Source: Candidatus Sulfotelmatobacter sp. (lineage in GTDB: Bacteria; Acidobacteriota; Terriglobia; Terriglobales; Acidobacteriaceae). From it: a DNA stretch of 39,158 bases. How positions within the stretch are numbered: position 1 is the stretch's first letter; each line of letters opens with the position of its first letter. The notes below the pieces were generated by a model. The model ran no database searches and had not been told where the DNA came from. It worked only from the letters and a program-made list of their open reading frames with translations. Positions 1 to 39,158 of the stretch are shown here, piece by piece. Location of the stretch: assembly GCA_030041215.1 (NCBI GenBank), contig JASHOH010000245.1:1-39158 (forward strand), given 5' to 3'. Both the position numbers and the translations under genes were made by a program.

Positions 1-2
1 CG

Positions 3-290
3 GATGTGATCGAACAGTCCTATCCGTTCAGCACGTTGAAAGGCGGCGCGAACGTTCTGATCTTCCCTGATCTGGCATCTGCCAACACCGCTTACAAGCT
101 GCTGGTGAAGATCGGAGGAGCAGAGACCATCGGTCCCATCCTGATGGGCATGAGTCGCCCGGTGCACGTGCTGCTGAGGAATGCGCAGGTGGAGGACGTC
201 GTGAGCATGGCTGCGCTCGCAGTGGTTGATGCCCAGGAAGGTGAGGTACATGTTCAGCCCCTGCAGCCTGAGGCGGTAACTGTGGTCTAG
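3..290 (+). CDS. maeB: NADP-dependent malic enzyme, C-terminal end (5' truncated)
   Basis: The reading frame is open to the left edge, so only about the last 95 residues are present. They match the end of the phosphotransacetylase-like (PTA_PTB) domain that forms the C-terminal half of MaeB-type malic enzymes: FSTLKGGANVLIFPDL, then IGGAETIGPILMGM and a closing AALAVVDAQ. Malic enzyme converts malate to pyruvate, CO2 and NADPH in the cytoplasm; in these hybrids the PTA-like domain is regulatory. A stand-alone phosphate acetyltransferase ends in a similar way and cannot be fully excluded. The GTG at 6 is an internal codon, not the start. Confidence 0.8.
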   Translation, partial: DVIEQSYPFSTLKGGANVLIFPDLASANTAYKLLVKIGGAETIGPILMGMSRPVHVLLRNAQVEDVVSMAALAVVDAQEGEVHVQPLQPEAVTVV

Positions 291-316
291 GAACAGGCGG
301 GCGGCTTTTTGGCGTA

Positions 317-406
317 CTTTGCGAGCCCTTAGCGATCTTTGCGGTTCAAAGATTCCGAAATCTTACACCGCAAAGTTCGCTAGGAAAGGCCGCAAAGATC
401 GCAAAG
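317..406. repeat. Imperfect inverted repeat built from CTTTGCGG/CCGCAAAG blocks
   Basis: The left arm (317-345) carries CTTTGCGA, then TTAGCGATCTTTGCGGT. The right arm (367-406) carries ACCGCAAAGTTCGCTAG, then GCCGCAAAGATCGCAAAG. The arms can pair over most of their length with bulges. The element lies between the malic enzyme stop and the aminotransferase start. It resembles dispersed palindromic intergenic repeats and could end transcription of the upstream gene. It also explains why an in-frame extension of the aminotransferase upstream of 442 is not believable as protein. Confidence 0.55.
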
Positions 407-441
407 AACAGCCGCCCCGAAGTTCAGACGGAAAGGCATCT

Positions 442-1704
442 ATGTCTACCGTATGGAGTTCGCGGTATGGGTTGTGTGCGCAGCGCAGCAAAGGCTCGAC
501 CATCCGCGAACTTTTGAAACTTATCCAGCGCCCCGAAGTCATTTCTTTCGCCGGCGGGCTTCCTGCGCCCGACGTGTTTCCTGTCAAGCGCTTCGAAGAG
601 GCCTGCAACTCCGTGCTTGAGCAGCATGGAGCGCAGGCCCTGCAATACAGCGCCACTGAAGGGTACGAGCCTTTGCGCGAAATGATCGCGCGGAACATCG
701 CCCGCTATGGCATTCTCGCTGGCCCTGAAAATGTGCTCATCACCTCCGGCTCGCAGCAGGCTCTCGATCTGATCGGTAAGCTGCTCATCAATTCAGGCGA
801 CCGCGTGCTGGTTGAAGCTCCCACCTATCTGGGTGCGCTGCAGGCCTTCGGGGTCTATGGTGCGGAGTTTATTTCCGTCCCGGTGGATGATGACGGTATC
901 CGCACCGACCAACTGGAAAGCGCGTTGCGGCAGAAACCGAAATTCATGTACATTCTGCCCAATTTTCAGAATCCCGCCGGCGTTACGCTCTCCGAAGCGC
1001 GCCGGCACCAGCTCATTTTCCTGGCCGACCGTTATGGTATCCCGCTTGTGGAAGACGATCCCTACGGCCAGTTGCGCTACGAAGGCGATCACCTGACTCC
1101 ACTGGTTGTTCTCGACCACGAGAATCTGCGCGATACGGCTTTTACTCTGGGCAACGTCATTTACTTGAGCACGTTCTCTAAGACGCTTGCGCCGGGAATC
1201 CGTCTGGCGTGGATCGTCGCGCCGATAGAAGTGATCGGTAAACTGGTGTTGCTCAAACAGGCCGCCGACCTGCATACCGCGACCTTCAATCAGATGGTCG
1301 CCTACGAAGTCGCCAAAGATGGTTTCCTTGACCAGCACGTCAAGCTGATCCGTCAGGTTTATCGAGAGCGGCGCGATGTCATGCTAAATGCGCTGGCTGA
1401 TTTCTTTCCTAACGAGGTGACATGGACTCACCCGCAAGGCGGTTTGTTTCTCTGGATCACGCTACCCGAAGGCACCGACTGCCGCGCCCTGTTCCGGACG
1501 GCGTTGGCCGAGGATGTGGCCTTTGTCCCCGGCGACTCTTTCTACGCCGACAACACGTCCGAAGGCTGCCGCCACATGAGGCTGAACTTCTCCTACTCGG
1601 AGCCGGAGCAGATTCGTGAAGGCATCCGCCGCCTTTCGTTGGCAGTGAAGATGCACGTACGGTCGGCACACGCATCTACGAGCGTTGCAGGCACGAAGCA
1701 ATAA
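442..1704 (+). CDS. PLP-dependent aminotransferase, fold type I (2-aminoadipate/aromatic aminotransferase-like)
   Basis: A cytoplasmic transaminase of 420 residues, normal for the LysN/ARO8/MocR-catalytic group. Visible landmarks are FAGGLPAPDVFP (37-47), TSGSQQALDL (101-110), PNFQNPAG (173-180; Asn177 would contact the PLP phenol), VEDDPYG (203-209) and STFSKTLAPGIR (243-254), whose Lys247 is the expected Schiff-base lysine. There is no N-terminal GntR HTH, so it is not a MocR regulator. ATG 442 is chosen because GAAAGG (431-436) precedes it and the upstream in-frame codons fall in a palindromic repeat. The substrate is unknown. The adjoining 2-oxoacid oxidoreductase makes a role in turning amino acids into 2-oxoacids plausible (inference). 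Confidence 0.85.
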   Translation: MSTVWSSRYGLCAQRSKGSTIRELLKLIQRPEVISFAGGLPAPDVFPVKRFEEACNSVLEQHGAQALQYSATEGYEPLREMIARNIARYGILAGPENVLITSGSQQALDLIGKLLINSGDRVLVEAPTYLGALQAFGVYGAEFISVPVDDDGIRTDQLESALRQKPKFMYILPNFQNPAGVTLSEARRHQLIFLADRYGIPLVEDDPYGQLRYEGDHLTPLVVLDHENLRDTAFTLGNVIYLSTFSKTLAPGIRLAWIVAPIEVIGKLVLLKQAADLHTATFNQMVAYEVAKDGFLDQHVKLIRQVYRERRDVMLNALADFFPNEVTWTHPQGGLFLWITLPEGTDCRALFRTALAEDVAFVPGDSFYADNTSEGCRHMRLNFSYSEPEQIREGIRRLSLAVKMHVRSAHASTSVAGTKQ

Positions 1705-1746
1705 GCAAGAATGCGGCAAGTCCTTCCGGCTCAGGCCTTTTAATTT

Positions 1747-1762
1747 TGTGACGGCCGTCACA
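1747..1762. promoter_or_regulatory. CRP/FNR-family operator, perfect palindrome TGTGACGGCCGTCACA
   Basis: Sixteen bases that are fully self-complementary and fit TGTGA-N6-TCACA, the half-site geometry of CRP and HcpR-like regulators. It is the only such site in the 228 bases between the aminotransferase and the CoA-transferase. Activation from about -41.5 would put the transcription start near 1796. The same motif recurs at 6412, 28613 and 28671. Confidence 0.65.
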
Positions 1763-1835
1763 GGTTCCTGTGCCCCCGGCCATAGCTGGATCAGCGACCC
1801 GAGGCAGACAATAAATAGTTAAAGAGGGAGCAGCG

Positions 1836-1928
1836 ATGACCTTACCGGTCGTTGCGGCCGCAGACCGCCCTGGGCGCTCATCGGGGCGAAACGCGGTCAC
1901 AGGCGTGAGGTCCGCTGCTATGGGGTGA
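1836..1928 (+). CDS. Possible 30-residue upstream ORF/leader before the CoA-transferase
   Basis: ATG 1836 is preceded by a strong ribosome-binding site, AGAGGGAG (1823-1830), and opens a 30-codon frame beginning MTLPVVAAAD. It stops at 1926-1928, only 4 bases before ATG 1933. Its last codons, TGGGGTGA, form the best ribosome-binding site for the next gene, so its translation could be coupled to that gene. The peptide has no recognisable motif or run of regulatory codons. It may be chance, since this could be ordinary leader sequence. Confidence 0.25.
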   Translation: MTLPVVAAADRPGRSSGRNAVTGVRSAAMG

Positions 1929-1932
1929 ACGC

Positions 1933-3264
1933 ATGTCGTGGGAAACACATTACAAGAACAAGTTGCAAACTGCTGATGAGGCGTTGAGCTGCGTCCAATC
2001 GGGCATGCGCGTCTACATTCAACCGGGCTGCGCTGAGCCGGAGACGCTGGTCGAAGCTCTGATGCGGCGCGCTCCTCTCGTGCATGACGTCGAAATCGTT
2101 CACATGATGACAGTGGGGCCGGCGCCCTATGTGGCTCCGGAGATGGCAGGGCGTTTTCGCCACAACGCCATGTTTATCGGCCCGAACGTGCGTGAAGCGA
2201 TCAACGACGGCCGCGCCGATTACACTCCAATTTACTTGAGCGAAATTGAGGGATTGTTCGAAAGCGGCGCCATGCCAATTGACGTCGCCCTGCTGCAACT
2301 TTCTCCTCCGGACCCTCATGGTTTTTGCAGCTTCGGCGTGGGCGTCGATACTTCTCTCACCGCGGCCAAGTGTGCTCGCTATGTGATCGCTCAGATCAAC
2401 GACCACATGCCCCGCACCTACGGAGACAGTTTTATCCATGTCAGCGAAATTGATGCGATCGTCGATTCTTCACGCCCGCTTTGCGCTATGAAAAGAGAGC
2501 CTGTGAGTGAAATGCAAGAGGCGATCGCCCGGCACGTCGCCGGATTGATTGATGACGGCGCGGTAATTCAGACCGGAATTGGTGGAATTCCAGAAGCAGT
2601 GCTGCCCTTTCTGATGGACCGCAAAGATCTTGGGGTCCATAGCGAACTTGTTTCCGAGGGCGTGATTCCGCTGATCGAAGCCGGCGTGCTCACGGGCGCG
2701 CGCAAGAATTTCAAGCCACGAAAGATTATCCTGGGATTCGCTTTGGGCACCAAACGGTTGTTTGATTTTCTGGACAACAATCCCATTTTCGAGTTTCATC
2801 CGACCGCTTACACCAACGATCCCGCCCGAATTGGCTTGAATGACAATATGGTCGCCATCAACTCGGCATTGGAAATTGATCTGACAGGCCAGGTCTGCTC
2901 GGATTCGATTGGCAGTAAGTTCTACAGTGGCATCGGCGGGCAGGTGGACTTTCTGCGGGGAGCTTCGCGCTCCAAGGGCGGCAAGCCGATCATCGCGATC
3001 TCTTCGACGGCGAAACACGGAACGATTTCGAGAATCGTCCCTACGCTCAGCCCAGGGGCGGGAGTAGTTACTTCGCGGGGACTCATCCGTTATGTGGTCA
3101 CCGAGTATGGAGTCGCATATCTGCACGGCAAGACCATCCGCGAACGGGCGCAGGCTTTGATTGACATTGCTCATCCCGATTTCCGCGAAGAGCTTTATGA
3201 GTACTGTGAGAAAACGAAATGGCTCCAGCGGCCGGTAGCATCGGAGCCGGCAATGACGAGGTGA
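1933..3264 (+). CDS. Acetyl-CoA hydrolase/transferase family, 4-hydroxybutyrate CoA-transferase-like
   Basis: A 443-residue class I CoA-transferase of the AbfT/Cat2 type, of usual length. These enzymes move CoA between acyl-CoA and a free acid through a glutamyl-CoA intermediate. HSELVSEGV holds the expected catalytic Glu238. A glycine loop, TGIGGIP (214-220), precedes it and [17 protein letters not shown] follows. The start uses GGGGTGA just upstream. The next gene starts inside or right after the stop codon (GTGA at 3261, or ATG 3270), so it is in one operon with the ferredoxin oxidoreductase genes. The likely role is to conserve the acyl-CoA energy made by that enzyme; the exact acyl group cannot be read from sequence. 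Confidence 0.85.
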
Positions 3265-3269
3265 AAAAT

Positions 3270-3545
3270 ATGGCGGGAGCAGCGCGCGGTTACGTCGTTG
3301 TGAGTACCGAAGAATGCAAAGGCTGCGGGTTGTGCGTGGAGTCATGTCCGCCCCATTGCCTTAAGCTGGGGACGGAACTGAACAGGTACGGCGCCCACCC
3401 GGTGCACTACACAGGACGGGATTGTACCGGATGCGGAATCTGTTTTTATTGCTGTCCGGAACCGGGCGCGATCACTGTCTACCGCGTGAAGGCGAAGCCA
3501 AAGCCGGTAGCTGTGACGGGAGGCGAATATGCGCCAGCTCTGTAA
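3270..3545 (+). CDS. korD: 2-oxoacid:ferredoxin oxidoreductase, ferredoxin (delta) subunit
   Basis: A 91-residue protein with two complete [4Fe-4S] motifs: Cys16-x2-Cys19-x2-Cys22-x3-Cys26-Pro and Cys52-x2-Cys55-x2-Cys58-x3-Cys62-Pro. This is the usual delta subunit that passes electrons from the TPP/cluster core to soluble ferredoxin. A GTG at 3261, overlapping the preceding stop, is an alternative start adding three residues. The 3' end overlaps the alpha-subunit gene by 17 bases, showing tight operon structure. Confidence 0.88.
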
Positions 3546-4581
3546 GGGAAACGTGGCCATAGTGAAGGGCGCGATTCTGGCGGGATGCCGCGCGTATTAC
3601 GGCTATCCCATCACTCCAGCCAGCGAGATTGCCGAAGCGGCTGCCTTTTATTTTCCCCAGGTAGGCGGAACGTTCTTGCAAGCGGAGAGCGAAGTCTCCG
3701 CTATCAACATGGTGTACGGGGCGTCGGCGGCGGGTATGCGGGTCATGAGCGCCTCGTCCGGCCCCGGCCTTAGCTTGATGCAGGAAGGCATCTCCTATCT
3801 TGCGGGCGCGGAGTTGCCGTGCGTCATCGTCGATGTCATGAGGGGCGGCCCGGGGCTGGGCAACATCGGTCCGGAACAGGGCGATTACTTTGCCATGGTG
3901 AAGGGCGGCGGGCATGGCAATTATCGCAACATCGTGGTAGCGCCGGCGTCAGTGCAGGAGATGGCCGAACTCACGATGCTGGCCTTCGAGCTGGCCGACA
4001 AATACCGCAATCCGGCCATAGTGCTGACCGACGGTTTTGTCGGGCAAATGATGGAGCCGCTCGATTTGCAATTGAGCGAGCTGAAATCGCCGGACAAACC
4101 CTGGGCAGTCAAAGGAACCCCGGAAACCCGGCCGAACGTAATTACCTCGATCTATCTCGAAACTGACGAACTGGAAGAGCAACAGCGCAAGATGGAAGCG
4201 AAATATTTGCGCGCACAGCAGGCGGAGCCCCGCAGTGAGTTGATCAACACCGACGATGCCGAGGTGCTGCTCGTGGGCTATGGAATTGTATCCCGCATTC
4301 TGTTCTCGACGGTCGAAGCGTTGCGCAAAGAAGGCGTAAAGGCTGGGCTGTTTCGGCCCATCACTTTGTGGCCGTATCCCTCGAAGAGTCTGGCTGAGGC
4401 GGCGCGAAAGGTCGAGAAGGTCTTTGTCGTCGAATTGAGCAATGGACAGATGCTGGAAGACATACGCTTGGCGCTTGATGGCAACGTCCCGGTGGACTTC
4501 TACGGCCGCGTAGGTGGCAACGTACCCTCGGTTGCGGAAATTCAAGAGCACGTGCTAGCACGCATAGGCGCAGCGGTCTGA
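3529..4581 (+). CDS. korA: 2-oxoacid:ferredoxin oxidoreductase, alpha subunit
   Basis: A 350-residue protein covering the pyrimidine-binding TPP domain and the following transketolase C-terminal-like domain. Recognisable stretches are [14 protein letters not shown] near the N-terminus, [19 protein letters not shown] (substrate/TPP interface), [22 protein letters not shown] and [12 protein letters not shown]. These mark the KorA/VorB group. The enzyme decarboxylates 2-oxoacids such as 2-oxoglutarate or branched-chain 2-oxoacids to acyl-CoA and reduces ferredoxin. Which substrate is used cannot be decided here. Neighbours on both sides supply the remaining subunits. Confidence 0.88.
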
Positions 4582-4628
4582 GTAGAGCTAAAGCAGTGGT
4601 GTGAGTAGAGCGAATGAGGACAACGAAC

Positions 4629-6158
4629 ATGGAAGCCAAAAGCACGATCAGTGTGGATGAGGCCGAAATTCAAACTGACGCGAGTACGCCGGCTGTCAAC
4701 GCGGGTGAATACGAAGTGATTCATTCCAAGTCGCCAGTGTTTTATGACCTCTATACGCGCAAGACGGAGCTGCAGCATCAGACACACTATTGTCCCGGTT
4801 GCGGTCACGGAGTTGTCCACAAGCTGATTGCCGAGGCGATCGAGGAATTGGGGCTTCAGGATAAGACGATCATCGTCAGCCCGGTAGGGTGCTCGGTGTT
4901 CGCTTACTACTATTTTGACGTCGGCAATGTACAAGTCGCGCATGGGCGGGCGCCAGCGGCAGCCACGGGACTCAAACGCGCCTGCCCGGACAAGGTCGTC
5001 ATCTCCTACCAGGGAGACGGCGATTTGGCCGCCATCGGCACCGCCGAAATCATTCACGCCGCCAATCGCGGAGAAAAAATCGCCGTTTTCTTTGTGAACA
5101 ATGCCATCTACGGCATGACGGGCGGGCAAATGGCGCCCACGACGCTGGTCGGTCAGAAAAGTACGACCTCGCCTTTCGGGCGACGGCCGGGGAACGAAGG
5201 TTTCCCCATACACATGGCCGAGTTGCTGGCCGCACTGGAAGCTCCGGCATACATCGAGCGCGTGGCGCTCTCTGATAACAAAAACATCATGAAAGCGCGG
5301 CGGGCAATTCGCAAAGCGCTCGAGATTCAGAAAAACGGCTCTGGATTTTCCTTTGTGGAAATTTTGTCGCCGTGCCCGACCATTTGGGGCAAAGATCCGG
5401 TGGAAGCAAGACGCTGGGTTCTGGAGAAGATGATCCCAGCTTTTCCCCTTAACGTTTTCCGCGACCGCGTCCCCGAAATCCCTAGTATGGAAGTGCCACA
5501 GCGGAGTGTGGAGGAGGTGCTCGAACTGGCGGCGAAACCTGAGGGTCAGAATGCTTCTGTGCAGAAACATGCCCATCACTTTAAAGACGTGAAAATTAAG
5601 ATCGCGGGCTTCGGCGGGCAGGGCGTTCTTCTGCTCGGTCAGTTGCTCATAGAGATGGGCATGCGCGAAGGTCTGGAAGTGAGCTGGCTGCCGTCTTACG
5701 GCCCGGAGATGCGCTCGGGCAGTGCGCATTGCCATGTCTGTTTATCGAAAGAACGGATCGGATCGCCGCTGGTATCGCGGCCTGACGTGCTGGTGGCCAT
5801 GAATGAGTTCTCACTGCGGAAGTTCGCCCCCGAAGTCGTCAGCGGCGGGCTTGTTCTTTATAACAGTGAAAGTCTTCCGCCCGATTTTGTGGCTCCGGGA
5901 ATACAGGTGATCCCGATACCGGCTGCAGAGATGGCCGACAGGCTGGGATCGACCAAAGCGGCAAATATCGTGATGATGGGTGCGCTCCTCGAGGAGACCG
6001 AATGTCTGGATGCGCGAACCGCCCTAAGCGTGCTGGAAGACAAGGTAAAGAAGGTCGATCTGCTGGAAGTCGACCGGCAGGCGCTTGCCGCAGGGCGACT
6101 GTTCATCGACAACAACGCACATGTCGGCGCAGTCAGCCAGCCGGATGGATTCGCATGA
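4629..6158 (+). CDS. korB-korC: 2-oxoacid:ferredoxin oxidoreductase, fused beta (TPP) and gamma subunits
   Basis: Two subunits in one 509-residue chain. Residues 1 to about 300 are the beta subunit: YCPGCGHG (Cys55, Cys58) and Cys88 (SPVGCS) for the [4Fe-4S] cluster, and the TPP motif GDGD (129-132) closing with VNN (156-158). Residues from about 321 are the gamma subunit, starting VKIKIAGFGGQGVLLLG with SYGPEMRSGSAHCHV further on. A linker of roughly 20 residues joins them. ATG 4629 is preferred because GAGGA sits 8 bases upstream; ATG 4614 in frame is an alternative. It is the last gene of the operon. The fusion guarantees 1:1 stoichiometry of the two subunits. Confidence 0.88.
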   Translation: MEAKSTISVDEAEIQTDASTPAVNAGEYEVIHSKSPVFYDLYTRKTELQHQTHYCPGCGHGVVHKLIAEAIEELGLQDKTIIVSPVGCSVFAYYYFDVGNVQVAHGRAPAAATGLKRACPDKVVISYQGDGDLAAIGTAEIIHAANRGEKIAVFFVNNAIYGMTGGQMAPTTLVGQKSTTSPFGRRPGNEGFPIHMAELLAALEAPAYIERVALSDNKNIMKARRAIRKALEIQKNGSGFSFVEILSPCPTIWGKDPVEARRWVLEKMIPAFPLNVFRDRVPEIPSMEVPQRSVEEVLELAAKPEGQNASVQKHAHHFKDVKIKIAGFGGQGVLLLGQLLIEMGMREGLEVSWLPSYGPEMRSGSAHCHVCLSKERIGSPLVSRPDVLVAMNEFSLRKFAPEVVSGGLVLYNSESLPPDFVAPGIQVIPIPAAEMADRLGSTKAANIVMMGALLEETECLDARTALSVLEDKVKKVDLLEVDRQALAAGRLFIDNNAHVGAVSQPDGFA

Positions 6159-6396
6159 GGTTCAGGCCGAATTGAAGCACCCAGCCCCTCCAATGAGTTT
6201 AGCTTGGTGCACGCCCCGGGTTAATCCCTGTTTAAGGGTCTTCCGTCACTCGAGCTGCGAGCGCCCTTGCTCGTCACAACCTTCGTGTTCGTTCTGAACA
6301 TTTCCATCTACATGCTGCAAAAACTAATTCAGCAGATTTCTTGCGATCCCTACTCGTTATCTAACTCATTTACTTCGTGGTACATGCAGCTAGTTG

Positions 6397-6410
6397 TTAA
6401 TCACGATTAA
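6397..6410. promoter_or_regulatory. Palindrome TTAATCACGATTAA, FNR-like geometry
   Basis: A perfect inverted repeat of hexamers with a 2-base spacer, also readable as TTAAT-N4-ATTAA. This is one base per half away from the FNR/DNR consensus TTGAT-N4-ATCAA. It lies directly beside the CRP-type palindrome at 6412-6427, with the two centres 16 bases apart. Its function is inferred from symmetry only. Confidence 0.35.
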
Positions 6411-6411
6411 T

Positions 6412-6427
6412 GGTGACCACGGTCACT
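6412..6427. promoter_or_regulatory. CRP/FNR-family operator GGTGACCACGGTCACT
   Basis: GTGA-N6-TCAC with the extra inverted bases CC/GG, 175 bases upstream of the cytochrome c start. It shares the core of the sites at 1747, 28613 and 28671 but lacks the outer T/A of a full TGTGA half. If bound at -41.5, the start would fall near 6461, and TAGAAA (6447-6452) would be a possible -10 hexamer. Confidence 0.5.
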
Positions 6428-6601
6428 GCGCTTTTCCCTACCGACGTAGAAAATCTCAACTGGCAACGATCAGGTTGTTGCGTTCTCTTACATAAGTTTT
6501 TTGCGGCAAAGCATTTGGTGTTCATTTTTGCAGCGACGCGGGAACAAGACAAGGAACGTTGCTTCTTATTGCAATACGACCTAGGAGAGGAAGAACTAGT
6601 C

Positions 6602-6919
6602 ATGAAGACGACGAAGCTGATAGCTCTGATTGTGGCCATCGCGGTAGGCCTGTTCATTCTGATTCCCAGCCTGTCGTGGGCGGCCGATGATGGAGCTGCA
6701 ATCTACAAGGCAAAATGCGCAGCCTGCCACGGGGCGGACGCAGCCGGCAAACCTGCGGCCAAGATTCCGAGCCTGATTGCCGACGATGCCAAGAAGGCAT
6801 CGGACGCAGACCTGAGCAAGTCGATCACCGGCACGGCAAAACATCCGGCCGGTGTGAAGGGCTTGTCGGCGGATGAGGTCAAAGCAGTCGTGGCCTACAT
6901 TCGCACCCTGCAAAAGTAA
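6602..6919 (+). CDS. Small secreted monohaem cytochrome c with no distal methionine
   Basis: 105 residues. A signal peptide (MKTTKLIALIVAIAVGLFIL to about Ala27/28, SWAA) is followed by a class I cytochrome c fold: IYKAKCAACHGAD, with Cys39, Cys42 and proximal ligand His43, and a C-terminal helix VKAVVAYIRTLQK. The mature protein contains no methionine. Where relatives read G-x-G-x-M-P, this one reads TAKHPAG, so His81 is the obvious candidate sixth ligand. A good ribosome-binding site precedes the start. The protein is periplasmic and is probably an electron carrier for the membrane proteins encoded next, although a likely terminator at 7112 separates them. Confidence 0.82.
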   Translation: MKTTKLIALIVAIAVGLFILIPSLSWAADDGAAIYKAKCAACHGADAAGKPAAKIPSLIADDAKKASDADLSKSITGTAKHPAGVKGLSADEVKAVVAYIRTLQK

Positions 6920-7272
6920 TTGCGGTCGGTTATTGCAGCTATCGTCTGTTCCTCTTTACGCGCAGGCCGCACGCGAACCAGCAGCGGCACAGGAATGCGG
7001 GAGAGAGAGCGTGAGGATTTCCAGCTCAATACGGCGGATGGGAGTGGAACCCTGCCGATTCATGGTTAGCTGGCCATCCCGCTCTCCCCGCTTTGCCGTG
7101 TGGAACAGACCACCGGGGCCCGGATGCTCACCACTCCGGCCCCGGTTAACTTTTTCTGGGCGGCTTGCAGAGATTTGCCGGCCATTGCTGAAGCTAATCG
7201 CAATAATTCTGCACTCTGCAGTTTCTCATTCCACGCAAGCAATCTCCTGCCACGCCGCCGAAAGGTGCCATC
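6920..7272. other. Gene-free stretch between cytochrome c and the HybA-like gene
   Basis: 353 bases. Apart from a GC-rich hairpin with a T-run (7112-7156) and the ribosome-binding site AAAGGTG before ATG 7273, nothing is recognised. The frame open across 6873-7295 shows no domain, overlaps the 3' end of the cytochrome gene, and is rejected. Confidence 0.5.
7112..7156 (+). terminator. Hairpin ACCGGGGCC/GGCCCCGGT followed by a T-run
   Basis: A perfect 9-bp stem (7112-7120 with 7138-7146), a 17-base loop, then TTAACTTTTTC. This fits an intrinsic terminator for the cytochrome c transcript, although the loop is long and the T-run starts a few bases after the stem. Confidence 0.4.
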
Positions 7273-8055
7273 ATGAGCAAGGCCATCTTATATGACGCGA
7301 CGATCTGCATCGGGTGCAAGCAATGCGAAGTTGCTTGCGCCCAGCAAAACAATCTTACTTATAACGACAGCGTAGCAGCGGAGTCGGTTCAGTCTGCGCA
7401 CAAGTACACCGTTGTCCTGACCAAAGAGGACAAGTTCATGCGCCGGTTGTGCATGCACTGCAATCAACCGGCCTGCGCTTCCGCCTGCCCGGTTGGGGCG
7501 CTGCACAAGACCAAAGTGGGGCCGGTCGTTTACGACGTCTGGAAATGCATCGGTTGCCGCTATTGCATGGTTGCCTGCCCCTTCAATCAGCCTAAATACG
7601 AATGGGGTTCGCTAAACCCGCGTGTGCGCAAATGCATCATGTGCCCTGACAGGATCGCCGCTGGCAAACAGACGGCGTGCGCGGAAATATGTCCCACCGG
7701 TGCGACCAAGTTCGGCGAGCGTGACGACCTTATCAACGAGGCTCGGCAGCGCATCCGTGAAAATCCCGGCAACTACGTTCCTCGCATCTACGGCCTCAAT
7801 GAGGTGGGTGGAACGAGTGTACTGATTATTTCCAGCGCGAATGTTGAAGAGTATGGCTATCCAGCTTCGGCAAAGATTGGCGACACTCCCGTGCCGGAAT
7901 ACACCGGACGCGTGATGGAGAAGGTTCCCGACTTCATTCCAGTCTGGTCGCTGGTGCTCGGCGGAATTTATTGGATTTCACATCGGCGTGACGAAGTGGC
8001 CGCCGCCGAGGCAGAAGAAAGGGCACAAGAGAAAAAAAACGGGAGGGCGCAATGA
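7273..8055 (+). CDS. HybA-like four-[4Fe-4S] ferredoxin protein with C-terminal membrane helix
   Basis: 260 residues with four cysteine sets: Cys12/15/18/22, Cys60/63/68/72, Cys92/95/98/102 and Cys121/124/136/140. This is the DMSO-reductase-type iron-sulfur subunit layout. Near the C-terminus a hydrophobic span (PVWSLVLGGIYWI) precedes a charged tail, as in HybA of hydrogenase-2. Unlike HybA there is no Tat signal: the protein begins MSKAILYDATICIGC, and the start has a good ribosome-binding site. The cluster domain may therefore face the cytoplasm. The stop overlaps the HybB-like gene by 4 bases. It likely relays electrons between a soluble donor and the next protein. No catalytic subunit lies nearby. 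Confidence 0.82.
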   Translation: MSKAILYDATICIGCKQCEVACAQQNNLTYNDSVAAESVQSAHKYTVVLTKEDKFMRRLCMHCNQPACASACPVGALHKTKVGPVVYDVWKCIGCRYCMVACPFNQPKYEWGSLNPRVRKCIMCPDRIAAGKQTACAEICPTGATKFGERDDLINEARQRIRENPGNYVPRIYGLNEVGGTSVLIISSANVEEYGYPASAKIGDTPVPEYTGRVMEKVPDFIPVWSLVLGGIYWISHRRDEVAAAEAEERAQEKKNGRAQ

Positions 8056-9236
8056 AGATCAAGCTTACCTTCTGGAGGGCGGTTTTCGTCGTCGTTATGG
8101 TGCTGGGGCTTTACTCCACCTATGTGCGCTATGCGCACGGTCTGGGCGCGGTCACGAACATGAGCGATCAGTTTCCCTGGGGATTCTGGATCGGCTTTGA
8201 CTGCTTGTGTGGCGTCATGCTGGCCGCCGGTGGATTCTGCATCGTGGGCGCCGTGTACCTGTTCAACGTCGAGAGCCTGCACAGCGTGGTTCGTCCCGCA
8301 GTGTTGACCGCATTCTTAGGCTATTTGCTTTTCATCGTCGGGTTGCTCTTCGACCTTGGCCGTCCATGGTTCATCTGGCACCAGCTCATTTATATGAATC
8401 CGCACTCGGTGATGTTTGAAGTCGGCATGTGCGTGATGACCTATACGACCGTGCTTTTCTTCGAATTCCTGCCGAACGTGTTCGAGCGATTCAACCTCAA
8501 GCGACCGATTAAGTGGATCAAGAGATTTTATCCAGTGCTGATCGTGCTTGGCATTCTGCTCTCCACGCTGCACCAGAGCTCGCTCGGCTCGCTGTATCTG
8601 ATCATGCCCAGCAAGCTGCACCCGTTCTGGTACTCGCCCGCACTGCCGTTCTTCTTTTTTGGCTCCGCCGTCGCGGTGGGGCTGGCGATGACAATCTTCG
8701 AATCCACCCAGAGCGCCAAGGCCATGGGGCGGCATCTTGAAATCGAAGTGCTGGTTCAGTTGGGTGGCGCTTTGCTGGTCGCGCTCTGGGTCAATGCTCT
8801 TTTGCGCCTCGAGGATTACTGGCGCCGCGACATGCTCCTGCAGATCTTCAAACCCAGCTACGAAGCATATTTCCTCTGGCTGGAATTGCTGTTCTCATTC
8901 GTCATTCCAATCACGATGCTCAGCTTCAAGAAAGTCAGACTTTCGCCACAGGGATTGTATCTGGCTTCAGTGATCAGCCTTTTTGGCTTCATCACCAATC
9001 GCCTCAATGTAAGCCTGATCGGCTTCGAAACCTACGTCGGCCACCACTACGTTCCGAAGTGGACCGAATTTTCCGTCACTCTGATGATCATTGCGATGGG
9101 CTTCTTCCTGTTCGCAGTCGCGGTGAAGTATTTGCCCATTTTCCCGCCGGGAAGAGAGCTCGCCGTGAACTTGAGCCCGGGAACTGAAGCCAGCCATGCA
9201 ATGGCAGCACCGGTGTTAACTCATGCAGGAGATTGA
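8052..9236 (+). CDS. HybB/NrfD-family polytopic membrane protein
   Basis: 394 residues with about nine or ten hydrophobic spans, the length and layout of HybB. Motifs include QFPWGFWIGFDCLCGVMLAAGGF near the start, FLGYLLFIVGLLFDLGRPW, LHQSSLGSLYL and LPFFFFGSAVAVGLAM, as in the NrfD superfamily that exchanges electrons with menaquinone in the inner membrane. ATG 8052 overlaps the HybA-like stop (ATGA), so the two form one transcriptional and probably structural unit. The sensor kinase gene starts within its last codons. Confidence 0.85.
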   Translation: MKIKLTFWRAVFVVVMVLGLYSTYVRYAHGLGAVTNMSDQFPWGFWIGFDCLCGVMLAAGGFCIVGAVYLFNVESLHSVVRPAVLTAFLGYLLFIVGLLFDLGRPWFIWHQLIYMNPHSVMFEVGMCVMTYTTVLFFEFLPNVFERFNLKRPIKWIKRFYPVLIVLGILLSTLHQSSLGSLYLIMPSKLHPFWYSPALPFFFFGSAVAVGLAMTIFESTQSAKAMGRHLEIEVLVQLGGALLVALWVNALLRLEDYWRRDMLLQIFKPSYEAYFLWLELLFSFVIPITMLSFKKVRLSPQGLYLASVISLFGFITNRLNVSLIGFETYVGHHYVPKWTEFSVTLMIIAMGFFLFAVAVKYLPIFPPGRELAVNLSPGTEASHAMAAPVLTHAGD

Positions 9237-10899
9237 AGCCAAGCGCGAGAATCTTCGTGGGAAAGCTTTCACCGCCAGTATTGGCGCGAAACTGATCGGG
9301 TCGTTGCTGGCCATGATGCTGATTATTTTTGCGCTTCTCGGGTACCTGAATATTCGCCTGCACCGCCAGCATCTGGAAGCCGCCGCCCTCCTCAGCGCGG
9401 AGCGGGTCAGCGACATCATCCAGCGCAGTACGGCCTATTACATGCTGCGCAATGACCGCGAAGGTCTGTATCACACGATTCAAACTATCGCCGACCAGCC
9501 CGGGGTAGTGAAAATCCGCATCTTCGATCAGGAAGGGCGGATCAACTATTCCACTGATCCCGCCGAAGTCAGCCATGTCGTGAACAAGACGGCCGAGGCC
9601 TGTTACGGCTGCCACAGTCAGTCGCAGCCGCTGGCGCGTTTGAATCGTCCCGATCGTTTTCGCATTTACCGCAGCGGCGATCAGCACCGCGTGCTGGGGA
9701 TCATCACGCCCATTGAGAACCAACCGAGCTGCTCGAATGCTGAATGCCATGCTCATCCTGCTACCCAGCAGGTGTTGGGAGTACTCGACACAAATCTCTC
9801 GTTGGCGCAGGCCGATGCGCAACTGGCCTCGAGCAGCACCCGCATGACCGCCTATACGGCCACCGCAGTGCTGATTGTGGCGGTATTGAGCTGGATTTTC
9901 GTGTGGCGCGTGGTCGCAAGGCCGATCAAAACACTTAAGGAAGGAACGGAGCATCTTTCACGCGGAGACCTCGGCTACCAGATTGACGTTCAGTCGCAGG
10001 ATGAAGTCGGCGACCTTGCTGCTTCCTTCAACAGCATGAGCACGCAGTTGCGGGCAGCCAATGAGCAGATCGTCAACTGGGCTAAGACTCTCGAAGATCG
10101 GGTCGAACAAAAGACAAGAGAGCTAAAGAGCGCTCACGAACACGTCTTGTACGTCGAGAAGATGGCGTCACTGGGAAAGATGGCGGCCGTGGTCGCGCAC
10201 GAAGTGAACAACCCGCTTTCAGGGATTTTGACCTACGCCAAGCTGCTGCGCAAGTGGGTGGCCACTGGTCAGGCAGAACACGAAAAACAGGGCGAGGCCA
10301 TGGAATGTCTGGATCTGATCGCCACAGAGAGCCGGCGCTGCGGAGAACTCATCCACAATTTGCTAACTCTTTCGCGCGGCGCGCCCATGAATGTGCAGGC
10401 CACGGATTTGCGCCAGGTCATTGATCGCTCGTTGCTGCTGGTGCGCCACCCATTGGAGTTGGCCGGAATTGAGCTGCAGCTACATTTGTCGGACGATCTG
10501 CCGCTCGTTCGCTGTGATCCGGCGCAGATCGAACAGGTGCTGCTGGCGCTGATCATGAACGCCATCGACGCCATGCCGCGTGGCGGTAATCTGTGGATTT
10601 CAACCCGGCTGAGCCCTGATGAAACTGGGGCGCAAATCGAGGTGCGCGACGACGGGGTCGGCATCCCGCCTGACATTCTGCCGCACATTTTCGAACCATT
10701 CGTGACGACCAAAGAAAGCGGCCACGGAGTCGGCCTTGGCCTGGCAATCAGCCGCGGCATTGTGGAACGCCACGGCGGCCGAATCGAGGTGGAATCCAAA
10801 GTCGGCCGCGGCACTACATTTACTGTGACGCTTCCAATCGAGTCCCGCCCGGCTGCCCTGGCGGATGCAAGCAGCGATGCCGCCATGAAAGTGAGGTGA
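9223..10899 (+). CDS. Sensor histidine kinase with periplasmic haem-c motifs
   Basis: 558 residues. The first membrane helix spans about 22-44, a periplasmic sensor about 45-205, the second helix about 208-230, HAMP about 230-282, the dimerisation/phosphorylation helix with VVAHEVNNPL (His326), and a complete ATPase domain (NAIDAM, DDGVGIPP, FVTTKESGHGVGLGLA). The sensor region holds Cys127-Tyr-Gly-Cys130-His131, a classical CxxCH haem-c site, and Cys170-x4-Cys175-His176, a CX4CH variant. A redox- or gas-sensing role through covalent haem is therefore likely (inference). The start overlaps the HybB-like gene by 14 bases, and the stop overlaps the response regulator. Confidence 0.85.
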   Translation: MQEIEAKRENLRGKAFTASIGAKLIGSLLAMMLIIFALLGYLNIRLHRQHLEAAALLSAERVSDIIQRSTAYYMLRNDREGLYHTIQTIADQPGVVKIRIFDQEGRINYSTDPAEVSHVVNKTAEACYGCHSQSQPLARLNRPDRFRIYRSGDQHRVLGIITPIENQPSCSNAECHAHPATQQVLGVLDTNLSLAQADAQLASSSTRMTAYTATAVLIVAVLSWIFVWRVVARPIKTLKEGTEHLSRGDLGYQIDVQSQDEVGDLAASFNSMSTQLRAANEQIVNWAKTLEDRVEQKTRELKSAHEHVLYVEKMASLGKMAAVVAHEVNNPLSGILTYAKLLRKWVATGQAEHEKQGEAMECLDLIATESRRCGELIHNLLTLSRGAPMNVQATDLRQVIDRSLLLVRHPLELAGIELQLHLSDDLPLVRCDPAQIEQVLLALIMNAIDAMPRGGNLWISTRLSPDETGAQIEVRDDGVGIPPDILPHIFEPFVTTKESGHGVGLGLAISRGIVERHGGRIEVESKVGRGTTFTVTLPIESRPAALADASSDAAMKVR

Positions 10900-12269
10900 G
10901 CGAGGTGAATACACACGGAAAACTGCTGATTGTGGATGACGAACTCAGCGTGCGCGATTCACTGAGCAAGTGGTTTCGCGAAGAAGGCTATGAGGTTGCG
11001 ACAACCGAGAACGCCAGTGAGGCACTTACGCTTCTCGCGCAACAGCGCTTCGACGTCGCCCTGGTAGACATTAAGATGCATGGCACCGATGGCATCGAGT
11101 TGCAGCGCCGCATGCACGAAATCGATCCCGAGCTGATGGTGATCATCATGACTGGCTACGCGTCGGTTGAGACTGCGGTGGCCGCATTGAAAAATGGCGC
11201 ATACGATTACGTCACCAAGCCGCTCGATCCCGACGACATCGCGCATCTGGTCAAGAACGCGCTGGCCCACAAACGCGCGACGCAAGAGAATGCACTTCTA
11301 CGCCAAACCGTGGCCGAAGCCTCGCACCCCGGCGACTTGATCGGGCAGAGCGCCGCCATGCGCAAAGTCTTTGAAGCCATCGAAACCGTCGGCCCAACAG
11401 ATGCGACCGTGCTCATTACTGGCGAGAGCGGCACGGGAAAAGAGCTTGTCGCCCGCGCCATCCATCTGGCAAGTGTGAGAAGGTTTCATCCTCTGGTTGT
11501 AATCCATTGCGGCGCGCTCACCGAAACTCTGCTGGAAAGCGAACTCTTCGGCCACGAAAAGGGAGCGTTTACGGGCGCGCAATACCGCAAGAAGGGAAAG
11601 TTCGAACTCGCCGAGGGTGGGACCGTTTTCCTCGACGAAATCGGCGACATCACGCTGAAAACTCAGACTGACCTGCTGCGCGTGCTCCAGGAGCGTGAGA
11701 TCACCCGCGTTGGCGGCAACCAGATCATCAAAGTCGATTTCCGCTGCATCGCCGCAACTAATAAAGATCTGGAGAAGCTGATCGAGGAAGGAAAATTCCG
11801 GCCCGACCTTTTCTACCGGCTGAATGTGTTCCGCATCGAACTGCCTCCGCTGAGCGCGCGCCGCGAAGATATTCCGTTGTTGGTCGACCACTTCGTCCAC
11901 AAATTCTCGCTGGCCATGAACAAGCGCATCACGCGCGTCTCGGCCGCGGCCATGACGCAATTGCAGCGCCAGCCCTGGGTCGGCAATGTGCGCGAGCTGG
12001 AAAATGCCGTGGAGCGCGCCATGGTTGTGGGGCAGGAACCGGAACTTCGCGAAACAGATTTCATATTCAAGCTGCCGGGGGTGCAGGCGGCAGGCAAAAA
12101 ACTGGAAGACATGGAGCGAGCCCACATCCTGCGCGTGCTCGAAGAATGCGGGGGCAACCAAAGCCATGCCGCGGAAGTCCTCGACATCGACCGCGTCACG
12201 CTTTATCACAAGTTAAAGAAATACGGCTGGTCGCGATCTTCGATGAAGGCCGATGAAGTCGCCCGGTGA
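10896..12269 (+). CDS. NtrC-family sigma-54-dependent response regulator
   Basis: 457 residues, complete. The receiver domain carries LIVDDE, LVDIKM as the phosphoacceptor region and a KPLD lysine. The AAA+ domain has Walker A GESGTGKE, the sigma-54 contact loop GAFTGA and Walker [14 protein letters not shown]-terminal Fis-type HTH reads [27 protein letters not shown]. The GTG start overlaps the kinase stop (GTGA); GTG 10905 is an alternative. It is the cognate regulator of the haem-c kinase and should activate sigma-54 promoters. No correctly spaced -24/-12 site was found in the window, so its targets are unknown. Confidence 0.92.
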
Positions 12270-12277
12270 CGGCGCCC

Positions 12278-12826
12278 ATGAAGCTGCTGCATCTGTTGCC
12301 GATCGGGAGCGTGGACCATGTACTGCTGAAGGATCTCGGTCCCGCGCTTGAGGAAACTTTCGGCGTGGCGTGCAGCACTTTGCCGGCGCGTCTCGATCCT
12401 GAATTTGCTTTTCACGGCGAGCGCCAGCAATATCATTCCTCAGAAATTCTCCGGCACATGCAGAACTTCCTGACTGTCGATTCGTGGCGCTTGCTGGGTG
12501 TCGCCGAGGTCGATCTCTACATTCCCATTCTTACTTTTGTTTTTGGCGAGGCGCAGGTCGGCGGCCCATGCGCGCTGCTATCCACTCACCGCCTGCGGCA
12601 GCAGTTCTACGGTCTTCCTGCCAACAGCGAGATTTTCCGGCAGCGCATTATCAAGGAAGCCGTTCATGAAGTCGGCCATACCCTCCACCTGACGCACTGT
12701 GACGACTATCGCTGCGTGATGGCTTCGTCCCACGCAGTGGAATGGATCGATCTGAAGGAAAGCACGCTGTGCCCACATTGCCGCAACGTTGCGCAGTTGA
12801 AGTCGCGGTCGCCGCTCGTTCCTTGA
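12278..12826 (+). CDS. amzA: Archaemetzincin family zinc metalloprotease (M54)
   Basis: 182 residues with the family signature HExxHx5HCx4CxM and a later CxxC: His130, Glu131, His134, His140, Cys141, Cys146, Met148, Cys165, Cys168. The first part binds the catalytic zinc and the cysteines a second, structural zinc. The position normally held by Gly in HExxHxxGxxH is His137 here (HEVGHTLHLTHC). ATG 12278 has GGTGA upstream; GTG 12266, overlapping the regulator stop, is an alternative. The substrate is unknown, as for most of the family. It is cytoplasmic (no signal) and lies in one operon with the two-component system. Confidence 0.85.
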   Translation: MKLLHLLPIGSVDHVLLKDLGPALEETFGVACSTLPARLDPEFAFHGERQQYHSSEILRHMQNFLTVDSWRLLGVAEVDLYIPILTFVFGEAQVGGPCALLSTHRLRQQFYGLPANSEIFRQRIIKEAVHEVGHTLHLTHCDDYRCVMASSHAVEWIDLKESTLCPHCRNVAQLKSRSPLVP

Positions 12827-12988
12827 GCCCCTGTGCGCGAGAACGTCTCTAAAGCCGGCTTCCACGGTCTTCGATGCCCTCGGTCGGCTGAAGTGGCGCC
12901 CTGAAACCAGCCGTTGCGGGGGCCCTCACAATCACCGGCCGCCCGATGTCCTGGCAGGTTTGCCTCGGATTCGGGCGGCCAGTTCGCC

Positions 12989-13009
12989 GCGGCCCGTAAA
13001 CCGGGCCGC
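12989..13009. terminator. Strong stem-loop GCGGCCCG/CGGGCCGC between convergent genes
   Basis: A perfect 8-bp GC stem with a 5-base loop (TAAAC) in the 263-base space between the plus-strand archaemetzincin and the minus-strand GcvH-like gene. There is no T-run on either side, so it is a possible but not typical terminator. Confidence 0.35.
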
Positions 13010-13044
13010 TAGACAGTCCCTTCGACTTTGCTCGGGGCAAGCTA

Positions 13045-13079
13045 GGGCGGCTGTCCCTGGTGGCCTGGAACAGCCGCCC
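13045..13079. repeat. Palindromic element GGGCGGCTGT/ACAGCCGCCC
   Basis: A 10-bp perfect stem with a 15-base loop, just past the end of the minus-strand GcvH-like gene. Its core, GGCGGCTGTCCCT, is nearly repeated at 21268-21289 (GGCGGCCGTCCCT), also just past a minus-strand gene. This suggests a dispersed repeat family that may act as a terminator. Confidence 0.4.
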
Positions 13080-13089
13080 GTGATGCTCG

Positions 13090-13767
13090 TCATGACAAGA
13101 AGAATTCTTTAGCAATCGGCAGCCACTGCTGATCCGGAATATGGGCCGAGATATCGTCGACTGCGACACCGCCATCCTGCGCATAGGCGCCAGTCATTGG
13201 AGTAGGCATCAGGCGTTGCAGACGGCTGGCCGATTCTTCCGTCCACCAGCGAGCGAGCGATCCGCCAAGCAGGTTGCGGAAGCTGGTTTTGGCATCGGGC
13301 GCCTGAACGGTGAGCAGCCATCCGTCGCCGTAGGGATCTTCCAGCGCGAGCTTGGGATTGCTCACGACAAATTCATTGATATCAGACACGGTGCCTTCGA
13401 CGGGCGAGATCATGTCAACCGCAGAGCCGTCGCGATGGATGGTGCACATCTTCTGTCCTTGACGAATCCAGGTGCCGCGTGCTGGCAGCGTAATGCTTTC
13501 CATCCTGCCGGTGAGCTTGGAGGCGAAATCGTCCATGCCGACGCGCACCAGATTCGGACTTTCGCTCAATGCCCAGGTGTGGCCGGGATGATAGCGCAGA
13601 TTTTCCGGCACCTCGAATCCGGCGACCATTGCTGGTTTTAGGCGAGGCACGGCGTCCGATTGCGCCGCCGATGCCTGAAGCGCCGGTTTCACGGCTTCGT
13701 GCTGAGTGCGTAAGTAATCGATTAACAAGAAGATTGCGAATGTGCAGAGAACCAGTATGACTGTCAT
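13090..13767 (-). CDS. Membrane-anchored GcvH-like (lipoyl-domain fold) protein lacking the lipoyl lysine
   Basis: 225 residues. An N-terminal membrane helix (about 3-19) and a linker precede a domain matching glycine cleavage H protein: YHPGHTWALSE, VRVGMDDFASKLTGRMESITLP, SPVEGTVSDIN and NPKLALEDPYGDGWLLTV. In H protein the lipoylated lysine lies in ESVKAxSDxxAPVxGxV. Aligned here, that lysine falls on Gly114 (HRDGSAVDMISPVEG). A role as a swinging-arm carrier is therefore unlikely, and its function is unknown. The start follows GAGGTGAC. It stands alone on its strand, and no other glycine cleavage gene is near. Confidence 0.75.
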   Translation of the reverse strand: MTVILVLCTFAIFLLIDYLRTQHEAVKPALQASAAQSDAVPRLKPAMVAGFEVPENLRYHPGHTWALSESPNLVRVGMDDFASKLTGRMESITLPARGTWIRQGQKMCTIHRDGSAVDMISPVEGTVSDINEFVVSNPKLALEDPYGDGWLLTVQAPDAKTSFRNLLGGSLARWWTEESASRLQRLMPTPMTGAYAQDGGVAVDDISAHIPDQQWLPIAKEFFLS

Positions 13768-14404
13768 AAGTCACCTCGTCGGAGGGCCGCTCTTTTGTCC
13801 CCTTATATTGGCTGCCGCTCCACGCACTTTTCTAAAGGCAATTCACGCGCCACGCTGCAGATGATGTTGCAGAATGCGGCGTCGGGCGGCATCTTACGCA
13901 AACAAAAGAAGATAGAGGCCTAGAGGTTCTTGAGCATTCAAATTGGCGTTGCGGAGCTCAGCATCCGTTGATGAGCTTTGCAACAAGGGTGCTGCGGTTA
14001 ATCTGCAGAGGCAACAAAATGATGGGAATATCACTGCTCCGTCAAGCATTTACGCGGCCCGCTGCGTGTGAATGCATTTCGCAACAGCTCTGCGGAGGAA
14101 TACAACAACTCTGAAATCGCCAGAGATCGCAGAACTGGCAGTTGCTCGGGCAAAGCAATTCCTGCCGTCCCAGGATTCTCAAGAACCTTGAGGATGGAAC
14201 CTGATCGCCTCTTTGGTTGCGCGTAGTTTCCCGAGGAACTGAAGCAAGAAGTACCGCAATAGCTTCATTGCCGGGCCTGAAGTTCTGCCAAGCGGTGCCG
14301 ATATAGGGAGAAAGAAACGATCATCCTCGCTCTCCGGGATGGTATCTAAGACCCTTGATAAGAGGGTGCAGTTAACCTGGTGAAAGAAAAATGAGTATTC
14401 CTTC
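13768..14404. other. 637-base gene-free region between divergent GcvH-like and cheY genes
   Basis: No gene is recognised. An 11-bp block AGGTTCTTGAG (13924-13934) recurs inverted as CTCAAGAACCT (14178-14188). The second copy sits in a local hairpin, CTCAAG-AAC-CTTGAG. Two related blocks, GGGTGCTGCGGTTAATCTG near 13989 and GGGTGCAGTTAACCTG near 14366, lie on the same strand. The latter is just ahead of cheY, after ACCCT-TGATAAG-AGGGT. These could be regulator sites; no known riboswitch was recognised. Confidence 0.4.
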
Positions 14405-14791
14405 ATGAACAGCTTACGTGCTCTTATCGTGGATGATTCGTCGGTAATGCGCAAGATTGTGGAACGATCATTGCGCCAGGCGGGCATCGACCTGAATCAG
14501 GTGATCGAGGCTGGAAACGGGGCCGAAGCTCTGGCTGTACTGCAGGAACAGCAGGTCGATCTGATTCTTTGTGACATCAACATGCCGGTGATGGATGGTC
14601 TGGAGTTCATCAAGCAGTTGCGCGAGGTGGAAAAAGCCAAAGGGGTGCTCGTCATCATGATTACGACGGAGGGCAGCGAGGCACACGTGGTGCAAGCCCT
14701 GTCATGCGGCGCGCGCGGGTATATCCGAAAGCCGTTCACGCCGGAGCAGGTGAAGACCCAAGTGATCCCAGCGCTGGCAGGAAAATCATGA
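14405..14791 (+). CDS. cheY: CheY-like single-domain response regulator
   Basis: 128 residues, receiver domain only. Asp10/Asp11 (LIVDDSS) bind magnesium, Asp57 (LCDINMPVMDG) is the phosphorylation site, a Thr sits in MITTEG and Lys109 in RKPF. It therefore acts by protein-protein contact, typically with the flagellar switch. The stop overlaps the start of cheX (ATGA), so regulator and phosphatase are translated together. Confidence 0.9.
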   Translation: MNSLRALIVDDSSVMRKIVERSLRQAGIDLNQVIEAGNGAEALAVLQEQQVDLILCDINMPVMDGLEFIKQLREVEKAKGVLVIMITTEGSEAHVVQALSCGARGYIRKPFTPEQVKTQVIPALAGKS

Positions 14792-15273
14792 ACACAGCGA
14801 ATGAGTTGTTGGCCACAAGCGGCACCCGGGAACGATGGACGTCGCTGATGGAACTGGCGACGCGGGAAGTCTTCCAACTGATGCTGTCATCCGAACTGAA
14901 GGCCGCCACAACCGAAGCCGATCCCTCCCAACCAGTGACCTCAATGGTCGGCCTGGCGGGAGAGCTGTGCGGTGTGCTCAGCGTACGTTGCGAAGAGAAA
15001 GCCGCAGTGCAGATGACCTGCAAAATGCTGGGAGTACCGGCGGAGAAGGTCAACGCCGAAATGCCGGATGCACTGGGCGAAATCTGCAACATGGTTGCCG
15101 GCAACTTTAAAAACAAAATCACCGGCCTGGGCGATGGTTGCATGCTTTCGCCCCCGACCGTAATCAGCGGCAGCGACTACACCACCTACTCGATCGCAGA
15201 TAAACCCGCACTTGAAATCAGACTTCTGTTTGAGGGCATGCCGCTAGTGGTGTCGCTGGAAATTCATAGCTGA
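14788..15273 (+). CDS. cheX: CheX-family CheY-P phosphatase
   Basis: 161 residues. The signature helix reads ALGEICNMVAGNFKNK, with Glu98-x2-Asn101 as the dephosphorylation pair of CheC/CheX/FliY proteins. Only one such helix is present, as expected for CheX (CheC has two). Its gene overlaps cheY by 4 bases, which fits its substrate being that CheY. It converges on the minus-strand HDOD/small-ORF end. Confidence 0.82.
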   Translation: MNTANELLATSGTRERWTSLMELATREVFQLMLSSELKAATTEADPSQPVTSMVGLAGELCGVLSVRCEEKAAVQMTCKMLGVPAEKVNAEMPDALGEICNMVAGNFKNKITGLGDGCMLSPPTVISGSDYTTYSIADKPALEIRLLFEGMPLVVSLEIHS

Positions 15274-15294
15274 TGATCCCGAAGCGCGGTTGGC

Positions 15295-15417
15295 TCAAGG
15301 CAGAGAATCGCTCTTGATCTGCCGCGGGTAAAGACCCTTGGCTTTGTAGTTGGAAGCTTTCGCACACTCTCCGGGATTGCACAGCAACCCATTCCCCGCC
15401 TTGCAGTTCTCGAACAC
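15295..15417 (-). CDS. Unlisted 40-residue ORF with three cysteines, downstream of HDOD gene
   Basis: Right after the HDOD stop, AAGGAG lies 6-7 bases before GTG 15417, an excellent ribosome-binding site that overlaps the HDOD stop region. The 40-codon frame begins VFENCKAGNGLLCNPGECAK and ends IKSDSLP. Cys5, Cys13 and Cys18, with an Asn-Pro-Gly turn, suggest a small folded or metal-binding peptide. It has no membrane helix or signal. Its composition is protein-like and the position implies translational coupling. I do not recognise the family. Confidence 0.5.
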   Translation of the reverse strand: MFENCKAGNGLLCNPGECAKASNYKAKGLYPRQIKSDSLP

Positions 15418-15420
15418 CGT

Positions 15421-16338
15421 TTACTCCTTGTGGCTTGTGCCGAAAATGATATCCACAAGCGCGGCGATCTCGCCAACTGCTTCGTCAAGTTCGAACGAAA
15501 AGCGGGCCAGGTCCATCTGCTCAAGGGCCTGGTATTCATTCGCCAGAATTGCCCAGGCCGGATCGTGAGCCAGATCGACCCTTCGCCGCTCATAATAGCC
15601 GTAGCCCAGATTCCGCATACGGCAGAGAAGATCGCTCAGATGAACCAACGCGACCAGAGGCTGCGCGGAATGGCTGCGTTCGGGGTGGTGATGGTAGGCA
15701 ATCGCCTGAAGCATGTCATCTGCCAGCCGCCACTTTTGGGCCAGAGCAAGGCCCGTATCGCAATGGCAGAAGCCCATTGTGGCTAGCTCAGCTTCCTCCA
15801 AGGGAACCTGCTGGGTGGAGGCGTGCTCCATGGCGGCGGCGAATTCCTTGGAGAAGGTCATGCAGTTTACGAGAAAACCAATATCGTGCAGCAGGCCGGC
15901 AATGTACGCCTTGTCGCCATCAGAGGCCGCGAGCTTTTCAGAAAATTTCCGGCATACCATAGCGCAACCGAGGGAATGGCGCCAGTAATTTGTGGGATCG
16001 ATCGTCCAGTCTTTGACTGAGAAGACATTGCCCATGCAACAAGTGAGAAGAATGGTTTCCACTTTGCGCAGTCCCAGGCTAATAACCGCCGACTTGATGG
16101 ATTCGGGAGCCCTGGCCAGACCGAACAAGGGAGAACTAGCCATGCGCAAACATTGGGCCGCGATGGTGTTGTCGTAAGAAACGAGTTTCACCACCTCCTC
16201 CAGCTTCACTTGGTCGATGGGCAAGTTCAGCAGATTCAGCAAGGGCAAAAAGACGGCCGGAATCGTGGGGAGAGTTTCGATCTGCTTAACCCGCTCGCGG
16301 ATGTGATTAACCGTAGATGGGGCGAGAGATGAGGTCAT
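15421..16338 (-). CDS. HDOD domain signalling protein
   Basis: 305 residues with the HDOD domain over about residues 15-215: LPTIPAVFLPLLNLLN, SYDNTIAAQCLRMASSPLFG, SAVISLGLRKVETILL, AYIAGLLHDIGFLV and AIAYHHHPE. HDOD proteins are HD-GYP relatives that usually lack enzymatic activity and act in signalling or motility control. HDIG-like residues (LHDIGF) are present, but the full metal set was not checked. ATG 16338 overlaps the cheR stop (ATGA), which decides the start. It is the penultimate member of a flagellar/chemotaxis transcript. Confidence 0.85.
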   Translation of the reverse strand: MTSSLAPSTVNHIRERVKQIETLPTIPAVFLPLLNLLNLPIDQVKLEEVVKLVSYDNTIAAQCLRMASSPLFGLARAPESIKSAVISLGLRKVETILLTCCMGNVFSVKDWTIDPTNYWRHSLGCAMVCRKFSEKLAASDGDKAYIAGLLHDIGFLVNCMTFSKEFAAAMEHASTQQVPLEEAELATMGFCHCDTGLALAQKWRLADDMLQAIAYHHHPERSHSAQPLVALVHLSDLLCRMRNLGYGYYERRRVDLAHDPAWAILANEYQALEQMDLARFSFELDEAVGEIAALVDIIFGTSHKE

Positions 16339-17240
16339 GGCTTGCCACCACCGAGGGACGGTTTCCAATGGGCAATTGCTCCGGGAAAATGCACGAGGTG
16401 AAACTTGTCATTCAGATTCAACAGCGACTCTGATGTTCCCAGGAAGAAGTACCCGCCATAATTCAAGTTTGTAAAGAAATGGTCGATCACTTTGGACTTC
16501 GACGGGCCATCGAAATAAATCAGAACGTTGCAGCAGAAAACCAGGTCCATGCTTTTCATGAAGAGCATGCGGGAGTCATCCTGGAAGTTCAGCCGGCTGA
16601 AGCTGACGAGTTTCTTTACTTCGGGACGGACCTGTAATTTCTTATCGTCGACGACGGAGAAATACTTTCTCTTGAAATATTCGGGGGTGCAGCGCAGGGC
16701 ATAGTCGCCGTAGATGGCGGTATTGGCCGCTTCAATCGACCGGTCATTCAGGTCGGTGGCGAGAATCTCGACCGTCCAGCCCTTCAACAGGGCGGTGCTT
16801 TCTTCAAGCATGTTCATGGCGAGCGTGTAGGTTTCCTCGCCGGTAGAACAGCCCGCGCTCCAGATGCGGATCCGTCGCGTGATCTGCCGGGTTTTATCCG
16901 CCGCTAATTCCGGCAAAATAACTTTGCGCACGGCATCGAGCTGGGGCTGGCTGCGGAAGAAGCACGTTTCTCCAATGGTGAGCTCGTTGAGAAGCTGGCG
17001 GAGTTCGCCGTCGCGGCTCGGATGGGCAGTAAGATGTTCCCAGTAACCGCGCGGCGACTTTGTGCCGACCTGCTTCATGCGGCGTTCGCAGCCGCCAACC
17101 AGGAGATACAACTTCTCTTCCGACTTGTACATGCCCGAAACCTTATAGACCAGATCGCGAATCTGGCGATACACAGGATCGATGACGGCAGCGCCATCCG
17201 GCGGTGATGAAAGGGATCCAGCGATTTGCATTCCTGCCAT
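16335..17240 (-). CDS. cheR: Chemotaxis protein methyltransferase CheR
   Basis: 301 residues. The N-terminal helical domain is followed by the SAM-dependent methyltransferase with TIGETCFFR, IRIWSAGCSTGEETYTLAM (SAM-binding), ATDLNDRSIEAA and DLVFCCNVLIYFD. The enzyme methylates glutamates on chemoreceptors during adaptation. Start 17240 is set by overlap with the preceding stop (TAATG); 17252 would add MGKI. Its usual antagonist CheB is represented only by the damaged C-terminal piece directly upstream. Confidence 0.9.
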   Translation of the reverse strand: MAGMQIAGSLSSPPDGAAVIDPVYRQIRDLVYKVSGMYKSEEKLYLLVGGCERRMKQVGTKSPRGYWEHLTAHPSRDGELRQLLNELTIGETCFFRSQPQLDAVRKVILPELAADKTRQITRRIRIWSAGCSTGEETYTLAMNMLEESTALLKGWTVEILATDLNDRSIEAANTAIYGDYALRCTPEYFKRKYFSVVDDKKLQVRPEVKKLVSFSRLNFQDDSRMLFMKSMDLVFCCNVLIYFDGPSKSKVIDHFFTNLNYGGYFFLGTSESLLNLNDKFHLVHFPGAIAHWKPSLGGGKP

Positions 17241-18073
17241 TATCTTGCCCAAGGCTCCAGCGCCATAGGATCCACACCGGCGACAGATCTGAGAGGTGCA
17301 CGGCTTCGAAGCACGCGGCGGGTGATCTCATGGCTGAGTTGATTGAGGGGGTAAACACCATCCGCCTCGCCGGAGGCATAGACCAAGCCCGGCATCCCCC
17401 AGACCACGGAGGAGGGTTCGTCCTGCACGATGACTTGACCGCCGCGCTGATGGATGCAGCGAGATCCGATCACACCATCGGCACCCATGCCGGTCATAAC
17501 CACGGCAAGAGATTCCGGCCCGTAGGCCTCGGCCACCGAGCGGAAAAGAACATCGACTGCTGGCCGGCATGAATTCTCCGGCGGGGCCTGATTCAGGCCC
17601 AGAACACACGACAGGGCTGTGCGCTCTACCACCATGTGAAAGTTGCCGGGAGCGATCCATGCGTGGCCGCCGGTGAGAGCGGTATTAGCGGATCCTTCGT
17701 CTATAGGAATTTGCGAGTGAGAGGCCAAACGCTCGGCCAGTAAACGGGTGAAGATGGGCGGCAGGTTTTGGGAGATGTTGATAGTCACCAGGTCGCCGAC
17801 GCGGGAAGCTTTGTAATCGGCGACCAGGTTGGCCAGCCGGCCATTGTCAACCCAAAGACTGCCAAGACTGCTGGGTGCAGGACCTGGGCCTGTTGGTCCG
17901 GACATGCGCCGCACATAATCGGCGAGCGTGTCCTTCTTGGCATTCTTGTCTTTGTCGCGCGCTCCCGCGAGTGCAGCGAGCGAAATGACTATGCACGCAA
18001 GCAAAATCTGAGCGACGAGTTTGCCGAATGTTTTTGAACGGTGTTGCATAAACTCTCTTGCAGTCGCTCTCAT
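17240..18073 (-). pseudogene. In-frame chimera: FlgH N-terminus joined to CheB C-terminus
   Basis: 277 residues of two unrelated halves. Residues 1-100 match flagellar L-ring protein FlgH: signal/lipoprotein-like start, DYVRRMSG, SLGSLWVDNG and YKASRVGDLVTINI, then the match ends. From about 102, the match is to CheB methylesterase: LPPIFTRLLAERLA, GGHAWIAPGNFHMVV, SVAEAYGPESLAVVMTGMGADG and DEPSSVVWGMPG. The join is near 17,770. CheB's catalytic Ser and the His of QHMPP are lost (QNLPP here); Asp199 remains. FlgH lacks its whole C-terminal half. Neither function should work. The start overlaps the flgA stop. This is a genomic deletion (taking flgI and others) or an assembly join. Confidence 0.8.
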
Positions 18074-18657
18074 AGATTCGCCGTCAGTTCACCTGCGCCG
18101 ACCACTTCAGCCCGCAGGATTCGGTTTCCGTTCTTGAGACGGGCACGAACGGTTTGCCCAAGGGATCCCGCATCCAGACAAGTCACAAGCAATGCGACGC
18201 GAATTCCGCCACCGTCCCAGGTGAGTAGTGCCGTCTGCCCGGTTTTGACAAGCCGCGGCGCCGTGTTCTCTGCTGAGTTTGGCGGCTTCGCCTGGCCGGG
18301 TTGAGAATTGTCAATCTCTTTGTGGGGATTTCCGCCATGTGCCCAAACCAGGAAAGGCACGCAAGCTTGTGGTCTGGCGCAGCGCAGAACAAATTCCCAA
18401 CGTTGTAGACCGGGGTTCCACTTTGTGCGTGTGAGTTCAAGTTGGGCGTTTGCGGGAAGATTTTGCGCGGCCGCGCAGTTTAAGCTGTCCAACAGACGAC
18501 CTGCGTCTGTGCCGTCACCGGCACCAGAGGTTGCGATAAAGCCGGCAATATCGCGACAGGATTTGACCGCGCTCGCATCGAAGCCCTTTGCCAAGCGCAA
18601 CCCCAGGCAGCAGACCGCAAGCATTAAGAAAATGCGAGTTGTCCGTGACTTCTTCAT
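18070..18657 (-). CDS. flgA: Flagellar P-ring assembly chaperone FlgA
   Basis: 195 residues. An N-terminal signal (MKKSRTTRIFLMLAVCCLGL) precedes a divergent N-terminal part and a C-terminal SAF-like domain: RLVKTGQTALLTW, VALLVTCLDAGSLGQTVRARLKNGNRILRAEVVGAGEL. FlgA acts in the periplasm to help FlgI assemble the P-ring; no flgI is left in this window. It sits between flgG and flgH as in typical flagellar operons and overlaps the next start by 4 bases. Confidence 0.82.
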   Translation of the reverse strand: MKKSRTTRIFLMLAVCCLGLRLAKGFDASAVKSCRDIAGFIATSGAGDGTDAGRLLDSLNCAAAQNLPANAQLELTRTKWNPGLQRWEFVLRCARPQACVPFLVWAHGGNPHKEIDNSQPGQAKPPNSAENTAPRLVKTGQTALLTWDGGGIRVALLVTCLDAGSLGQTVRARLKNGNRILRAEVVGAGELTANL

Positions 18658-18674
18658 ACAAGTCCGCTACGTTT

Positions 18675-19466
18675 TTACCGGCCGAGATTGTTGATGGTCT
18701 GGAGCATCTGGTCGGCGGTATTTACTACGCGCGAGCTGGCTTCGTACGATCGCTGCGCCACGATCATGTTCACGAATTCAGTTACTACGCTGACGTTCGA
18801 CTGCTCGAGCATGCCCTGAATAATGGTTCCTAGGCCTTCGCTGCCGCCAGGCGTGCCAACGATGGGATCCCCGGAGGCGGTGGTCTGTAAGAACAGGTTG
18901 CTGCCAGTGCTGTTCAGTCCTCCGGGATTGTTGAAGGTTGCGAGTTGCAGCGTGCCGACTTGCTGGGCTGCGGTCTGTCCAGCGAGAGTCACGCTAACCG
19001 TGCCATCGGAGCCGATGGTGATCGAGGTCGCGCCCGAAGGAATGGTGATGGCGGGCTGCACCGCATCTCCATCCTGATCAACCAGGTTGCCGTTGGCGTC
19101 GGTGTGAAAACTTCCTGCGCGTGTGTAGGCGGTCTGACCGTCGGGGAGCAGAACCTGGAAGAAGCCCTGTCCCTGGATTGTGAGATCAAGAGGATTACCA
19201 GTTTGGCTGAAATCTCCCTGGGTCTGAATGACTTCGGACGCGGCGGAGCGCGTGCCGAGACCGACCTGCAAACCGGCGACGAGTGTGGTCTGCTGCGGGG
19301 CGGCGGCGCCCGGCATGATCAGGTTCTGATAAATCAGATCTTCGAATTGTAGGCGGCGGCTGCGGAAGCCGGCCGTGCTCGAGTTCGAGAGATTGTTCGC
19401 GATGTTGTCGAGATTGAGTCCCTGGGCCGTCATGCCGCTGGCTGCGGTGTAGAGTGCGCGCATCAT
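18675..19466 (-). CDS. flgG: Flagellar distal rod protein FlgG
   Basis: 263 residues, full length. The N-terminal rod motif reads LYTAASGMTAQGLNLDNIANNLSN. The central D1 region includes GDFSQTGNPLDLTIQGQGFFQV. The C-terminal rod motif is EFVNMIVAQRSYEASSRVVNTADQML. It forms the distal rod of the flagellar basal body. Two ATG codons are adjacent (19466 and 19463). The usual purine-rich ribosome-binding site is replaced by a tandem 14-bp repeat array ending 2 bases before the start. Confidence 0.92.
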   Translation of the reverse strand: MMRALYTAASGMTAQGLNLDNIANNLSNSSTAGFRSRRLQFEDLIYQNLIMPGAAAPQQTTLVAGLQVGLGTRSAASEVIQTQGDFSQTGNPLDLTIQGQGFFQVLLPDGQTAYTRAGSFHTDANGNLVDQDGDAVQPAITIPSGATSITIGSDGTVSVTLAGQTAAQQVGTLQLATFNNPGGLNSTGSNLFLQTTASGDPIVGTPGGSEGLGTIIQGMLEQSNVSVVTEFVNMIVAQRSYEASSRVVNTADQMLQTINNLGR

Positions 19467-19468
19467 GG

Positions 19469-19558
19469 TTTGTTTACCCCAGTTTGTTTACCCCAGTTTG
19501 CTTACCCCAGTTTGCTTACCCCAGTTTGTGTACCCCAGTTTGTGTACCCCAGTTTGTT
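19469..19558. repeat. Six tandem 14-bp repeats (TTTGNNTACCCCAG) upstream of flgG
   Basis: Six head-to-tail copies start at 19469, 19483, 19497, 19511, 19525 and 19539, with a partial seventh (TTTGTT). The two variable bases come in pairs of identical copies: TT, TT, CT, CT, GT, GT. In the coding direction each unit reads CTGGGGTANNCAAA, so several GGGG stretches line up ahead of the flgG start. The period is not a multiple of 3 and the array lies outside coding sequence. Confidence 0.9.
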
Positions 19559-19601
19559 CAGCGTTTGTAGATCCCGTATGTCGCAGCTTTCATCTCTCGA
19601 C

Positions 19602-20336
19602 TTAGACCTTGGGCAAATCCTGCACGGCAATCTGATTGAGCTGGCCATCAATCGCTCCCATAGCACGGCCAAGCATATCTGTGTTGCGCTGAACAGTGAT
19701 CAACTGCACGACCGCTTCGGTGGGGCTCACGTTAGACCCCTCAAGCATTGCCTGACGAACAGTTGAGCCTGTGGCGGATAAGGCAGAGCCCGCGGGTGCG
19801 GCGTAGGTTGCATTGCCGAGCGCGGTCAGATTCGTCCCGGGAGCGAATTCCGCCAGTTGTAGCTTGTCAACGACGTTGCCATCGACCGAAATTGTTCCGT
19901 CGGAGCTGATGGCTACATTGCGGCTGGGAAGGGTGATTGGTCCCAACTCGCCGAGAACGGCATTCCCTTCGCTGGTGACCAGCTGGCCTATGTTCGTCAG
20001 ATGGAAACCGCCGTTGCGCGCGTAGATGACTCCCTGCGCTGACTGCGCGGCGAAGAATCCGCTGCCGGCAACTGCTGCGTCGAGCGGATTGCCAGTGGGC
20101 GCGAAGCTGCCGGAGCTTAGATCGAGACGGCTGCCGCTTAACACGCCAAAGTTGTTTACGACACTGTTCAGGTAGTTCGTGGTGACGGTTCCAGGGCCGG
20201 TCAACAGCGAACGAAAGGTCGTCTGCTCGCCGCGATAGCCGGTTGTGGTTGTATTCGCGAGATTGTGAGCCACCAGATCAAGGGCCTGAGTCTGTGCCGC
20301 GAGTCCTGAGCAAATTGCGTAGTAGCCGCTATCCAT
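19602..20336 (-). CDS. flgF: Flagellar basal-body rod protein, FlgF-like
   Basis: 244 residues. The N-terminal rod motif is GYYAICSGLAAQTQALDLVAHNLANTTTTGYRGE. The flagellar basal-body core domain follows (GSFAPTGNPLDAAVAGSGFFAA), and the C-terminal motif is TEAVVQLITVQRNTDMLGRAMG. FlgF and FlgG are paralogous proximal and distal rod proteins. Shorter length and position ahead of flgG favour FlgF. It is the first gene of the visible flagellar run. Confidence 0.85.
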   Translation of the reverse strand: MDSGYYAICSGLAAQTQALDLVAHNLANTTTTGYRGEQTTFRSLLTGPGTVTTNYLNSVVNNFGVLSGSRLDLSSGSFAPTGNPLDAAVAGSGFFAAQSAQGVIYARNGGFHLTNIGQLVTSEGNAVLGELGPITLPSRNVAISSDGTISVDGNVVDKLQLAEFAPGTNLTALGNATYAAPAGSALSATGSTVRQAMLEGSNVSPTEAVVQLITVQRNTDMLGRAMGAIDGQLNQIAVQDLPKV

Positions 20337-20558
20337 GGTTCCGCAGTGGCAGAAGCACGCTACATTCCATGTTTTCGCTCAAGAGAATCGGAATCAGTTA
20401 CTAAGTAGGCAGGCTAAAGGGAATGCAAACTTTTTCCGATGAGTTATGGATGTGCAAGAAAAGCCAAATCTTAAACCGGCAATGTGCTGGAGAACGGCTG
20501 CCGAGGGCGCGGGGGAAGAAATCTGGGAAAACGGAATGACGTAGTCTGAGAGGGACTT

Positions 20559-20651
20559 CTTGCCGGGTGAATGTTGCCTACAAGGAAAGGAAAGGTTTGT
20601 AGCTCTGGGGAGATCGGCAAGTTGTTCCTACTCGCCGAGCGGTTTTTTTTT
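20559..20651 (+). other. Nested stem pairs followed by a T9 run; possible small RNA
   Basis: CTTGCCG (20559-20565) pairs with CGGCAAG (20615-20621) and encloses CTACAA (20578-20583), which pairs with TTGTAG (20597-20602) around a purine-rich loop GGAAAGGAAAGGT. Nine T residues follow at 20643-20651. The stems are short and the sequence directly before the T-run has only a weak hairpin, so this is a tentative structure call. Confidence 0.2.
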
Positions 20652-20686
20652 GCCAAAAAAATTAAGAGTTCCGAGGTGATGTTGGA

Positions 20687-20962
20687 TCCATTCGTCTCGG
20701 CCAGTAGCTCGCGTTTGACCCTTGCTCGACCTGCTGTGAAGCGATCCCTTGCGGGTGCTGCACGCGATCGCTAGCTTGGGCTCCGGGCTCACCGCCAACC
20801 GGAAAAACCTATCCAACGCCTCGGAACTCTATCCTGCCTTCGACGTTTCTTCTTGTTCTCCTCGACCAGCGCTTTGCTATAGACCCTTGCTTGCCCTCCC
20901 TGATCATTTGCATGATCAGAGTGACTGGCTTGAGCCCCGGACGCCGCACCAACCGGAAAAAC
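20687..20962. repeat. Two diverged direct copies of a ~115-base block
   Basis: Both copies share, in order, a TCTCGGCCAG/TCCTCGACCAG segment, GACCCTTGCT (20717 and 20882), a CTTGGGCTCCGGGCTC/CTTGAGCCCCGGACGC segment and CCAACCGGAAAAAC (20795-20808 and 20949-20962). The spacing is 154-165 bases. The second copy also holds the perfect hairpin CTGATCAT-TTGC-ATGATCAG (20900-20919). They look like remnants of a duplicated non-coding element. Confidence 0.45.
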
Positions 20963-21267
20963 TTTAGAAGCTGTCAAAGAACGAGTATCTTTTTACGGGC
21001 TTCAGGTTTTTTCGTCAATCAAAAATCGCGGCTTGTAAAGTCTGTGTTTTCAATTGAGTGCATGGCGTCCACAGGTTGGTGACCGAAAATGGTGCAGGAG
21101 TTTAGATGAGAAAGCAAAGCGATAAATCAAGATCTATGATTTTTCCGCGCGCGGCGGCAATATGGAACAATTTCATTCCCGGTTTTAGGGGCCGGAAAGC
21201 TGTGAAAATCTTTCCAGCACTGAGACTGAGTGGATTTGGCGGTAAAGCAGTCGAGTTTCGCTCGGCC

Positions 21268-21289
21268 GGACGGCCGAGGGCGGCCGTCC
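21268..21289 (-). terminator. Palindrome GGACGGCC/GGCCGTCC beyond the JAMM gene
   Basis: A perfect 8-bp stem with a 6-base loop, 11 bases past the stop of the minus-strand JAMM gene. It shares its core with the element at 13045-13079. There is no T-run, so termination is inferred from position only. Confidence 0.35.
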
Positions 21290-21299
21290 CTACATGCGT

Positions 21300-21734
21300 T
21301 CAGTTGATTTCGATTTTCTCGTCGACGAAGTGCTTGTCGTTTTCATCATTGCCTGCGAGCTCGAAGGAGTTTGTGACCGTTGCTTTTTGCTTCTCGACAC
21401 TTGTAATCACATAAGAGCAGCCAATCCAGTGGGCCTCGGCGAGATCGGTTGTTGACCAGTGGGCAGGATGGTCGGGGTGAGAGTGATAAAAGCCAACGAT
21501 ATCTTCGCCGCGCCCGCGCCCTTCGCGTTGAATGCGAACCAACTCGCGGGGATCGATGTTGTAGCGGTTCTGCGGCGAATCGATGCGAGTATTGCCGCAG
21601 CGCGCGGTCGAAGTCACAAGGCGCGGGCCATCATCCTGGAAGCGGCCAAGAAGAACGCCGCAACACTCGTGAGGATAGGTCTGTTCGCCATGGCGGCGGA
21701 TTGAGTCATAATCCCGAGAAGTGATTCGCAACAT
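21300..21734 (-). CDS. mec: JAMM/MPN+ zinc metalloprotease, Mec-like
   Basis: 144 residues with a complete JAMM motif: Glu23 (PHECCGVLLG) and His84-x-His86-x7-Ser94-x2-Asp97 (HSHPDHPAHWSTTD). Related Mec+ of Mycobacterium tuberculosis cuts cysteine off the sulfur-carrier protein CysO after CysM has added it. Here the gene follows a CysM-type synthase on the same strand, which supports that role. No CysO-like small protein with a C-terminal Gly-Gly is found nearby, so the carrier must be encoded elsewhere if the pathway operates. Confidence 0.82.
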   Translation of the reverse strand: MLRITSRDYDSIRRHGEQTYPHECCGVLLGRFQDDGPRLVTSTARCGNTRIDSPQNRYNIDPRELVRIQREGRGRGEDIVGFYHSHPDHPAHWSTTDLAEAHWIGCSYVITSVEKQKATVTNSFELAGNDENDKHFVDEKIEIN

Positions 21735-21742
21735 AAAAGATT

Positions 21743-21856
21743 TTCATCACAGAGTCACAAAGACACAGAGAAAACCAAATCAAATCGGCTGAACCTACTG
21801 TTGGATGAGAACCGTCTCGATGAAGTTCCCTGTGACTCTGTGTCTCTGTGGTGAAA
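21743..21856. repeat. Long imperfect inverted repeat between cysM and mec
   Basis: The 27-base arms (21743-21769 and 21830-21856) pair with about 4 mismatches. In one orientation both read TTTCA-CACAGAG-CACA-AG-CACAG. They are separated by 60 bases and fill the space between the cysM stop and the mec start. The repeated CACAGAG units resemble dispersed intergenic repeats of soil Acidobacteriota (recalled, not checked). A large hairpin in the transcript could attenuate or separate the two messages. Confidence 0.6.
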
Positions 21857-21860
21857 GATT

Positions 21861-22850
21861 TTATTTTTCTGTCCAGAAACGTTCGCTTAAATACTTGTCG
21901 CCGGAGTCGGACAGAATCGTCACAATCACCGCCGGCTGATCTTTGCGCAACGCAAGCTGTTCTGCAATTCTGAGACTGCCGACGAGGGCGGCGGCGGAGG
22001 AAATTCCCAGCAGGATTCCGCATTCGCGGGCGACTCGGCGGGCCATGGCGTGCGCATCTTCGGTGGCAATCTCAATGTTCTCATCCGCCAGGCTAGCGTC
22101 ATAAATTCCTGGAACGATTGCACTGGGCATGTGCTTGGCGCCCTCAATGCCGTGGAACGAGGAATCGGGTTGTAGAGAAATGCAACGGATCGCGGGATTT
22201 AGTTCTTTAAGCCGCCGCGCAGTACCCATGAAAGTTCCACTTGTGCCGAGCATGGCTACAAAATGAGTGATGCGGCCTTCGGTCTGCTGCCAGATTTCAT
22301 TGGCCGTGCCATGGTAATGTGCGAGCCAGTTGGCCTCGTTCGAATATTGATCGGCATAGAAATACAAATCCGGGTGGCTGGCGGCGAGCTGGCGCGCCAA
22401 GCGAATCGCCCCATCGGAACCCTCCCCGGGATCCGTATAAATAATGTTGGCTCCATACGCAGCCAGAATGCGTTTGCGCTCGATGGAAACATTGTTGGGC
22501 ATGCAAAGGGTAACGGGAAATCCTTCAGCCGCGCCCAGCATGGCATAAGCAATGCCGGTGTTGCCGCTGGTGGAGTCGAGCAGGATCTTGCCAGGACTGA
22601 GTTGCCCGGTGCGGCGGGCTTCGGCAACGATGTTGGCGGCGGCGCGATCTTTTACCGAGCCGCCGGGATTGTGCCATTCGGCCTTGCCCAAAAGTGTAAT
22701 GCCCGGCAGATGCGCGGTGAGTTGATCAAAACGAAGCAGGGGCGTGTTGCCGATTTGATTGAGCAAAGTCTGCCCCGGCCGCGAATTTTCAAGCTTCGGC
22801 TCGTTTGTTGAACTTGTTGTTGGCGCCATCGTGGCAGATGCCTGACTCAT
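21861..22850 (-). CDS. cysM: PLP-dependent cysteine synthase, CysM type
   Basis: About 329 residues. QIGNTPLLRF opens the fold, NPGGSVKDR carries the Schiff-base lysine, and STSGNTGIAYA binds the carboxylate. SIERKRILAAYGANIIYT, THFVAMLGTSGTFMGT and the GIEGAKHMPSAIVPGIYD segment follow mycobacterial CysM more closely than CysK. Such enzymes make cysteine from O-phospho- or O-acetylserine using thiocarboxylated CysO. The JAMM protease gene downstream completes the comparison. ATG 22862 is an alternative start. The N-terminal 20 residues are low-complexity (Ser/Thr/Ala). Confidence 0.82.
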   Translation of the reverse strand: MSQASATMAPTTSSTNEPKLENSRPGQTLLNQIGNTPLLRFDQLTAHLPGITLLGKAEWHNPGGSVKDRAAANIVAEARRTGQLSPGKILLDSTSGNTGIAYAMLGAAEGFPVTLCMPNNVSIERKRILAAYGANIIYTDPGEGSDGAIRLARQLAASHPDLYFYADQYSNEANWLAHYHGTANEIWQQTEGRITHFVAMLGTSGTFMGTARRLKELNPAIRCISLQPDSSFHGIEGAKHMPSAIVPGIYDASLADENIEIATEDAHAMARRVARECGILLGISSAAALVGSLRIAEQLALRKDQPAVIVTILSDSGDKYLSERFWTEK

Positions 22851-22896
22851 ATCTCGAACCATTTTGTCATGACTAACGTAATATGCAGAAATAGAG

Positions 22897-22922
22897 AAAA
22901 CACGTTATGTAGTATGTGTTTT
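22897..22922. promoter_or_regulatory. Inverted repeat AAAACAC-N12-GTGTTTT upstream of cysM
   Basis: Perfect 7-base arms in the 163-base divergent space, about 47 bases upstream of the cysM start and about 104 bases upstream of the plus-strand hypothetical gene. It is the only clear symmetric site there and is a candidate operator. The binding protein is unknown. Confidence 0.3.
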
Positions 22923-23025
22923 AGATGATGATGGCGGAGATGGCGATGCGGCGTCAAATCATGCCTCCGATTTCGCACGTGCCGGCATCTAATCAGCAAC
23001 GATTAAGAGGAATTGGAAAAACGAA

Positions 23026-23502
23026 ATGGCTAAAGCGACAGAAGCTCGGACTTATGACGAAGCGCTGAATTGGTTGCGCGATAACGGATTCGATGTCACG
23101 GAAGCGCCCGGAACCAATGGGCGGGTCTTCTTGAGAAAGTACAATGTATCGGCTGCGATTGAGAGAACGCCCGATGGCGGAGTAAAGATTTTCGCATACC
23201 CCGGATACCTGATCGGCAGCGAGATCTCCAAGCTGATCAATCGTGGCTACCAGCAATTCTTGAAAACTTCAAAAACGGAAATTCCCGCGACGGCAGACCA
23301 CCTCAAAGCCATACAGAATTTTTCCGAAGAATTGAAAGTCGCACTCGGCTTACCCAGCCTTTATAACGAGTCGCTCGGAACAGTCAGCGAGTCGTATCAC
23401 TACGATCGCATTAAAGACCGTGACAAACCGGCAGTGGAGCGGCCGAGGCGGCCATGGGAAACTGCTGGGCGTAAAGTAGTTGCTAAGAAGGCACGAGCTT
23501 AG
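23026..23502 (+). CDS. Uncharacterised 158-residue soluble protein
   Basis: I do not recognise the family. The start has AAGAGGAATTGG upstream. Residues 1-75 look like a small alpha/beta domain (TYDEALNWLRDNGFDV, VFLRKYNVSAAIERTPDGGVKIF, PGYLIGSEISKLINRGYQQFL). A helical segment (DHLKAIQNFSEELKVALGL) and a basic, proline-containing tail ending KKARA follow. There is no signal or membrane helix. It is divergent from cysM and convergent with the livF end, so context gives no role. The basic tail could contact nucleic acid, but that is a guess. Confidence 0.65.
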   Translation: MAKATEARTYDEALNWLRDNGFDVTEAPGTNGRVFLRKYNVSAAIERTPDGGVKIFAYPGYLIGSEISKLINRGYQQFLKTSKTEIPATADHLKAIQNFSEELKVALGLPSLYNESLGTVSESYHYDRIKDRDKPAVERPRRPWETAGRKVVAKKARA

Positions 23503-23571
23503 AACCCTCGATCACGCTCGCCTAACGTTCACAGCAGATCCAGCGCAGCGTGAGCTTTGACGTGCTGATTC

Positions 23572-24339
23572 CTACAACCCAAGATATGCGCGGCGGACTT
23601 CGTCGTTCTTCTCGACTTCCTGGGATGGCCCCTCAATCGGTATCCGTCCTTCGGCGAGAACGTAGGTGTAGTCGCTGACGGCAAGTGCGAGGTGGACGTT
23701 TTGCTCCACGAGAATGATGGTTAGTCCCTGTTGCTTCAGCGTTTTCAATGTGAGGAAAAGTTGCTGAGCGAGAACGGGAGCGAGCCCAAGGGAGAGTTCG
23801 TCGATCATTAGGATGACGGGCTCCTGCATAAGGCCGCGGCCCATCGCGAGCATCTGCTGCTCTCCGCCAGAGAGCGTAGATGCTTTTTGCTTCTGCCGTT
23901 CTTTCAACCGCGGAAAAGCTTGATACACACGGTCGAGATTTTGTTTGTGGTGCGGCCGGGCGCGGCGCGAGTATGCGCCCATTTCCAGATTCTCCAGCAC
24001 TGACATGTCAGGGAAAAGCTGCCGCCCTTCCGGCACCAGCACCAATCCACGAGTTGCTTTGGCGTGTGGAGGAAGTTTGGTTACATCTTCGCCATTGAGC
24101 AGGATGCGGCCGCCCCACGGGCGCACGATGCCCATCGTCGTGCGCAAAGCCGTGGTTTTTCCTGCTCCGTTCGCGCCGATGATGGTTGTCAACTGGCCGG
24201 GTCGCGCGGTGATCGAGATTCCCCAAAGCACCTGCACTTCGCCGTAACCGGATTCGAGGCTGCTCAATTCCAGGGTGGCGCCAGAACTTTTCGATTTTCC
24301 GGCAAGCGATGCTCCGGCGGCGATCTCTGTCCCGCTCAT
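23572..24339 (-). CDS. livF: Branched-chain amino acid type ABC transporter ATPase LivF
   Basis: 255 residues. Walker A is GANGAGKTT, the signature TLSGGEQQMLAMGRGLM, Walker B ILMIDELSLGLAP, and the switch histidine lies near VEQNVHLAL. It is the second ATPase of a LivGF pair at the cytoplasmic face. Its start overlaps the livG stop by 4 bases. An extra Ser/Ala-rich N-terminal 25 residues precede the domain. Confidence 0.9.
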   Translation of the reverse strand: MSGTEIAAGASLAGKSKSSGATLELSSLESGYGEVQVLWGISITARPGQLTTIIGANGAGKTTALRTTMGIVRPWGGRILLNGEDVTKLPPHAKATRGLVLVPEGRQLFPDMSVLENLEMGAYSRRARPHHKQNLDRVYQAFPRLKERQKQKASTLSGGEQQMLAMGRGLMQEPVILMIDELSLGLAPVLAQQLFLTLKTLKQQGLTIILVEQNVHLALAVSDYTYVLAEGRIPIEGPSQEVEKNDEVRRAYLGL

Positions 24340-25088
24340 GCCATTCCTCGCAACTTGTCGACGATGTCTGGAAAACCGAGGTAGGCCTCAACGACATCTG
24401 TGTTGTGGACTACTTCGGCGGGAGGAGCTTCGGCGATCTTGCGGCCGAGGTTCAGCACCAGAATGCGGTCGGAGAGATTCATGATGGCCTGCATCACGTG
24501 CTCGATCATGAATACGGAGATCCCGCTATCGCGAATGCTGTGGATGATATCGATCATTTGTGCGATCTCGGTGGGGTTCAAACCGGCCAGCACTTCATCG
24601 AGCAAAAGCAGCTTGGGTTTTGCCGCCAGAGCGCGCGCGACCTCGAGCCGCTTTTTGCTCGCCAGCGTGAGAGCCCGTGCCGGCGAGTAAGCGCGTTTGG
24701 CCAAGCCTACTTTTTCAAGGACCTCAAGCGCGGTTGCGTGCGCGTCGTGCATCGATTGGTTCTCGCGCCCGAAGCAGGCGCCGACAATCACATTCTCCAA
24801 AACTGTCATGCCCTGTAAGGGGCGGACGATTTGGTGAGTGCGGGCCAGGCCCAGCCGAACCACGCGATCCGGTGAAAGTCCCGTGATGTCCTTGCCGGCA
24901 AACATGATGCTGCCTTTGTCGGACTTATAAACGCCATTTACGAGATTGAATAGCGAAGTCTTGCCGGCGCCGTTCGGTCCGATCAATCCCAGGATTTCGC
25001 CTTCGTTCAGAGTGAAGCTAACGTCGGAAACCGCTTGCAGCCCCCCAAAGCGCTTGCTGATTCCGCGCACCTCGAGCAAGCCGGTCAT
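24336..25088 (-). CDS. livG: Branched-chain amino acid type ABC transporter ATPase LivG
   Basis: 250 residues. Walker A is GPNGAGKTS and Walker B LLLLDEVLAGLNP. The signature is degenerate (ALTLASKKRLEVARAL instead of LSGGQ), with ATPase switch region MIEHVMQAI. LivG proteins often vary in the signature, so this does not argue for loss of function. Overlaps with livM and livF (4 bases each) show a single operon. Confidence 0.88.
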   Translation of the reverse strand: MTGLLEVRGISKRFGGLQAVSDVSFTLNEGEILGLIGPNGAGKTSLFNLVNGVYKSDKGSIMFAGKDITGLSPDRVVRLGLARTHQIVRPLQGMTVLENVIVGACFGRENQSMHDAHATALEVLEKVGLAKRAYSPARALTLASKKRLEVARALAAKPKLLLLDEVLAGLNPTEIAQMIDIIHSIRDSGISVFMIEHVMQAIMNLSDRILVLNLGRKIAEAPPAEVVHNTDVVEAYLGFPDIVDKLRGMA

Positions 25089-26056
25089 TCAACCACCTCA
25101 CGAGAATGCGGGATGAGCCGATAAAGCCAGCCGATGAGGCCGCCGGGTGCAAGCCTGATGACCAGCAGCAGCAATCCGCCGGCAATTACCAAATGAAACT
25201 CCGACAGCCGAGGCGAAGTCAGTAAATACGAACGAAGCCGCTCATACAGGCCCGCGCCGAGAGCCGCTCCGGCTACCGTTCCCGAGCCACCGAGCATCAG
25301 CATCACGATGCCCTCAAGCGAAAGCATGTACTCGAAAGCGATCGAGGGATCGATCATGCCGTTTTTGAAAAACATCAGCGCACCAGCCACGGCCGGCAGA
25401 AAGGCGGAGACGCTGTAAATGATGGCTTTATAAACTGTGGCATTAACGCCTAGTACTATTGCGGCGTCTTCATCTTCACGGATGGCGAAAAGTCCGAGGC
25501 CAAACTTGGAAGACTTAATCGCAAGGCTCAATAGCAACGAAAGTGCCATGACTCCGATGACGAGAAAATAAGTTGTCCAGAGCGCGTGCCTGGGGCCGCC
25601 GAGCGGGGCATAAGAATCGAAAGAGACGTACATTCCTGTGGATCTGCCCCAGGGTTCAAAGTTGGCCACAAACGCCTGCACCGCGACCAGCACGCCGATC
25701 GTTGCCAGTGCGAAGTAAGCGCCGCGCAGGCGCAGAATGCCAAGTCCAAACAGCAAAGCCACCAGGCTAACCAACACTCCGGCTACGAGTGCCGATATAA
25801 CCAAATGCCAGCCGCGCACGGTCGCGAGATAAAGTCCCAGATAACCGCCTAGGCCGTAAAAGACGATGTGGCCGAAGTTCACATATCCGGTGTAGCCGAT
25901 CATCAGGTTGAGGTTGCTGGTCAGAATGATCGCGACGGCAACCAAAATAAGATCCTCACGAAGAGCGACGTTATTGCCGCGGACAGGAAGCCATGCGAAG
26001 ATGCCCGCCAAAAGCAGAATCAACCAGAACAGCGGACGCCGCAGCATCGTCATCAT
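25085..26056 (-). CDS. livM: ABC transporter permease LivM
   Basis: 323 residues with about nine hydrophobic spans and the LivM landmarks NLMIGYTGYVNFGHIVFYGLGGYLG, LRLRGAYFALATIGV, GLFAIREDEDAAIVLGVN and LGGSGTVAGAALGAGLYE. With LivH it forms the inner-membrane channel. It overlaps both neighbours by 4 bases. Confidence 0.9.
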   Translation of the reverse strand: MMTMLRRPLFWLILLLAGIFAWLPVRGNNVALREDLILVAVAIILTSNLNLMIGYTGYVNFGHIVFYGLGGYLGLYLATVRGWHLVISALVAGVLVSLVALLFGLGILRLRGAYFALATIGVLVAVQAFVANFEPWGRSTGMYVSFDSYAPLGGPRHALWTTYFLVIGVMALSLLLSLAIKSSKFGLGLFAIREDEDAAIVLGVNATVYKAIIYSVSAFLPAVAGALMFFKNGMIDPSIAFEYMLSLEGIVMLMLGGSGTVAGAALGAGLYERLRSYLLTSPRLSEFHLVIAGGLLLLVIRLAPGGLIGWLYRLIPHSREVVE

Positions 26057-26913
26057 GCCGTCGCCTTTCCGAAAATGCCGCGCGGGAAAAAGATCAGCAC
26101 GATGACGAACAGGCCAAACTCAATCAGAGGAATCCAACTGACGGCGATAAATGGTGAGACGGCCCCTTCCAGCAAGCCCAGTAGCACGCCCGCCACGAGC
26201 GCGCCAAACGGTTTGCCCAGTCCGGCAAGCACAGTCACAACGAAGCTTTTCAGTTGGTATCCTGCGCCAGAGAGAATTGTGAAAGGAAAAAGCGTTGAAA
26301 CGAGCGCGCCTGAAGCTGCTGCCAACGCGATGCCAATGGCGAACGCAACCATCAGCACGCGGGTCGAAGAGATGCCCATCAGCTCGGCGGCGTCGCGATT
26401 GTCGGCCACAGCGCGGATAGCTTTGCCGGCGCGAGTGTGATAGAGAAAAGCTTCCAATAGCAGAGCAATCAGCAACGCTGAAATCGCGGCCGCGATGTGG
26501 TTTCCCGTGAACGTGTAGGCGCCGACGGTGATGCCCGAGAGGCTGAAGTCTACGTTATAAGGACTGGTGCTCCAGATCGCTGTGCCGATGCCAATGACCA
26601 TCATGTTTACAGCGAACGTGGAAAGAAGGCTCATCAACTGCGAACGGCCGACCACCCAGTTCACAGAGAGCCAGTAGACGAGGATGCCCAGCAGCAGTCC
26701 CGCAGCAATGACCGGTATCAGCAAAACGTAGGGATTGCCCGCAATCGCCGCGAACAACAGATACATTCCAAACATGCCGAGGGCAATCATGGAGCCGTGC
26801 GTCAGATTGATCACGTCCATCACGCCCCAAATCAGGCTCAGACCCATTGCCGCCAGCCCATAGACCGAGCCGATCAGCAAGCCATCGATCATCGAGGCAA
26901 GAATACCGGACAT
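26053..26913 (-). CDS. livH: ABC transporter permease LivH
   Basis: 286 residues, about eight hydrophobic spans: GSVYGLAAMGLSLIWGVMDVINLTHGSMIALG at the N-terminus, the cytoplasmic loop TRAGKAIRAVADNRDAAELMGI that contacts the ATPase, and VLAGLGKPFGALVAGVLLGLLEG. It follows the binding-protein gene by about 40 bases. Confidence 0.9.
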   Translation of the reverse strand: MSGILASMIDGLLIGSVYGLAAMGLSLIWGVMDVINLTHGSMIALGMFGMYLLFAAIAGNPYVLLIPVIAAGLLLGILVYWLSVNWVVGRSQLMSLLSTFAVNMMVIGIGTAIWSTSPYNVDFSLSGITVGAYTFTGNHIAAAISALLIALLLEAFLYHTRAGKAIRAVADNRDAAELMGISSTRVLMVAFAIGIALAAASGALVSTLFPFTILSGAGYQLKSFVVTVLAGLGKPFGALVAGVLLGLLEGAVSPFIAVSWIPLIEFGLFVIVLIFFPRGIFGKATA

Positions 26914-26955
26914 GCTTCACCTTCGGCACGAAGCTAGAGCAGTTTCCGGAGCAGC

Positions 26956-28161
26956 TTAGTGAATCGGATACAACAAATCCGCGCTCTTTCCGGCGAGCGG
27001 CCACACTACCTGCTTGACCAGCTTGCTGGACTTGTCTTTCTGCCACTGCGCCAGAAATATCGTATGTCCCACCTGCAAACCATGTTCATTGGGCTGAGTA
27101 GAAAATCTTGTTCGCCCATAGAATGTTGTAATGTCGGTGGCATTCAACGCTTGGGTGACTTTGGCCGTGTCGATTCCACCTGCTTGCTCGATCGCGCGCT
27201 GCAATATCAAACCGGAAGCATAGCCCCCAGCCGATTCATAGCTTGGTGGAGCATTGTATTTCGCCGTGTACGCGTTGCCAAAATCAGCGCCACTCGGCCC
27301 ATATTCCGCTTTGAATGTGGACTGCGGCTCCCATTGTGACGGCACGATAACGCCGTAGGCGGCATCGCCAAGTTCCGACCATTGCGGGCTGTCGGGCGCC
27401 ACCAGAAGCGTGATCATCTTCAGCGGCACTTTGTGGCCAGTGAGCTGTCGTGCAAGAGTTGATCCGTCGGCATAGTGTCCGCCGCCCAAAAGAACCGTTG
27501 CCTTTGAAGAAATCACCTTGTCGATGAGGGCGCTGAAATCTGTCGTATTGGGCGCATAGGCCTCGGTGAACACAACGTTGAATCCCAATTGCTGGGCATA
27601 GGTTTTCGCCGGAGTCACCACGGCCACTGAAAAAGACGCGTCTTCGTAGACGAAAGCTACGGTCGCCTTCGGATCTTTGGCCTTCAAGGCGTCGAGAGCG
27701 GCGGTCAGGTATTGCGAGGCTGGCGCAAACATTTGAAAGAGGTGCTGGTTTCCCAGCTTGTATGTCTTTTCTTCCGCTGCGCCGGTCGTGAGCATGATCT
27801 TTTCATATTGCTCGGTCACGATCGCGGCTGTTGCTGTAAGACTCGATGAATAGGGACTGAATAAGAAGTCGGCTTTGTCCTCCAATATCATGCGCGTGTA
27901 GAGTTGCTGCACGCGCTTGGTATTGGATTCGTCGTCGTAGCTGGCAAACTGTACTTTGTAACCCTTGCCGCCTGCCTTGATACCGCCAGAGGCGTTGACG
28001 GTGTCGCGCCATAGTTCAAATCCGCGGTACTGCTCGAGGGAGTCGACATTTAGCGCGCCGGTCCGGGAAACGGTGAATCCTATGGTTATGGTTTGCTGGG
28101 CAAGGCACGAAACTGCCAAACATGTGCACAACAAAAAGCTGATCAAAGTTGCTCGCTTCAC
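26956..28161 (-). CDS. livK: Periplasmic substrate-binding protein of the Liv-type transporter
   Basis: 401 residues, including a signal peptide (MKRATLISFLLCTCLAVSC, cleavage about LAQ). The type I periplasmic-binding fold follows: ITIGFTVSRTGAL, GGYKV-like YKVQFASYDDESN, FLFSPYSSSLTATAAIV, ATVAFVYEDASFSVAV and ATVLLGGGHYADGS. The start is GTG with AGAGGTG five bases upstream. First gene of the liv operon. Substrate is unproven: members of this family bind branched-chain or other amino acids, amides or urea. Amino acids would fit the catabolic genes at 442-6158. Confidence 0.85.
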   Translation of the reverse strand: MKRATLISFLLCTCLAVSCLAQQTITIGFTVSRTGALNVDSLEQYRGFELWRDTVNASGGIKAGGKGYKVQFASYDDESNTKRVQQLYTRMILEDKADFLFSPYSSSLTATAAIVTEQYEKIMLTTGAAEEKTYKLGNQHLFQMFAPASQYLTAALDALKAKDPKATVAFVYEDASFSVAVVTPAKTYAQQLGFNVVFTEAYAPNTTDFSALIDKVISSKATVLLGGGHYADGSTLARQLTGHKVPLKMITLLVAPDSPQWSELGDAAYGVIVPSQWEPQSTFKAEYGPSGADFGNAYTAKYNAPPSYESAGGYASGLILQRAIEQAGGIDTAKVTQALNATDITTFYGRTRFSTQPNEHGLQVGHTIFLAQWQKDKSSKLVKQVVWPLAGKSADLLYPIH

Positions 28162-28303
28162 AGGGCACCTCTCAGAAAATAGCGTCTACGCACAGCTGGA
28201 CTCAAAGGGAATCATCGTACACAAATCGGCCCGATTCGCAAGTGATTTGCAACACGCAAATTGGGTCAGACTTTCTAGGCACGTATCAGAAAGGATCTCT
28301 AAA

Positions 28304-28567
28304 TTAAGAAGGTTCGTGGGTGGAAGCGACAGGAAGCTCTTCCAAAGCGCCCATCTCCTGCAGAATTTTGTAGGTGCGCTCGGCTTCAACTGCGTCCACT
28401 CGGCTGATGGCAAAGCCGACGTGAACCATGACGTAGTCGCCGACGGCGGCCTCGGGCACAAAGTCGAGGCAGACTTGCCGAATGATCCCGCCGAACTGCA
28501 CGTGGGCCGAGCGAAAACCGGCCTGTTGTTGAATGTCCAAAATCTTTCCTGGGATTGCAAGGCACAC
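28304..28567 (-). CDS. hypC: Hydrogenase maturation chaperone HypC
   Basis: 87 residues starting with the diagnostic MCLAIPGKI; the Cys after the initiator is the residue that binds HypD and the iron centre. The fold continues GDYVMVHVGFAISRV and EAERTYKILQEMG. The start codon is GTG (28565-28567 on the minus strand). HypC carries the Fe(CN)2CO unit to the hydrogenase large subunit. Unusually it is divergent from hypDEABF and has its own upstream operator. Confidence 0.93.
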   Translation of the reverse strand: MCLAIPGKILDIQQQAGFRSAHVQFGGIIRQVCLDFVPEAAVGDYVMVHVGFAISRVDAVEAERTYKILQEMGALEELPVASTHEPS

Positions 28568-28612
28568 GCGGCTTACCTCGCCTTCACTAAATCATTTCTT
28601 GGAACTGCCCGC

Positions 28613-28628
28613 TGTGACGTAAATCACA
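28613..28628. promoter_or_regulatory. CRP/FNR-family operator TGTGACGTAAATCACA facing hypC
   Basis: Perfect TGTGA-N6-TCACA half-sites. The near edge is 46 bases from the hypC GTG. On the minus strand GATTTA lies about where a -10 element would fall for an activator bound at -41.5. Pairs with the site at 28671. Confidence 0.7.
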
Positions 28629-28670
28629 GAGGGACCCCGAGCATTATTTCTGCCATACTTCACGTCTTCG

Positions 28671-28686
28671 TGTGATCCCCGTCACA
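28671..28686. promoter_or_regulatory. CRP/FNR-family operator TGTGATCCCCGTCACA facing hypD
   Basis: Perfect TGTGA-N6-TCACA half-sites. The near edge is 46 bases from the hypD ATG, mirroring the hypC site. CATTAA (28705-28710) is a plausible -10. The two site centres are 58 bases apart. Confidence 0.7.
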
Positions 28687-28731
28687 GTTGCCTGGGTCAC
28701 ATTGCATTAAGTTCATGGACGAAGGTCCGGA

Positions 28732-29829
28732 ATGAAGTATCTGGATGAATACCGGGATCAACGCATTGCGCACGCCCTGGTGGCGGAAATTTTCCAGGTC
28801 ACGACGCGGCCGTGGGTGCTGATGGAAATTTGCGGTGGGCAGACACACACGATCATGCGTTACGGACTGGATGAACTATTGCCGCGGGGCGTGGAACTCG
28901 TGCATGGGCCGGGGTGTCCCGTATGCGTGACGCCGCTCGAAACCATCGACAAGGCCATCGAACTCGCGTTGCGGCCGGACGTAATTCTGGTTTCGTACGG
29001 GGATATGCTGCGAGTTCCGGGATCGAAGTCAGATCTGTTTCGGGCCAAGGCGCTAGGGGCGGATGTGCGCATTGCGTACTCGCCTCTGGAGGCGGTGAAG
29101 ATTGCCCGGGCGCGCCCAGACCGCAAGGTGGTATTTCTTGCGATCGGATTTGAGACGACGGCCCCTGCCAATGCGATGGCGGCGTGGCAGGCCAAACGCG
29201 AAGGATTGACGAATTTTTCCATGCTGGTTTCGCATGTGCTGGTGCCGCCGGCGATTCGGGCTTTGATGGCATCAGCAGAAAATCGGGTGCAGGGGTTTAT
29301 TGCGCCGGGGCACGTCTGTACGGTGATGGGATGTGGCGAATACGAGCGGCTTGTCGCAGACTTCCGTGTGCCGATTGTGGTGGGCGGCTTCGAACCGGTT
29401 GATCTGCTGGAAGCGATTCTCATGCTGGTGAAGCAACTGGAAGCTGGCGAGGCCCGGTTGGAAAATCAATATGTGCGCTCGGTCTCGTATAAGGGCACAG
29501 TCATGGCACAGCAGATCATGGCTGAAGTCTTCGAGGTCGCGGACCAGAAGTGGCGCGGGCTGGGGCCGATTCCGCGAAGTGGGCTGCGGCTGAGCGAGAA
29601 GTATGGCGACCTAGACGCTGACCGGGTTTTTGGCCTCGCAGCGTTGACGGTGGATGAACCCGCCGAGTGCATGAGCGCGCAGGTGCTGCAAGGATTGAGG
29701 AAGCCGACGGAATGTCCTGCGTTTGCAATTCGCTGCACGCCGGAAAACCCACTGGGAGCGCCGATGGTGTCATCTGAGGGTGCGTGCGCGGCGTATTACC
29801 AATACCGGCGGCATGCGAAAGCGAGTTAG
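28732..29829 (+). CDS. hypD: Hydrogenase maturation protein HypD
   Basis: 365 residues, the family norm. [46 protein letters not shown] and the C-terminal cysteine-rich stretch ([30 protein letters not shown]) that ligates the [4Fe-4S] cluster are all present. HypD is the scaffold on which the Fe(CN)2CO unit of NiFe-hydrogenase is assembled with HypC. It starts the plus-strand hypDEABF operon. Confidence 0.95.
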
Positions 29830-29837
29830 GAGGAGGC

Positions 29838-30899
29838 GTGTCAAGCAAAAGCATTGCTGAGTTGATCTGCCCCGCGCCGCTTCCAGCGAAAGACACAGTG
29901 TTGCTCGGCCATGGCAGCGGGGGAAAGTTGAGCGCTGATTTGCTGCGGGAAGTGTTTCTGCCTTTTTTGAATAATCCTGTGCTGGCGCGGCTGGACGATC
30001 AGGCGGTTGTGGCGATTAATGGGCAGAGAGTGGCGATCACAACTGATTCGTTTGTGGTGAAGCCGCTGTTTTTTCCTGGGGGCGATATTGGGTCGCTAGC
30101 GGTGCATGGAACTGTAAACGATCTGGCGATGGGCGGAGCGGTGCCACTGTTTCTGAGTGCTGCTTTCATTCTTGAAGAAGGCCTGGCGGTTGAGCAATTG
30201 AAGCGCGTGGTGAATTCGATGCAGCGGGCTGCCGAAGCTGCGGGAGTTCAGGTGGTGACGGGCGACACCAAGGTCGTCGAGAAAGGCAAGGGCGACGGGC
30301 TGTTTATCACGACAACGGGTATCGGGGTCGTGCCTGAGGGGGTGGAACTTTCGGCGGACCGGGCGCAGCCGGGAGACAAGGTTTTGTTGAGCGGTCCGAT
30401 TGGCGAGCATGGCATCGCGATTTTGGCGCAGCGTGAGGGATTGGAGTTTGAGACAACGATTAAAAGTGACAGCGCACCTCTACACACTCTGGTCGCTCGG
30501 ATGCTGGGGGCGAGCCGGGAGATTCGTTGCATGCGCGATCCCACGCGAGGCGGCGTATCGAGTACGCTAAATGAAATCGCGCAACAGTCACGCGTGAGCA
30601 TCGAACTAGAGGAGTGGACCATTCCGGTGAGCGAAGACGTTCGCGGGGCATGCGAGTTGCTCGGGCTGGATCCTCTTTATGTGGCAAATGAGGGCAAGCT
30701 GGTGGCCATTGTGGCGCCCGAGGCTGCGGATCCTATTCTGCAAGCAATGAGAAAGCATTCGCTGGGCAAAGAGGCATCCATTATCGGAAGCGTTCAAGAG
30801 GAACACGCCGGCTTGGGCAGGGTGATGATGCGCACGACGCTTGGAACGAAGCGCATCGTGGATATGCTGGCGGGCGATCAGTTGCCGCGCATCTGTTGA
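29838..30899 (+). CDS. hypE: Hydrogenase maturation protein HypE (thiocarbamate dehydratase)
   Basis: 353 residues. GTG 29838 is chosen because TAGGAGGAGG directly precedes it and because the conserved N-terminus (VLLGHGSGGKLSADLL) follows. It ends in Pro-Arg-Ile-Cys; the terminal Cys353 is the residue carbamoylated by HypF and dehydrated to thiocyanate, the cyanide source. It also shows the PurM-like ATP-binding features GDTKVVEKGKGDG and MRDPTRGGVSSTLNE. Eight bases separate it from hypD. Confidence 0.95.
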   Translation: MSSKSIAELICPAPLPAKDTVLLGHGSGGKLSADLLREVFLPFLNNPVLARLDDQAVVAINGQRVAITTDSFVVKPLFFPGGDIGSLAVHGTVNDLAMGGAVPLFLSAAFILEEGLAVEQLKRVVNSMQRAAEAAGVQVVTGDTKVVEKGKGDGLFITTTGIGVVPEGVELSADRAQPGDKVLLSGPIGEHGIAILAQREGLEFETTIKSDSAPLHTLVARMLGASREIRCMRDPTRGGVSSTLNEIAQQSRVSIELEEWTIPVSEDVRGACELLGLDPLYVANEGKLVAIVAPEAADPILQAMRKHSLGKEASIIGSVQEEHAGLGRVMMRTTLGTKRIVDMLAGDQLPRIC

Positions 30900-30905
30900 G
30901 GGGCC

Positions 30906-31286
30906 ATGCACGAGCTGGGCATCGCGAACTCGATTTTGGAGGCGGTCAGGACCGAAGTGGCGCGAGTGCCGGGCAGATATGCGACGAAAGTCTCGCTGAG
31001 GATCGGCGAAATGACGGCGGTCGATCCTGAGGCGCTGCGGTTTAGCTTTGAAATCCTAAGTCAAGATACTGACCTGGCTGGCTTGCAGCTTGAAATCGAA
31101 ATCTGTCCACGGCGAAATCGCTGTGAAGAGTGCGGCCAGGAATTCACTGTTCGAGATTATGACATTCAATGTCCGCAATGCGGCAGCCTGCGGACGCAGT
31201 TTTTGAGCGGCGACGAATTTGCTTTCGGCTACCTGGAGGTGGAGGAATATGGAACGAGTTCCGTTGGAGCGCAAAGTACTGAATGA
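30906..31286 (+). CDS. hypA: Nickel-insertion metallochaperone HypA
   Basis: 126 residues. It begins MHELGIANSI (His2 is the nickel ligand) and has a zinc ribbon with two CxxC pairs (RCEECGQ and QCPQCGS). HypA hands nickel to the hydrogenase large subunit with HypB. Its 3' end overlaps hypB by 38 bases, so its C-terminal tail (EYGTSSVGAQSTE) is longer than the family minimum. Confidence 0.93.
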   Translation: MHELGIANSILEAVRTEVARVPGRYATKVSLRIGEMTAVDPEALRFSFEILSQDTDLAGLQLEIEICPRRNRCEECGQEFTVRDYDIQCPQCGSLRTQFLSGDEFAFGYLEVEEYGTSSVGAQSTE

Positions 31287-31929
31287 GAATGACCGGATCG
31301 CTGCCGACCTGCGTGCCCGGTTTCAGGAGCAGGGAACTCTTTGTCTGAATTTCATCAGCTCGCCCGGATCGGGTAAGACCAGTTTGCTGGAGCGGACATT
31401 GTCGAGTCTTCCAAAAGGCGAGAGGGTTGCAGTGTTGACGGGTGACATTCAGACCGAGAACGACGCGAACCGGCTGAAACGATACGGCTTTCCCGTCAAG
31501 CAGATTACGACCGGTGGTACCTGCCACCTCGACGCGCGGATGATCGAGCGACACCTTGCAGATTGGCCCCTGGAAGATCTTGATCTGCTGTTTATCGAGA
31601 ACGTGGGGAACCTCGTCTGTCCATCAAGCTACGATTTGGGGGAAGAGGCGAAGATCGTTTTGCTCAGCGTCACCGAAGGTGAAGATAAGCCGCTGAAGTA
31701 TCCGTCGATATTCTTCAAGTCACAGTTGATGATCCTGAACAAGGTCGATCTTTTGCCTTACGTGCCCTTCAATGTCAATGCGGCGGTGGAGAATGCGCGG
31801 AAAGTTCATCCGGGAATCGAGATCGTGAAAGTGTCTTGCCTGAAAGGAAACGGGCTGGATGAGTGGTTAATCTGGCTTGAGAAAAAACGGCAAGCGCAAA
31901 AAGAAAAGCAGCCAGCAGCAGTGCGCTGA
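31249..31929 (+). CDS. hypB: Nickel-insertion GTPase HypB
   Basis: 226 residues. P-loop SSPGSGKTS, DIQTENDA, TTGGTCHLDA (Cys and His of the G-domain metal site), ENVGNLVCP, and the NKVD guanine-specificity motif. There is no N-terminal histidine-rich storage stretch and no CxxCGC high-affinity nickel site. ATG 31249 follows GGAGGTGGAGGA, and the gene lies partly inside hypA. Confidence 0.94.
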   Translation: MERVPLERKVLNENDRIAADLRARFQEQGTLCLNFISSPGSGKTSLLERTLSSLPKGERVAVLTGDIQTENDANRLKRYGFPVKQITTGGTCHLDARMIERHLADWPLEDLDLLFIENVGNLVCPSSYDLGEEAKIVLLSVTEGEDKPLKYPSIFFKSQLMILNKVDLLPYVPFNVNAAVENARKVHPGIEIVKVSCLKGNGLDEWLIWLEKKRQAQKEKQPAAVR

Positions 31930-31934
31930 GGCGT

Positions 31935-34214
31935 ATGGAAGTTCGGCGCCAAATCGAAGTCTCTGGAATTGTTCAGGGAGTTGGTTTCCGGCCCTACATT
32001 TATCGCCTTGCGACCGAACGCAAGCTTAAAGGAAACATCTGCAACACATCGGGCGGAGTGGTCATCGAGATACAAGGCCCGGCTGAGACCGTTCAGAACT
32101 TCGTTGAGACTGTCCCGAAGGAAGCGCCACCTCTGGCGCGAATCACGAATCTCGCAATACGAGAAATATCCTGTAACGGCGAGCAGACTTTTTCCATCAT
32201 TCACAGCCACGCCGGTGAAGAAGTTCACACCCTGATTTCGCCGGATGTGGCGATCTGCGCTGATTGCCTGCGCGAGATGTTTGACCCCTCCGATCGGCGC
32301 TATCTCTATCCTTTTATTAACTGCACGAATTGTGGGCCGCGGTTCACGATTGTGCGCGGCATTCCGTACGATCGGCCGAGCACCTCGATGGCTGTGTTTC
32401 CCATGTGTGCGGCGTGTCGGGCGGAGTATGAAGATCCTTTGAACCGCCGCTTCCATGCGCAGCCGAACGCGTGCTGGGATTGTGGGCCGCAGGTTGAGTT
32501 GTGGGACTCTGCGGGACGAAAAATCGATGTCGTGGATCCAGTCGCGGAAGCGGTGTGGCAGTTACAGGCGGGAAAGATTGTAGCAGTGAAAGGGCTGGGG
32601 GGATTTCATTTGGCCGCCGACGGGACGAATCGGGCGGCGGTTTCTTTGTTGCGGGAACGGAAGCGGCGCGTGGAAAAACCGTTTGCTGTGATGGTGCCGG
32701 ATTTGGCTGCGGCGCGGGAGATATGCGAGATCGACGCTGCAGCTGAAAAGGTAATGCAATCGGCGCAACGGCCGATCGTTTTGCTTTTGAAGAAAAATTC
32801 CGATCTTGTCGCTGACGAGGTTGCGCCATTTAACAGATATCTGGGAGTATTCCTGCCTTACACTCCGCTGCATTACCTGCTTTTCAACAGCGGCAAGTTC
32901 AAGGCCCTGGTGATGACGAGCGGAAATCTGAGCGAAGAGCCGATCGCAATTGATAATGCTGAGGCGGCAAAACGACTTCGCAGTCTCGCGGATTTTCTTC
33001 TGGTTCACAACCGAAAAATCCTGCTGCGGTGCGATGATTCGGTAGTTCGCGTGGTCAATGGAGTGACGCGCCACATGCGTCGCTCGCGCGGTTTTGTGCC
33101 AGTGCCCGTGTTTCTGAAAGACAAGCAGCCGGCGGTTCTGGCTGTCGGAGGCGAACTGAAAAATACGATTTGCCTGACCAAGGGTGAGCATGCGTTTTTG
33201 AGCCAGCACATTGGCGATCTCGAAAATTCCGAGGGCTACGGGTTTTTCGAGGAAGCCATTGAACATCTCGAGCGAATTCTGGAAATACAGCCGGAAACGA
33301 TTGCCTATGATCTGCACCCGGATTACTTCTCTACAAAGTGGGCGCTTGCGCAATCGGCAATTCGCGCGGTTGGTGTGCAGCATCATCATGCGCATATCGC
33401 GAGCTGCATGGCCGAGAACCATCTGGATGGTCCGGTCATTGGTTTTGCCCTGGACGGAACGGGCTACGGAACCGATGGGAAAATATGGGGCGGGGAAGTG
33501 CTGGTTGCCGATTACGCGGAGTTCGAACGTGCGGCCCACTTCGAGTATGTGCGGTTGCCCGGCGGCGAGGCGGCGATTCGTGAGCCGTGGCGCATGGCGG
33601 TGAGTTATCTTGCGCGGCATTTTGGAGACGATCTGTGGAATTTGGACATTCCCTTTGTCCGTAATCTGGATCGGCGAAAAACCGACGTGTTGCTACAGAT
33701 GATTAGAAAAGAAGTCAATTCGCCGCTGACCTCCAGTTGTGGGCGGCTTTTCGACGCGGTTGCAGCTCTCGCCTGTATTCGGCAGCAGGTGAATTACGAA
33801 GCGCAGGCTGCGGTTGAGTTGGAGATGGCGGTTGAGCCTTCGGATGCTTGCGGCAGTTATCCATTCGAGCTTGTTCTCGATGGCGATCAGTGGATCATCG
33901 GCACGCGGCCGTTGTTTTTCGCGTTAGTGGAGGATCTTGCGCGCGGGTCCAGCAAAGGCACAATCAGCGCGCGTTTTCACAATGGATTGATTGAGTGTTT
34001 TGCCGAAATCGCAAGTCTGCTTAGAAAAAAAACTCAGTTGAAGCAGATTTGTTTGAGTGGTGGAACCTTCCATAATGCTTACCTTTCGCAGGGGCTGGAA
34101 AAGCGGCTTGCGGAAGATGGTTTCGAAATTTTCACTCACCATGAAGTTCCTGCCGGAGATGGCGGTTTGAGCCTGGGGCAGGCGCTCGTGGCGGCGAATC
34201 GGGACAAAGGTTGA
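31935..34214 (+). CDS. hypF: Carbamoyltransferase HypF
   Basis: 759 residues with all four parts. Acylphosphatase domain (GIVQGVGFRPYIYRLA); zinc fingers (CADCLREMFDP, CTNCGPRFTI, CAACRAEYEDP, CWDCGP); YrdC-like domain (VAVKGLGGFHLAADGTN, EKPFAVMVPD); and a Kae1-like carbamoyltransferase domain (HHHAHIASCMAEN, GFALDGTGYGTDGKIWGGE, CLSGGTFHNAYL). It makes the carbamoyl group for HypE. It is the last gene of the operon, 5 bases after hypB. Confidence 0.95.
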   Translation: MEVRRQIEVSGIVQGVGFRPYIYRLATERKLKGNICNTSGGVVIEIQGPAETVQNFVETVPKEAPPLARITNLAIREISCNGEQTFSIIHSHAGEEVHTLISPDVAICADCLREMFDPSDRRYLYPFINCTNCGPRFTIVRGIPYDRPSTSMAVFPMCAACRAEYEDPLNRRFHAQPNACWDCGPQVELWDSAGRKIDVVDPVAEAVWQLQAGKIVAVKGLGGFHLAADGTNRAAVSLLRERKRRVEKPFAVMVPDLAAAREICEIDAAAEKVMQSAQRPIVLLLKKNSDLVADEVAPFNRYLGVFLPYTPLHYLLFNSGKFKALVMTSGNLSEEPIAIDNAEAAKRLRSLADFLLVHNRKILLRCDDSVVRVVNGVTRHMRRSRGFVPVPVFLKDKQPAVLAVGGELKNTICLTKGEHAFLSQHIGDLENSEGYGFFEEAIEHLERILEIQPETIAYDLHPDYFSTKWALAQSAIRAVGVQHHHAHIASCMAENHLDGPVIGFALDGTGYGTDGKIWGGEVLVADYAEFERAAHFEYVRLPGGEAAIREPWRMAVSYLARHFGDDLWNLDIPFVRNLDRRKTDVLLQMIRKEVNSPLTSSCGRLFDAVAALACIRQQVNYEAQAAVELEMAVEPSDACGSYPFELVLDGDQWIIGTRPLFFALVEDLARGSSKGTISARFHNGLIECFAEIASLLRKKTQLKQICLSGGTFHNAYLSQGLEKRLAEDGFEIFTHHEVPAGDGGLSLGQALVAANRDKG

Positions 34215-34322
34215 TGGAAATATGCTTCCTGCTTTGGGCGCGCCCTTTTCTGGTGCCAAAAGCAGGTTCCTCACCGAACCTTCGGATCGGTTCGGAATGA
34301 CATCTTTGAGAATGCTCGTGAC

Positions 34323-34416
34323 GCGGCGCTGAAGCGCCGCTCTTCCACGGTCGATTCGTGCCGAGTTGTAGCCACCTGCTCTTCTACGGTCGATTCGTGC
34401 CGAGTTGTAGCCACCT
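34323..34416. repeat. Stem-loop GCGGCGCT/AGCGCCGC and two tandem 39-bp repeats downstream of hypF
   Basis: A perfect 8-bp stem with a 2-base gap (34323-34340) runs into two head-to-tail 39-base units (34339-34377 and 34378-34416) that differ at one base. Another hairpin, CCGAACC/GGTTCGG, sits at 34274-34295. The 282-base space between hypF and the next gene holds nothing else recognised. Such clusters are typical intergenic repeats and may insulate convergent transcripts. Confidence 0.75.
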
Positions 34417-34496
34417 TTCGAAACTGCCGTTCGACTTCGCTCAGGGCGGGCTGCGCGTAGGCGCGCTTAGTTGTGGATGCTCAGTCTTTCATCTGG

Positions 34497-35171
34497 TCAG
34501 CCTGCGGTGGAGATTCCGGGTGAGAAGTTCTCACCGGCGGTGAGGCTGGCTGGGCCGATTTTGGGCGGAAGGGCCGATGGGCTCACCTCTGGCTGGGCGG
34601 CAGCTTTTGCTGCTTTCTGCGGCTGCGCTGGTTTGGCTTGTTCTTCTTTTTCCTGTTGGGCTTGTTTCTCCTGCTCTTCTTTTTCTTCCTGCTCGATTTT
34701 TGCCAGGGCGGCGGCGCGCTCCGTTTCATACGGGAACGGCTCATCCTGCGGGTGTTTTCGGGCTTGTTCTTTCCAATCGCTTTCGTCCCACGGGGTATAA
34801 CCGATCGGGCATTCGCGGAGCTGGCTCGGGTGGGTTACGACTTCTTCCGCCATCTTCGGCCGGAAGTTGGTGCGGGCGAGGTTGCAGCTGGCGAGTTGCA
34901 GGCCGTAGAGGACGGTGCCGGCGGCCTTGCGATCCATGGCCCCGGTGAGGACCATGCGCAGGACCTCCATGATCGAGACCTGGATAGCATTGGCGTCCTC
35001 GAGCGGCGGGAACTCAACCACTTGGGCGCGGCGTTGGCGATCGAGCTGGACCCGGAGGTACTCCTGATGGTGGCGTTCGTGGAAGTAGCAGCGGGTTTTG
35101 CGGCGAAGGGCGGGTGAGTCGCATTGGACTCCGTTGACTTTTACGTGTTGACATCGTGGTGGCATTGACAT
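34497..35171 (-). CDS. Acidobacterial Cys/His-motif protein with charged C-terminal coiled coil
   Basis: 224 residues. The N-terminus has a compact Cys/His pattern: MPPRCQHVKVNGVQCDSPAL then RCYFHERHH, which looks like a small zinc-binding knuckle (Cys-x8-9-Cys ... Cys-x2-His). The middle is helical, and residues about 155-200 are Glu/Lys/Gln/Ala repeats forming a likely coiled coil, followed by a Pro/Ser tail. From memory, similar proteins are common and often multicopy in soil Acidobacteriota, with no known function. No operon partner. ATG of MPPRC, 6 bases in, is an alternative start. Confidence 0.65.
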   Translation of the reverse strand: MSMPPRCQHVKVNGVQCDSPALRRKTRCYFHERHHQEYLRVQLDRQRRAQVVEFPPLEDANAIQVSIMEVLRMVLTGAMDRKAAGTVLYGLQLASCNLARTNFRPKMAEEVVTHPSQLRECPIGYTPWDESDWKEQARKHPQDEPFPYETERAAALAKIEQEEKEEQEKQAQQEKEEQAKPAQPQKAAKAAAQPEVSPSALPPKIGPASLTAGENFSPGISTAG

Positions 35172-35297
35172 GGGATTGGACGCTCCTACCCCCTTGCCTG
35201 CGATCTAATGGAATCAGCAGGTTGCGGGGAAAATACGGGTTTGATCTAAGGAAATCAGTGGGTTAGAGGGAAAATCTTGATGGGAAAGGAGTTGGGT

Positions 35298-35786
35298 TCA
35301 TAAGAAGCTGAAATCCTCGGCCCTCTTGTGAAAGCGGCATCTGATATCTACGGTGCCACGCAGACTGACAAAAAGTGGAGCCCCGATTTTAACGTATCTC
35401 GATGCGGCCATAGCAGTCTCCCTCAGCGGCTCGACTTCCGTCATGAGCTCGCTCAGTAAGCGGGCAGCGGGTTCCGAACTCAGGCCAAGTTCGACGAGAT
35501 CGTTTGCAACTGCGTGCGGCGATTCACCATCAAGGTTGTCCCATATATAGGTCCAAACAGAGAGAGAATCGGACAGTTCTGTCGGGTTGGAGAGGCCATG
35601 CTGTTCGGCCTCAAATGCAGCGAGTTCTGACGGGTTGCAAGCAGGATAGGTCCGCGCAATCTCGTGTATCACACTACGCAACACACCAAGCGGAACTTTG
35701 GTCAGCTTCTGTAGATCACCCTTGAGCTCTTCTTTGGAAGAATTCGACCAGCCCTTCACCTTTTTGCCTAACTCCGTTTGCGGCAT
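35298..35786 (-). CDS. Uncharacterised 162-residue helical protein
   Basis: Family not recognised. ATG 35786 is chosen because GGAGGT stands 8 bases upstream; the frame stays open further (to 35903) without another such site. The protein begins MPQTELGKKVKGWSNSSKEE and is mostly helical and acidic in the middle (SVWTYIWDNLDGESPHAVANDLVELGL). It has no signal or membrane helix. The C-terminal segment GAPLFVSLRGTVDIRCRFHKR looks like a beta hairpin. It stands alone, so context gives no role. Confidence 0.6.
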   Translation of the reverse strand: MPQTELGKKVKGWSNSSKEELKGDLQKLTKVPLGVLRSVIHEIARTYPACNPSELAAFEAEQHGLSNPTELSDSLSVWTYIWDNLDGESPHAVANDLVELGLSSEPAARLLSELMTEVEPLRETAMAASRYVKIGAPLFVSLRGTVDIRCRFHKRAEDFSFL

Positions 35787-36013
35787 GTAGAACGACCTCC
35801 GTGGGCAGTATAAATCAACTCGGGAAAACAGATAGTCTCCTCCGCTTTTGTCCGCGAAGGCGAGGCAGATTGGGAACGTGGGTTGAGGGTGCCGTACTCT
35901 CATTACCCATCGCTGTGTGGCCGGGAGCGCAAGCTGTGCAGTCGTAAACTCACAAATGCGGTTGGTGCTTACGAGAGAATCCTAAGCTTCCAACGATGCA
36001 TCTCTTGCGGGTG

Positions 36014-36709
36014 ATGCGAAGCGCAGGGATGATCGGCGGGCTTGGGCCCGAATCCACCATCGACTACTACCGATCTATCATTGCGCGCGTTCGCGCCCGT
36101 AATCCGGGCGCGGGATATCCCCATGTGATCATAAACAGCCTTGATGTCGATAAAGCCATCGCCATGCTTGATGCTGGGCGGCTGGGCGACCTGGCCGATT
36201 ATATTGTTGCGGGCGTGGAGTCGCTGGTACGCGCGGGCGCTGAGTTTGGTTTTATCGCGGCGAACACGCCGCACCTCGTATTCGGCGAGGTTCAGCGCCG
36301 TTCGGCAATTCCTCTTCTCAGCATTGTGCGGGCCACCTGCGATTATGCAAAGGCGCTCGGCGTGAAGAAGATCGGGCTGTTTGGGACGGGATTTACCATG
36401 CGGGCAAGCTTCTACCCGGAGGAGTTCGAGCGGGCCGGGATCGCCATGGTGCGACCAAAAGATTCAGAGCGGGAATTCATCCATAGGAAGTACATTGACG
36501 AACTGCTGAAGAATCGATTTCTACCGGAAACCAAGCGGCAGATTCTGGGCATAGCGCAGCGGATGAAAACGGAGGACCACATCGAAGCGATGGTCCTCGC
36601 AGGCACGGAGCTGCCGCTGCTGTTACGGGACTCCGGCAGCGCTGACCTGCAATTTCTCGATACAACTGTGATTCACGTGGAAGCCATCGTTAACGAGCTG
36701 CTGGGTTGA
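36014..36709 (+). CDS. Aspartate/glutamate racemase family protein without the two catalytic cysteines
   Basis: About 231 residues with the family frame: MIGGLGPESTIDYY at the N-terminus, IGLFGTGFTM in the middle and LDTTVIHVEAIVNELL at the end. Active members read CNT-x-H and GCTE. Here the two places are AANTPH (Ala83 for Cys) and LAGTELPLL (Gly197 for Cys). It therefore probably does not racemise by the two-base cysteine mechanism. It may be a lyase, an isomerase of another kind, or a binding protein. ATG 35996 is an alternative start adding six residues. It stands alone. Confidence 0.75.
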   Translation: MRSAGMIGGLGPESTIDYYRSIIARVRARNPGAGYPHVIINSLDVDKAIAMLDAGRLGDLADYIVAGVESLVRAGAEFGFIAANTPHLVFGEVQRRSAIPLLSIVRATCDYAKALGVKKIGLFGTGFTMRASFYPEEFERAGIAMVRPKDSEREFIHRKYIDELLKNRFLPETKRQILGIAQRMKTEDHIEAMVLAGTELPLLLRDSGSADLQFLDTTVIHVEAIVNELLG

Positions 36710-37033
36710 GCGGGAGTTGTATCGCCTCCGTCCAGATAGCTCTTCTTCTTTCGTCCACACCCGAGATACGCGGAGCGACGGTCCTCCTACAATACTGGCC
36801 TTTCCAGGGGAGATTCCTCGCCCCGCGGCTTCGCCGCCCCCGGGCTGAAGCGGGGGGTCTACCTGAGCGCGGGGCTTCGGAATGACGCCCTCAATTATTG
36901 GGATCTCAAACTAAGCCACTACTGAATGCGGGAACCCTTGCGCAAGATCGAAATGGAGAAAAAAGAAAGCGGCGTTCCGTTAACCTCAGGAACGCCGCCG
37001 GACCGCAACTCGGACTAAGAAGCCCGATTTCGA
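36710..37033. other. 324-base gene-free space between convergent genes
   Basis: Contains a GC-rich repeat-like patch (about 36813-36870: GCGGC-TTC-GCCGC hairpin, then CCCGGGCTGAAGCGGGGGG) and the terminator at 36969-36998. No reading frame in it is protein-like. Confidence 0.5.
36969..36998 (-). terminator. Intrinsic terminator of the minus-strand membrane protein gene
   Basis: A perfect 10-bp stem, GCGGCGTTCC/GGAACGCCGC, with a 10-base loop. On the minus strand it is followed by TTTCTTTTTTC, the textbook arrangement, 36 bases past the stop of the gene ending at 37034. Confidence 0.8.
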
Positions 37034-37765
37034 TTACGCTCCCGCGCGGGCACTGTGCGCCAAAGGCGCCGGCTGTAAAGCCTGCGCGTTATGGGCAAAG
37101 TACAAGCGGTAGGAGCGATAGATTCCATACATGACAGGAAAGACCACGAGAGCTGCTTGCCAGCCGAGGTGACGGCTTGCCAGGTTGACCATGGAGGTCA
37201 GCCCAGCACTTAATACGTAGTAAGGGAATGACAGTTGAGCAATACTCGTCCAGATGCGCCGCAAGGCGGCGCCTTCGGCGAGCTTGATGATGCCCGCTAC
37301 AGGAGCGGTTTGCCCAAGGAAGAACGCAGCCGTGGTCGATGCGAGCATGAGCGGTTCAGATGCCCACGCTGTGCTTCCCAGCCAATGTGCATTCCAGATC
37401 AGATTGGCGATGCTGGTGGCGAAGGCCATCATGCTGACGTTAAACAGCATCTGGTCGGGCCTGAATTTGCTGCCCGGTTTCGGCCAGCACTGCACCGCGG
37501 TTGAGACGCAGGCGATCGCTACGGCTTCGATGGCGCTGAGATTTACGACGGCGAGCAAGAGGAACGGCAGGTTGACTGACATGTTGCCGTCGATGCCCGG
37601 CAGTTTGACCTTCATGCGCGACGTCACTGCAGCCAAGGCCAGAACAGCGAGTGCATAGGAAACGTGCAGCGTGTGGCTTGTCCATCCTGCATAGGCTGTG
37701 CCGAAGCCCGCGGCAAAAACCATCATTGCGATGAATGCTTTGGTTAGCTGTGTATTTGGTTTCAT
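37034..37765 (-). CDS. Polytopic membrane protein, stand-alone MASE-like sensor module
   Basis: 243 residues, about seven hydrophobic spans (roughly 9-27, 32-49, 66-88, 107-125, 138-158, 172-192, 200-218). The block MKVKLPGIDGNMSVNLPFLLLAVVNLSAIEA recalls the membrane domain found in front of GGDEF or HD-GYP enzymes in Acidobacteriota, but no catalytic domain follows. The function is unknown. The start follows AGGAGGAG-type sequence on the minus strand. It has its own terminator and lies 31 bases after the subtilase gene, with which it may be co-transcribed. Confidence 0.6.
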   Translation of the reverse strand: MKPNTQLTKAFIAMMVFAAGFGTAYAGWTSHTLHVSYALAVLALAAVTSRMKVKLPGIDGNMSVNLPFLLLAVVNLSAIEAVAIACVSTAVQCWPKPGSKFRPDQMLFNVSMMAFATSIANLIWNAHWLGSTAWASEPLMLASTTAAFFLGQTAPVAGIIKLAEGAALRRIWTSIAQLSFPYYVLSAGLTSMVNLASRHLGWQAALVVFPVMYGIYRSYRLYFAHNAQALQPAPLAHSARAGA

Positions 37766-37796
37766 GGTCTCCTCCTTTCTGTGCCCTTATACGCAG

Positions 37797-39158
37797 CTAT
37801 TGTTCGTCGTCTCCGGCATCGTTGAACGCGGCGTCAGCGTTACCCACGGATGCGCCCCAGATCACGCTGGTCGCTTGCGTGGTCGAGGTGCCGGTGCTCG
37901 AGCCCCAAATCACGCTGAAGGCTTCGAGCAGGTTGTCATTCCACGGCAGCGAAGAGCCCCAAATCACCGAAGTGCCGCTTACCGTGGCTGAACCCCAAAC
38001 CACCGAGGTTCCCCACACCACCGAGGAGCCCCAAACGACCGAAGTCGAGGCTACGCTGGAGTTGCCGTAGACCAGAGAAACAACTCCGGTTGACGGGTTA
38101 TATGCCAGTGACGGAGATAATGCCGTGCCGACGGTCGCGGGAGCGAGATCCGTGTTGGTGACAGCCGAAGCCATGTTGAGCTGGCCCGAACCTACCGAAA
38201 GAAGGTCGTAGAAACTAGTGAAGTTCGTTTCGAGGTGGGGAACCCAGGCCACGCTGGAAGTCAGAGGTACTTTGGTGGAGGTCTTCATCAAGCGAGCTTT
38301 CACCTGGTCAGGTGTCAGGGCGCTTTCCTGGAGCAACAGGGCCGCGGCGCCTGCGACTACGGGAGTTGCCATGCTGGTGCCGCTCAGCGTGAAGTAATCG
38401 TTATTGCCGTCGTTTCCGGTGACCAATTCGGCTGGATAATCGGCTTCCAGGGTTGCGCCGGGAGCGGCAAGCGAGACGATGTCATTGCCAGGAGCAACCA
38501 TGTCCGGCTTGACCACGAGATCATACGTGGTGGGTCCCTTCGAACTGTAGCTGGCCAGGGTTTCGGTTGAAACCGTCGACTCGCCGTTGCTCTTCATGGC
38601 GCCGACGGTGATCACATAAGGATCGTTGCCGGGAGCGGTGACGGTTCCATAGCCATTGCTGCCATCCACGCTCAAACGGCCGTAGTTGCCGGCTGCCACA
38701 ACCACTACGATGCCGGCCTTCCAGGCTGATTCGACGGCCTGGCAGAGAGGGTCTTGTGTGTAGCTCTCGCCGATGCCACGCCCAAGCGAGAGGTTGATTA
38801 CGCGAATGTTGTAGGTGTTCTGCAGCGCGATGGCTTGCTCAATAGCGGCGATGACGGTGCTATCGGTGCCGGCGCCGTTCTCGTCGAGCGCGCGCAGATC
38901 GATGAGAGTTACGTTGGGGGCAACGCCAATGTAGTTTCCGCTCGAGAGATATCCGTTTCCACCGACGATGCCGGCAACGTGCGTGCCATGACCGTACAGG
39001 TCATACTGGGCACCGCTGCTGTTGCTGGTCGGAGTACCGGTGAAGTCCTGATGGTAGACAACGCGCGACGTGGTTTCGGCGGAGTTCCAGAGATCTGGAT
39101 GACTGTCATTGATGCCGCTGTCGATGACCGCTACACCAACCCCCGTCCCGTTGTAGCC
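37797..39158 (-). CDS. Secreted S8 subtilisin-like serine protease, 5' truncated, with SV(V/I)WG tail
   Basis: The frame is open to the window's right edge, so the signal and propeptide are missing; 453 codons are visible. The catalytic triad is complete: Asp in VAVIDSGIN, His in YGHGTHVAGIVGG, Ser in LSGTSMATPVVAGAAALLL, with the oxyanion Asn in VVVAAGN. After the catalytic domain comes a short linker and a tail with six SVVWG/SVIWG units in about 70 residues, ending in an acidic DAGDDEQ. Such WG-repeat tails are a hallmark of Acidobacteriota secreted subtilases (from memory), with no assigned role. Confidence 0.9.
   Translation of the reverse strand, partial: GYNGTGVGVAVIDSGINDSHPDLWNSAETTSRVVYHQDFTGTPTSNSSGAQYDLYGHGTHVAGIVGGNGYLSSGNYIGVAPNVTLIDLRALDENGAGTDSTVIAAIEQAIALQNTYNIRVINLSLGRGIGESYTQDPLCQAVESAWKAGIVVVVAAGNYGRLSVDGSNGYGTVTAPGNDPYVITVGAMKSNGESTVSTETLASYSSKGPTTYDLVVKPDMVAPGNDIVSLAAPGATLEADYPAELVTGNDGNNDYFTLSGTSMATPVVAGAAALLLQESALTPDQVKARLMKTSTKVPLTSSVAWVPHLETNFTSFYDLLSVGSGQLNMASAVTNTDLAPATVGTALSPSLAYNPSTGVVSLVYGNSSVASTSVVWGSSVVWGTSVVWGSATVSGTSVIWGSSLPWNDNLLEAFSVIWGSSTGTSTTQATSVIWGASVGNADAAFNDAGDDEQ

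Follow-up and report, generated by a model that had tools for sequence, protein, structure and literature searches.

In bacteria that have turned non-motile, flagellar genes decay by deletion; Shigella is an example. The methylesterase CheB has its site of action in the cytoplasm. The locus described here joins parts of two known proteins, the L-ring protein FlgH (PF02107) and CheB (PF01339; structures 1chd and 6ymz), in one reading frame. It was found in the window, the whole 39,158-nucleotide stretch of DNA from Candidatus Sulfotelmatobacter sp. that was analyzed, which is the entire contig C139 of the genome G000; the other G codes used below denote genomes of relatives. Judged from titles and the opening parts of abstracts, none of the papers listed describes a fusion of the FlgH-CheB type.

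The Chimeric Reading Frame

Positions 17240-18073 of the window, minus strand, hold a single open frame of 277 codons with its ATG at 18073 and its stop codon ending at 17240. No internal stop or frameshift was found in these 277 codons. The gene order around the frame is flgF-flgG-flgA-chimera-cheR-HDOD, as the sequence-only reading had described it up to cheR. The features are as follows.

19602..20336 (-), flgF, intact frame (FlgE/F/G domains; named flgF by order and match to relatives)
18675..19466 (-), flgG, intact frame (92-94% full length to G029, G010, G008, G009, G025 and G005)
18070..18657 (-), flgA, intact frame, 4-nt overlap with the chimera start (ChapFlgA)
17762..18073 (-), N-terminal segment of the chimera derived from FlgH, residues 1-104, with the conserved strand up to ...GDLVTINISQNL (Pfam, FlgH alignment, codons)
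17761..17762 (-), junction CAA AAC CTG / CCG CCC ATC (codon comparison with intact relatives)
17243..17761 (-), C-terminal segment derived from CheB, residues 105-277; receiver domain and catalytic Ser and His missing (Pfam, PDB alignment)
16335..17252 (-), cheR of a non-flagellar chemosensory cluster, intact frame (CheR; 80-84% to the CheR of the G008 cluster)
15421..16368 (-), HDOD protein, same cluster as the cheR (HDOD; 77% to G008)
14704..15273 (+), cheX, same chemosensory cluster (CheX; same neighbor in G025)
14405..14791 (+), cheY-like receiver, same chemosensory cluster (Response_reg; same neighbor in G025)

Elsewhere in the window, a hydrogenase maturation row (hypD, an AIRS-type hypE-like gene, hypA, a CobW/HypB/UreG-type gene and hypF) occupies 28732-34214, and a peptidase of family M54 (archaemetzincin-like) is encoded at 12266-12826, directly downstream of an NtrC-type regulator recognized by eye.

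The Pfam FlgH profile matched chimera residues 70-103 (profile positions 4-37 of 172, E 2.7e-6), whereas the intact FlgH of G013 matched positions 4-159. The CheB_methylest profile matched residues 97-250 (positions 27-174 of 174, E 3.3e-42). Aligned with six full-length FlgH proteins of the same genus (G013, G010, G005, G041, G011 and G019), the chimera tracks FlgH to ...GDLVTINISQNL (residue 104) and then diverges. Codon comparison with intact relatives placed the join after FlgH Leu104 (CTG, 17764-17762) and before CheB Pro105 (CCG, 17761-17759). The intact cheB genes of the relatives listed read CAR CAY ATG CCN at this position, and the overlap between flgH and cheB at the join is 2 nt (TG), with the CTG of flgH facing the ATG of intact cheB. 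Frame, Pfam and codon comparison together confirmed the in-frame FlgH-CheB chimera that the sequence-only reading had proposed at 17240..18073; its approximate limits, the first 100 residues and a join near 17,770, were close to the exact values of 104 residues and 17762/17761. By eye, the FlgH N terminus of the chimera is hydrophobic and signal-like and is followed by a linker. Going by the residues retained, the FlgH part left in the chimera should not suffice for an L ring.

The Ser, His and Asp residues of CheB at the positions considered here are presumably the catalytic ones. In the alignment with 6ymz and 1chd, the Ser stretch is absent, as the aligned part of the chimera begins downstream of it, and residue 103 is Asn where the solved CheB proteins have the His of QHM. 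The TGMGADG stretch, which contains the Asp, is retained. No receiver domain appeared in the Pfam result for the chimera; the intact CheB of G008 has receiver-like sequence ahead of its methylesterase part, as judged by eye. The CheB part matches G008 CheB at 75% over 155 aa. In a scan of genome contigs, the best match with a name came from a MAG called "Terriglobia bacterium" (69%, residues 96-259), and the 80 matches listed were mostly CheB genes from many phyla. The loss of the catalytic Ser and His claimed earlier therefore held against both structures, and so did the wider claim that the needs of both functions are gone, namely most of FlgH and the CheB receiver, Ser and His. With no CheB catalytic center, the product should have neither FlgH nor CheB activity, and a CheB annotation at this frame is to be read as a fragment without catalytic center.

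Flagellar Genes in G000 and Its Genus

The G000 genome comprises 5.03 Mb in 251 contigs and is rated 100% complete and 1.7% contaminated; the absences reported for it refer to this 251-contig assembly. No match was found in it to FlgI (PF02119), FlhA, FliP or Flagellin_N, nor was a second FlgH or a second CheB of the chimera type. When the N-terminal part of G008 CheB was used as query for the missing half of cheB, the best G000 match was a paralogue on contig C171 (45%), and the other 38 matches were weaker and lay mainly over the receiver part. The C171 gene was also the only other CheB-like match of the chimera query in G000; inspection of its DNA by eye showed that it keeps the STGG stretch and QHM. 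Of the flagellar genes looked for, G000 retains only flgF, flgG, flgA and the flgH stub. Motility has presumably been lost in G000. The proposed loss of the P-ring gene agreed with the lack of a FlgI match. The search of the genome for flgI and the missing halves, suggested by the same reading, found none in the assembly. Its alternative, that the assembly skips a segment, is unlikely because neither the flagellar markers nor second copies of the missing halves were found, and it is further opposed by the overlap of only 2 nt at the join.

Among 45 genomes of the genus, FlgI was detected in 9, FliP in 5, FlhA over the cut-off in 5 (6 at E 0.001) and Flagellin_N in 9, the last with a profile that also hits FlgL. 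In G010, for example, the sole Flagellin_N hit falls on the contig stretch holding FlgL. Given these low counts, most genomes of the genus appear to be without flagellar genes. FlgG-like matches were present in 12 of the 45, one of them weak, and the remaining 33 gave no flgG match.

Four genomes of the genus (G005, G009, G025 and G010) showed a separate pattern. They contain flgG, flgI and Flagellin_N-type genes (flgL, and a flagellin-like gene in three of the four), while FlhA and FliP were not found in them at completeness values of 72-95%. In G005, G009 and G025, flgF adjoins large frames (414-441, 1116, 1042 and 514-527 aa) and not flhA; by size only, these frames resemble an efflux-pump pattern. 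Partly uncertain as it is, the four genomes appear to hold late flagellar genes without the export gate.

Source of the CheB Part

In the flagellar locus of G019 the order is flgF-flgG-flgA-flgH-flgI-...-flgK-flgL, then fliD-fliS-fliC on the opposite strand, mot genes and cheR-HDOD-cheB; several of these gene names we take from position and recall. A different row, cheB-cheR-HDOD, was present in 8 of 11 loci laid out (G008, G015, G029, G025, G024, G049, G020 and G042) and absent in G038, G094 and G079. The cheB frames are 368-383 aa long in G008, G015, G029, G025 and G024, of which only the G008 frame was read through. In G025, cheX and cheY lie beyond HDOD, as in the window. A deletion within the operon into the flagellar cheB was rejected as source of the chimera, since the G019 order is cheR-HDOD-cheB and the flagellar CheB of G019 matches the chimera at only 38%. 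The neighboring cheR and HDOD genes gave a further reason for this rejection: they match the flagellar copies of G019 at 52% and 43%, compared with 80% and 77% for the other cluster of G008.

Among the matches listed, at least 12 same-genus genomes have a CheB of the chimera type at 54% identity or more. FlgI was found in 3 of these 12 (G029, G025 and G041), which indicates that the chemosensory cluster of the chimera CheB mostly occurs without flagella. In G008, G029 and G041, flgH and the chimera-type cheB are on different contigs. From these separate contigs and the distinct cluster, we infer that the event in G000 joined two loci. A long deletion is one possible route, if both loci had the same orientation on one replicon, and another kind of rearrangement is a second. 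The earlier proposal that a single deletion explains everything needs correction: because the cheB came from another cluster, that deletion would have to be very long or be replaced by a rearrangement.

FlgH Chimeras in Relatives

A second chimera was found on contig C39 of G008, where a frame of 172 codons joins FlgH (profile positions 3-38 of 172) in frame to CheR (positions 127-188 of 195) and is followed by a flagellar-type HDOD gene (70% to G011). Its join reads ...CAA AAT CTG / GAC ATT, and the FlgH part ends at the same codon as in G000. FlgI, FlhA, FliP and Flagellin_N gave no match in G008, which has a completeness of 86%. In a tree of flgF, flgG, flgA and the N-terminal FlgH part, G008 grouped with G010 with 100% support, and G000 and G013 split off together, likewise with 100%; G013 contributed only 335 residues. 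Common ancestry of the two chimeras was rejected, as flgH is full-length in the tree partners G013 and G010 and the two tails are not the same. On this gene tree the G000 and G008 chimeras are independent. Both parent genes of the G000 chimera are full-length and separate in relatives.

A third chimera is present in G358, from another genus of the same family. FlgH runs to frame residue 163 and is joined in frame to an FlgL tail; Pfam gave this tail no name, and it was assigned by its match to the FlgL of G051 and G255. The parent genes flgH and flgL lie ~5 kb apart in G051, and the break is elsewhere in flgH than in G000 and G008. The G358 locus L180 also contains, at 9895-11516, an out-of-frame join of FlhA (to residue ~346, G011 numbering) to FlgG (from residue 74, G051 numbering). 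With this join, the decaying flagellar locus of G358 holds two deletion scars.

In a survey of the family, FlgH was found in 148 of 300 genomes, with three matches weaker than 1e-20 (G000, G358 and G345; that of G345 lies at the end of a contig). A survey of the class gave 197 of 399 genomes and again three such matches (G000, G489 and G443). Some genomes were covered by both surveys; G008 was part of neither. A conserved family of FlgH-CheB fusions, which the sequence-only reading had named as the mark of a real new protein, was not found in the relatives surveyed; the two other FlgH chimeras, in G008 and G358, are different ones.

The Shared Break Codon

G000 and G008 have the identical FlgH end ...CAA AAY CTG|, and their lineages are separated by relatives with intact flgH. 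In a gene of 242 codons, chance would give the same codon with a frequency of ~1/242 and the same nucleotide with 1/726, a post hoc calculation on n = 2. Local similarity between flgH and cheB at the join, 9-14 of 24 nt in 20 gene pairs, is reached by 0.1-16% of registers and thus appears somewhat raised. For flgH and cheR (the cheR of G029 left out) it was 4-9 of 24 nt, with 15-90% of registers as good, a chance level in all 8 pairs tested; a homology-driven join was rejected as the cause on this ground. An inverted repeat at 17787-17829 of the window (13-nt arms, 92% complementary, 17-nt loop) lies 25 nt upstream of the join and is the strongest hairpin in the flgH region scanned, both in G000 and in G013. 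It is not predicted in G008 or G010, and the hairpin was rejected as a common cause. No exact repeat >12 nt was found between the join (60 nt on either side) and the rest of the window.

Three of the four scars are in frame, and the chance of 3 or more of 4 is 0.11; selection for in-frame joins was rejected as a cause on this count and is weakly suggested at best. Our first guess for the break at the same codon is coincidence. A preference for breakage at the codon that follows the first conserved strand of FlgH (QNL) is rather unlikely, be it through fragile DNA, through an element that targets the site or through selection for an exported FlgH stub that stays in frame. Under such a preference, independent losses of the flagellum in these bacteria should leave FlgH fused to whatever gene happens to lie on the far side.

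Evolutionary Rate of the Remnants

Over 150 gap-free columns, the terminal branch of the CheB tail was 0.270 in G000 and 0.147 in G008 (1.8x). With gapped columns included, the values were 0.321 and 0.150. The corresponding branches were 0.104 and 0.105 for cheR and 0.126 and 0.161 for HDOD. In 155 shared columns, unique changes in G000 and G008 numbered 18:6, 17:2, 14:9, 15:8 and 12:7 with five outgroups; relative-rate tests were significant with two of the five (p 0.023 and 0.0007) and gave 0.21-0.40 with the others. The ratio of tail to cheR was 2.60 in G000 and was equaled or exceeded by 3 of 8 intact lineages (G015 2.61, G025 2.77 and G042 2.82). G000 ranked highest only relative to HDOD (2.13) or to both genes (1.17), with G042 next (1.54 and 1.00). 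A first reading from gapped columns, clear relaxed constraint, was weakened by the gap-free columns. The rates weakly suggest relaxed constraint, or faster evolution, in the CheB tail.

No acceleration of flgF, flgG, flgA or the FlgH part was observed in G000; as remnants they may be very young or remain under constraint. The dS between G000 and G013 is ~0.6-0.7 for flgA and the FlgH part. On the gene tree, the event that formed the chimera is younger than the split of G000 and G013.

Discussion

The chimeric frame is, with high probability, the scar of a chromosomal rearrangement, a long deletion or another kind, in a decaying flagellar locus. Such a rearrangement would have taken away the flagellar genes from flgH codon 105 onward and, on the far side, those parts of a cheB from a separate chemosensory cluster that encode the receiver domain and the Ser/His region. 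The join would have fallen in frame by chance, so that the row flgF-flgG-flgA-chimera-cheR-HDOD could still be read through. Given the signal-like FlgH N terminus, recognized by eye, any product would probably be exported and kept away from cytoplasmic receptors. Overall, ordinary decay of a flagellar locus is most likely, with the repeated breakpoint mildly surprising: random deletion would not lead one to expect that G008 breaks at the same codon, which speaks against a plain scar.

An artefact of assembly or binning, in which two loci were misjoined or the remaining flagellar genes were left unbinned, is very unlikely. The assembly is fragmented (251 contigs), and the two loci are on different contigs in G008, G029 and G041. 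However, four flagellar markers and both missing halves were not found in an assembly with a completeness rating of 100%, the reading frame continues across the join, and in a related lineage the same flgH codon is joined to a different gene. The 2 nt common to both genes at the join are too little for an ordinary k-mer misjoin, which is implausible for that reason. A recurrent break site in flgH, as the target of a mobile element or integrase or as a DNA structure, would account for joins at the same nucleotide in G000 and G008 and is itself unlikely. The identical FlgH end with its low, post hoc chance argues for it, as does the hairpin that G000 and G013 have ahead of the join. Against it, this hairpin is missing from the predictions for G008 and G010, the join and the rest of the window have no exact repeat >12 nt in common, similarity of flgH to the flagellar cheR is at chance in all 8 pairs, and the G358 chimera breaks elsewhere.

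Least probable is a fusion selected for function, either as an exported FlgH module with a new tail or through in-frame joins that keep the downstream cheR and HDOD translated. It would fit the three in-frame FlgH chimeras (G000, G008 and G358), two of them at the same codon in independent lineages, the 277 codons free of stop and frameshift, the intact and unaccelerated flgF, flgG and flgA frames of G000, and a CheB-tail rate relative to cheR inside the range of intact lineages. Against it, the tails differ (CheB, CheR and FlgL), the fourth scar, FlhA/FlgG of G358, is out of frame (p 0.11), and the CheB tail leans toward faster change. Moreover, remnants are seemingly not kept long, as flgG went unmatched in 33 of the 45 genomes of the genus.

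Read as a scar of flagellar decay, G000 seems to capture the loss of the flagellum in progress, and the CheB of another chemosensory cluster would have been disabled as collateral damage. With their independent scars, the relatives form a natural series in which to ask whether gene clusters decay through preferred breakpoints.

Compared with the known systems, residues 1-104 of the chimera align with six same-genus FlgH proteins, but only 4-37 of the 172 positions of PF02107 are kept. Residues 105-277 correspond to the C-terminal part of the CheB methylesterase (PF01339; 1chd, 6ymz) including TGMGADG, whereas receiver, Ser stretch and His (here Asn) are missing and a signal-like N terminus, seen by eye, stands in their place. 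As in the flagellar decay of Shigella, blocks of flagellar genes are lost and truncated or fused genes remain. Unlike there, flgH in G000 is joined to a gene from a different chemosensory cluster, and the break codon in flgH is common to two lineages.
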